Origin: Candidatus Brocadia sp. WS118
GTDB taxonomy: Bacteria; Planctomycetota; Brocadiia; Brocadiales; Brocadiaceae
DNA: 41,895 nucleotides
Assembly (NCBI GenBank): GCA_007618135.1
Contig: PHFX01000163.1
Location: 1-41,895 of the forward strand
Direction of reading: 5' to 3'
The translations under genes were made by a program, and so were the position numbers. A model generated the notes under the pieces. The model was not told where the DNA came from. It made no database searches and saw only the letters and a list, made by a program, of their open reading frames with translations. How positions within the stretch are numbered: position 1 is the first letter of the stretch; the number at the start of each line of letters is the position of its first letter. Below, piece after piece: positions 1-41,895 of this stretch.

Positions 1-1
1 G

Positions 2-349
2 TTCGGTATGGATCGTTGGTTGGTCAACGTGAAGCAGGACGCTTCTCAGGCAAGGAGACTTGCTGCCCTTGAGAAGAAGGTTGGCATTACCTGGGTTCCG
101 GAGAGTTTCTGGAAGACGGGTGAATGGCTTGATCAGTTGACGGGCCCGTACATTGTAAAGAATCACCCGGGCAAGACTATTTTCGATCTGTGTCCTGACC
201 CAGGTTGGTTAGATACGCACCATGCACCTGCTGAGGAAGTTGAGTACATCAACAGAAAGATAAAAGAACTCGGCTGGACGACTGGACATGATGCTCATCA
301 CGGTGACTCACATGATGAAGCTTCAAGATCAATGGGGAAGACGCATTAA
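2..349 (+). CDS. hao: Hydroxylamine oxidoreductase (octahaem HAO family), C-terminal end only
   Basis: The reading frame is open to the left edge of the window, so only the last 115 residues are present; the ATG at 8 is internal, not a start. The fragment has no CxxCH motif. It matches what I remember of the haem-free C-terminal helical region of anammox hydroxylamine oxidoreductase (Kuenenia kustc1061 type), including the stretches MDRWLVNVKQ, FWKTGEWLDQLTGPYIVKN and DLCPDPGWLDTHHAPAEEVE. It ends in a His-rich tail. The family consists of covalently linked trimers in the anammoxosome that oxidise hydroxylamine to NO. A strong intrinsic terminator follows 37 bases after the stop, so this gene ends its transcript. 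Which paralogue it is (hydroxylamine or hydrazine oxidising) cannot be settled without the haem region; the tail favours the hydroxylamine enzyme. Confidence 0.78.
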   Translation, partial: FGMDRWLVNVKQDASQARRLAALEKKVGITWVPESFWKTGEWLDQLTGPYIVKNHPGKTIFDLCPDPGWLDTHHAPAEEVEYINRKIKELGWTTGHDAHHGDSHDEASRSMGKTH

Positions 350-385
350 TTTGTAATATTTTTTCCCCGTAGGTAGTAGTGAATG

Positions 386-426
386 AAAGGAAGCTGTGCG
401 GTGTTTGCACAGCTTCCTTTTTTATT
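386..426 (+). terminator. Intrinsic terminator of the HAO gene
   Basis: A 14-base perfect inverted repeat (386-399 with 407-420) encloses a 7-base loop and runs into a T-rich tract. It lies directly behind the HAO stop codon. Confidence 0.92.
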
Positions 427-517
427 ATAAAAGGATTGAAATCAGAGAAGTTTTAAATATACTTAGAAAACAAATCTTAGTTAATTGTATTTTAATTATA
501 CTTGAGTGGAGAAGGAT

Positions 518-1732
518 ATGAACTTGTACAAGCACGTATTTTGTTTGTTATCGCTGACAATATTTTGCTTGCCTCTGGCTTGCGAGAAGGGGAAAACCCA
601 TCTGGAGATTGCCAATGGCCTGGTGAGAGAGAATAAATTAGATGAGGCATTGGCCGAATATTCAAAGGCCATAGATGCCAACGCTGATATGGCAGCGGCC
701 TATTATGGCAGAGGGGTTGTATATTTTGAACAGGGCAAGCTTGAGGAGGCAGCGATTGATTTCAGGAAGGCAATTGATATTAAATCGAATTACCTTGAGG
801 CTCACAAGAAGTTGGCAGAGACGTTTGTTAAGATTGGAGCGCCAGACGATGAGTTTCAGAAGCGATATAAGGCAATTGATAGTGATCCTGAAAACCCACT
901 GACTTACGTAGATCTCGGTGTTTTTTTACACAAACTTGAAAAGGATATCGATGCCATTGCCCAATACAAAAAGGCATTGGAGCTTGATCCGGAAAACCCT
1001 TATATTATTTTTAATCTTGGAGTCGGTTATCTGGACATGGGTTTATATGAGGATGCAGAAACCATGTTTAAGAAGGCCGCAGAAATTAATCCTTCCTACG
1101 ATAATGCACACTATAATCTCGCGGTAGCACTTCACAAGCAGGGAAAGGTTGATGAAGCTAAAAAAGAACTCAATAAAACGCTTGAGGTAAATCCTAAATA
1201 CTCTAATGCCTATGTTGTCTTTGGTTTGATTAGTCTTACAGAAAAGAAGTTTGAAGAAGCTATTGCTCACTACAATAAAGCGATGGAGATAAATCCGGAG
1301 AATCTTGATGCACGTTATCAAAGGGCAATCGTTTTTGCTTTACAGCAGAGGTATGACGAGGCATTGGCTGATAATTTGGCAGTACTGGAAAAAAATCCTA
1401 AATATGTGAATGCAGCATATAATGTTGGAGTGATCTATCACAGGACGGACCGTCTCGACAAGGCAATGGAATGGTATGACAAGATAACAAAAAAGATCGA
1501 ACCACTTTACGAAGATGCCTATTACAACCGGGCACAACTCTATTCAATGAAAGGGGATCACAGCAAGGCCTACAGCGATTACCTCTCGTATGCGTATATT
1601 ACAAAGTGGAGGACGGGAAAAGATCCTGCTGTGGTTTATAAACAGGATGAGATTAAGGAGATGTTCTTGTCTTCGGTTCCTGCCTTAAAAGGTCAGATAA
1701 AAGATCAGGAATTGGAATTAAAATCGAATTGA
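518..1732 (+). CDS. Secreted tetratricopeptide-repeat protein
   Basis: A 404-residue protein with an N-terminal hydrophobic segment ending LPLAC, which reads as a signal peptide and possibly a weak lipobox. It is followed by about nine to ten TPR units of 34 residues with the usual A-Y-x-x-x-G and A-I-x-x-Y-x-K-A-L-E-x-x-P signatures. TPR solenoids act as protein-binding scaffolds; the partner cannot be read here. I chose the ATG at 518 because GGAGAAGG sits just upstream; a GTG at 506 would place that Shine-Dalgarno inside the gene. The next TPR gene begins one base after the stop, so the two are almost certainly co-transcribed. Probably exported to the periplasm or anammoxosome side. No catalytic motif is visible. 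Confidence 0.85.
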   Translation: MNLYKHVFCLLSLTIFCLPLACEKGKTHLEIANGLVRENKLDEALAEYSKAIDANADMAAAYYGRGVVYFEQGKLEEAAIDFRKAIDIKSNYLEAHKKLAETFVKIGAPDDEFQKRYKAIDSDPENPLTYVDLGVFLHKLEKDIDAIAQYKKALELDPENPYIIFNLGVGYLDMGLYEDAETMFKKAAEINPSYDNAHYNLAVALHKQGKVDEAKKELNKTLEVNPKYSNAYVVFGLISLTEKKFEEAIAHYNKAMEINPENLDARYQRAIVFALQQRYDEALADNLAVLEKNPKYVNAAYNVGVIYHRTDRLDKAMEWYDKITKKIEPLYEDAYYNRAQLYSMKGDHSKAYSDYLSYAYITKWRTGKDPAVVYKQDEIKEMFLSSVPALKGQIKDQELELKSN

Positions 1733-1733
1733 C

Positions 1734-2879
1734 ATGGTAAAAAGAATCTCGATTGCAGGAATTATTTCCCTGTTGCTTTCTCAGCCTTGTGGATTTGCAA
1801 AAGAAGTCTCCTTGTCCGGCGATAGATATCTTGATGATGGCCGCGTGGATGAGGCTATTCATGAGTACGAAAAGTTGCTACAAAAAAACAAGAAACAACC
1901 GGAGGTTTATCTTAAACTGGGAAATGCCTATTGTAAAAAAGGGAATCTGGAAAAGGCATTAGAGGCGTTTACGATAGCAACCCAACTGAAACCGGATTAT
2001 GCAGAGGCTTATCAAAGGATGTCTGAGGTAAGCATACAGATCGGAGTACCGGAGGACGAGCTTAAGGTTTGCCTGAAAGCTGTACAAAAAGACCCTAATA
2101 ATGCAGATGCGCATCTTCAATTAGGTATGATTTACTATAAACGTAACCATTTCGATGAAGCAAAGAGGGAATACGAAACAACGATAGGACTCGATCCTAA
2201 GAAGGCAGAGGCATATTTTAACCTCGGTGTTTTGTACCAGGATGTTAATAACCATGATAAGGCGCTTGAAATGTATAAAAAAGCGGTTGTGGTATCACCG
2301 AATTATGACAAGGCGCACTTTAACCTGGGAATTGCTTACTATCAGACAGGGCACATTGAGGAATCAATTTCTGCGTATAAGCGAGTTCTTGAAATAAATC
2401 CGAAGTATGGTGACGCGTATGTGAATTTGGGAATTGCCTGTTTTGTTAACGGCTGGTATAGTGATGCCATAGAAGCGTTGAGGAGGGCGTTATCGCAGGG
2501 TTCAAACATTGCCAAGATTCATTATTATCTCGGCAATGTTTATCATAAGATGGACCAAACAGACACGGCGATCGTTGAATACAAAAAGGCGGTAGAGGCC
2601 AATTCAAAATTGGTTGCTCCGCATTATAATTTAGGCATTATTTATCTGAAAAAGCAAATGGCCGATCAGGCCATAGAGGAATTTACCAGGGTGGTCATCC
2701 TTGACCACGATTATGCTAATGCCTATTTAGGCCGAAGTAAAGCCTATGAGTTGAAGGGTGATAGGGTGAACGCACAGAACGATTACAATTCCTACCAGCA
2801 TGCCAAGTCGGCCTTTGCCAGGATTTACAAAGAAGAAAATCTGTCCGCCTATTATGAAGGTTCCAATCCTGATAGATAA
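1734..2879 (+). CDS. Secreted tetratricopeptide-repeat protein, paralogue of the upstream gene
   Basis: A 381-residue protein with a signal peptide (hydrophobic residues about 5-20, likely cleaved after GFA) and about nine to ten TPR units. Repeat order and wording resemble the upstream protein closely; both share the motif (G)xPEDELK / GAPDDEF at the same place, which points to tandem duplication. It starts one base after the preceding stop, so translational coupling is likely. A short gap separates its end from a convergent SUMF1-type gene that also contains TPR-like helices. Role unknown beyond scaffold or assembly. Confidence 0.85.
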   Translation: MVKRISIAGIISLLLSQPCGFAKEVSLSGDRYLDDGRVDEAIHEYEKLLQKNKKQPEVYLKLGNAYCKKGNLEKALEAFTIATQLKPDYAEAYQRMSEVSIQIGVPEDELKVCLKAVQKDPNNADAHLQLGMIYYKRNHFDEAKREYETTIGLDPKKAEAYFNLGVLYQDVNNHDKALEMYKKAVVVSPNYDKAHFNLGIAYYQTGHIEESISAYKRVLEINPKYGDAYVNLGIACFVNGWYSDAIEALRRALSQGSNIAKIHYYLGNVYHKMDQTDTAIVEYKKAVEANSKLVAPHYNLGIIYLKKQMADQAIEEFTRVVILDHDYANAYLGRSKAYELKGDRVNAQNDYNSYQHAKSAFARIYKEENLSAYYEGSNPDR

Positions 2880-2903
2880 ACAAAGAGGTAGATATGGTAA
2901 CTC

Positions 2904-4469
2904 TTAGTGCACGGCCTTGCCCTTGTCTTCCGGTTTACTGGCTTCTTTGACCGTTTTCTCGGTTTCTGCTGTATGATCTTTTGCGCATCGGAAGCCAATG
3001 CTTTTGTTTCGGTCATCTGGTTTTCCAAATATCCTTACCGCACAACGCATTTTATATGCGTAGGGGGCAAATAAAGATGCCCCTTTGATTATCCGCAGGC
3101 CAGTGCTAGTTTCCGGTCCTTTAGGATTTATGCTTGGGCTCGTATGGTAATATTCCGGATGATACCAATCGTTGCACCATTCTGAGATGCTGCCGATTAA
3201 ATCGAGGCACCCATAGACGCTTGCTCCATATTCAAAACTTCCAACAGACAGTGGCGCATCAGGGCCGACATTGCTTCGTTTGGCATCCCACACATTGCCC
3301 CAGGGAAATCTGCGCCCGTCAGTTCCCCTGGCGGCCTTCTCCCATTCAGCTTCCGTTGGCAAACGTTTCCCTGCCCATGCAGCATAAGCATAAGCATCAT
3401 ACCAATCTACGCGGGTAACCGGGTAATCAGGATAATCGTAATAGGGATAGTCCCATCCTGTATGGGGCGTGCCTGGGGTATGGTCTTTGTTTTTGGGTTC
3501 ACCCGGGAAACACTTGCTGTGGTCACCGGTGCTTTTGATTGATTGTAAAAATGCCCAGTACTGGGCATTGGTGACCTCATATTTGTCAATAAAGTATGAA
3601 TCTAAATATACCTCATGTTGTGGGGTTTCTTCAGGAATAAATTCGTCTTCTGTTGTACCCATAATAAATTTTCCTGCAGGGATCAATACCATTTCATTCC
3701 ATTTCCTGTTATTCTCCAACAGGGCTTTTTTCATTTTTTCGTCCCGTTCAGCCATCGTTAACTCTTTGCGTTGATTCTTTTCTGATGGTTTTAGCCCTTT
3801 TTCTAATTTACTGATGTAAACTTTAACGTCTTGTAATGTCTTCTTGTAATTTTCATCTGACTTCGTCTCAGGTGGTTGTGCCTCCAACAATGTTTTACAT
3901 TTGTCGAGATGGGTTAAGGCTTCCCTTTGCTTTCCAAGTTTCCAATAAATTCCTCCCATTTGAAAATGGATGGCTGGAAGTTCAGGATTTATTTTCTCGG
4001 CTTTTTTGTATTCTCCTAAAGCTCCTTCAAAATCGTTCAACTCTTCGCGGAGTCGATTTCCTTCCAGTATGTAATACATGGCTGCCTTCGTTTTTTCTTC
4101 TTGCGTGGCGTTTGGTGGGAGGTTGATTTCAATTTTTTTATCAGGTGCGGAAGTTTTTTTGTCGGGTAAGGATTTAGAAATAAGTTGTGTCCCATCTTTT
4201 TTACAAAATTTTTCACCGGGATTTGCTATTTCCTTGCAGGTGGGACATATAAGGTCAACTTCGTTGAATTCCACCAGTTCTCTGCCATCAATGCTGCAGG
4301 AACTTATATCGCCCGGGTATATTCTGCTACATCCCGGACAAAGCTTGTTTTTAGTAATATTTTCTTTTGTTTTTGGTAAGGATTCTTTTTTGGTTGCCTC
4401 TGCGTGAAGAAAGTTGAAGTGCGTTATGGTTAACACAATCAGCATAATAAGTGGATATACAAACTTCAC
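2904..4469 (-). CDS. Secreted zinc-ribbon, TPR and SUMF1 (formylglycine-generating-enzyme-like) protein
   Basis: 521 residues. Order: signal peptide (about 1-23, ends LHA); two Cys pairs in a zinc-ribbon-like module (LCPGC, then LICPTCKEI and GEKFCKKDG, about 43-98); a TPR-like helical stretch (about 125-215); and a SUMF1/FGE-sulfatase domain from about 255 to the end with the landmarks MVLIPAGKFIMGT, DKYEVTNAQYWAFL, RLPTEAEWEKAARG, FPWGN, ISEWCNDWY and IGFRCAK. The domain is best known from formylglycine-generating enzyme, but many bacterial members have no known catalysis and serve as scaffolds; the FGE Cys pair is not evident here. The C-terminus is charged and low-complexity. Transcribed towards the two TPR genes. 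A similar role in extracytoplasmic protein handling is inference only. Confidence 0.85.
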   Translation of the reverse strand: MKFVYPLIMLIVLTITHFNFLHAEATKKESLPKTKENITKNKLCPGCSRIYPGDISSCSIDGRELVEFNEVDLICPTCKEIANPGEKFCKKDGTQLISKSLPDKKTSAPDKKIEINLPPNATQEEKTKAAMYYILEGNRLREELNDFEGALGEYKKAEKINPELPAIHFQMGGIYWKLGKQREALTHLDKCKTLLEAQPPETKSDENYKKTLQDVKVYISKLEKGLKPSEKNQRKELTMAERDEKMKKALLENNRKWNEMVLIPAGKFIMGTTEDEFIPEETPQHEVYLDSYFIDKYEVTNAQYWAFLQSIKSTGDHSKCFPGEPKNKDHTPGTPHTGWDYPYYDYPDYPVTRVDWYDAYAYAAWAGKRLPTEAEWEKAARGTDGRRFPWGNVWDAKRSNVGPDAPLSVGSFEYGASVYGCLDLIGSISEWCNDWYHPEYYHTSPSINPKGPETSTGLRIIKGASLFAPYAYKMRCAVRIFGKPDDRNKSIGFRCAKDHTAETEKTVKEASKPEDKGKAVH

Positions 4470-4588
4470 AAAAAACCTCCTTTTGATAATGCCAGATATA
4501 TATATAAAGCGGCTGATTTACAACAGACCATTCCCCCTCATCAAAGGAGAACGAAAGTGGATGTAAAAAAGTTGCTAATTATGGAGAG

Positions 4589-5137
4589 TTAAGGGTTTTT
4601 TTCTGCCATTTCAACCACTTGGGCTTCCTTTACAACCTTCCAGTTTGACCATGCTCCCCATTCAACATATTTTTTGCCATCAGACAGCCAATATTGTGTG
4701 CCATCTCTCTCTCTCGTACAGGTAAGGTTTTCTGCCGTTCTGGTTTGTGTTTGCTTTATGGTTTTGAAAAAAAGACAATCAACCTGGTGAAAGTTAATTT
4801 CACTGTTATCCTTTACTTCTTTTAACTCAAGATCTTCAATGGTTAATTTCTTTTCATTGAATTTTTTTTCCTCTACGGGTACTTCATAAACGATTGTTTC
4901 CGTTACTTTAATAGAAAGAGGGTTAGGTTTTTCATCAATCCATGGGATTTGCACGGTATCACCATAAGGAGCAAATGACTGATGATAACTTGGTGTTGAC
5001 GTTCCAGGTTGCTTTGTCGTGTCGATAATGCCGCCTCCGGCATGTTGGGCTTGTGCAGATTTTTCCATATATAAGGAAAAAGAGAAAAAAGCAACAACAG
5101 AGCCACAAATCAGGTATTTGGCAAGGTGATTCTTCAT
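4589..5137 (-). CDS. Secreted hypothetical protein
   Basis: 182 residues, not recognised. A signal peptide is clear (charged start, hydrophobic residues about 9-23, cleavage near AQA). The mature part is Thr/Glu/Lys-rich, with two Cys (VDCLFF and LTCTRE) that could form one disulfide, and a C-terminal stretch rich in Trp/Tyr (TQYWLSDGKKYVEWGAWSNW). No haem motif or catalytic signature is visible. It lies 119 bases upstream of the SUMF1 gene on the same strand and is divergent from the undecahaem cytochrome, so a periplasmic or anammoxosome location is likely. The start is supported by the signal peptide and an upstream AAGGAAT stretch. Confidence 0.7.
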   Translation of the reverse strand: MKNHLAKYLICGSVVAFFSFSLYMEKSAQAQHAGGGIIDTTKQPGTSTPSYHQSFAPYGDTVQIPWIDEKPNPLSIKVTETIVYEVPVEEKKFNEKKLTIEDLELKEVKDNSEINFHQVDCLFFKTIKQTQTRTAENLTCTRERDGTQYWLSDGKKYVEWGAWSNWKVVKEAQVVEMAEKNP

Positions 5138-5475
5138 GTGTTACATTCCTTAGATAAGGGTTTTTTGTGTTAAAATTTCAAAAACTGAATTTTACTGAAG
5201 AGCAATGTTTTTGTCAATTAATTTAGAGGAATCCGGTTTTATGAGGATATCATTTTTCTTTCCGAGAGAAAGAATTCACGACCAATGAAAAAATAACTTG
5301 AACATAGAAAAACTTTATGGTAGGATTCTAGAGCTTTGTTTTATTCTAAATTTATTTCATAGAGCTGGTTATTATTTTGCCTTAGGAAAAGCTTTCATAT
5401 TCTGGAATTATCAATCAAATATCTGAATTACATAACGAGGGTTAACTGCCGTCAAATGAAATTGAGGAGGGGTGT
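5138..5475. other. Divergent intergenic region
   Basis: 338 AT-rich bases between a minus-strand secreted protein and the plus-strand cytochrome. It must carry promoters for both, but I see no convincing consensus site and no small gene. GAGGAGGGG at 5464-5472 is the Shine-Dalgarno for the cytochrome. Confidence 0.5.
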
Positions 5476-6702
5476 ATGGAGCGGTTGAAGCAGGTGTTGG
5501 AATTTATTCGGAAGAGAAAAAAGCTGGTAGGCTTTTTTGCGATAATCGTGTTAGCAGTTTTTTTCGTTACGATACATAAGGTATATCATTATTCGGAAAA
5601 AAGTGAGTTTTGCGCCAGTTGCCATGAAATGAAAATTCATTATGATTCCTTTAAGGCATCGAAACATCATAATGAACACGTTGAAAATTGTCACGCTTGT
5701 CACGTCGGGCCTGGACTCAAGGGCTATGCACATGCAAAACTCAGCGACGGGACGCATGATTCATTAATGCATTCATTCCAGGCATATAGCGATGGCGCAT
5801 TCATTGAGATCGCTGAAGATAGTCTCGAAATTCTCAATGGAAACTGCATCCGTTGCCATTCGGAAGGTTTTACCAAAGATAAATCCCATATTGAATTTGT
5901 TTTAAAAAGCAATAAACACCGTACCGAAATTGCTCATAGCATATCACTTGAAAAATTGACCTGCACGGATTGCCACCTTGGTGTGGTTCATCCGCACATG
6001 CCGGGTGATTTGTTCAAGGCGTATGCAGCAAAGAAGATTAAACCATATGGTACATACGCGGAAACCGACTGTCTGGCTTGCCATAAAATGGCCACACCGG
6101 AGGTTGTAAAGGAATGGACGAAAGGGGTTCACGCCGCTAAGGGTGTGACGTGTGTTACGTGTCATGGAAACGATCATCGGTTTATTGCGAAAAAACGTGG
6201 CCATGTTTCTGCAAGTACCTGCGGCGAATGCCATCAGACCCAATATGTTGATTTCCGGGAAAGCAAGCATCTTCAAGGCCATCCTGTCGCAATGCCAAGC
6301 AAATTCGATGTGATCAGCACCAGGTTGTTGAATATCAAGGATTGTAAAGGATGTCATAAGTTGGGCCTGAGCTATGAGTTTGATAGAGTTGGCGGAAGTT
6401 GTGATGCCTGCCATCCAAGCCACAAATTCTCGGCAGCGGAGGCAAGGGCGTCCGATGCCTGCGAAAAGTGTCATATTGGCGGGCCAGAACATGCACAATT
6501 AAACACAGGCAAGGGGTCTATTTTTGGTAAGGTCCTAGAGTTACGCAATCAGGGTTTGATTTCTAAGGATTTGGTGACATGTCAATCGTGTCATGGTCCA
6601 AATAAATCTCATAATTTCAGTAAAAGTTATATTCCAAAAGAAATCGATGTGGTGCTTTTTGGGGGTCATGGATATATAAAGACGCATCTAACTCACCAAT
6701 AG
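5476..6702 (+). CDS. Membrane-anchored undecahaem cytochrome c: NapC/NrfH-like module plus HAO-like haem region
   Basis: 408 residues. One N-terminal transmembrane helix (about 17-34) is followed by eleven CxxCH motifs, the first at Cys46 and the last at Cys369. Haems 1-4 read like a NapC/NirT/NrfH quinol dehydrogenase: FCASCHEM just outside the membrane, then CHACHVGPG, CIRCH, and CTDCHLGVVHP. From haem 5 on (CLACH, CVTCHGNDH, CGECHQTQY, CKGCH, CDACHPSHKF, CEKCH, CQSCH) the wording resembles the N-terminal haem region of HAO-type octahaem proteins, for example CHGN-H, C-ECH-TQY and CH--H-F--A-AR--E-CK-CH. A sensible role is electron transfer between the quinone pool and a soluble multihaem oxidoreductase. 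It may serve the HAO encoded 5 kb upstream, which is inference. Preceded by a strong Shine-Dalgarno and followed by its own terminator. Confidence 0.88.
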   Translation: MERLKQVLEFIRKRKKLVGFFAIIVLAVFFVTIHKVYHYSEKSEFCASCHEMKIHYDSFKASKHHNEHVENCHACHVGPGLKGYAHAKLSDGTHDSLMHSFQAYSDGAFIEIAEDSLEILNGNCIRCHSEGFTKDKSHIEFVLKSNKHRTEIAHSISLEKLTCTDCHLGVVHPHMPGDLFKAYAAKKIKPYGTYAETDCLACHKMATPEVVKEWTKGVHAAKGVTCVTCHGNDHRFIAKKRGHVSASTCGECHQTQYVDFRESKHLQGHPVAMPSKFDVISTRLLNIKDCKGCHKLGLSYEFDRVGGSCDACHPSHKFSAAEARASDACEKCHIGGPEHAQLNTGKGSIFGKVLELRNQGLISKDLVTCQSCHGPNKSHNFSKSYIPKEIDVVLFGGHGYIKTHLTHQ

Positions 6703-6741
6703 GGTTGTTTGGACGCGAGAATGAAATAGCATGTTTTAGCA

Positions 6742-6777
6742 AAAGTCCCACCGCCTCAAACGGTGGGACTTTTTTTT
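6742..6777 (+). terminator. Intrinsic terminator of the undecahaem cytochrome gene
   Basis: A 12-base inverted repeat (6742-6753 with 6761-6772) with a 7-base loop, followed by a run of T. It lies 39 bases after the cytochrome stop and just ahead of the aconitase start, so the two genes are separate transcripts. Confidence 0.92.
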
Positions 6778-6806
6778 GTATTTCTACTACGAATGAAAGG
6801 GCAAAG

Positions 6807-8735
6807 ATGGGAAAGAATCTGGTGCAAAAAATTTTAAGTTTGCATCTGGTATCCGGCGAACTAAAAAATGGTGAGGAGATTGCTTTTGCTATTGATCAAA
6901 CCCTTACGCAGGATGCCACAGGGACTATGGCGTATCTCCAGTTCGAAGCTATGGGTATTCCAAAGGTCAGGACAAAACTGTCCGTAAGTTACGTTGATCA
7001 TAATATGCTCCAGACCGGGTTCGAAAATTTTGATGATCATCTGTTCCTCCAGAGCATAGCAGAAAAATACGGCATATATTTTTCCAAACCCGGCAATGGC
7101 ATCTGTCATCAGGTGCATCTCGAACGATTTGCCGTGCCAGGAGAAACCTTACTGGGTTCCGATAGTCATACACCTACGTGCGGCGGTTTGGGGATGATAG
7201 CGATTGGTGCCGGTGGTCTCGATGTGGCTGTTGCTATGGCTGGTGGGCCATTTTATGTTTCCATGCCAAAGGTAGTGTTGGTGAAATTAAGCGGAACGTT
7301 GCAGCCATGGGTAACTGCAAAGGACGTGATTTTGGAATTATTAAAAAGGGTAACGGTAAAAGGCGGTGTAGGTAAAGTATTTGAATACGGAGGCGATGGG
7401 GTAAAAACCCTTACGGTGACAGAACGCGCTACCATTACCAATATGGGCGCCGAACTGGGGGCTCTTACCTCGATTTTTCCCAGTGATGCCCAAACAAAAA
7501 AGTATCTCAGGATGCAAGGGAGAGAGGGTGTATGGAAACCGTTTAAGGCTGATGCCAGTGCAAAGTATGATGGGATTATAGAGATTGACCTTTCGGCATT
7601 AGAACCGTTAATTGCCAGACCCCATAGTCCCGATAATGTTTGTAGCGTACGAGAAGTGAAAGGGAAAAAAGTTGAGCAGGTGTGTATTGGAAGTTGTACG
7701 AACTCATCGTATCATGACCTCATGGTGGCCGCAATGATGTTGAAGGGTCGTAAGGTGCACCCGGAGGTCAGCCTGACCATTTCTCCCGGTTCGAGGCAGG
7801 TGTTGGAGATGATAGCAAAAAATGGTGCATTGACCGATATGATTCTTGCGGGTGCGCGTGTGATTGAGGTGGCCTGCGGACCTTGTATCGGGATGGGACA
7901 GGCCCCGCCGTCAGGAGGTGTTTCCGTAAGGTCGTTTAACAGAAACTTTGAGGGGAGAAGCGGGACGGCTGATGCTCAGGTATACCTGGTTAGCCCGGAA
8001 ACGGCTATAGCCACGGCGATCAACGGTGTTATCAGTGATCCCAGGGAATTTGGAGAGCCGATTGTTATTAAAGATCCAAAGAAATTCACCATTGATGATA
8101 CGATGATGATTCCTCCTTCATTAAAACCAGAAGAGGTAACCATCAGGAGAGGTCCCAACATAAAGCCTCTGCCAAAAAAAGAACCCATGCCTGACACTTT
8201 AAAAGGGGATGTCCTTTTAAAGACCGGGGACAATATTACCACAGATCATATCATGCCGGCAGGCGCAAAGGTTTTGCCGCTACGGTCGAATATTCCCGCC
8301 ATCTCAGAGTTTGTATTTGAGAAGGTGGATAAGGAGTTTGTAAAACGTGCAAAGGAAAAGGGCGGGGGCTTCCTGATCGGTGGAGTAAACTACGGGCAAG
8401 GTTCAAGCAGGGAACACGCTGCCCTGGCGCCCATGTATTTAGGAGTAAAGGCAGTTATTGCCAAGTCGTTTGCCAGAATCCATAGGGCAAATCTGGTAAA
8501 TTTTGGAATCCTGCCGTTAACCTTTGAGAACGAGAACGACTATAATTCAATTGATCAGGGGGATAACATCGAGCTGCCCGATATAAAAAATAAATTAAAA
8601 TCAGGAGGTGCGCTGATTGTTAATAACCTGACAAAAAATAATAAAATAATGGTAAACCATGCGTTGACCCCTCGTGAGATTGATATTCTTTGTGTTGGCG
8701 GTTTATTAAATTTTCAAGCGCAGGGCAATAATTAA
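6807..8735 (+). CDS. acn: Aconitate hydratase
   Basis: 642 residues, the length of the shorter bacterial aconitase class. It interconverts citrate and isocitrate using a [4Fe-4S] cluster. Visible landmarks: LGSDSHTPTCGGLGMIAIGAGG, then CIGSCTNSSYHDL and CGPCIGMGQAPPSGG, which supply the three cluster cysteines, and the swivel domain with NITTDHIMPAG and YGQGSSREHAALAP. Substrate-binding Arg, Ser and His residues of the family appear present. I place the start at the ATG at 6807, with GAAAGG six bases upstream. The same frame is open back to a TTG at 6705, but that stretch contains the upstream terminator hairpin and cannot be coding. It sits alone between the cytochrome and a secreted protein. 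Cytoplasmic; central carbon metabolism. Confidence 0.95.
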   Translation: MGKNLVQKILSLHLVSGELKNGEEIAFAIDQTLTQDATGTMAYLQFEAMGIPKVRTKLSVSYVDHNMLQTGFENFDDHLFLQSIAEKYGIYFSKPGNGICHQVHLERFAVPGETLLGSDSHTPTCGGLGMIAIGAGGLDVAVAMAGGPFYVSMPKVVLVKLSGTLQPWVTAKDVILELLKRVTVKGGVGKVFEYGGDGVKTLTVTERATITNMGAELGALTSIFPSDAQTKKYLRMQGREGVWKPFKADASAKYDGIIEIDLSALEPLIARPHSPDNVCSVREVKGKKVEQVCIGSCTNSSYHDLMVAAMMLKGRKVHPEVSLTISPGSRQVLEMIAKNGALTDMILAGARVIEVACGPCIGMGQAPPSGGVSVRSFNRNFEGRSGTADAQVYLVSPETAIATAINGVISDPREFGEPIVIKDPKKFTIDDTMMIPPSLKPEEVTIRRGPNIKPLPKKEPMPDTLKGDVLLKTGDNITTDHIMPAGAKVLPLRSNIPAISEFVFEKVDKEFVKRAKEKGGGFLIGGVNYGQGSSREHAALAPMYLGVKAVIAKSFARIHRANLVNFGILPLTFENENDYNSIDQGDNIELPDIKNKLKSGGALIVNNLTKNNKIMVNHALTPREIDILCVGGLLNFQAQGNN

Positions 8736-8780
8736 GAGAGCGTTTTTATTACACAATTTTTAATAAGCGAGACAAGGTTT

Positions 8781-9470
8781 ATGAAGAGAATTTTTATTGT
8801 CACGGTAATTTGTTTTATGAGTTCGGCCATTTCGCATGGTGTCCATGCACAGCAGGGTCAAAAGGTTACAGGCTCCGAAATTCTGGGAGAAAGGAAAGAG
8901 TATTATTTCGACGACGATAAAGACGGTGATCTCCCCCGGGGATGTCAAATTGCCTTTACAGGAAAGGGAGAATCCGGACGCTGGATAGTTAAAAAGATTG
9001 AACATGCCCCCTCTGCGGATAATGTGGTGGTACAAACCAAACTGGATGATACTGACTATCGGTTCCCCTTGTTGATATTAGACGGAGTATCTTATAAGGA
9101 TGCCATGGCGTTCGTTAAGTTCAGGGCTATCAGTGGAGAGGTAGATCAGGCTGGCGGGTTAGTCTTTCGATACAAAGACAGTAATAACTATTATGTGCTT
9201 AGGGCAAATGCTAAGGAAAATAATGTCAGATTATATAAAGTGGTTAATGGAAGCCGCATGCAGATTGGCGGTAAAGACCTAAAGGTTACATCGAATGAGT
9301 GGCACCTTTTAAAAGTGGTTTATAAGGGAGATAAGGTGCAGTGTTTTTTTAATAGCGCAAAAGTAATAGAAGCTACGGATGATACCTTTGATAGTGGAAG
9401 CGTGGGTCTTTGGACTAAGGCCGATTCATATACCTTTTTTGATGATTTGGTGGTTCAGGAGGCAAAGTAG
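8781..9470 (+). CDS. Secreted LamG/concanavalin-like (DUF1080-type fold) protein
   Basis: 229 residues with a signal peptide (about 1-24, cleavage after VHA). The mature part is a beta-sandwich-like sequence with wording typical of LamG/DUF1080 proteins: AFVKFRAISGEVDQAGGLVF, YYVLRANAKENNVRLYKV, EWHLLKVVYKGDKVQCFFN and GSVGLWTKADSYTFFDDLVV. Such domains bind or hydrolyse sugars, or serve as lectin-like modules; no catalytic residues can be assigned. It starts 45 bases after the aconitase stop with no terminator between, so co-transcription is possible. A palindrome at 9607-9631 lies downstream, between it and the convergent accA. Confidence 0.75.
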   Translation: MKRIFIVTVICFMSSAISHGVHAQQGQKVTGSEILGERKEYYFDDDKDGDLPRGCQIAFTGKGESGRWIVKKIEHAPSADNVVVQTKLDDTDYRFPLLILDGVSYKDAMAFVKFRAISGEVDQAGGLVFRYKDSNNYYVLRANAKENNVRLYKVVNGSRMQIGGKDLKVTSNEWHLLKVVYKGDKVQCFFNSAKVIEATDDTFDSGSVGLWTKADSYTFFDDLVVQEAK

Positions 9471-9606
9471 CGTCAGATGCATGAAGAGAACGGTGAGTGC
9501 TGTTGCTCAAATAACAGAAGGTACAAATGCTAAAATGTCCCTTCGTCGATAGGTTGTTTGTAAGGAATTTTCATTGTTATGTATGCAGATTTTGATGTGG
9601 CGCTGG

Positions 9607-9631
9607 TAGGACAAGCGTCTCGCTTGTCCTA
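9607..9631. repeat. Short palindromic repeat (TAGGACAAGCG family), possible bidirectional terminator
   Basis: A perfect 11-base inverted repeat (9607-9617 with 9621-9631) around a 3-base loop, in the gap between convergent genes. A degenerate copy with the same left arm lies at 21488-21511, so this is a dispersed element as well as a likely transcript end. Confidence 0.75.
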
Positions 9632-9653
9632 TATCCGTTTGTTATTTTTCATT

Positions 9654-10616
9654 TTATTCTTCTACATATTTACCTATTTTTCTGTATCTCGCGTACCGGT
9701 TCGCCATAAGATCGTCAAGAGAAATGCTCTTCATTTCTGCAATATATTTGGCTATCTGCGCTTTAAGAATGCCTGCCATAGTCTTAGGGTCTTTATGTGC
9801 TGCACCAAGTGGCTCTGAAATAATTTCGTCAACCACACCAAAGCGTAATAGATCCTTTGCAGTAAGTTGCAAAGACCTGGCTGATACCGGGGCATTTTCC
9901 GCATTCTTCCACAATATTGCGGCGCAGCCTTCAGGTGAGATTACGGAATAATATGCATATTCCAAAATTGCAAACTTGTCACCGATTCCTATCCCTAATG
10001 CGCCGCCGCTACCGCCTTCCCCAATAACGATATTGATAATCGGGGTTTTCAACCGGCACATCTCATAAATGTTCTCTGCAATTGCCTGTGCCTGTCCCCT
10101 TTCTTCTGCTCCAATATCAGGGTTAGCCCCCGGTGTGTCTATAAGCGTGACGATTGGTAAATGAAACTTTTCTGCAAGTTTCATTTTTTGTAGCGCCTTT
10201 CTATATCCTTCAGGATTTGGCATTCCAAAATTACATGCGATACGCTCCTTGGTGCTTTTGCCTTTCTGCTGTCCAACAAATAAAAGCCTTTCTTGTCCAA
10301 TCCTTCCTAACCCGCATATCATTGCTTTGTCATCTCCGAAATGCTTGTCTCCATGAAGTTCGATGAAATCATCAAGCATCATATGTATATAGTCAGCCGA
10401 AAGAGGCCGCAAGGGATGCCGGGCAAGCTTAACAATATCGTATGGAGTTAATTTAGAGCACAGATTCATCTGAAGACGTTCCCGTCTTTCTTTTAAATAC
10501 TGTATCTCTGTACCCCTATCTAAGCGGTCATTTATGGAAGCGCTTTGCAAATCCTCGATCCGATGCTCAATCTCCAATATCAAATTCTCAAGTTCTGTTA
10601 CCGTTTTTTCAGGCAA
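9654..10616 (-). CDS. accA: Acetyl-CoA carboxylase carboxyltransferase subunit alpha
   Basis: 320 residues, normal length for AccA. Together with AccD (not in this window) it moves the carboxyl group from biotin to acetyl-CoA to give malonyl-CoA, the first step of fatty-acid synthesis. Landmarks are LARHPLRPLSADYI, FIELHGDKHFGDD, GRIGQERLLFVGQQKGK, FGMPNPEGYRKALQ, PIVTLIDTPGANPDIGAEERGQ, IGEGGSGGALGIGIGD and SVISPEGCAAILWK. The start is a TTG at 10616: AGGAGATAG lies just upstream, and an in-frame stop two codons earlier rules out a longer form. The N-terminal coiled-coil-like helix (about 1-50) is typical. Cytoplasmic. Confidence 0.96.
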   Translation of the reverse strand: MPEKTVTELENLILEIEHRIEDLQSASINDRLDRGTEIQYLKERRERLQMNLCSKLTPYDIVKLARHPLRPLSADYIHMMLDDFIELHGDKHFGDDKAMICGLGRIGQERLLFVGQQKGKSTKERIACNFGMPNPEGYRKALQKMKLAEKFHLPIVTLIDTPGANPDIGAEERGQAQAIAENIYEMCRLKTPIINIVIGEGGSGGALGIGIGDKFAILEYAYYSVISPEGCAAILWKNAENAPVSARSLQLTAKDLLRFGVVDEIISEPLGAAHKDPKTMAGILKAQIAKYIAEMKSISLDDLMANRYARYRKIGKYVEE

Positions 10617-10925
10617 GCACTATCTCCTTATTGCAAATTCATAGCTATAGCTATATCAGATTTTTTATCTCCCAGAGTTTTTCCAACTACGATTCTGCGA
10701 TTATGAACAATTTTAATTATTTTCCCATGTATTGCAAGTAAATTGCAGCCAAAGTCCTCAGGGAAAAATGGTATCGGTTTTTGCTAAATGCAGTCAGGTT
10801 GGAAGAGAAATAAAAATGGCTTATGCGAAGATAAAGGTTTTATTTATCTTTGTAAGGGAAAACAATACTCCGTTGCACAAATGCAGAGAAATGGAGGAAA
10901 TACAGGTCAATGACTCATGTAAATA
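10617..10925. other. Intergenic region between pssA and accA
   Basis: 309 bases, mostly AT-rich. Apart from the accA Shine-Dalgarno (complement of 10621-10627) I see no gene, repeat or clear promoter. Confidence 0.5.
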
Positions 10926-11657
10926 TTATGTGACTGAATATCCCTTTTTTAGGTGCCGGCCTTTTACAACGCCATACATGGTACAGGATATTAAATAAAA
11001 ACTGAGTGCTGTTGATAACGCTAACTCAGGAGTAAGCACAAAGAATAAGATAGCTGCAGAAAATTCCAGTACCATAAACCAAATTCCTTGTTTAAAGCCG
11101 ATTTTGCCGGTAATATTGAAAAACGGGATTTTGCTTACCATAAATAACCCAAGCGCAAAGGTAATAAACGGTAAAAGTACAGCAACTATGTCAGTACCAA
11201 ATTTCATTTGAATAAAGTTATTCAGAATAGCCAGTTGCGCAATGGTGCCACCAGAAAGGGTGGTGGGCAATCCCGTGAAAAAATGCCTCAACGTATTCGC
11301 TTCTTCATCTTTTTGTATGTTAAACCTTGCCAGCCGAAAGGCAGCACATATCATGTAAAACAAACCAACCCCCCACAAGAAGACGATGGGAAAATCCGTA
11401 CACGTCTTAATCATGAGAATGGCAGGGGCAATACCAAATGTTGCCAAATCTGCCATTGAGTCTAATTGGGCGCCTAACTTGCTGGCACTCTTCATCATGC
11501 GGGCCAGTCTTCCATCAAAGGCATCCAATGCCATGGCTGCAACAATTAACCAAGCCGCGATTTCAAACTGATGATTTGAGGCGCACAAAATCGAAGAAAA
11601 ACCGCATATGATATTTCCCATAGTAACTATGGTAGGCAACATGTCTCTTATTTTCAA
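10926..11657 (-). CDS. pssA: CDP-diacylglycerol--serine O-phosphatidyltransferase
   Basis: 243 residues with about six to seven hydrophobic helices. The CDP-alcohol phosphotransferase signature is complete: D-A-F-D-G-R-L-A-R, then G-A-Q-L-D-S-M-A-D about nine residues on (about 43-68), which binds the metal and CDP-DAG. The enzyme makes phosphatidylserine, the precursor of phosphatidylethanolamine, in the inner membrane. The N-terminus MKIRDMLPTIVTMGNIICGF is typical of the family. The start is a TTG at 11657 with GGAG seven bases upstream. accA lies 309 bases downstream on the same strand, placing two lipid-synthesis genes side by side. Confidence 0.93.
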   Translation of the reverse strand: MKIRDMLPTIVTMGNIICGFSSILCASNHQFEIAAWLIVAAMALDAFDGRLARMMKSASKLGAQLDSMADLATFGIAPAILMIKTCTDFPIVFLWGVGLFYMICAAFRLARFNIQKDEEANTLRHFFTGLPTTLSGGTIAQLAILNNFIQMKFGTDIVAVLLPFITFALGLFMVSKIPFFNITGKIGFKQGIWFMVLEFSAAILFFVLTPELALSTALSFYLISCTMYGVVKGRHLKKGYSVT

Positions 11658-11870
11658 GATGGGTCTCCGGGTAAAAGTATGTATCGTGGGGAAATCCCCC
11701 TTTTTTAGTCCAAAATGAATCTACGGTATTGTAAAATTACGTACATTATACACAACTATATGATAAGTATACAAAACTACTAGACCTAAACATCCGAATT
11801 ACATTTCTGACTTAAACGAACAAATATTGTGCCTTAGACACAGAAGAAACATTTTTTATTTTGTTGTCGT

Positions 11871-11991
11871 AACTATAATATTTAATTATAGTTAGAAATA
11901 TTGCGAGAAATGGTGAAGCTCAACAATTCGGGTTGACTCATGAAAAATGCAGTACAAATACTGCATCTGTCAAACAGAAATACTGCAGTAT
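11871..11991. promoter_or_regulatory. Cluster of palindromes upstream of the lipoprotein gene
   Basis: Three perfect inverted repeats lie within the 404-base gap 11658-12061: 11871-11893 (9-base arms, AT-rich), 11947-11966 (8-base arms ATGCAGTA/TACTGCAT) and 11980-11991 (ATACTGCAGTAT). The last two share the half-site TACTGCA, which suggests repeated operator half-sites. They lie 70-190 bases ahead of the 12062 start. The binding protein is unknown. The rest of this gap is AT-rich and holds no gene I can support. Confidence 0.45.
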
Positions 11992-12061
11992 GTGATTCAA
12001 GATAAAACTTAAACAAAGTATTTGTAAAAGATTAGTATTTTTGCTAATATTTTTATTTTCT

Positions 12062-12541
12062 ATGAATCCCAAACAAAAGCTAAAGGTTTGTTACATAAGC
12101 CTGTTGCTATCGGCCGCCTTTTTTTCTGTTATGCTTCCTGGATGCGCTACAAGGCATTTTGGGTTGAGAAATATGGCAGTTGTTTCCCGGTATTTTGATA
12201 AGGATATACATACCGTATGGGAAGCAGTAACTAAAGCTGTTGCAGGAATGCCGATTGAAACGAAAGATGTGGAACGGGGATTTTTAAAGACCGGTTGGGT
12301 AAAAGGATGGTCAACAAATAAGTCTTCCGGGCTGCTTATGGAAGGGGTGTGGCAAGAGCGATATCGTTTGTTCATTGAAGTGACCGGTGAACAGGTCAAG
12401 ACCTATGTTTCCATTCAAGCACAGGTTCAAGAAAAGCCGCCGGGTGGGAGTCGTGCATATCGTTGGGAGCGTATTGTATCAGATGGTACCATTGAGCAGG
12501 ACTTCTTGAAAAGAATAGAAAATATCCTCGATGTCCAATAG
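12062..12541 (+). CDS. Lipoprotein, unknown function
   Basis: 159 residues. The N-terminus has a basic start, a hydrophobic helix and the lipobox VMLPGC (Cys near residue 29), so it should be lipidated and anchored in a membrane. The mature part has alternating strands and a helix with WEAVTKAV, TKDVERGFLKTGWVKG and RYRLFIEVTG, a pattern seen in BamC-type or similar small assembly lipoproteins; this resemblance is only structural guesswork. I chose the ATG at 12062 over a TTG at 12041 because it gives a normal signal peptide. No clear Shine-Dalgarno. Palindromes upstream suggest regulation. Confidence 0.65.
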   Translation: MNPKQKLKVCYISLLLSAAFFSVMLPGCATRHFGLRNMAVVSRYFDKDIHTVWEAVTKAVAGMPIETKDVERGFLKTGWVKGWSTNKSSGLLMEGVWQERYRLFIEVTGEQVKTYVSIQAQVQEKPPGGSRAYRWERIVSDGTIEQDFLKRIENILDVQ

Positions 12542-12687
12542 CTCTTGCATAATTTTGCATAGGTAAGGCGATTTTTTTGTCGAGCACCCTTTAGGATTGC
12601 TGATAGCAACGCCGCTGCCTTTCCTTGTGTCAATTTTTACGTTTATGACATAGACACAACAAACATACGTATCGAGTAAAATTCCTC

Positions 12688-14478
12688 ATGGCTTCAAGAC
12701 GAATAATTTTTCTATCTATTCTATTCTTTTCCCTGGCGGACGTCACGACTCCTTTTATTTCAAAATCCCTCAAGGCTCAAACAGAGACTGAACCGGCAGA
12801 GAATTTTCAACTCCAGACATACCTAACAGAAGAACAAGCCCTTGCCCTGGTATTTCCCGGGTGTGATGAAATTGTGGCCGACGAGTTTATCATGTCTCCC
12901 GAAGAAAAAAACAACCTTGAAAAAAGCCTGAGCAGAAGGCTCTATGAAGATGGATTTAAAGTTTATCTTGGGAAAAAGAAAGGCGTTATTCAGGGCTATG
13001 CAATTATTACCGAGGAAATTGGTAAGTTTCACCCATTTACCTTCATTGTGGGAGTAACTACACAGGGGAAAATCAAGGATATTGCAATCCTTGTTTACCG
13101 GGAAAGCCGCGGTGGGGAAATTGCCAGAAAACGCTTCCTTTATCAGTTCATGGGTAAATCTCTGAAAAATCCTATTCGCATTAATAAAGACATCATTAAC
13201 GTTACCGGGGCTACCATGTCTGTACAATACATGTGTGCCGGCGTGAGAAAAGTGCTTGCTGTCATCGATGCATATTACCTCAGCGGAAAAAGGAATGGAG
13301 ATACGATTACACGTGTAGATGCGCCCGCCGTATTGCCTGTAAAAGAAGAACCGGTAAGTAAGACAAACATATCTCAGAACGAAAAAGCCGGGACTGCCGA
13401 CGTTCAGAAGAGCACAAAACAAGACAAAAAAGAAACCGACAATCGCAAGGGGCAGTCTCCTGAAGGAAAAATAATAAAGCAAACGCGCATGATCATGGGC
13501 ACCTTTGCTGAGGTATCGGTATATGCACAGGATGAAAAAACTGCCGGTCGGGCCGTTGAAGGTGCTTTGGATGAGATCGAACGTATGGACCGTATTATGA
13601 GTAACTATAAACATGATAGCGAACTTTCTCAGGTAAATAAAAATGCAGCGAAATCGCCGGTTCCCTGTCAGGGAGATCTCCTCGATGTGATTGAACAATC
13701 ACACTATTATAGTGAACTCAGCGGCGGCGCTTTTGATATCACGGTCTCCCCGCTCGTTGCCCTGTGGGGATTTTTTCATGAAAAAGGGCATGTCCCCTCT
13801 GACAAAGAGATAGAAAGGATCTTACCTGCCGTATCCTATAAGAATATCGTGATAAACAAAAATACTGATGCAAAGAAAACAGGCACGGTGTTTTTTAAAA
13901 ATACGCAGACACAAATTGATTTGGGCGCTATCGGAAAGGGGTACGCCGTGGACAAGGCATTGGAAATCGTGAGAAAATGTGGTTTAGAGAATGCCTGTAT
14001 CAATCTTGGCGGAAATATTTATGTGTTGGGCACTCCCCCTGATAAAACTGCATGGAAGATTGGTATCCAACACCCACGCAATAAGAACGAAATCCTTGGT
14101 TATCTGGAACTCAGGGACGAGGCTACGGCTACATCGGGGGATTACGAGCGATTCTTTGAGATGAATGGGAAACGCTATTCTCATATCATAAACCCGCTTA
14201 CGGGCAGGCCGGTATCAGGCACTATTGCGACAACGATTGTCGCCCCTACGGGGACGGAGGTTGATGCCCTATCGACCAGCCTCTTTGTCCTGGGTCACGA
14301 GAAAGGCATGGAACTTATTAAAAAAATCCCCAACGTCCATGCCATGATTATCTATGAAGGAAATGACGGGAAGATCATGATTGAGATGACCAAGGGGTTT
14401 GCAGATAAATTCAAAAGATCCCCGGTCAAAGGAGAAGACAATGTCAAGTGGCATGTGGTCGCTTCCCATAAGCAATAA
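12688..14478 (+). CDS. FMN-binding domain fused to ApbE-type flavin transferase
   Basis: 596 residues. After a signal peptide (about 1-31) there is an FMN_bind domain (about 75-210) like those of RnfG/NqrC/NosR, with the flavinylation motif VTGATMS; Thr176 is the expected site of the phosphoester-linked FMN. A Lys/Glu-rich linker (about 220-260) leads to a complete ApbE domain (about 268-580) with MIMGTFAEVSVYA, GGAFDITVSPLVALWGF, IDLGAIGKGYAVDKAL, INLGGNIYVLG, SGDYERFFEMNGKRYSHIINP and the metal-binding TEVDALST. ApbE moves FMN from FAD to the Thr of such motifs, so the protein carries both the enzyme and its substrate. It probably works in electron transfer on the periplasmic side. The next gene overlaps its end by 38 bases, implying coupled translation. 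Confidence 0.9.
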   Translation: MASRRIIFLSILFFSLADVTTPFISKSLKAQTETEPAENFQLQTYLTEEQALALVFPGCDEIVADEFIMSPEEKNNLEKSLSRRLYEDGFKVYLGKKKGVIQGYAIITEEIGKFHPFTFIVGVTTQGKIKDIAILVYRESRGGEIARKRFLYQFMGKSLKNPIRINKDIINVTGATMSVQYMCAGVRKVLAVIDAYYLSGKRNGDTITRVDAPAVLPVKEEPVSKTNISQNEKAGTADVQKSTKQDKKETDNRKGQSPEGKIIKQTRMIMGTFAEVSVYAQDEKTAGRAVEGALDEIERMDRIMSNYKHDSELSQVNKNAAKSPVPCQGDLLDVIEQSHYYSELSGGAFDITVSPLVALWGFFHEKGHVPSDKEIERILPAVSYKNIVINKNTDAKKTGTVFFKNTQTQIDLGAIGKGYAVDKALEIVRKCGLENACINLGGNIYVLGTPPDKTAWKIGIQHPRNKNEILGYLELRDEATATSGDYERFFEMNGKRYSHIINPLTGRPVSGTIATTIVAPTGTEVDALSTSLFVLGHEKGMELIKKIPNVHAMIIYEGNDGKIMIEMTKGFADKFKRSPVKGEDNVKWHVVASHKQ

Positions 14479-14977
14479 GATTTTTTTTACCTTTTTTTTA
14501 GCCATCATGGCTGTTGCCCTGGGCGTTGGCTTCCTCAATTATTATGAGCGTACGGGGTTTTCTGCGCAAAAAACGATACGCTACTATTGTGGTGATGAAG
14601 AGGAAGCACTTGATATTCCTTTGTCTGCCGAGGAAAACAGGACGAAACTTGAAGAAGGGTTATTTTTTCCAAAATCCTACCGGGAACTCCTGGAGGTGAC
14701 TCATACCCATATCTTTTCCATGCCCATTGTTGTGTTCATCCTTTCCCGCATCATGGCGATGACCCATACCCGTGAGGGATTAAAGGTTACAATCTATGGC
14801 GTGTCATTCATGGGGATTCTTTTGAATCTTGCATCGCCGTGGCTTATCAGATATTCATCTCCTCATTTTGTAATTGCCTTTACGATTTCCAGTATCTTCC
14901 TCATGCTGAGCTTTGGCGCCTATATATTCATCCCCCTTTACGAAATGTGGTTTAGAACAGATCATAGCGCAGCATAG
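14441..14977 (+). CDS. Small integral membrane protein coupled to the flavoprotein
   Basis: 178 residues, family not recognised. Four hydrophobic segments are visible (about 11-28, 88-105, 118-132 and 138-160). The loop after helix 1 has a single Cys; helix 2 begins with the His-rich VTHTHIFSMP and is followed by MTHTREG. These histidines could bind haem or metal, but that is a guess. The start is the ATG at 14441 with GGAGAA five bases upstream, inside the preceding gene; the frame is open further up only to a TTG with no ribosome site. The 38-base overlap with the FMN-binding/ApbE gene points to a fixed pair, so it may be the membrane partner that passes electrons to or from the bound FMN. 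Confidence 0.72.
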   Translation: MSSGMWSLPISNKIFFTFFLAIMAVALGVGFLNYYERTGFSAQKTIRYYCGDEEEALDIPLSAEENRTKLEEGLFFPKSYRELLEVTHTHIFSMPIVVFILSRIMAMTHTREGLKVTIYGVSFMGILLNLASPWLIRYSSPHFVIAFTISSIFLMLSFGAYIFIPLYEMWFRTDHSAA

Positions 14978-15014
14978 TATATCGTTTCATGAAAACATGG
15001 ACATTCCCATGCCT

Positions 15015-15040
15015 GGTAGCCGCACGGCTTTAGCCTGCGC
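15015..15040 (+). repeat. GGTAGCCGCA-type palindromic repeat
   Basis: GGTAGCCGCACGGCTTTAGC followed by CTGCGC. Related copies lie at 15519-15546 and, inverted, at 15586-15606 and 21303-21327. It falls between the membrane-protein gene and the riboswitch promoter and may form a hairpin. Confidence 0.6.
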
Positions 15041-15063
15041 AAAACCAAAGAAATAATTTTTTC

Positions 15064-15092
15064 TTGACAAAAAATATGGTAGTTTGCATAAT
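15064..15092 (+). promoter_or_regulatory. Sigma70-type promoter for the c-di-GMP riboswitch RNA
   Basis: TTGACA at 15064-15069, a 17-base spacer, then CATAAT at 15087-15092. This is the best promoter match in the window. Transcription would begin near 15099, about 48 bases before the riboswitch aptamer. Confidence 0.8.
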
Positions 15093-15146
15093 GGCGCGCA
15101 ATTTTAGTATTCGTAAATATATTTAGTACTCCAAAATATATCTGTA

Positions 15147-15226
15147 CGTCAAGGGCAAACCCGGAGTGATCCGGGGACGCAAAGGAAAGGGTCTTTCAGC
15201 ATACCGGGAAGTATGCGGGGATGACG
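15147..15226 (+). promoter_or_regulatory. Cyclic-di-GMP-I (GEMM) riboswitch aptamer
   Basis: The conserved core is easy to read: AGGGCAAACC at 15152-15161, a stem CCGGA/TCCGG closed by a GTGA (GNRA) tetraloop, then GGGGACGCAAAG (15173-15184). A second hairpin (GCATAC/GTATGC, about 15199-15216) follows, and a closing stem CGTCA (15147-15151) pairs with TGACG (15222-15226). This order matches the Vc2-type c-di-GMP-I aptamer. Promoter upstream and terminator hairpin downstream suggest transcriptional control. The nearest gene in line is the secreted DUF1566 protein at 16251, separated by about 930 bases of repeats. Confidence 0.88.
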
Positions 15227-15269
15227 AGTTTTAAGCCCTTTAATACACGGAACTAGTTTTGGTAAAGAT

Positions 15270-15323
15270 AGCCTTACTGCCGAAGATGTTTTCCATAGAC
15301 ATTTTTCGTAGTAAGGCTTTTTT
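15270..15323 (+). terminator. Terminator hairpin behind the c-di-GMP riboswitch
   Basis: Arms AGCCTTACT (15270-15278) and AGTAAGGCT (15310-15318) with a T-run after the second arm. It sits 44 bases past the aptamer and is the likely expression platform. I could not make out a clear competing antiterminator. Confidence 0.75.
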
Positions 15324-15332
15324 GCTTTAAAG

Positions 15333-15606
15333 GTAGGTCAACCGTCCCCGGTTGACATCATAGGCGGTTGGGTTGAATGAAATGAAACCCAACGGAATAT
15401 TTCAATACGATCCAGGTTGGGTTGAACGTGAGTGAAACCCAACAAGATGGGTAAATGCAAGATATTGGAGATGTTGGGTTTCGCTTTTTGCGAAACCCAA
15501 CCTACTTTACTACACATGGTAGCCGCATGGCTTTAGGCCTGCGTGGAACTTGCGATAAACTCTTTTGGCTATGCCCCGGAACGCACCCTAAAGGGATGCG
15601 GCTACC
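15333..15606. repeat. Cluster of palindromic repeats
   Basis: Holds a 24-base element at 15333-15356 (arms GTCAACCG/CGGTTGAC) whose exact reverse complement occurs at 21522-21545. A GGTTGGGTT-family block follows at 15366-15505, with alternating TTGGGTT and AACCCAA arms and a tight hairpin near 15475-15503. Two GGTAGCCGC-type copies lie at 15519-15546 and 15586-15606 in opposite orientation. No coding sequence. Confidence 0.7.
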
Positions 15607-15634
15607 TGATGAAATTCCTTGTAATCGTTGAATT

Positions 15635-15710
15635 AGATTCTTCGTTCCGCCCAGAATGACATTTTCGTATTATTCTGTCATTCTGAGGGAGTGAAACGAC
15701 CGAAGAATCT
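15635..15710. repeat. Nested palindromic repeat (AGATTCTTCG family)
   Basis: Outer arms AGATTCTTCG (15635-15644) and CGAAGAATCT (15701-15710) enclose inner arms AGAATGACA (15653-15661) and TGTCATTCT (15676-15684). A dispersed intergenic element; 15711-15880 holds nothing else I can name. Confidence 0.65.
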
Positions 15711-15880
15711 CAGCTTTGAAATCCCTGAACGTAAATTTATCCGAAATTGGAATGAATGCGTAATCAATCTGGCAACAAATCATACCGGTGAGAAAGGAGG
15801 ACGGGTCTGGACGAAAATAAAGAAATTATAGGACGACATTAATGCAGCGCGAGAGTCTCGTCACGGCAATGGCATTTTGA

Positions 15881-16092
15881 CGCAGCGCGGGTAGCTTGTT
15901 CCCCGCCCATCGGCCAATCACGGTGCGTATCGTGTGAATGGAGGCCGACCGCGCTACAACGTGATTTTCGCGTGGACCGTGCCTCGTAGCGCGGGTGGTT
16001 CATCCCCCGCTATTTAGCCAACCACGAGAGATTCGGGGTTACATTGCGGATGTCGTGTGAATTGAAAGCCGACCATGAAGGATCGGCGCTAC
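15881..16092. repeat. REP elements (GTAGCGCGGG...CCCCCGC family), two long copies
   Basis: Two composite units. Copy A (15881-15957) and copy B (15985-16092) each begin with a GCGGG...CCCGC hairpin and end in GCCGACC...GCGCTAC. The same head sequence flanks the RAYT gene at 17049, so these are its probable REP substrates. A short T/C-rich stretch follows up to the DUF1566 gene. Confidence 0.8.
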
Positions 16093-16250
16093 ACCTCCCC
16101 TAACCCCTTGTACGAGGGGCGATGGAAAAACGTTTTCTCCCCCTCACCTGCCCTGGGCAAAACCGAAGGAATGGGGGAGATTAGATGGGGATGTTGAAAT
16201 GTTATCAATTTTATATCTTTAATTTTTGACGTAGAGAAGGAGGGGAAAAG

Positions 16251-16814
16251 ATGAAGCTGAAAAGGAGAAAATTATTATGGTTGTTGTCGGTTTTGGTGGT
16301 TCCTATGACGTATGGTGGGCTTGCCATGACGGGCAGTCTGGAGCCCCCTGCTCCTCCCGGGTCCACTATGAAGACCCTGGACGAAATTCCGCCCGCGTGG
16401 AGTCAGAAGATAACGGATGCATCCAAACGATTTCAAATAGTAATGGACGGTGAGGCCGTTCTTGATAAGGAGACGGGGCTTGTGTGGGAGAAGTCTCCGG
16501 ATACAACAACGAGAACCTGGAGTGATGCTGTGCATTATGCCTATAATAAAACTGTAGGTGGTCGCAAAGGATGGCGTCTTCCTACGATTGAGGAATTAGC
16601 AAGTCTGACAGACCCCGCGACGGCATTCCTGCCCTTCGGTCATCCCTTTACCAATGTGGGGCAGGGCGTCTATTGGTCGTATACTACCACTGACGGCGAT
16701 ACCAGTTACGGATGGATCGTGAACTTCGACACTATTTACGTGCACTTCTCCTCTAAGAGCAGCGATCTCTACGTATGGTGCGTGCGAGGCGGACACGGCC
16801 ATAATGGTCAGTGA
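16251..16814 (+). CDS. Secreted DUF1566 (Lcl C-terminal) domain protein
   Basis: 187 residues. A signal peptide (about 1-25) precedes a DUF1566 domain (about 62-182) with its marks: ETGLVWEKS, TWSDAVHYAYNKTVGGRKGWRLPTIEEL, VYWSYTTTDGDTSYGWIVNF and the closing VWCVRGG. The domain is common in surface, adhesion or fimbrial proteins and resembles the C-type lectin/SUMF fold. AGAAGGAGGGG lies just ahead of the ATG. It is the first gene after the c-di-GMP-I riboswitch, and riboswitches of this class often control surface proteins. However, about 930 bases of repeats lie between, so the link is inference. REP sequences follow the stop. Confidence 0.8.
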   Translation: MKLKRRKLLWLLSVLVVPMTYGGLAMTGSLEPPAPPGSTMKTLDEIPPAWSQKITDASKRFQIVMDGEAVLDKETGLVWEKSPDTTTRTWSDAVHYAYNKTVGGRKGWRLPTIEELASLTDPATAFLPFGHPFTNVGQGVYWSYTTTDGDTSYGWIVNFDTIYVHFSSKSSDLYVWCVRGGHGHNGQ

Positions 16815-16857
16815 TTTGATGATTTGGTGATTTGCGTTGTTTGATTATTTGAAATAG

Positions 16858-17033
16858 ACGTAGCGCGGGCGGTTCATCCCCCGCAACAACATTGAGGTAG
16901 CGCGGGTGGCTCGTCCCCCGCTATTTGGTCAACCGCAAGGGATAGGTGTTATATTGCGCGTATGAAGGCCGACCATGAAGGATCGGCGCTACGGGTGATA
17001 ATTGGGACGTAGCGCGGGTGGTTTATCCCCCGC
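16858..17033. repeat. REP elements upstream of the RAYT gene (three copies)
   Basis: Copies at 16858-16884, 16896-16992 (long form ending GATCGGCGCTAC) and 17007-17033, each with the hairpin head GTAGCGCGGG...CCCCCGC. The first two are joined by AACAACATTGAG, a spacing repeated exactly on the other side of the transposase. Confidence 0.85.
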
Positions 17034-17048
17034 AAATGTTGTGTTATC

Positions 17049-17525
17049 ATGGGTAATACTATGCAAAAATTCCACAAAAAAATCCGTTTAGATAGGGACG
17101 TGTACGCTATTGAAGGCGCCATGTGCTTTATTACGATATGTACGGAAGGTAAAACCCCATCATTTCAAAATGAGGCGCTGACAAGGGCTTTTATTGATCA
17201 ATTGAAAACCGATGCCGAATCATGTGGCGTGCCGGTATTTGCATATTGTTTCATGCCGGACCATGTGCATCTCGTAATAGCGCCCGGTACAGAGAAAGAC
17301 ATTGTGGAATTTGTGGGTGAGTATAAAGGAAGGGCGACCCGGATAGCGTGGGGATTTGGCATAAAGGGGAAATGTTGGCAGACCAGTTTCCACGATCATT
17401 TTCTCAGGAAGGAAGAAGACGTAAGAGATACCGTAATGTACGTGTTGAATAATCCGGTGAGGAAGGGATTGGTCACGGAATGGAGAGAATATCCCTATGC
17501 GGGATCGTTGGTATACGAATTATGA
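17049..17525 (+). CDS. REP-associated tyrosine transposase (RAYT, Y1/HUH family)
   Basis: 158 residues, usual for this family. The IS200-like HUH motif is His72-x-His74 in FAYCFMPDHVHLVI, and the likely nucleophile is Tyr131 in VMYVLNNPVRKGLV; both are intact. RAYTs cut and join single-stranded REP hairpins and are thought to spread them. Here the gene lies directly between REP pairs (16858-17033 and 17534-17597), which is the expected arrangement. The start is the ATG at 17049; an in-frame ATG at 17061 (MQKFHKKIR) is also possible. The Shine-Dalgarno is weak, as in many transposases. Confidence 0.93.
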   Translation: MGNTMQKFHKKIRLDRDVYAIEGAMCFITICTEGKTPSFQNEALTRAFIDQLKTDAESCGVPVFAYCFMPDHVHLVIAPGTEKDIVEFVGEYKGRATRIAWGFGIKGKCWQTSFHDHFLRKEEDVRDTVMYVLNNPVRKGLVTEWREYPYAGSLVYEL

Positions 17526-17533
17526 TTAATTAG

Positions 17534-17597
17534 ACGTAGCGCGGGTGGTTCATCCCCCGCAACAACATTGAGGTAGCGCGGGTGGCTTGTCCCCCGC
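17534..17597. repeat. REP pair downstream of the RAYT gene
   Basis: Two copies (17534-17560 and 17572-17597) joined by AACAACATTGAG, nearly identical to the pair at 16858-16922 upstream of the transposase. Same orientation. Confidence 0.85.
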
Positions 17598-17710
17598 TGT
17601 CTATCTTCTCTAAAGACAAGGCGCGTTGCAATGGCGTGGATGCAGAATTCAGCAAATTCATTGGAAGTCGGGATTAATTCCATGTAAATAAAATAGCGGA
17701 GGTTGTGAAA

Positions 17711-18124
17711 GTGAATATAAAAAAGAGCGGTATAATTTTATTACCTATTTCTGCCATGCTGTATAGGAGACACCTCTTATCAATTCTGTTTCTTTCCATT
17801 GTCTGCCTTTTTATGTCTCTTAATGTCTATGGCGGCACATGGTTCAGAGGCATCGTGGATAGGGGTGGGGACGTTGGAAGCTATAGCTCCATGGCAATTG
17901 ACTCATCAGGCAAGCTGCACATCAGTTACTATGACGCTACGAATCTTGACCTCAAGTATGCAACCAATGCATCCGGCTCCTGGGTAACGACTACCGTAGA
18001 TAGCGCCGGTAAAGTAGGCAAATATACTGCCGTAGCGCTTGATGTTCAGGAATTTCAATTACCCCCCATAATCCCCCCGTTTACGGGGGGAAACAGGGGG
18101 GAAAGTCGCCGAAGGCCTAATTAA
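17711..18124 (+). pseudogene. N-terminal part of an interrupted secreted repeat protein
   Basis: Starts at a GTG (17711) with GGAGG eight bases upstream; a GTG at 17705 and an ATG at 17757 are alternatives. It encodes a signal/anchor segment (SILFLSIVCLFMSLNVYGG) and the first beta-propeller-like repeats (SSGKLHISYYDA, LKYATNASGSWVTTTVDS). After VALD the frame enters a GC-rich palindromic insert (18044-18126) and stops at 18122. Skipping exactly those 83 bases joins VALD to SSGKAHISYV in the next frame, matching the consensus LALDSSGKxHISYYD. So this and the following reading frame are two parts of one gene broken by an insertion. Confidence 0.8.
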
Positions 18125-18126
18125 AT
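18044..18126. mobile_element. 83-base palindromic insert disrupting the repeat-protein gene
   Basis: The boundaries are set by comparing the interrupted repeat with its neighbours. The insert contains CCCCCCGTTTACGGGGGG and an outer ACCCCCC...GGGGGGAA pair, like the C-rich palindromes at 22501-22835. Its length is not a multiple of three and it carries stops, so it breaks the frame. TCAGGAA occurs at both edges (18046-18052 and 18130-18136) and may be a target duplication. Confidence 0.7.
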
Positions 18127-18153
18127 TCATCAGGAAAGGCGCATATCAGTTAT

Positions 18154-20661
18154 GTGGATAATACGAATTATTGGGGATACCTCAAGTATGCGACCAATGC
18201 CTCCGGGTCATGGGTGACAACCACCATGGAGACGGGCAATGTCCTGGAAAACGACGTAGCGATTGACTCATCAAACAAAGTGCATATCGGTTATTGCAAT
18301 AATGGCGCCCTCAAGTATGTGACCAATGCATCTGGCTCGTGGGTAACCACTACGGTGGATACAGATAACGCCGGCAGCTATTGTTCTCTGTCGGTAGACT
18401 CGTCAGATAAGGTGCATATCAGTTATCAGAGTGGTAGCAATCTCAGCCGCGGTCTCAAGTACGCGACGAATGAAACGGGCGCATGGGTAACAACCACTGT
18501 GGATGAATATCATAGTTACCTGTATAGCTCCCTGGCGATAGACTCTTCAGGCAAGGTATACATCAGTTACTATGATAGTGGTAATGGAGACCTCAAGTAT
18601 GCGACGATAGAGCCTGTTTCATGGGGGATAACCACCGTGGATAGCAGTGGGAATGTAAGGGGGTATGCTTCCTTAGCGATAGACTCCGGAGGCAATTCGC
18701 ATATGAGTTACTACAGTAATAGTAGTAGGCTTAAGTATACAACGAATGCGTCTGGTTCTTGGGTGACAACTGAGGTGGCTGCTGACATGCAATATGAGTG
18801 GGGATCCGACAAAACTTGCAGCCTGGCGCTTGACTCTGCAGGTAAGGCACATATCAGTTACAAGAGTAGTATATATGGTCATGGCCTCAATTATGCAACC
18901 AATGCATCTGGTTCGTGGAGAATAATTGAATTGGATACCAGTGATGGACATCATTCCTCCATAGCTGTAAACTCTTCAGATAAGGTGTATATCAGCTATC
19001 AGTCTGGTGGCGCCCTCAAGTGTGCGACCAATGCGTCCGGGACATGGACAACAACCACCCTGGTCGGCACAGGAGTCAATGGCTATACTTCAATAGCGAC
19101 AGATTCGTCAGATAAAGTGCATATTAGTTACAGGGATACTACGAATTACTATGGGGATCTCAAGTATATTACCAATGCCTCCGGTTCGTGGGTAACCACT
19201 ACCGTGGATAGCGCTGGCAACGTACACAGGCAAACTTTTCTGGCGCTTGACTCATCTGATAAGGTGCATATAAGCTACTATGAAGCTGATGATACCAGAG
19301 ACCTCAGGCACGCAACCAATGCCTCGGGTTCGTGGGTAATAACCACGGTAGATGCTACGGGCGACAAGGGCGATTATTCCTCCATAGCGCTTGACACATC
19401 AGGCAAGGCGCATATCAGTTACTATGATCTTGATTGGTATGCCCGCAGTGTTGATTCATTTGGCCGTGATCTCGAATATGCTACCAACGCATTTGGTTCG
19501 TGGATGACAACAACGGTGGATAGTTGGGGAAATGTTGGAGCGTCTACCGCCCTGGCGCTTGATTCATCGGGTAATACGCATATCGGTTACTATGATGCTA
19601 CGAATGGAAGCCTCAAGTATGCGACCCTCATTACGTCTCCCACGGTAACCACCGGTTCCGCCACAAACATAACCTCGAATTCGGCGACCCTGAATGGCAC
19701 GGTAAACGCCAGTGGCACGTCCACAACGGCCTGGTTTGATTACGGCATAACCAGTGGATCCTATGGCAGTTCAACACCGGCACAAAGCGTAAGCGGAACC
19801 GACGATACGGCAGTAAGCAGCGGTATCAGTGAATTATCCGAAGGAGTAACATATTACTATCGAATTGCGGCGCAGAACGGTCTCGGGACGTCATACGGGA
19901 GTGAGAGGTCGTTTACGACGTTAGCAGAACAGCCTTTGGCCGAAAATATCGATCCCGATAACGACAACTCTCAGTATGCCTACGCGGAAAACGCAGGGTG
20001 GCTTAATTTTGAGCCTGGTGGAAACGGCGGAAACGGCGCCAAGGTTACTGACTCAACGGTGACAGGGTATGTATGGGGAGAAAATATCGGATGGGTCAAT
20101 CTCCATCCGGCCTCTTACGGCGGGGTTGTAAATGACGGCGCAGGCAATCTCTCCGGCTATGCCTGGGGAGAGAACGTCGGGTGGATTAACTTTAAGCCAA
20201 CGTATGGAGGGGTGACTATAGATGCAAACGGCAATTTTAGCGGTTACGCATGGGGAGAAAATATTGGCTGGATACGCTTCCAGAATAACAGCATACCTTA
20301 CACCGTGAAAACCAGCTGGAAACCTTTAGTTACTGCTATAGAGCTTGTTTCATTCAAGGCCGGGACAGATGCTGATAATAAGGTAATACTGACCTGGGAA
20401 ACGGCGACAGAGGTTGATAACACCGGCTTCAACATTTACCGTGCACGGCGCAAGAACGGCAATTATAAGCAAATCAACAATGCACTCATTCCCGCTAAGG
20501 GTAACGCCGTATCCGGAGCCAGCTACAGTTATACAGACACACCAGGTAAAGGCACTTTCTACTACAAGCTGGAGGACGTGAACTATACGGGGGTAAGCAC
20601 TATGCACGGCGCTGAGAAGGTGAGGGTGTGGTCTGGAGGGAGTGCAATGCGCAGGAGTTAA
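18154..20661 (+). CDS. Large secreted repeat protein, downstream part of the interrupted gene
   Basis: 835 residues from a GTG at 18154, but that GTG is simply a Val codon in a repeat; the true frame continues from 18127. It has about eleven degenerate repeats of roughly 45 residues with the phrase LKYATNASGSWVTTTVDS and SSGKVHISYYD (about 1-490), resembling beta-propeller or BNR-like blades. A fibronectin-III-like domain follows (about 495-590; SATLNGTVNASGTSTTAWFDYG). Three AWGENxGWIxF repeats (about 605-710) and a closing beta domain (LVSFKAGTDADNKVILTWET) complete it. These are features of an extracellular or cell-wall protein. Without the N-terminal signal it cannot be exported, so it is probably inactive unless the insert is bypassed. 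Confidence 0.8.
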   Translation: MDNTNYWGYLKYATNASGSWVTTTMETGNVLENDVAIDSSNKVHIGYCNNGALKYVTNASGSWVTTTVDTDNAGSYCSLSVDSSDKVHISYQSGSNLSRGLKYATNETGAWVTTTVDEYHSYLYSSLAIDSSGKVYISYYDSGNGDLKYATIEPVSWGITTVDSSGNVRGYASLAIDSGGNSHMSYYSNSSRLKYTTNASGSWVTTEVAADMQYEWGSDKTCSLALDSAGKAHISYKSSIYGHGLNYATNASGSWRIIELDTSDGHHSSIAVNSSDKVYISYQSGGALKCATNASGTWTTTTLVGTGVNGYTSIATDSSDKVHISYRDTTNYYGDLKYITNASGSWVTTTVDSAGNVHRQTFLALDSSDKVHISYYEADDTRDLRHATNASGSWVITTVDATGDKGDYSSIALDTSGKAHISYYDLDWYARSVDSFGRDLEYATNAFGSWMTTTVDSWGNVGASTALALDSSGNTHIGYYDATNGSLKYATLITSPTVTTGSATNITSNSATLNGTVNASGTSTTAWFDYGITSGSYGSSTPAQSVSGTDDTAVSSGISELSEGVTYYYRIAAQNGLGTSYGSERSFTTLAEQPLAENIDPDNDNSQYAYAENAGWLNFEPGGNGGNGAKVTDSTVTGYVWGENIGWVNLHPASYGGVVNDGAGNLSGYAWGENVGWINFKPTYGGVTIDANGNFSGYAWGENIGWIRFQNNSIPYTVKTSWKPLVTAIELVSFKAGTDADNKVILTWETATEVDNTGFNIYRARRKNGNYKQINNALIPAKGNAVSGASYSYTDTPGKGTFYYKLEDVNYTGVSTMHGAEKVRVWSGGSAMRRS

Positions 20662-20700
20662 TATAACAAAAGCGATCGAGTGTGAGGCTGCATGTCGTGA

Positions 20701-20913
20701 GTGGAGAAAGGTTCAAAATATTATCACCGTAATCAACGTGAATATGAAGATGCCGTAAAAAAGCTTGAACATGACGTATTAAAGAAGATAGATGGCTGCG
20801 CCTTAAGTGGAAAACCGGATAAGAACGACTGGATTACTACTTGTGCAGCGCAAGGTACAGTGTATCCATACATCTTAGTTGCAATTGATGCGGTGGAGGC
20901 TCTCATGCAGTAA
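20701..20913 (+). CDS. Small hypothetical protein or gene remnant
   Basis: 70 residues from a GTG that directly follows an in-frame stop. The sequence is helical and charged at first (YEDAVKKLEHDVLKK), then DWITTCAAQGTVYPYILVAIDAVEALMQ. There is no ribosome-binding site. It lies between the broken repeat-protein gene and a block of palindromes. It could be the 3' end of a lost gene. Not recognised. Confidence 0.3.
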   Translation: MEKGSKYYHRNQREYEDAVKKLEHDVLKKIDGCALSGKPDKNDWITTCAAQGTVYPYILVAIDAVEALMQ

Positions 20914-20952
20914 CGTAGCCTGGCGTTTCGTTAAAATGTATACACGAACAAT

Positions 20953-21032
20953 TGTCATTGCGAGAAACAAAGCGAGGAAGCAATCTCTTTTTGCAGTAGA
21001 CGTAAGATTGCTTCGCTTCGCTCGCAATGACG
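20953..21032. repeat. Palindromic repeat (TTGTCATTGCGAG family)
   Basis: Outer arms GTCATTGCGAG and CTCGCAATGAC, inner arms around GCAATCT...AGATTGC. A diverged relative lies at 25750-25842 and a half copy near 36762-36784. Confidence 0.7.
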
Positions 21033-21057
21033 ATAAAATAGCAAGGTAGGCGGGTAA

Positions 21058-21545
21058 GGTTGGGTTGAATGAAATGAAACTCAACGGAATATTTCAATGT
21101 AGCGATATTGTAGATGTTGGGTTTCGCTTTGGCGAAAACCAAATCTACGTAGTTGAAATGTATGCAAAAAGGGAGGCCAGGTGTCTCCCTTTTTGTTTCT
21201 CTTGTAACAGGTTGGGTTGCGGAATGCAACCCAAGGGATTTTATACGCAATAAACCGTTAACGTTGGGTTTCACTCATGTTCAAGCCAACACTGCCGTTC
21301 CATGCAGGCTGAAAGCCTGCGGCTACCTACCTCAAAAAATACGATGAGCTATAATACTGACTATGAATACCAATCTTAAGCTGCTTAAAAATATTGACAA
21401 AAAGAAGTCTGACAGGTAATATCTGATGTTCTTTGTGTAGCCATAAAATTAGGTTGCCTTCGGCAACAGCTATAAGCGCTCCTCATTGGTAGGACAAGCG
21501 TCCCCGCTTGTTATTATGAAGTCAACCGGGGACGGTTGACCTACC
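21058..21545. repeat. Repeat block between the repeat-protein gene and tyrA
   Basis: 21058-21148 is a copy of the GGTTGGGTT family; its first 45 bases nearly match 15366-15410. Further TTGGGTT arms occur near 21212 and 21262. A GGTAGCCGC-type copy lies at 21303-21327 and a GTTGCC/GGCAAC hairpin near 21450. A TAGGACAAGCG copy lies at 21488-21511, and 21522-21545 is the exact inverse of 15333-15356. No gene is visible. Confidence 0.65.
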
Positions 21546-21599
21546 TCAGGGGAATTACAAAGGTTTGAAATTCTTCAACAGATATTTATACTGATTTAC

Positions 21600-22481
21600 A
21601 TGCAATTTGGAACTGTCTGCATCATCGGCCCTGGACTTATTGGCGGGTCCATCGGACTGGGACTGAAAAAAAGGAATTTGGTAAAGACCGTCATTGGCGT
21701 GGGTCACCGGTCTTCCTCCATCGAAGCTGCTGTTAAAATGCATGCCATTGATAAAGGGACGTTGCATGCCGGGGAGGCAGTGAAGAATGCGGATATTGTC
21801 ATACTCGCCACAGCGGTAAATCAGATTATCGATACCGCAAAAAAAGTCATACCCTGTATGAAAAGTAACGCTATTCTCACCGATGTGGGCAGTACGAAAC
21901 ATCATATCGTTCAGCAAATTACTCAAAATATCAGGGATGACATTGCATTTATTGGTGCGCATCCTATTGCAGGATCGGAGCAAAGAGGCGTTGAGTTCGC
22001 CTCGCCAGATCTTTTTGTGGGCTGCAACTGCATCATAACGCCTCTCAATAATAATGCAAAGGGATTGGAAATCATTTCTTCTCTGTGGAAACTTTTGGGG
22101 GCTAAAATTATCTATTTAAGCCCGGAGCAGCATGATGAAATACTTGCATACGTGAGTCACCTCCCCCATCTGATTGCCTCATGCCTGGTGAATTCGATTA
22201 AACAAGAACATCTTGTTTATGGTGCAAGCGGGTTACGGGATACGACAAGGGTCGCATCCGGGGACGCGGAGCTGTGGGTAAATATTTTTGATCACAATCG
22301 TGATAATGTTATAAAATCCATCGACCAATTTATGGCTGAACTTGCCGGATTGAGAAACGATCTCCTGGTGAAAAACCACGCAGCGTTACTTGACAGGTTG
22401 AAAAAGGCAAAAGTGTCACGTGATAGCTGGTTTCACAACAACTCAAAAATCAGGGAAGAGACAAATAAAGGTAATGTATAG
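21600..22481 (+). CDS. tyrA: Prephenate dehydrogenase
   Basis: 293 residues, normal for the monofunctional enzyme. It converts prephenate to 4-hydroxyphenylpyruvate with NAD(P)+ in tyrosine synthesis. The N-terminal Rossmann fold starts at once with VCIIGPGLIGGSIGLGL. DVGSTKHHIV and FIGAHPIAGSEQRGVEFA follow, with the family's catalytic and substrate residues; the helical domain has YVSHLPHLIASCLVN and GLRDTTRVASGDAELW. The ATG at 21600 gives the expected short N-terminus. There is no chorismate-mutase or ACT domain. It lies in front of purL on the same strand but is separated by 359 bases of palindromes, so probably not one operon. Confidence 0.94.
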   Translation: MQFGTVCIIGPGLIGGSIGLGLKKRNLVKTVIGVGHRSSSIEAAVKMHAIDKGTLHAGEAVKNADIVILATAVNQIIDTAKKVIPCMKSNAILTDVGSTKHHIVQQITQNIRDDIAFIGAHPIAGSEQRGVEFASPDLFVGCNCIITPLNNNAKGLEIISSLWKLLGAKIIYLSPEQHDEILAYVSHLPHLIASCLVNSIKQEHLVYGASGLRDTTRVASGDAELWVNIFDHNRDNVIKSIDQFMAELAGLRNDLLVKNHAALLDRLKKAKVSRDSWFHNNSKIREETNKGNV

Positions 22482-22500
22482 GAATTTCAAACCGGTTTTT

Positions 22501-22835
22501 CCCCTCTAAAAAGAGGGGACAAAGGGGTGTGTAATTTGGTCATAACACACCCCCACCCCTCTCAAGAGGGGAATTTGGAAGTTCCCTTTATTTATGCTGG
22601 TTTCTTGGGCAGTTTGAACCATACAATCTCCCTTAGAAAATGGGGTGAGGGGGTTGTAAAAAACTTGCAAAGAAAAGAAGTATATACACGGTAAGTAAAC
22701 ATTCATGAGCCAAAAGCTCACAAAAGGGAATGAAAATACGTCACCCTCCCTTAATCCCTCCCATCAAGGGAGGGAAAGTTCTCTCGCCCCTTGTGGGAGA
22801 GTGTCTGGGTGGGGGGTATTTCGTACCAATCGAGA
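22501..22835. repeat. C-rich palindrome cluster between tyrA and purL
   Basis: Perfect hairpins: CCCCTCT/AGAGGGG (22501-22518) and GGGGTGTGT/ACACACCCC (22524-22553), with a CCCTCCC...GGGAGGG unit at 22744-22775. The first two may also terminate tyrA. The purL frame is open through 22730-22840, but that stretch is repeat DNA. Confidence 0.65.
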
Positions 22836-22840
22836 AACGG

Positions 22841-25714
22841 ATGAATTTTATGTATTCACGCATCGAAGTATTTTTTAAAGATGAACTTCCCGATCCCCTG
22901 GGAAATAATGTACGATCAGAAATTGAGACATTCGGTTTCTCTGACGTTACGAATGTCAGGATCCGCCAGGTGTATATCATTTTTGGAAGAGTAAGCAAAG
23001 ATGATCTGGATACGATTGCCCAAAAACTCCTCGTAGATACGATCACCCAAGATTATCAGATTTCGGATCCCGGATTCCGGATTTCGGATTTTAAACGCCA
23101 TATTGTGGAAATCAGCCGCAAGCCAGGAGTCATGGATCCCGTTGAACAATCGGTTTTGAAGGCAGTTCGTGATATGGGAATAAGCCTGGATGGCGTAAAA
23201 ACTGCTCAAAAGTATTTTTTGGATGGGAATATATCACCGGAAGCGATCCGCAGCATAGCGACCAAAATCCTTGCAAATACAAAGATTGAGGATGTTTTTA
23301 TCTACCCGGAAATACCTAACTACAATCATGATACGATTCAGTATTCCTTTAAAAAGCTGCACGTACCGTTATTACGTGCAGACAATAACCAATTGGAAGA
23401 GGTAAGTGCCCGTGGCCAGCTCTCTCTCAATTTACCAGAGATGCAATCGATCCAGAAGTATTACCAGTCCCTCAACCGGGAACCCACCGATATCGAACTT
23501 GAAACCATTGCACAGACATGGTCTGAACACTGTGTCCATAAGACCTTCAGGGGGATTATCGATTTCGATGGGATGAAAATCGATAATTTATTAAAAAGTA
23601 CCATCATGAAGGCAACCAGTGAACTGAACAAGCCCTGGTGTGTTTCTGTATTTAAAGACAACGCCGGTATTGTTCATTTTGACGATAATTATCATATTTG
23701 CTTTAAGGTGGAAACCCACAATCATCCGTCAGCCATAGAGCCATATGGAGGCGCTAATACCGGTGTTGGAGGCGTCATCAGAGATATAATGGGTACAGGA
23801 TTGGGGGGAAAGCCCATCCTGAATACGGATGTATTTTGCTTTGGTATTCCAGATACCCCTCTGGATAAAATCCCCAAAGGTGTTTTGCATCCAAAAAGAA
23901 TTTTCAAAGGGGTCGTCGCCGGTGTACGGGATTATGGAAATCGAATGGGCATTCCCACCGCTAATGGCGCTATCTTCTTTGATGAACGATACCTTGGCAA
24001 CCCCATCGTTTTTTGTGGCACGGTAGGTCTTATTCCAAAGGATAAGTGCCAAAAAGAAGCCCATCCCAACGATCTCATTGTTGTTGCCGGTGGCAGGACT
24101 GGACGCGATGGCATCCACGGGGCCACGTTTTCTTCGGCAGAGTTGCATGAACAATCCGAACAGATATCAGGTGGCGCCGTTCAGATCGGTAATGCAATAA
24201 CGGAAAAGGCGTTGCTGGACGTGCTTTTACAGGCCCGAGACAAAGGACTGTACCGTTGTATCACCGATTGCGGAGCCGGGGGGCTATCCTCCGCTGTGGG
24301 TGAAATGGGTCAAGACCTGGGAGCACACGTCCATTTGGAAAAGGTACCCCTGAAATACGAAGGTCTCTCCTATACGGAAATCTGGATTTCCGAGGCACAG
24401 GAACGGATGGTACTCGCCGTTCCACCGGAAAAAGAGAATGAACTTTTGAAACTATTTCAGGCAGAAAACGTCGAGGCCACGGTCATTGGAAGATTCACGA
24501 ACGACAAAATATTGCGCTTGTCGTATCATACTCACGTGGTCGGTGAAATGGAAATGGATTTCCTCCACAACGGTATACCCAGATTAGAACGTAAGGCCAC
24601 CTGGCATAAACCCATGTTTGAGGAACCTGCGCTGCCGGAAAAAGAAGATTTTGGGCATGATGTAAAAAAGATACTCTCGGCATGGAACGTTTGCAGTAAG
24701 GAATGGGTCATACGCCAATACGACCATGAGGTACAGGGTGGCAGCGTCTTAAAACCCCTCCAAGGCATTCATAATGACGGACCGGGCGACGCCTGTGTGG
24801 TTACCCCCGTGCTGGGGTCTAAAAAAGGTATTGTCGTATCCAATGGCATGAATCCGCGATATGGAGATATAGATCCTTACCATATGGCGGCCTCCGCTAT
24901 TGATGAGGCGCTGCGGCAGATCGTTGCCGTTGGCGGAAGTCTGGAACAGGTTGCGCTTTTAGACAACTTCTGCTGGGGTAACACCAACAAGCCAGACCGT
25001 CTTGGCAGCCTCGTGAGAGCCGCACAGGCGTGTCATGACATCGCCATTGCATATGGAACCCCATTTATTTCCGGCAAGGACAGCCTGAATAATGAATTTG
25101 TCACCGAGAAAGAAACGATTGTAATCCCACCGACCTTGCTCATTTCTGCCGTCTCCGTCATGGAAGACATACGAAATGCCATATCAATGGATATCAAAGA
25201 ACCTGGTAATCTGGTCTATATGGTAGGCCTCACTCGGCCGGAGCTAGGCGGTTCGCATTATTACCATATTCATGGATACAAAGGAAATAACGTTCCAAAG
25301 GTAGACGCCATCTTAGGGAAAAAAATCATGAAGGCCCTTTCGCAGGCAGCGAAACTCAGGATTATCAGGTCTTGTCATGATTGTTCAGAAGGCGGCCTTG
25401 CCGTTGCAGCCGCAGAAATGGCTTTTTCCGGAGGATATGGCATGATACTCAACCTTTCTGCCGTTGTTACAGAAGGGTCTATCCAGAGGAATGACACCAT
25501 CCTCTTTTCCGAATCAAACAGCCGCTTTGTTGTTGAGGTTCGGCCTGAGCATCAGAAACAATTTGAAACACTCGTAAAAGAAATTCCATGGGGGCTATTG
25601 GGAAAAGTCACATCAATACCAATACTTAAAATCAACGGACTAAATAAAAAACCCGTTGTCAACGAAAACCTCTACGATTTGAAAGAGGCGTGGCAAGCGC
25701 CGCTGAGGTGGTAA
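22841..25714 (+). CDS. purL: Phosphoribosylformylglycinamidine synthase, PurL with two N-terminal PurS-like modules
   Basis: 957 residues, between small PurL (about 600-750) and the large glutaminase-fused form (about 1300). It makes FGAM from FGAR, ATP and ammonia in purine synthesis. Two PurS-like units of about 75 residues come first (RIEVFFKDELPDPLGNNV at about 6, then VEISRKPGVMDPVEQSVL at about 88). The synthetase core follows: TWSEHCVHKTF, VETHNHPSAIEPYGGANTGV, DCGAGGLSSAVGEMGQDLG, FISGKDSLNNEF and DCSEGGLAVAAAEMAFSGG. There is no PurQ glutaminase domain; the protein ends at WQAPLRW, so ammonia must come from a separate PurQ. Start at 22841 or 22850: both ATGs precede the first PurS module, and the open frame upstream is repeat sequence. 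Confidence 0.93.
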   Translation: MNFMYSRIEVFFKDELPDPLGNNVRSEIETFGFSDVTNVRIRQVYIIFGRVSKDDLDTIAQKLLVDTITQDYQISDPGFRISDFKRHIVEISRKPGVMDPVEQSVLKAVRDMGISLDGVKTAQKYFLDGNISPEAIRSIATKILANTKIEDVFIYPEIPNYNHDTIQYSFKKLHVPLLRADNNQLEEVSARGQLSLNLPEMQSIQKYYQSLNREPTDIELETIAQTWSEHCVHKTFRGIIDFDGMKIDNLLKSTIMKATSELNKPWCVSVFKDNAGIVHFDDNYHICFKVETHNHPSAIEPYGGANTGVGGVIRDIMGTGLGGKPILNTDVFCFGIPDTPLDKIPKGVLHPKRIFKGVVAGVRDYGNRMGIPTANGAIFFDERYLGNPIVFCGTVGLIPKDKCQKEAHPNDLIVVAGGRTGRDGIHGATFSSAELHEQSEQISGGAVQIGNAITEKALLDVLLQARDKGLYRCITDCGAGGLSSAVGEMGQDLGAHVHLEKVPLKYEGLSYTEIWISEAQERMVLAVPPEKENELLKLFQAENVEATVIGRFTNDKILRLSYHTHVVGEMEMDFLHNGIPRLERKATWHKPMFEEPALPEKEDFGHDVKKILSAWNVCSKEWVIRQYDHEVQGGSVLKPLQGIHNDGPGDACVVTPVLGSKKGIVVSNGMNPRYGDIDPYHMAASAIDEALRQIVAVGGSLEQVALLDNFCWGNTNKPDRLGSLVRAAQACHDIAIAYGTPFISGKDSLNNEFVTEKETIVIPPTLLISAVSVMEDIRNAISMDIKEPGNLVYMVGLTRPELGGSHYYHIHGYKGNNVPKVDAILGKKIMKALSQAAKLRIIRSCHDCSEGGLAVAAAEMAFSGGYGMILNLSAVVTEGSIQRNDTILFSESNSRFVVEVRPEHQKQFETLVKEIPWGLLGKVTSIPILKINGLNKKPVVNENLYDLKEAWQAPLRW

Positions 25715-25749
25715 AATATAGTAAACGTAGCATATAAGTATCCATGCAA

Positions 25750-25842
25750 GTGTCATCGACGGCGATAGCCCAAAGCAATCTCAAAGGTTTGGATTGCTTC
25801 GCGGAATTTATGCTGAGCAGAGCGCATGTGCTCACAATGACA
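25750..25842. repeat. Palindromic repeat related to 20953-21032
   Basis: GTGTCATCG...CACAATGACA as outer arms and AGCAATC...GATTGCT inside. Lies between purL and the metalloprotease gene. Confidence 0.55.
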
Positions 25843-25915
25843 ACTTTCTTTTTACGCTCACTATAGGTAACTTCCACTTGAAAATATTCCCATTCTGTCA
25901 TTCCGTTTTTATCCC

Positions 25916-27031
25916 ATGAATGATATAAACGACAAGTTAAAAACTGCCTGGATCAGGCAATTGAATGAAGACTGGAAGACGGCAAATTTCTATCACTTTA
26001 ACGACTCTATGCGTCCACCAAACTATGAATTGTCGTATTCGGGGGTGGCATTGGGCAGGTGGAAAGGCGGTTGTCACCGACGCCTCTCCATCAGTATTTT
26101 CCTGATCAATACGTATGCCTGGGAGTACGTGCAGGAAGTCCTCTACCATGAAATGGCGCACCAGTACGTGGAAGAAGTTTTGGGAATCTGCGAGGAACTT
26201 CCCCACGGAGAGGCATTTAAGAGGATTTGCCGGGAAAAAGGAATTGATCCAACAGCTACGGGGGACATCCAAATCTGGGTGGAAAAACGCAAAAACAGGT
26301 TTGCCGTGAGTTCGGAAAACCACCAGATATTGGATAAGGTTCATAAGCTGCTGGCACTGGCCCAAAGCCCCAATGAACATGAGGCGCAGACTGCCATGGC
26401 CAAGGCCCATGAGTTGTTGTTAAGACATAACCTGTCGCTTCTGGATACTCAAACGAAATGGAGTTACATTTATAAGCAGGTTGGTGAAATAGGGCGGAGA
26501 GACCCCGCGAAATCCACCATCAGCTCGATACTTTGCAAATATTTTTTCGTAGAGGCCATCTGGACGTTCGGGTACGACCAGCATAAAAACCGGCGTGGCA
26601 GGGTCTTGGAAATTTATGGGACGCCGGAAAATGTCGGGATGGCGGAATATGTGTATTATTATCTTCAAAATGTCTCGGAACTTTTATGGACGCAGTACAA
26701 GGAGGAGAATACTATTACGGGAAACAGGCATCGAAGAACGTTCATTTACGGCCTCTTAGAAGGTTTTTATCATAAACTGGAAGGCAGGGTGCCGGACACT
26801 GTATCCCAAAAACTGGTATGGAAGGGAGATCCACGGCTCAAGGAGTTTTATCGCCAAAGAAATCCCAGGCGTATCAGGACCTTTTCCCGGTATTCCAGGA
26901 CCTGTCAGGATGCCTATAATTCCGGAGTATTTCAAGGGAAAAAACTGGTTATCCGCAAGGGCGTTTGCGAGAGCGGCAGGGGGGGAAGTGAAGTATTTAA
27001 ACTAACCGTTTCAAGGGTGAATCAGCGATAA
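25916..27031 (+). CDS. SprT-like zinc metalloprotease with DUF2786 domain
   Basis: 371 residues. The N-terminal SprT-like domain has the zinc motif His78-Glu-Met-Ala-His82 (VLYHEMAHQYVEE) and a third likely ligand, His97, in LPHGEAFKRICREKG. A DUF2786 module follows (about 137-185: HKLLALAQSPNEHEAQTAMAKAHELLLRHNLS), then an uncharacterised C-terminal domain (about 190-340) often seen after DUF2786. SprT/Spartan proteases act on DNA-bound proteins; for this bacterial architecture the substrate is unknown. Cytoplasmic, with no signal peptide. The Arg-rich tail (RQRNPRRIRTFSRYSRT) could bind nucleic acid. It stands alone between purL and a repeat. Confidence 0.85.
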   Translation: MNDINDKLKTAWIRQLNEDWKTANFYHFNDSMRPPNYELSYSGVALGRWKGGCHRRLSISIFLINTYAWEYVQEVLYHEMAHQYVEEVLGICEELPHGEAFKRICREKGIDPTATGDIQIWVEKRKNRFAVSSENHQILDKVHKLLALAQSPNEHEAQTAMAKAHELLLRHNLSLLDTQTKWSYIYKQVGEIGRRDPAKSTISSILCKYFFVEAIWTFGYDQHKNRRGRVLEIYGTPENVGMAEYVYYYLQNVSELLWTQYKEENTITGNRHRRTFIYGLLEGFYHKLEGRVPDTVSQKLVWKGDPRLKEFYRQRNPRRIRTFSRYSRTCQDAYNSGVFQGKKLVIRKGVCESGRGGSEVFKLTVSRVNQR

Positions 27032-27176
27032 ATAAAAGGTTTGACGGGGCGAAATCAGCGAATCGCTTACAATAACAAAAGAACAAATTCATGAAATCAA
27101 AGAAAGCTTGAAATAGAATCATTGGTAGAACCTGATAAAAATCCTCTCATACATTCAAGCTACCAATCCAAAATAT

Positions 27177-27225
27177 CTGCGATTTTTTGCGAGAGAGCAC
27201 TTTTTTGTCTTGACAAAAGCCTTCT
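27177..27225. repeat. Dispersed repeat, copy 1
   Basis: CTGCGATTTTTTG (27177-27189) and TTGACAAAAGCCTTCT (27210-27225) occur with the same order and nearly the same spacing at 31414-31462. Its nature is unknown; TTGACA could act as a -35 element. The remainder of 27032-27263 holds no gene. Confidence 0.55.
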
Positions 27226-27263
27226 GGGGGTAAATCCTATCAGAGGTTTTGAAATTACAGAGG

Positions 27264-28052
27264 TTACTTGCTGAAAGTCGACCGCTGGATGCTTGCGGTC
27301 AATTGATGCTGTTGTCCGTCATAACGTGTAAACATGTCCTGAAGTTTCTGGAAAATATCCCTGACAACAGACGCAGTATTAAGATAAATGCCCCAGAGGA
27401 ATTGATCGTCTTCAAAAGATTCTGTAAATTGTGGAGTCGTGTTATTTGTTACATCATTTACCCTGCTATGTCGTAGCATCAATGTGGGTGCTCGTTCTTC
27501 CACACCAGCAACCATCTCTTCAGGAATAATCCCATTCCACTCTTTTGAAAAACCCTCTACAATATAAGCCCTGCCATGCTTATCAAATAGTTGATACCAT
27601 ACATGGGCAAAGGCAATCGAATTATCCCTGTCTACAACCCAACCCCATACAACATCGCCATCAATATCTAATTCAGATAACTGAGAAAAGAACAGGAATA
27701 CAGAATCTTCACAATCACCTTTTTTTCTTTGTCGTGTTTCAGTGGGTGTCTGCCAGTAATCAGTCTTTGGAGGCTCGGCCTGGTAGTCGATGTCGAAGGC
27801 TATTTCCTTATATGCCTTATAGATTTGTTCTCCGTTATTGAAGGTGTTGATACACCATTCTTTATACAGTGGATTATCGGGGATACTCCCATCTGGAGAA
27901 AGAGGCGCTAACTTTTCAGGACAGGTATTTGCGACCGGCTTGTAACCTTTTCCAGACAGGGGCAGGTTGGCATACACAACTTCTGCAAATGCTTCCATGC
28001 AACAAAGACTTGACAGAATTATGAAAAGTATACCTGCGAACAAATATCTCAT
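27264..28052 (-). CDS. Secreted transglutaminase-like cysteine protease
   Basis: 262 residues with a signal peptide (about 1-23, ends AFAE). The motif KKGDCEDSVFLFFSQL carries the candidate nucleophile Cys and resembles the GDCED motif of bacterial transglutaminase-like cysteine proteinases (LapG family). FAHVWYQL supplies the His and the IVEGFSKEW region may give the acidic third residue. LapG-type enzymes cleave surface adhesins; whether this one does cannot be told, as no LapD or adhesin gene is adjacent. The start is the ATG at 28052 because AGGAGG lies eight bases upstream; an in-frame ATG at 28070 would put the ribosome site inside the gene. Exported. Confidence 0.75.
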   Translation of the reverse strand: MRYLFAGILFIILSSLCCMEAFAEVVYANLPLSGKGYKPVANTCPEKLAPLSPDGSIPDNPLYKEWCINTFNNGEQIYKAYKEIAFDIDYQAEPPKTDYWQTPTETRQRKKGDCEDSVFLFFSQLSELDIDGDVVWGWVVDRDNSIAFAHVWYQLFDKHGRAYIVEGFSKEWNGIIPEEMVAGVEERAPTLMLRHSRVNDVTNNTTPQFTESFEDDQFLWGIYLNTASVVRDIFQKLQDMFTRYDGQQHQLTASIQRSTFSK

Positions 28053-28985
28053 AATATTATCCTCCTGCATCTATAGAGTTAACTAAAATTAGTTTCTCTA
28101 CAACATCTGCCTTTTGGTTGCCGCAAACATCCTTAAATTGTGGGCAGGAAACCAAAGACGGCTTCGGATAACTTATAGTTTAGGTGTTTGTATCATAAAC
28201 ACTGAGTTGTTTTGCGAGATATTGTTTGTATTGTCACGGTGTGGCGTAATAGTTGCTACACGAAAAACTCCTGTCAATAGCATCGGTCAGATATAATAAA
28301 AATTAAGGGTATTCCTTGTCCACCTCACTGTAAAATGGTGTCTAAATTATATACTATCATGGCGAAAAAAAAGACAACTATTGAGAAACAAGACAACTGC
28401 ATAATCTAAAATTGGTGCCTCAATCCAACAAAAAACATCCTGCCTGTCGTACGGAGATTATCTGGAACAGAAATAGATATTGGGTTACTATGATTTTAAT
28501 ATCGCAAATTAAATACCATCTCTTGCATCGCCATATTTTAAAAAAGACCCTTTTGCGAGAATATGATTAAGCAGGGCGACGAAGGCAGGTCATCTCTGGG
28601 TGCCATTCATCCCCGGAATATTTACCACGCTTTACCTTAATTTTTGTTTCTGCTTCGATACCACAAACATGGGCGTCTCCAAAATTTTAGTACGGTGAAA
28701 TATTTTGATTGGATTCCGGGGTGCGTAAAAACAATAAGATCACTAAAATCGTTGCAAAAATGTTGGGCAAATACCCAGATGAAGAAACGCAAGGACAAGA
28801 GAAATAAATGCCCTTGACAATTTTGATGTAATAGATTTTATTGTTCTTAAAAAGCACCTATTTGCAATCTAAGCACAGAAAAATAAAGTTTGTCGTTCGA
28901 CTGAGTGCTCACGGCAACGTCCATGTTGTCCAGTAAGCCGCACAAACAAGATGAAGATTCCTGTACAACCAATTAAGGAGAAGAC
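28053..28985. other. Long non-coding gap between divergent genes
   Basis: 933 AT-rich bases with no convincing gene. A 28-codon frame at 28719-28805 has coherent codons (IVAKMLGKYPDEE) but no start signal and may be a decayed fragment. TTGACA at 28814-28819 could be a -35 box for the peroxidase, with only a poor -10. AAGGAGAAG at 28975-28983 is the peroxidase Shine-Dalgarno. Confidence 0.45.
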
Positions 28986-30062
28986 ATGAAGAAAATTAAA
29001 TTTACTCTGATCAGTTGCGTCCTGGCTCTTGTCGTAATCAACATGGTAATACTGACGGTTACTGCCGCCGATGAACCGCCCAGGAATATAGGGTATGGGA
29101 GAGGCGGAAGGATGCAAGGCGGCGCTGTCTCTGAACGTTCAAAAGAACCTATCCAGCCAATTCCCGTTACCTTTGACTACGACACTGCAAAGATAGAATT
29201 AGGAAAGAAATTGTTTTTTGAACCCAGGTTGTCTAAATCCGGCTGGATCACGTGCAATTCCTGCCATAATCTTTCAACGGGCGGCGTGGATAATCTGCCC
29301 ACCTCGATCGGGCATAAATGGCTCTTTGGTCCGATAAACTCCCCCACCGTCCTGAATGCAAAATTTAATCTGGCGCAATTCTGGGACGGCCGGGCGAAGG
29401 ACCTGAAAGAGCAGGCGAAAGGCCCCATTGCTAATCCGATGGAAATGGCTTCAAACCACGAGCTTGCCGTGGATGTATTGCAATCGATACCGGCATATGT
29501 GCAGTGGTTTAAAGAGGTCTATAAAGAGGAAAATATTACCATTGATAACGTCGCTGACGCTATAGCGGCGTTTGAAGAGACGCTAACCACGCCAAACTCA
29601 AGATTTGACTGGTGGTTGAAAGACTATGATGACAAAATTACCGACGCAGAAATGGAAGGATATGATCTGTTTAAAAATAAAGGTTGTATCATCTGCCACA
29701 ACGGCTTCGGTGTAGGAGGAACCTCCTTTCAGAAATTTGGAGTTGCAAAACCGTATGACAAAGACACCCAGACGCTTGGCAGATACAACGTAACAAAAGA
29801 GGAAAAAGATAAATATGCGTTCAAAGTTCCCTTGCTCAGAAATATTGAATTAACAGCCCCCTATTTCCATGACGCGAGCACGTGGAGTTTGAGTGAGGCA
29901 GTGAAAATCATGGCAGAATATCAGCTGGGAGTAACATTTAATGATAATGAAACGGACAAGATTGTCGCTTTTCTGCGAACCTTAACCGGAGATCAGCCGT
30001 CTATTCTTTTCCCCATCCTGCCACCATCAAATGAAAATACACCGAAACCAAACCGGAATTGA
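28986..30062 (+). CDS. Dihaem cytochrome c peroxidase (CcpA/MauG family)
   Basis: 358 residues with a signal peptide (about 1-27, ends VTAA). Two haem motifs: CNSCH at 90-94 (N-terminal, peroxidatic domain) and CIICH at 234-238. Between and after them are family markers FFEPRLSKSGWITCNSCHNL, NSPTVLNAKFNLAQFWDGRAK, EQAKGPIANPMEM and KVPLLRNIELTAPYFHDAS, with the Met of VKIMAEYQLG a candidate distal ligand. The enzyme reduces hydrogen peroxide to water with electrons from small cytochromes outside the cytoplasm. There is a Gly-rich insert after the signal peptide and a Pro-rich tail. The CDGSH gene begins 20 bases later, so they are probably one transcript. Confidence 0.92.
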   Translation: MKKIKFTLISCVLALVVINMVILTVTAADEPPRNIGYGRGGRMQGGAVSERSKEPIQPIPVTFDYDTAKIELGKKLFFEPRLSKSGWITCNSCHNLSTGGVDNLPTSIGHKWLFGPINSPTVLNAKFNLAQFWDGRAKDLKEQAKGPIANPMEMASNHELAVDVLQSIPAYVQWFKEVYKEENITIDNVADAIAAFEETLTTPNSRFDWWLKDYDDKITDAEMEGYDLFKNKGCIICHNGFGVGGTSFQKFGVAKPYDKDTQTLGRYNVTKEEKDKYAFKVPLLRNIELTAPYFHDASTWSLSEAVKIMAEYQLGVTFNDNETDKIVAFLRTLTGDQPSILFPILPPSNENTPKPNRN

Positions 30063-30082
30063 TTTTATAGGAAAAAAGAGCT

Positions 30083-30316
30083 ATGAAACAAATGCCACTT
30101 ACGATTGAATTGAACCCTGGTGTGTATCACTGGTGTGCGTGTGGGAATACAAAAAATGAGCCGTTCTGCGACGGTTCACACAAGGGAACGGACAAAGAAC
30201 CCTACCCGTTTAAAATCGTGCTGAAAAGGAAATATCTCATTTGCAACTGCTATTTAACCAAAAATCCACCATTCTGCGATGGCATCTGCCGCAAACTCAA
30301 AGAGCGTGAGGCATGA
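30083..30316 (+). CDS. Double CDGSH-type iron-sulfur protein
   Basis: 77 residues with two CDGSH modules. The first is canonical: CACGNTKNEPFCDGSH gives three Cys and one His for a [2Fe-2S] cluster. The second, CNCYLTKNPPFCDGIC, has Cys where His is expected, so it offers four Cys. The His sets the redox potential and lability in mitoNEET-type proteins, so the two clusters may differ. There is no signal peptide; cytoplasmic. It follows the cytochrome c peroxidase by 20 bases, which suggests a joint oxidative-stress role. Shine-Dalgarno is AGGAAAAAAGAG. Confidence 0.88.
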   Translation: MKQMPLTIELNPGVYHWCACGNTKNEPFCDGSHKGTDKEPYPFKIVLKRKYLICNCYLTKNPPFCDGICRKLKEREA

Positions 30317-30408
30317 ATTTGGGGACTTGGTATCGCTTATTACCCTTAGCCAAACCCTTATCAAATGTACCGCCGAAAGGAAGAGACACGGGGAACATAG
30401 ATTATGAA

Positions 30409-30603
30409 TCACTGTTCTATTCCTGCTATAAATTGATTTAGAAGGATTCCATTTTCCACTGACTTGGCTTCAAGGAGATCTCCTTCAGCGAGGTTAAACT
30501 TTTTGCGCAAATCGGCAGGCAGTGTCACTTGAGCAAATTTTCCGTCAAGAAAAAAGAAATTTGGGGGGACGTATGGTTTGTAAAACCAAAACCTGCTTGA
30601 CAA
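30409..30603 (-). pseudogene. AbrB/SpoVT-type antitoxin remnant
   Basis: The core FAQVTLPADLRKKFNLAEGDLLEAKSVENGILL is an AbrB/MazE-like DNA-binding swapped-hairpin domain. Yet the N-terminal start is replaced by unrelated sequence (only a TTG at 30603), and the protein stops after the domain with no toxin-binding tail. No toxin gene lies downstream. It is probably a decayed antitoxin, facing away from the intact module at 30673. Confidence 0.6.
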
Positions 30604-30608
30604 AAGAT

Positions 30609-30671
30609 AGGTACAACTATATTATGAAGTACAACATTTATCACGGTATGACTATTTAGTGAGGTACAACT
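30609..30671 (+). promoter_or_regulatory. Repeated GGTACAACT motifs upstream of the toxin-antitoxin module
   Basis: AGGTACAACT at 30609-30618 and 30662-30671, with a variant AAGTACAACA at 30627-30636. All sit in the 69-base gap before the antitoxin start, a position typical for autoregulatory operators of AbrB-type antitoxins. Binding is not shown. Confidence 0.45.
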
Positions 30672-30672
30672 T

Positions 30673-30930
30673 ATGGAATACATACTGAAGGTTTCACCGA
30701 AGGGACAGGTCACATTTCCGAAGAAATTGAGAGAGGCCCTTGAGGTGAAAGACCTCATAGAGGTTGAAATCAAGGATAGAAAAGCTATCGTTAGAAAACC
30801 CGAATCAATAACAGACGACCTTGCGGGCTGCTTTAAAAAATATACCCTTAAAAAGAAATTTACGGCGAACGAAGATTTAGAGAAAGCCGTTGAGATGGTT
30901 GCCCATGAAATTGCCGAAAAAGATAATTGA
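30673..30930 (+). CDS. AbrB-family antitoxin (VapB-like)
   Basis: 85 residues. The N-terminal AbrB/SpoVT domain (about 3-48) reads ILKVSPKGQVTFPKKLREAL...DLIEVEIKDRKAIVRKP; the C-terminal helix (about 50-85) would wrap the toxin. It neutralises the PIN toxin encoded by the next gene, which overlaps it by 26 bases, and probably represses its own promoter through the repeats just upstream. The start ATG is well placed after GAGGTACAACTT, with GAGG as a modest ribosome site. Confidence 0.88.
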   Translation: MEYILKVSPKGQVTFPKKLREALEVKDLIEVEIKDRKAIVRKPESITDDLAGCFKKYTLKKKFTANEDLEKAVEMVAHEIAEKDN

Positions 30931-31318
30931 CGCCAACGTAATATTGAGGTTTTTTCTTGAAGATGATGAGGAGAAATTCCAGAGGGCAAGGGAGTTTTTC
31001 AGGAAACTTGAGTTTGGGGAAGATGACGCCCTTTTGTCAGAGATCGTTTTTGCCGAAGTCATCTGGGTCTTGCAGAAAGTTTACAGCATCCCGCGGAAAG
31101 AGATCAGCCCGATATTCCTGAAATTGCTAAATTATCATGGCTTAAAAACCGTTTTCAGCAAAGAAATCTTTTCAGAGAGCCTGAAATTGTACGCCGTTCA
31201 CACAGCAGACATTCAGGATATTTTTCTGGCGGTTTTAGCAAGAGTGAAGGGCAGCAAGATCATTTCCTTTGATAAAGCGGATTTCAAGAAATTGAAGGCT
31301 GATTTTACTGAGCCTTAA
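30905..31318 (+). CDS. vapC: PIN-domain toxin (VapC-like ribonuclease)
   Basis: 137 residues. PIN-domain acidic residues are in place: Asp9 in KIIDANVILRFFL, Glu in LLSEIVFAEVIWVL, Asp in DIQDIFLAVLAR and Asp in IISFDKADF. Such toxins are Mg2+-dependent endoribonucleases that cut tRNA or rRNA. The ATG at 30905 lies within the antitoxin gene (26-base overlap), the classic antitoxin-toxin order with coupled translation. There is no gene directly downstream. Confidence 0.9.
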   Translation: MKLPKKIIDANVILRFFLEDDEEKFQRAREFFRKLEFGEDDALLSEIVFAEVIWVLQKVYSIPRKEISPIFLKLLNYHGLKTVFSKEIFSESLKLYAVHTADIQDIFLAVLARVKGSKIISFDKADFKKLKADFTEP

Positions 31319-31413
31319 TATTCACACGTGGTCAAGTCTTTCAAATAAAAAATCCTGCTTCAACGATATGACCCCTTTCCTTCCTTTTCTTTTCGTTTAA
31401 TAAAGCAAAAAAC

Positions 31414-31462
31414 CTGCGATTTTTTGTTATGGAGAATCTTTTCTGTTTGACAAAAGCCTTCT
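31414..31462. repeat. Dispersed repeat, copy 2
   Basis: Shares CTGCGATTTTTTG and TTGACAAAAGCCTTCT with 27177-27225. The following 60 bases contain CCGG-rich hairpins (around 31505-31525) that I cannot assign to a known RNA. Confidence 0.5.
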
Positions 31463-31524
31463 CATAGGCGACCCTCCTCGGCCTCCCCAAAAATAGGGTG
31501 AACGATGCCACCCGGCTATCCGGC

Positions 31525-31785
31525 TTATCTTTTTGACGTCAAAGGGTATTTTTCCGGATTTTCAAGGTTATCTATTTCTAAATCGACATCCAAATCAGGC
31601 CAGTATAAATGATATCCATGAAGTAATTGAACATTTTGTATGGATTTTAATGTTTGATCTTTAAAATAAGGAAAGTCCTTATAGCTGAGAAAGTATTCTT
31701 TTCCTTTTACGAAAAGCCATATACCAAAAGGAGTAATATTTTCAATGCTTACCGAAATGTTTTTGCCACGCTTTAATAATCTCAT
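31525..31785 (-). CDS. DUF2442 protein (putative antitoxin-like partner)
   Basis: 86 residues with the DUF2442 pattern: VSIENITPFGIWLFVKGKEYFLSYKDFPYFKDQ near the start and YHLYWPDLDVDLEIDNLENPE at the end. DUF2442 proteins are commonly encoded beside DUF4160 proteins, as here: the upstream gene overlaps by 44 bases. The pair is often predicted to be a toxin-antitoxin-like module, but I know of no proven activity. A second pair, half destroyed, lies at 33248-33616. Confidence 0.82.
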   Translation of the reverse strand: MRLLKRGKNISVSIENITPFGIWLFVKGKEYFLSYKDFPYFKDQTLKSIQNVQLLHGYHLYWPDLDVDLEIDNLENPEKYPLTSKR

Positions 31786-31984
31786 ATCTATGCCTCTCGA
31801 TAATCTTTTGAATCTCGTTTAATTTTTTTGAGTTTAGCCTATGGTATATTGCTAAAGATACCATGGGTTCCAACCAAAATTTTGCTTCTCCACTCTCGCA
31901 CGTCACATGAACATGAATTCGTTTTTCTTCGTTTGAAAGAAAATAAAACCTATATCCTTTTTCTCGTAATATTGTGGGACTCAT
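31742..31984 (-). CDS. DUF4160 protein
   Basis: 80 residues, the usual size. The family pattern is clear: SPTILREKGYRFYFLSNEE, HVHVTCESGEAKFWLEP, and a C-terminal helix IIERHRYEIIKAWQKHFG. The conserved His-Val-His and Glu residues may be functional. It is the first gene of a two-gene unit with the DUF2442 gene, overlapping by 44 bases. AGGAGC sits directly at the ATG (31984), a very short spacing. Function unknown. Confidence 0.82.
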   Translation of the reverse strand: MSPTILREKGYRFYFLSNEEKRIHVHVTCESGEAKFWLEPMVSLAIYHRLNSKKLNEIQKIIERHRYEIIKAWQKHFGKH

Positions 31985-32052
31985 GCTCCTGGAATGTACA
32001 AAATTACTTCCTTTTTTTCAATATAAAAGATTGCGAAAGGGATTAAATACCA

Positions 32053-32119
32053 GTGAAACCCAACACCCCCAATCCGATATCTTTTAAAATATTGGGTTTC
32101 ATTTCATTCAACCCAACCC
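32053..32119. repeat. GGTTGGGTT-family repeat
   Basis: Arms GTGAAACCCAAC (32053-32064) and, inverted, TTGGGTTTC (32093-32101), followed by ATTTCATTCAACCCAACC. It shares the GGTTGGGTTGAATGAAATGA core with 15366 and 21058 in the opposite orientation. Confidence 0.7.
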
Positions 32120-32214
32120 GCCATCGCAAACCCACCAGCTATTTTCACTGATGGACTTTGTGTACCAGGAAAAAGGAAATAAGTGTTATGTCCTTATTAC
32201 CATTTAATGGTACA

Positions 32215-32854
32215 TCACAATCCATCCAATGGACTCCGTACTCCTTTTCCACCTTTATTTAAAACGTGAGTATAAATCATTGTCGTGCTCACATCTTTAT
32301 GTCCCAGTAATTCCTGTACCGTGCGAATATCATAACCATTTTCAAGTAAATGAGTAGCGAAACTATGCCGGAAGGTATGACAACTTGCAGGTTTATTGAT
32401 CCCTGCTGCACGAACCGCAGTCTTTACCGCTTTTTGTAAAACCGTCTCATAAATATGGTGCCGACGTTCTATCCCTGACCTTGGGTCAATAGAACGATTG
32501 GAAGCAGGGAATAGATATTGCCAGGCAAATTCCCTTTCAGCATTTGGATATTTTTTTGCAAGGGCAAAAGGCAGGTAAACTTTGCCAAAAACCCTCTTTC
32601 AAATCCTGTTCATGTAAGATTCTCACCTTTTCTAAATGCTTCTTTAACGGTTCTTTCAAAGACCCGGGCAACATGGTTAACCGATCTTTGCCACCCTTCC
32701 CATCCCTGACCGTAATCTGATTATACGAAAAATCTATATCCTTAAAAAAGATACATCGTTTAATCCAATGAACATACGCCTCTTCTGTTCTCATGCTGTA
32801 ATGCTTTACCCGGATTACATCACGCACCTGATCCAGTAATTTAGGTTTGGGCAT
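32215..32854 (-). pseudogene. intI: Integron-type tyrosine recombinase (IntI), broken
   Basis: From the ATG at 32854 the protein begins [20 protein letters not shown] and WIKRCIFF, then jumps directly to [21 protein letters not shown]. About 130 residues that should lie between are missing, including the first catalytic Arg. Near 32575-32580 a run of five T replaces four, shifting the frame; reading on in the next frame gives the rest of the catalytic domain: [49 protein letters not shown] and a proper stop at 32215. So the His-x-x-Arg and Tyr boxes survive, but the protein cannot be made or work. Wording fits the integron integrase subfamily of XerC-like recombinases. It faces away from the cassette region at 33037-33630, as in integrons. 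Confidence 0.88.
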
Positions 32855-32939
32855 AATAGTTACCTTTCGCCTTGAAAAAAAATTTTTGAAATATTTTGGT
32901 AATTTAAGGTATAATATTGGCAAAATAATCGGGAGCTTT

Positions 32940-33043
32940 ATTATACGCCAAAATAGCCGTATAATAAGTCATCAGTAAACGTATTATATGTACTAATAGC
33001 CGTAAAATAAGACGGCTATTAGTACGCCTAATTCATGTTGAAC
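32940..33043. other. Probable attI region of the decayed integron
   Basis: Directly upstream of the integrase. Two perfect inverted repeats: 32940-32965 (ATTATACG/CGTATAAT) and 32990-33025 (14-base arms GTACTAATAGCCGT). They share a direct repeat AATAGCCGTAxAATAAG. GTTGAAC at 33037-33043 matches the GTTRRRY recombination core, and cassette DNA follows. Exact attI limits are not defined. Confidence 0.55.
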
Positions 33044-33227
33044 GAAACCGCTTCGCGGTAGCATTCCAGAGAGTAGAGATTCGATAGTTTGTTCTTTGAA
33101 AACAAGCATTTCAAGAGTTCACCCTTTAGATTTCCCATTATTTGCTGGACAAATAGAAATTCCCATACCAAGTTACTTTCGTAGGAGATTACTTGAACAA
33201 ACCAGGAACAACGAAAGGAGGAAGAGT

Positions 33228-33275
33228 ATGGGGAAATTACGGGAAAAGATGAACTTATGGCTGATTGGGATTTAG
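33228..33275 (+). pseudogene. 5' stub of a tyrosine recombinase gene
   Basis: AAAGGAGGA and an ATG lead into MGKLREKM, a typical start of phage-type/IS-associated integrases. It then runs into foreign sequence and stops after 15 codons. Only the first eight codons look original. Confidence 0.4.
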
Positions 33276-33319
33276 CAGTTAGCGGACAGCAGCCGTTTAA
33301 AATTGATCCATTGAGGTAA
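33248..33319 (+). pseudogene. 3' fragment of a DUF4160 gene
   Basis: In the frame starting at 33248 the peptide DELMADWDLAVSGQQPFKID and PLR ends at 33319, three bases before the DUF2442 gene. This matches the usual C-terminus of DUF4160 proteins paired with DUF2442. The rest of the gene has been replaced by the recombinase stub, so the partner gene is lost. Confidence 0.55.
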
Positions 33320-33322
33320 ACT

Positions 33323-33616
33323 ATGAATCCGAGAGTAAAAGCAGTAAAGGCACGAGATAACTATAAACTTGAGATAACATTTTCCAATGGAGAAGTCGGG
33401 GTATATGATTGCAGTCCTTTGCTTAATTTCTGGGTATTTACTGAGTTGAAAGACAAAATTTATTTTCAACAGGCAAGGGCGGCGCATGGAACTGTAGTAT
33501 GGCCACATGAGCAGGACATATGCCCTGACACTTTATACTTAGATTCTATAAAAATTAAAAAAACGCCTAACAAATCGATCCAACGGTTTGGCACAAAAAG
33601 CCGTGCCAGCCGCTGA
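33323..33616 (+). CDS. DUF2442 protein in an integron cassette
   Basis: 97 residues. The DUF2442 domain covers about 1-80: VKAVKARDNYKLEITFSNGEVGVYD and the closing VWPHEQDICPDTLYLDS. The final 17 codons run into the attC site and end at a TGA inside it, so the C-terminus is partly encoded by recombination-site DNA. Its DUF4160 partner survives only as a fragment three bases upstream. A different DUF4160/DUF2442 pair, intact, lies on the opposite strand at 31525-31984. Possible antitoxin-like role; unproven. Confidence 0.8.
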   Translation: MNPRVKAVKARDNYKLEITFSNGEVGVYDCSPLLNFWVFTELKDKIYFQQARAAHGTVVWPHEQDICPDTLYLDSIKIKKTPNKSIQRFGTKSRASR

Positions 33617-33630
33617 GCTTTTATGTTAGC
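33565..33630 (+). other. attC recombination site
   Basis: 66 bases from GCCTAAC (R'', fits RYYYAAC) to GTTAGC (R'). Inner arms form a stem: CGG..TGGCAC pairs with GTGCCA.CCG around an AAAAAGCC loop, and CCGCTGAGC matches the usual right-hand L box. The layout (imperfect palindrome closing a small cassette, stop codon inside) is classic attC. R' differs from GTTRRRY at one position. Confidence 0.85.
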
Positions 33631-33683
33631 ACTTCAGAGACAATGACTTTACAAAAGACAATTGACATGCATCTAAAAAATAC

Positions 33684-34060
33684 CGTAACACTTTAGCTTT
33701 TTGAAAAATCTCAAGAGAAAGCCTTGTTTTGCTGGCTATATCAGGACGAATATACAGGGAGAGGCAGATTCAAAACATGTCTTTGCAATTTCCAAATCCT
33801 GAAAGGATGTCATGATTATAGCCAAATGATGCATTTTTGCCTGTTAACCCCGCAGGGGTAACATTGGTTTATTATACCGGTGTAATGGTATTTTTATTTC
33901 ACCCCTTCAGGGTTGTGTATTTTATCTGCCCATGGTTCTATAATCATTTCAGCCCTTCGGGCTTTTTTACCGCATACCAGATTTTGTTTTTATTGCGTGT
34001 GAATACCTTCAGGTACGTACCCACAGAGAAAGGTGTTTTTCAAAAAGCTAAAGTGTTACG
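33684..34060. mobile_element. 377-bp MITE with perfect 25-bp terminal inverted repeats
   Basis: 33684-33708 is the exact reverse complement of 34036-34060 (CGTAACACTTTAGCTTTTTG and five A). TA lies near both ends, so a TA target is possible. The interior has no real gene but three small hairpins, CCCCGCAGGGG, CCCCTTCAGGG and GCCCTTCGGGC, spaced 50-70 bases apart. It was inserted between the attC site and higB. Confidence 0.85.
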
Positions 34061-34211
34061 TATATTGACCTTTAAATAATTACATCGGGTATACAGGTTG
34101 TAAACCTCCTGTGGAATTGAATCGGCAACAGCAGTGTAGAATGGATATCATTTCTATGAGACAATTAGTTTATAATTGATAACAGCATGAGTTCCATGCT
34201 ATCATAAATGT

Positions 34212-34505
34212 GTGATTCAGTCATTCAAAGACAAAGGAACGGAAGATGTTTTCAACGGTAAAAATTCTAAAGATGCAAGAAAAACATGCCCACAGTCATT
34301 ATGGAAGATTGCGTCAAGGAAGCTGGATCAACTTGATTCTGTACGACATCTCAGTGAATTACGTGTTCCCCCAAACAATAAACTGGAAACCCTAACGAGA
34401 GACAGAAAAGGGCAATATAGTATAAGAATTAATGATCAATATCGTATATGTTTCACATGGCAGGAATCCGGACCAAAAAACGTTGAGATTACGGATTATC
34501 ATTGA
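34212..34505 (+). CDS. higB: HigB-type toxin (RelE superfamily)
   Basis: 97 residues. Family wording: MIQSFKDKGTEDVFNG, ASRKLDQLDSVRHLSELRVPPNNKLETLTRDRKGQYSIRINDQYRICF and the closing VEITDYH. HigB toxins are ribosome-dependent mRNA endonucleases. The start is a GTG at 34212 with no clear ribosome site. The toxin gene comes first and the HigA antitoxin follows 30 bases later, the normal order for this family. Confidence 0.93.
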   Translation: MIQSFKDKGTEDVFNGKNSKDARKTCPQSLWKIASRKLDQLDSVRHLSELRVPPNNKLETLTRDRKGQYSIRINDQYRICFTWQESGPKNVEITDYH

Positions 34506-34535
34506 TAGAAGTTAAGGTATTTTACGGAGGTAAAT

Positions 34536-34865
34536 ATGATTCGCATACCAACACAGAGAGAGCCAACCCACCCTGGGGAGATGCTTCTTGAAGAATTTCT
34601 AATCCCTATGAGTATTACCCAGCGGGAACTGGCAAAGGAAATTCATGTTCCATACCAGAGAATCAATGAAATTATCAACAAACGCCGCGGTGTGACACCC
34701 AGTACTGCTTTACGGCTTGCAAAATTCTTTGGAGTTTCAGAAGATTTTTGGATGAATCTGCAACTGAGATGGGATCTATATAAAGCAAAACTCAATGAAG
34801 CAAAAGAATTAAAGACGATTAGATCCCTCGAAAGGAATGCGTCACTGGTTCATTCACAAATTTGA
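34536..34865 (+). CDS. higA: HigA-type antitoxin (XRE family)
   Basis: 109 residues. It begins with the family motif REPTHPGEMLLEEFL, followed by a helix-turn-helix (about 29-75: ITQRELAKEIHVPYQRINEI and GVTPSTALRLAKFFGVSEDFW), then MNLQLRWDLYKAK. It binds HigB and represses the operon. GGAGG lies eight bases before the ATG. No terminator is evident before the next convergent gene. Confidence 0.94.
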   Translation: MIRIPTQREPTHPGEMLLEEFLIPMSITQRELAKEIHVPYQRINEIINKRRGVTPSTALRLAKFFGVSEDFWMNLQLRWDLYKAKLNEAKELKTIRSLERNASLVHSQI

Positions 34866-35011
34866 CGGTTGATTCACGGCAGAAAAAACTTGTTGCCGCA
34901 GGCCCATTGCCAGTTGCGTAGTACGATGATAATGCTTATCGGGGAAGGGAAAAAATAGTGCTTATTTTGCCGTCAAATCATTCCTGTTAAAATGCCCCAT
35001 CGTCTACTGTT

Positions 35012-35938
35012 TTAGAGTCGTGAGCCGACTGCAAGATAGTGCGCCTCCCTGTCACTTTCCGGAAGCGCAAGGAAGGCGTCAATTTTTGACAGCATGGTTT
35101 GTTTGTCTCCAACTACCCTGCCAGATACCTGGACATAATTGTTTCCGTGATCGCAGGTCACGAACGTGGAAATGCTATGAAGCTGTTCGATCAACAGCCT
35201 GAGTTCCAGGACGGTGCCTTCCGGTGTTTGCGGATTAAAATTACCGGTGCGTATTTCATGAAGAAGCGGGGATTCCGGGCCAGAAAACGGGGTATTACTT
35301 TCATACGGCCAAAGCCTCCTGATGCGCACGATTTCCGGTGCAGTTTCATTGATGAGCCTTGCCGTTTCCTGAATATGCCGCTGCCAATGATCCCTGCCGC
35401 CAAGTCCCAGGAGGATATAAAAGGAGATTTCGATACCCTCCCCTTTGAGCCAGGCTGCGGTTTCCTTTACCATTTCAGGCGTTTGCCCTTTCCGGTGAAA
35501 GCGCAAGGTCTCGGCATCTCCTGATTCAAGGCCGATATGTACCCTATTCAGACCCGCCTGTGCAAGTATCTGAATGGCGTCTTTTCTCAGTTTCCAGAGT
35601 GTTGATACCCTGGCATAACAGGTGAGTCTCCTGATCGGGAAGGCGTTGCGAAGGTATCTGGCGATTTCGACAAAGGCATCAACCCCTGCCTGTAATGGAT
35701 CAGCATCACCGATGAATACAGTTTCCGCATCGGGGTGTTGAAGTTTGAGCATGTCTATATCGTGTTTGATTTCGGCTACTGACCGGATGGAAAATCCTGG
35801 TTCTCCAAGGTAGGGATAGATACCGCAGAAACGGCAGCGGTTCCATTTGCACCCCCTGGTGACGCGCACGAGCAGGCTACGCCATTCGCTCGGCGGGCGG
35901 ATGACAGGTATTTCAGGCGTTTCGTTTCTCGTAATCAT
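35012..35938 (-). CDS. Radical SAM enzyme
   Basis: 308 residues. The cluster motif is RGCKWNRCRFCGIY, with Cys30, Cys35 and Cys38: a CX4CX2C spacing rather than the usual CX3CX2C. SAM-binding features follow: TVFIGDADPLQAG, VHIGLESGDAETLRFHRKGQ and ISFYILLGLGGRDHW. There is no B12-binding or SPASM domain. The nearest general group is Elp3/MiaB-like or COG1032-type proteins; the reaction is unknown. The start is the ATG at 35938. It shares direction with the MBL-fold hydrolase, which is 81 bases upstream, so an operon is possible. Confidence 0.87.
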   Translation of the reverse strand: MITRNETPEIPVIRPPSEWRSLLVRVTRGCKWNRCRFCGIYPYLGEPGFSIRSVAEIKHDIDMLKLQHPDAETVFIGDADPLQAGVDAFVEIARYLRNAFPIRRLTCYARVSTLWKLRKDAIQILAQAGLNRVHIGLESGDAETLRFHRKGQTPEMVKETAAWLKGEGIEISFYILLGLGGRDHWQRHIQETARLINETAPEIVRIRRLWPYESNTPFSGPESPLLHEIRTGNFNPQTPEGTVLELRLLIEQLHSISTFVTCDHGNNYVQVSGRVVGDKQTMLSKIDAFLALPESDREAHYLAVGSRL

Positions 35939-36019
35939 CAATACGTCTTTCTAACCACAAAGGCACGAAGGGCACAAAGAAAAATTGAGACTTGTTTGCA
36001 TGAATACATATGCCATCAC

Positions 36020-36589
36020 TTATCTGAAAAAGGGATTGGTATATTTTTCAACACCTACGGTGGTCATGGGTCCGTGGGCGGGAAAGACCGTGGTTTCGTC
36101 CGGCAAGGAGAAGATATGCTTGCGGATATGATCGATCTGGCGCTTTGCGTCTTTTAGCGAACCTGTGCCTCCAACCGTTCCGCAAAAAAGGGCGTCACCG
36201 GTAAACACGCAACCGGGCACCGAGTAAGAGATGCCACACGGTGTGTGTCCCGGTATGGGGAGTGCCTGAAATCGTAAGTGCCCGACGTCGATGATCTCAC
36301 CACCCCGCAATGCATGGCTGACGGCATCGACCTCACCCTCTCCGGCGTAGCTTTGTACTTGATAGCGGCTTTTGAACTCAGTCAATCCTTCGGTATGATC
36401 CCAATGACCATGCGTAATAAAGAGATACTTCAGTACGATTTGCCGCCCTTTTATAAAGTCCTCAACCTCAGGGCTGAAGCCACCCGGATCGATAAATGCC
36501 CCGATCCGCGTATCGGGATCGGCCACCAAATACCCGTTAATCGGGAAGCTTCCTACCGTAAAGCGTCTCAATATCAGATCATTTATCAT
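36020..36589 (-). CDS. Metallo-beta-lactamase-fold hydrolase (glyoxalase II-like)
   Basis: 189 residues. Metal ligands are visible: His60-Gly-His62-Trp-Asp64-His65 (FITHGHWDHTEG), His in PIPGHTPCG, Asp in VFTGDALFCGTVGG and His in VFPAHGPMTTVGVEKYTNPF. This is the two-metal site of the family, and the short C-terminus matches small hydroxyacylglutathione-hydrolase-like proteins rather than true GloB. The substrate is probably a thioester, but that is inference. The start is the ATG at 36589 (MINDLILRRF); the frame extends up to a TTG with no support. Confidence 0.88.
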   Translation of the reverse strand: MINDLILRRFTVGSFPINGYLVADPDTRIGAFIDPGGFSPEVEDFIKGRQIVLKYLFITHGHWDHTEGLTEFKSRYQVQSYAGEGEVDAVSHALRGGEIIDVGHLRFQALPIPGHTPCGISYSVPGCVFTGDALFCGTVGGTGSLKDAKRQIDHIRKHIFSLPDETTVFPAHGPMTTVGVEKYTNPFFR

Positions 36590-36822
36590 GATGCAATAAT
36601 CAGCGTGCGATGTATGTGTGGTATAAATTTTGAGAAAAGTCAGAAGCAATCGAAACTATTGTAAGTACACCGTGGTATAATATTACTCTGTAAAAACTTC
36701 TTTTTTTAGCAAGTTTTTTCACAACCCCCTACACCCCCTTTTCTAAGGGGGATTTGGTGCGGCTTCGCTGTCGCTCGCAATGACCAGCACCTGTCAAAGT
36801 ATTTAAGACGTTTACTATATCT

Positions 36823-37467
36823 CTAATCGTACCGAATCCTCTCCAGGTTGGCGGCCTGGTGGATATCGGTATCAATCCACTTCGTATCAATGAGCCTGGC
36901 CTTATGGAATACCGATTCGTTGAGAGTACATTTCTCAAAAGAGCAGCGAATGAAGGTTGCCGCCCGGAAGATGGCCTTTTGCAAGCGACATTCCGCGAAC
37001 GTTGTTTCAAGAAAGACCGCAGAGGGAAAACGAGTAAAAAAATAATCTTCCTGCTCAAACCGGCAGTTTTGCCACCAGGTGCCGCTAAAGGAGACCTCGC
37101 TGAGCCGGGATCCCCGGAGGTTACAATTGGAAAAAACAGAGAGGCCAAATGAACTGAGTTCTCCCTTCGTCGCCTCAAACGTGCATTCGGAGAAATGACT
37201 GCCGGTAAGAAAAGAATTCCTGACTTCCAAACCTGTCCACGAGCAGTCTTGATAATATCCCTGGTCACCCAGGACGTGGTCAACGGAAAAATGCTGAAAG
37301 CGGGTAGCCTGTGCACGGAGATAGCGGCAACGCCCATCCCGCAGTGTAAAGGACTGAACCGTACTGCCAATCAGACACCGGCTAGAGAAATCAGCCTTCG
37401 TCAGGTTCATCCCTGAAACTGTTTCCTGCATAAATATCGTTCTATCCTGATCCAGGCTTTCTTTCAT
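36823..37467 (-). CDS. Pentapeptide-repeat protein
   Basis: 214 residues made largely of A(D/N)LxX-like pentapeptides, such as ADFSSRCLIGS, SHFSECTFEATKG, CNLRGSRLSEVSFSGTWWQN, ATFIRCSFEKCTLNESVF and KARLIDTKW. These form a right-handed quadrilateral beta-helix. The function of such proteins varies; some mimic DNA and protect gyrase, but nothing here shows that. Cytoplasmic. The start is the ATG at 37467, with a GTG at 37476 as alternative. It lies 19 bases downstream of the zinc-ribbon gene, likely co-transcribed. Confidence 0.85.
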   Translation of the reverse strand: MKESLDQDRTIFMQETVSGMNLTKADFSSRCLIGSTVQSFTLRDGRCRYLRAQATRFQHFSVDHVLGDQGYYQDCSWTGLEVRNSFLTGSHFSECTFEATKGELSSFGLSVFSNCNLRGSRLSEVSFSGTWWQNCRFEQEDYFFTRFPSAVFLETTFAECRLQKAIFRAATFIRCSFEKCTLNESVFHKARLIDTKWIDTDIHQAANLERIRYD

Positions 37468-37486
37468 GGGACTCACAATCAAATTC

Positions 37487-37990
37487 TTATTTGCGAAGGT
37501 TTCTGCCCTTTAAATATTTTTGATATCGCTCTTTACCAACGCATTCACTTCCCACGGGACATTTTTCAATGCAGCTTTCAGGTACGTCACGCTGTACCGT
37601 TTTTCCACAACTCTCGCAGGAAAACTCATGCTCGAAACCCGCCACCGATGCGGTGCCCTTTGTTTGGCAATGCGGACATAATACATCGATAATTTCTACC
37701 CTTTTTACCTTTTCAGCCCCGGGGCATTGAAAGAAACCGGGCTTTTTAAATTTCTCTGGAGAAGGCGGAGAAAATTCCTTTACTTTTGAAAGGGTTTGGG
37801 CGGCTAAAATACGAAGGGGCATGCGCTGTTCTTTTCCTAAAAATTCCTGAAGCGCCTTCATGATTTCACGATTTCCTTTTCCAATCCTGCCAATCTCTTC
37901 AAGGCACTGCTTTACGGTCTCGGCATTCCCATGATATAATCCCTGCAAAAGCACTGCACTATCGGTGGTGTTGGAGGTAAGGTCTTTCAT
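37487..37990 (-). CDS. Zinc-ribbon protein of unknown function
   Basis: 167 residues. The first half is helical (about 5-75; AVLLQGLYHGNAETVKQCLEE), like a HEAT-type helix pair. The second half has Cys pairs LCPHC and SCESC, about 20 residues apart, a zinc ribbon, then ESCIEKCPVGSEC with three more Cys. Start at the ATG at 37990. It is the first gene of a probable pair with the pentapeptide protein. The divergent frame at 38037 shares its promoter region. Not assigned to a named family. Confidence 0.75.
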   Translation of the reverse strand: MKDLTSNTTDSAVLLQGLYHGNAETVKQCLEEIGRIGKGNREIMKALQEFLGKEQRMPLRILAAQTLSKVKEFSPPSPEKFKKPGFFQCPGAEKVKRVEIIDVLCPHCQTKGTASVAGFEHEFSCESCGKTVQRDVPESCIEKCPVGSECVGKERYQKYLKGRNLRK

Positions 37991-38036
37991 GATGCTATGA
38001 GAAGATATCACTGGTTAAGAGAAGATTCGTTCCAAG

Positions 38037-38381
38037 ATGGGAAAATACGGTATTTTCTGCAACAGGTCAAGAGAAATTTTGGAAAGAACTACAAGTCTGG
38101 CAGGGTGGGCATTACTCACCATTTTGGCCTACACCCAAAGCGAAATCCAACAAAGCGAATTATTCACACCCGACTTTTACGTCACATATCTAAATACCAT
38201 GGACGTGCCTGCGCTCAGCGCGCAAGCAGGTATGATCGTAAAAAAAGACAAATGCACGAATTCTCAAAGTGTGTTGTTTAACAACATGCTGGAATACCTC
38301 TTTTGTCGGCATTCCAATGCTGGAGATTCGCCTGTACCGTTAGGAGGAAAGGGAGGTGAAAGCCTTCCCTACCTTACTTAA
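38037..38381 (+). CDS. Possible small membrane protein
   Basis: 114 residues from the ATG at 38037. One hydrophobic segment (about 18-33, SLAGWALLTILAY) is followed by a soluble tail. From about 38290 on, the codons run through a palindromic stretch (GGAATACC...GGCATTCC), so the C-terminus may be repeat sequence. There is no clear ribosome site. It is divergent from the zinc-ribbon gene by 46 bases. I cannot exclude chance. Confidence 0.35.
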   Translation: MGKYGIFCNRSREILERTTSLAGWALLTILAYTQSEIQQSELFTPDFYVTYLNTMDVPALSAQAGMIVKKDKCTNSQSVLFNNMLEYLFCRHSNAGDSPVPLGGKGGESLPYLT

Positions 38382-38453
38382 TATTTAAGATGCGTCCCTT
38401 ATCAACCCTTCAGTGATAATGTATGCGCTTACTACGAGATATATCAAGCGATA

Positions 38454-38717
38454 TCATATATCTCCGGTATAGGTAGATGACCATCCAAGTAATTTTTTTA
38501 ATTTCTGACTCGGATTGAATTTGAATGCGCACGAATGCCCCCTAAAATCCAGATAAAAACTCCCCAATCCTGTCAGTGAAACGCCTTGTCCTTCCTTAAA
38601 TGCTTCATAAAGCGAATCGGTTACACCATCCACCCAGTCAGAGGCCGTTTTTTCATCCGCGTTCATTTTCATTGCAAGCTTTTGTATAAATTCTTTTTTT
38701 GTAAGAGACTTGCTCAA
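38454..38717 (-). CDS. HU-family DNA-binding protein
   Basis: 87 residues, normal length. It begins SKSLTKKEFIQKLAMKMN, then TASDWVDGVTDSLYEAFKEGQGVSLTGLGSF, and ends VFKFN-like (AFKFNPSQKLKKLLGWSS), the pattern of HU/IHF-like proteins common in planctomycetes and similar bacteria. It bends or packages DNA as a dimer. The start is a TTG at 38717 with AGGAG about ten bases upstream. It stands alone. Confidence 0.85.
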   Translation of the reverse strand: MSKSLTKKEFIQKLAMKMNADEKTASDWVDGVTDSLYEAFKEGQGVSLTGLGSFYLDFRGHSCAFKFNPSQKLKKLLGWSSTYTGDI

Positions 38718-38866
38718 GGTTGTTTTACTCCTATGGGCCCAGCCGAAAGCAACTTGTTTTTGGCTAAACCCTACACAAATTTGTTCATAAAGCGTTACCG
38801 ATTACCGTCCATCATGGAAAATTGAAGAATATGCCTGTCGCACCGGACTGTCACACCGTCTCATAT

Positions 38867-39049
38867 TCAGAAACCTATAAACGCAGCATTATTTAAGATT
38901 TGCTTTGCACTGCACCAGAAGTTCTTCTGCTTTTTCAACGCATGGCGCTTGATAACATCCCAAAATGCCTCTTTTATCAACGCCACAGTTGCTTCATGGC
39001 ATAATATGCTCTTTCTATTGCGGAGTATTACAGTGAAGTAATTTGTTGG
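38867..39049 (-). pseudogene. Fragment of a second RAYT-type transposase
   Basis: On the minus strand from about 39049 the frame reads NYFTVILRNRKSILCHEATV and ALIKEAFWDVIKRH, which matches the N-terminal part of REP-associated transposases (YFFTV..L.NR...L). It then degrades and stops at 38867, before any HxH motif. Its 5' end is cut by the GGTTGGGTT repeat at 39043. The remaining gap 38718-38866 shows nothing. Confidence 0.5.
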
Positions 39050-39074
39050 GTTGGGTTGGGTTTCGCTTCACACA
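39043..39074. repeat. GGTTGGGTT-family repeat
   Basis: TTGTTGGGTTGGGTTGGG followed by TTTCGCTTCAC. It abuts the RAYT fragment and the end of the endonuclease gene. Confidence 0.6.
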
Positions 39075-39089
39075 ACACAAGGCTAGATT

Positions 39090-40187
39090 TCATTTAAACA
39101 AAGTTAATTGTTGTGGTATTTTATTCCTATCCAAATAGCTTTTAAAAATCTCATATTTTCTCTTTAAATATTGACTCTCAGGAACTCCATCATACAGGTA
39201 ATGAAAAAGTTTTACGCTGTCCTTTGTCCCATATCTGAAATAATAACTAACATTTCCTTTCTTACTTCGCCTGTCCTCATAAAGTTTTACAGCAGATAAA
39301 CCCTGCTTATGTAAGTATTCAACTAAGGCTTTTATAAACTCATAAGAACCACAAACAAAAGATGTTTTTAGATTACCGTTTCTCTTTTCAATATATACAC
39401 TTCCATCTCCATCCCAACACCCACGAATAAAATGTCTTACATACTCATCTGGAATTTCTGGGAATTTCATCGATAAGCTCTTGTTAGGAGTTAGCCCTAA
39501 CTTTACAAGCTGCTCAAAATATTTATCACAATTAATATGAAAATAATACAGTTCTCCTGCTGTAGTATTTTCATATTTTGCACGTCTTCGATATAGTATC
39601 TTTGAATCAGAACCTATAAGATTTAAAAATTTTTCAACCAATTCTTTCTCTCTTTGTGCAAATGTTAATCTACCAATCCTTAATGTTGTTTTTCTGATAG
39701 GGTCATTTAACATTCCTGGATCAATATTTCCATCTGTATAAATTAATCCCAACACATAGGCCATTTCATTTGACCATTTAGAAAAGAAATTTTCATTAAA
39801 ATGAACTTTACTTCTAGTTTTTTCTTCAATTTCCCCATCGCAATTTATAGAAGAGTATTTGATTTTCCCTTTGTCTAGAGCTATCGTTCGTGCTTCTGCC
39901 TTATCTCTTAATTTTATTTTGAACTTTTTAATGTGAAAATATACAGTATGTCTTGTGCAATCAGCAATCCTGCCAATATCTGATAGGGACAATTGTTTGT
40001 CTGTATATAATTCAGTTAACCTTTCTTTTGTTAAAAAGGCTGCCGATATACCTCTCTTATTTATTTTGTGATTCTTATGTTCAGCTTCAATTTTAAGAGT
40101 GTAGCATTTTCTACAAAGACCTTTTGCAACATGCTCTAGGTTTGTTGTTCCACATTTTACACACTTATCGTATTTTATTGACCACAT
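39090..40187 (-). CDS. Free-standing LAGLIDADG-type homing endonuclease with zinc-ribbon N-terminus
   Basis: 365 residues. Order: a Cys4 zinc ribbon (KCVKCGTT...LCRKCY, about 8-30), a helix-turn-helix-like stretch (SLSDIGRIADCTRHTVYFHI, about 68-87), and then two LAGLIDADG-like helices, AYVLGLIYTDGNID (about 145) and HFIRGCWDGDGSVYI (about 255), whose Asp residues would bind metal. Such enzymes cut long DNA sites and spread themselves. It lies in no host gene or recognisable intron. The ATG at 40187 is preferred; a TTG at 40247 would add 20 residues. Base composition is visibly more AT-rich than the surroundings, which suggests transfer. Confidence 0.82.
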   Translation of the reverse strand: MWSIKYDKCVKCGTTNLEHVAKGLCRKCYTLKIEAEHKNHKINKRGISAAFLTKERLTELYTDKQLSLSDIGRIADCTRHTVYFHIKKFKIKLRDKAEARTIALDKGKIKYSSINCDGEIEEKTRSKVHFNENFFSKWSNEMAYVLGLIYTDGNIDPGMLNDPIRKTTLRIGRLTFAQREKELVEKFLNLIGSDSKILYRRRAKYENTTAGELYYFHINCDKYFEQLVKLGLTPNKSLSMKFPEIPDEYVRHFIRGCWDGDGSVYIEKRNGNLKTSFVCGSYEFIKALVEYLHKQGLSAVKLYEDRRSKKGNVSYYFRYGTKDSVKLFHYLYDGVPESQYLKRKYEIFKSYLDRNKIPQQLTLFK

Positions 40188-40887
40188 ATCAAAAATATTC
40201 TTTGGCGCTAAGCCAATATTTAGTTGGTATTCCTCGAATTCAATCAATAAAAATTGCTAAATTAGATTTAATCGCTAAAACTACTTCCTTTTTTAAAGGT
40301 GCATAATGAATGGAACTCGCACGCAAATCTTGCGGTGTTTGTTGCTTGCAGTAATTTATCAGGTAGCAACATTAGGCAACGGACCTCTCCACTTGGAGTC
40401 GAAAAGGGTCGCATCTTAAATCTTCAATGATAGTCATGTTACACAGTAAAGTTGTGTAGGTTGGGTTGAGTGAAGCGAAACCCAACAAATCAAATTATTC
40501 TAATCCGAACGAGTCAGAACCAAATTGGGGACACATCCCTTTTTGAGTCTACCTTTATGTAAAAAGGAAATTTTTAGGTATAAGCAGTTGCTTTTTTCAA
40601 GTAAAACACGGACAAACAAGTTTGTCCATGCCACCCAAAAACCTGCTTAAATAAAATTAAAATCCTATACTATCAAGATATATAGTAAGAACGGATATTT
40701 CAATAGAATATTCGTTTGAGAAAAACTCTATTTGCGAACGATTGTCTTCTTGCCCTGACATTCTACGATGTCTCATTATCCTTACCAGATATGATGTCGA
40801 TGACATATTGAGTTTTATCAGATAGCCAAAATAATCAATCAAATTAATCCTCTGTTACACTACAATTCAATGTCATAATCTTAATCC
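40188..40887. other. Non-coding repeat-bearing gap
   Basis: About 700 bases. A GGTTGGGTT-family copy is at 40458-40486. AAATTGGGGACACATCCC at about 40522-40539 resembles sequence often seen next to RAYT/IS200-type transposases. A GGACAAAC/GTTTGTCC hairpin lies near 40609-40627. The segment around 40775-40803 resembles 41609-41640, and both contain ATATCCTTACC-type arms. No gene is convincing. Confidence 0.5.
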
Positions 40888-41289
40888 TCAGACAGTCCAA
40901 TCCACAACCTTTAAACTCTTTATACGCTTAAATTCCCTGATATTGTTTGTAACAAGGATAACGCCGCGACACAGGGCATGCGCCCCTATCAGTGTATCCA
41001 GAGAGCCGATAGGTTTACCAATCTTTTCAAGTTGCGAACGGACTATCCCATACGTTTCTGCCGCCTTTTCATCAAAAGAGGCAATTTCAAGAGGCAGGAC
41101 AAATTCTTCAAGGGCAATTCTATTTTGTTTCTTGTGCTGACTTTTGGCTACACCGTATTGAAGTTCTGCAAGGGTAATGGAAGAAATACCTACTTCGCCT
41201 GCGGTATGTTTTTTAAGATTCTCTATAATTTTCTCAGACCGACGTTTGATAAGGTAAATGCAGATATTGGTATCAAGCATGAACTTCAT
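40888..41289 (-). CDS. vapC: VapC-type PIN ribonuclease toxin
   Basis: 133 residues. PIN residues: Asp6 in MKFMLDTNICIYLIKRR, Glu in ITLAELQYGVAKS, Asp in GSLDTLIGAHAL and the closing VTNNIREFKRI. This wording matches the enterobacterial VapC/MvpA subgroup, which cleaves initiator tRNA. Start at the ATG at 41289, inside the antitoxin gene by 17 bases. Second gene of the operon. Confidence 0.94.
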   Translation of the reverse strand: MKFMLDTNICIYLIKRRSEKIIENLKKHTAGEVGISSITLAELQYGVAKSQHKKQNRIALEEFVLPLEIASFDEKAAETYGIVRSQLEKIGKPIGSLDTLIGAHALCRGVILVTNNIREFKRIKSLKVVDWTV

Positions 41290-41518
41290 CAAACAGTTCC
41301 TCCCGCTTCTGCGTTCCAGGCTGAGTTCTTTCGCTCATAAAATCATCAGAAAATTTTTCGAGACTCTTAATAAGTGTATCCCATGTCTTTTTTTCAGGAA
41401 TTAGGATTACTCGATTATTTTCTTTTTTGATAAACACGCGATCTCCTTCGAATCTGAACTCTTTTGGCAACCGCACTGCCTGGCTTTGTCCGTTTTTAAA
41501 AAGTTTTGCCGTCTTCAT
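41273..41518 (-). CDS. vapB: VapB-type antitoxin
   Basis: 81 residues with an AbrB-like N-terminus, KTAKLFKNGQSQAVRLPKEFRFEGDRVFI, typical of VapB, and a C-terminal toxin-binding tail (SLEKFSDDFMSERTQPGTQK). It neutralises VapC and represses the operon. GGAGGTGCAGT precedes the ATG. An AT-rich palindromic stretch at 41531-41552 is a plausible operator and promoter. Confidence 0.94.
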   Translation of the reverse strand: MKTAKLFKNGQSQAVRLPKEFRFEGDRVFIKKENNRVILIPEKKTWDTLIKSLEKFSDDFMSERTQPGTQKREELFDEVHA

Positions 41519-41530
41519 ACTGCACCTCCA

Positions 41531-41552
41531 TATAATATATATTATTAATATA
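41531..41552 (-). promoter_or_regulatory. Putative vapBC operator/promoter
   Basis: TATAATATATATTATTAATA followed by TA, nearly self-complementary, starts 13 bases upstream of the vapB ATG and overlaps a possible -10 box. The position fits VapB autoregulation; binding is not shown. Confidence 0.4.
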
Positions 41553-41895
41553 GACTACCATTGCGTAATTTACAAGGATAAATTCAAAAATCAGATCTGT
41601 TTCATCGCCCATATCCTTACCGGATATGATTCGATGACAAGGTTACCATTTCAGACTGCCGAAAACAATAAATCAGGTATTTAAGGAATGCAATGAAAAC
41701 CCTGTTCTTCTGTCAGCAAGTATTTCACAACCCCCTTGCCCCCTTTCTTAACTTACAGTTGGACAAATATTTTGCTGGACAAATCATCCATAATCAGATT
41801 GAGGTATACCCATTGTAAGGGAAACACCTATCAAAATATCAGCAAGCCTTCGTATTCCCCGCCACATTACTTCCACACCAGGTTCTCTCTCTTTG
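41553..41895. other. Right-end non-coding region
   Basis: 343 bases without a convincing gene. It contains a C-rich stretch (41725-41745, like 36720-36755) and TTTGCTGGACAAAT (41771-41784), also present at 33143-33156. Nothing else is assigned. Confidence 0.4.

Follow-up and report, generated by a model that had tools for sequence, protein, structure and literature searches.

An eleven-haem membrane cytochrome of anammox bacteria that joins an NrfH-like module to an HAO-type haem wire: a candidate link between hydrazine dehydrogenase and menaquinone

Gene organization of the locus

The window analysed here is a stretch of 41,895 nucleotides from Candidatus Brocadia sp. WS118. Its left end carries the gene of a multihaem cytochrome, termed UNDECA, together with the following genes and signals.

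2..349 (+): C-terminal part of hydrazine dehydrogenase (HDH), cut by the contig end; NF052343 E 4.4e-55, 187 bits, profile positions 465-563; 98% identity
506-1732 and 1734-2879 (+): two TPR proteins, encoded after HDH in almost every anammox genome that was examined
2904..4469 (-): zinc-ribbon/TPR/FGE-sulfatase-domain protein, divergent neighbour of UNDECA; PF03781 200 bits
4589..5137 (-): small exported protein with no Pfam match, adjoining UNDECA in Brocadiaceae only
5464..5472 (+): ribosome-binding-like GAGGAGGGG before the UNDECA ATG, read from the sequence
5476..6702 (+): UNDECA, undecahaem NapC/NrfH-HAO-like membrane cytochrome of 408 amino acids; single ORF with an ATG start
6741..6773 (+): strong terminator-like (intrinsic) hairpin of 13 pairs, directly 3' of the UNDECA gene
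6807..8735 (+): aconitase, beyond the terminator, found 3' of UNDECA in Brocadiaceae as well as in two further families; start codon inferred

The hairpin at 6741-6773 makes a single-gene UNDECA transcript likely. The encoded protein contains 11 CxxCH motifs, located at residues 46, 72, 124, 163, 199, 226, 249, 290, 309, 329, and 369, and the Cys/Cys/His sets of all 11 haem sites were conserved in each of 54 homologues, the most distant of which is 47% identical. Comparison of the gene with a 93%-identical homologue in a related genome revealed a dN of 0.034 against a dS of 0.86; strong purifying selection acts on the gene. In one anammox family (8 homologues), haem 1 is bound by CGxxCH (CX3CH) instead of CxxCH, with both Cys residues and the His retained.

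Elsewhere in the window, an ORF at 39090-40247 (-) carries LAGLIDADG-like stretches (YVLGLIYTDGNID and FIRGCWDGDGSV), recognised by eye, and possibly encodes a homing endonuclease. At 28986-30062 (+), again by eye, lies a gene whose product has two CxxCH motifs and resembles di-haem cytochrome c peroxidases.

Linkage to hydrazine dehydrogenase

The original prediction, made from the sequence of the window, had placed an HAO-type gene about 5 kb from UNDECA. An HAO-family gene was indeed present, and its identity proved to be HDH rather than a generic HAO. In other genomes, the complete HDH neighbours scored about 1180-1246 bits against NF052343, for which the cut-off is 900. Distinct loci whose upstream sequence extends for at least 7 kb numbered 25; in 16 of them, HDH was found 5-9 kb upstream of UNDECA, covering three families at about 50% identity. 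The order HDH, TPR, TPR, FGE-domain gene (opposite strand), UNDECA was kept in Brocadia, Jettenia, Loosdrechtia, and Scalindua and in a third family, so that synteny, which the original prediction had suggested checking in other anammox genomes, could be confirmed. The FGE-domain gene was the divergent neighbour of UNDECA in 42 of 47 loci. On the far side, the genes AccA and Pss were kept only in the closest relatives; against such reshuffled surroundings, the conservation of the HDH-UNDECA block is conspicuous. In Kuenenia, where the two genes lie far apart, and in a few others, the linkage does not hold, and the Kuenenia FGE gene is also located elsewhere, away from UNDECA. Since two opposite-strand genes lie between HDH and UNDECA and a terminator follows UNDECA, the arrangement represents a gene cluster with HDH and not one operon.

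The remaining part of an HDH gene stops at the border of a second contig (G000:C232:3-1373), which fits an assembly break at a multi-copy gene, and many homologous contigs likewise start at or just past HDH.

N-terminal NapC/NrfH module

The features of UNDECA within the coding sequence were assigned as follows.

5524..5586 (+): sole transmembrane helix, about residues 17-37; hydropathy 2.36, model helix 15-40
5530..5994 (+): NapC/NirT/NrfH module with haems 1-4, residues 19-173; PF03264, TIGR03153, NrfH fold
5611..5631 (+): haem 1, CASCHEM, including Met52, which aligns to Met49 of Desulfovibrio vulgaris NrfH
5737..5760 (+): Lys88 and Asp95, aligned to the NrfH quinol-site residues Lys82 and Asp89
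6046..6627 (+): HAO/HDH-like seven-haem wire, residues 191-384, haems 5-11 equivalent to HAO haems 1-7 (sequence, alignment, fold)
6343..6357 (+): haem 8, C290-H294, matching HAO haem 4 by column alignment
6523..6525 (+): Phe350, replacing the family-wide His of SxHG in its alignment column

A transmembrane anchor followed by four NapC-like haems had been predicted, and this layout was borne out: a hydrophobic segment spans about residues 15-37, four NapC-type haems come after this N-terminal membrane helix, and the first of them is CxxCHxM, as in the NapC/NirT/NrfH layout. The Pfam NapC/NirT profile PF03264 matched with 60.2 bits (cut-off 24.1) and an E value of 2.8e-16, while the NCBIfam NrfH profile TIGR03153 gave 87.2 bits, below its equivalog cut-off of 134.2. 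The fold of the N-terminal part was comparable to that of NrfH (2vr0_F), with a Z score of 8.1 over 135 of 146 residues for UNDECA residues 17-198, in a full-length model that was built with 41 homologues and is poor (low confidence, pLDDT 57). Thus, by profile, layout, and predicted fold, UNDECA is a member of the NapC/NirT/NrfH superfamily.

Residues of UNDECA were paired by alignment to D. vulgaris NrfH, counted from its printed start. We take NrfH Met49 to be the ligand of haem 1 and Lys82 and Asp89 to be quinol-site residues, as in NrfHA structures. The corresponding Met52, Lys88, and Asp95 were invariant across 41 aligned homologues. An RKRKK motif precedes the transmembrane helix, which suggests that the N-terminus lies inside and that the haem domain would face the anammoxosome lumen.

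An identity as NrfH proper could be rejected, based on the TIGR03153 score below the cut-off, the lack of an adjoining NrfA gene, and a genuine NrfH-NrfA pair elsewhere in the genome; because of this separate pair, UNDECA is not the partner of NrfA.

C-terminal seven-haem region

Sequence searches of PDB entries with residues 191-384 revealed HDH (E 1.9e-12) and also HAO, with profile E values down to 5e-20. In an alignment of 82 rows, the seven haem sites and the distal histidines His219, 234, 265, 316, 339, and 379 fell in the same columns as those of HDH and the wider HAO family. A model of the C-terminal half, built with 82 HAO-family sequences and carrying no haem coordinates, reached a pLDDT of 86.5 and a pTM of 0.80. 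Its best fold match was HDH 6hif_A (Z 11.8, 180 residues, 4.1 A), followed by HAOs at Z 8.7-9.5, octahaem nitrite reductases (ONR) at about 6, and NrfA at 3.1. Taken with HAO haem sites 1-7 and the distal histidines, the modelled fold assigns this half of UNDECA to the HAO superfamily. The predicted resemblance of the seven haems to the first part of HAO therefore held in sequence, in shared haem columns, and in fold, with HDH ranking first. Neither a better match of these haems to an unrelated family nor a lack of NapC/NrfH similarity in the N-terminal part was found. Among other multihaem families considered (NrfA, ONR, OTR, and c554), all were either lower than HAO/HDH by sequence and fold or not listed among the matches.

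The similarity is partial in extent. The UNDECA chain stops where HAO haem 7 ends, and alignments reveal no counterpart of HAO haem 8, of the region around the cross-link tyrosine, or of the tail that forms the trimer. Pfam PF13447 gave 19.5 bits, under its cut-off of 21.9, and the HDH equivalog NF052343 gave 53.6 bits against a threshold of 900. The missing haem 8, tyrosine region, and trimer tail suggest that this half is probably no oxidase but a wire that may have lost HAO chemistry or may never have had it. UNDECA haem 8 corresponds to HAO haem 4, the P460 active-site haem in HAO. Both this haem and the nearby His339 were invariant, whereas the Asp preceding His339 differs between UNDECA families and is Ser, Val, or Pro in Scalindua.

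At position 350, Phe was present in 18 of 18 Brocadiaceae UNDECA proteins, while His occurs throughout the HAO family and in the Scalindua-type and all other homologues. If His350 is a haem ligand, one UNDECA haem has changed its ligation in Brocadiaceae. In HDH itself, haem motif 3 is expanded (CGTSECH, CX4CH; residues 169-175 in one HDH), and a plain CxxCH count for HDH therefore gives seven.

Phylogenetic position of the wire

A tree of the seven-haem region, for which UNDECA homologues were sampled from three of the four families with Brocadiaceae left out, placed the sampled homologues in one clade (100/99). HDH formed its own clade (100/100), set apart from UNDECA across a branch with 98/93 support, and the canonical anammox HAOs were also separate. 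On the UNDECA side of that branch lay compact HAO-family proteins with eight haems, from other Planctomycetes, from Myxococcota, and from desulfuromonads. These proteins also scored up to 136 bits against the UNDECA profile, compared to about 60-77 for HDH. One long-branch sequence of Kuenenia weakly joined the UNDECA clade (94/27).

The tree thus identifies the UNDECA wire as a monophyletic lineage of its own that branches deeply within the HAO superfamily. The proposed fusion of an HAO-like haem region to a NapC/NrfH unit stands with respect to the superfamily; the notion that this part is half of a canonical HAO or HDH does not. A truncated copy of HDH or of an anammox HAO fused to NrfH could be excluded by the separate clades and the 98/93 branch. 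A NapC/NrfH module was present neither in the chain nor in the adjoining genes of the compact octahaem proteins at the loci that were read. In proteobacteria, a recurrent pair was observed at 11 loci, in which HAO-like octahaem genes lie directly beside a gene for a 4-5-haem HAO-related protein.

Distribution among anammox bacteria

The anammox order was represented by 62 genomes; 56 of them, from four of its five families, encode a full-length or contig-split UNDECA homologue. Among 392 genomes of the phylum, no full-length homologue occurred outside this order. Full-length matches in a scan of named genomes were all from anammox bacteria, namely Brocadia, Jettenia, Kuenenia (71% identity), Loosdrechtia, Scalindua, and Planctomycetota/Brocadiales MAGs. 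A contig recorded under an alphaproteobacterium (isolate OFTM68) also carried a partial UNDECA gene; this is probably binning contamination from an anammox genome.

UNDECA was absent from both fully searched genomes of the Anammoxibacteraceae, though HDH and the two TPR genes were present; this family was assigned by the grouping of its HAO with that of a named Anammoxibacter record. The other four UNDECA-less genomes of the order are probably incomplete assemblies; in one of these, a contig ends inside the FGE gene, and the other three also have no FGE orthologue. A search for a replacement in Anammoxibacteraceae gave only NapC-c7 chains of 580-637 amino acids without an HAO part. More widely, the Anammoxibacteraceae-type genomes and one UNDECA-less genome encode chains of 447-637 amino acids with a NapC-like start followed by many c7-type haems, which are possible other quinone links. 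The gene of one such chain adjoins a multihaem cytochrome b gene.

Proposed function and rival explanations

Published work names the entry point of the very low-potential hydrazine electrons into the anammoxosome membrane as an open question (PMC12954380, PMC3701875, PMC8388095). UNDECA is conserved, nearly anammox-specific, and close to HDH in most lineages, and it represents a concrete, expressible, and assayable candidate for the link from HDH to quinone. Beyond the architecture, folds, conservation, and HDH linkage described above, we infer its quinone reactivity, its partner, and the direction of electron flow. We propose, at a probability of roughly 0.45, that UNDECA is a membrane-anchored hydrazine-electron:menaquinone reductase with an HAO-type wire, probably fed via small cytochromes. 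Somewhat more tentatively still, it could be the missing membrane entry of anammox energy metabolism in most anammox bacteria, replaced in Anammoxibacteraceae.

By analogy with NrfH, electron exchange between the N-terminal module and menaquinone would take place next to haem 1, at Lys88/Asp95, and haems 1-4 would relay electrons to or from the seven-haem domain in the anammoxosome lumen, where this domain may dock a soluble partner. HDH is favoured as the ultimate donor because of the gene linkage. The likeliest direction would run from HDH, directly or by a small cytochrome c able to enter the HDH cage, through the wire to menaquinone. HDH is reported to form a cage into which only small proteins fit (PMC8388095); direct docking of UNDECA is therefore doubtful, and a small cytochrome c probably carries the electrons from HDH to the wire. 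As Anammoxibacteraceae have HDH without UNDECA, the latter cannot be the sole route in all anammox bacteria. If the proposal is true, hydrazine oxidation would feed menaquinone via a one-helix, non-pumping protein, and the energy balance of anammox would be redrawn.

Several points count against UNDECA as a reductase. A proton pump is expected in the literature at the point where hydrazine electrons enter, and NapC/NrfH proteins usually oxidise quinol, which speaks against the quinone-reducing direction. Hydrazine stands at -750 mV (PMC8388095) and menaquinone at about -70 mV (PMC12954380); since a one-helix protein cannot pump protons, this drop would be largely wasted. The distance between HDH and UNDECA in Kuenenia and the lack of a common operon with HDH also weigh against the proposal.

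The chief rival explanation, which we consider rather unlikely, follows the usual NapC/NrfH direction, with UNDECA as a quinol dehydrogenase whose HAO-like wire would deliver electrons from menaquinol to small cytochromes c and on to nitrite reductase, hydrazine synthase (HZS), or another lumenal acceptor. The characterised NrfH/NapC homologues do work as quinol dehydrogenases, and a single helix suits electron transfer that runs downhill without pumping, from menaquinol at -70 mV to cytochromes at about +250 mV. HAO surfaces are also known to dock small cytochromes c (PMC8388095). The conserved neighbour of UNDECA, however, is HDH, an electron-releasing enzyme, and no gene for nitrite reductase or HZS was seen near UNDECA in the loci, which argues against this direction, as does the fact that other routes from quinol to HZS or to nitrite have already been proposed in anammox (the ETM and R/b complexes).

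UNDECA as a self-contained quinol-dependent reductase, in effect a fused NrfH and cross-link-free HAO in which the counterpart of HAO haem 4 would be an open site for the reduction of nitrite, NO, or hydroxylamine, appears improbable. The invariance of that haem and of His339 would suit such catalysis, and the tyrosine-less HAO of Kuenenia reduces nitrite, as cited in PMC12485887. Against it stand the loss of HAO haem 8, of the active-site tyrosine region, and of the trimer interface, and the substitutions of the Asp beside His339 in Scalindua; a role as a wire requires no catalysis. Least probable in our estimate is an accessory function in HDH biogenesis, or that of a minor redox valve, near HDH and with the TPR and FGE-domain genes. 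Such a role would fit with the FGE/TPR-domain gene as the tightest neighbour of UNDECA (42 of 47 loci), with the two TPR genes that come after HDH, and with the absence of UNDECA from Anammoxibacteraceae, but eleven haems and strictly kept quinone-site residues point to bulk electron transfer, and the homologue in Kuenenia is still 71% identical, even with its FGE gene located elsewhere.

Comparison with known systems

No published description of a fusion between a NapC/NrfH unit and a domain of the HAO superfamily was found in our partial coverage of the literature, and an earlier mention is possible. The kind may be already known, as a quinone-linked HAO-family module, and the single-chain form may be what is new.

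The N-terminal module resembles NrfH (2j7a/2vr0) in its single N-terminal helix, four haems, CxxCHxM haem 1, Lys/Asp quinol site, and fold, but UNDECA has seven extra haems and no NrfA neighbour. The pentahaem cytochromes TorC/TorY likewise combine a NapC-type module and an extra C-terminal haem domain in one chain (TorC score of UNDECA, 38 bits); TorC adds one haem of another type, whereas UNDECA adds seven of the HAO type.

HDH and HAO (6hif, 4n4j, 6t5e, 1fgj) share with UNDECA the seven haem sites, the six distal histidines, and the fold around haems 1-7. UNDECA differs from them by an identity of only about 27%, by the absence of HAO haem 8 and of the cross-link/trimer region, and by its position outside the HAO/HDH clade. 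The nearest relatives of the seven-haem half are the compact octahaem members of the HAO family in other Planctomycetes and in Myxococcota; unlike the UNDECA wire, these have kept the eighth haem.

At the level of the whole system, the kuste4574-type HAO in the Rieske/cytochrome b complex of Kuenenia likewise connects the HAO family to quinone chemistry at the membrane (PMC8862662, PMC12954380); it is an octahaem enzyme in a multi-subunit cytochrome b complex, while UNDECA is one chain without cytochrome b. In ammonia oxidisers, HAO, c554, and cM552 pass electrons to quinone, and a reverse form occurs in Nautilia (PMC3701875). Like the proposal for UNDECA, this hydroxylamine:ubiquinone redox module couples an HAO-family protein to quinone via a NapC/NrfH-type cytochrome (PMC3701875). 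The module is encoded by separate genes, in contrast to the one polypeptide of UNDECA, for which HDH is the enzyme suspected from genomic linkage. UNDECA would then be the anammox counterpart of the HAO-c554-cM552 module, with the shuttle and the quinone reductase placed on one polypeptide.
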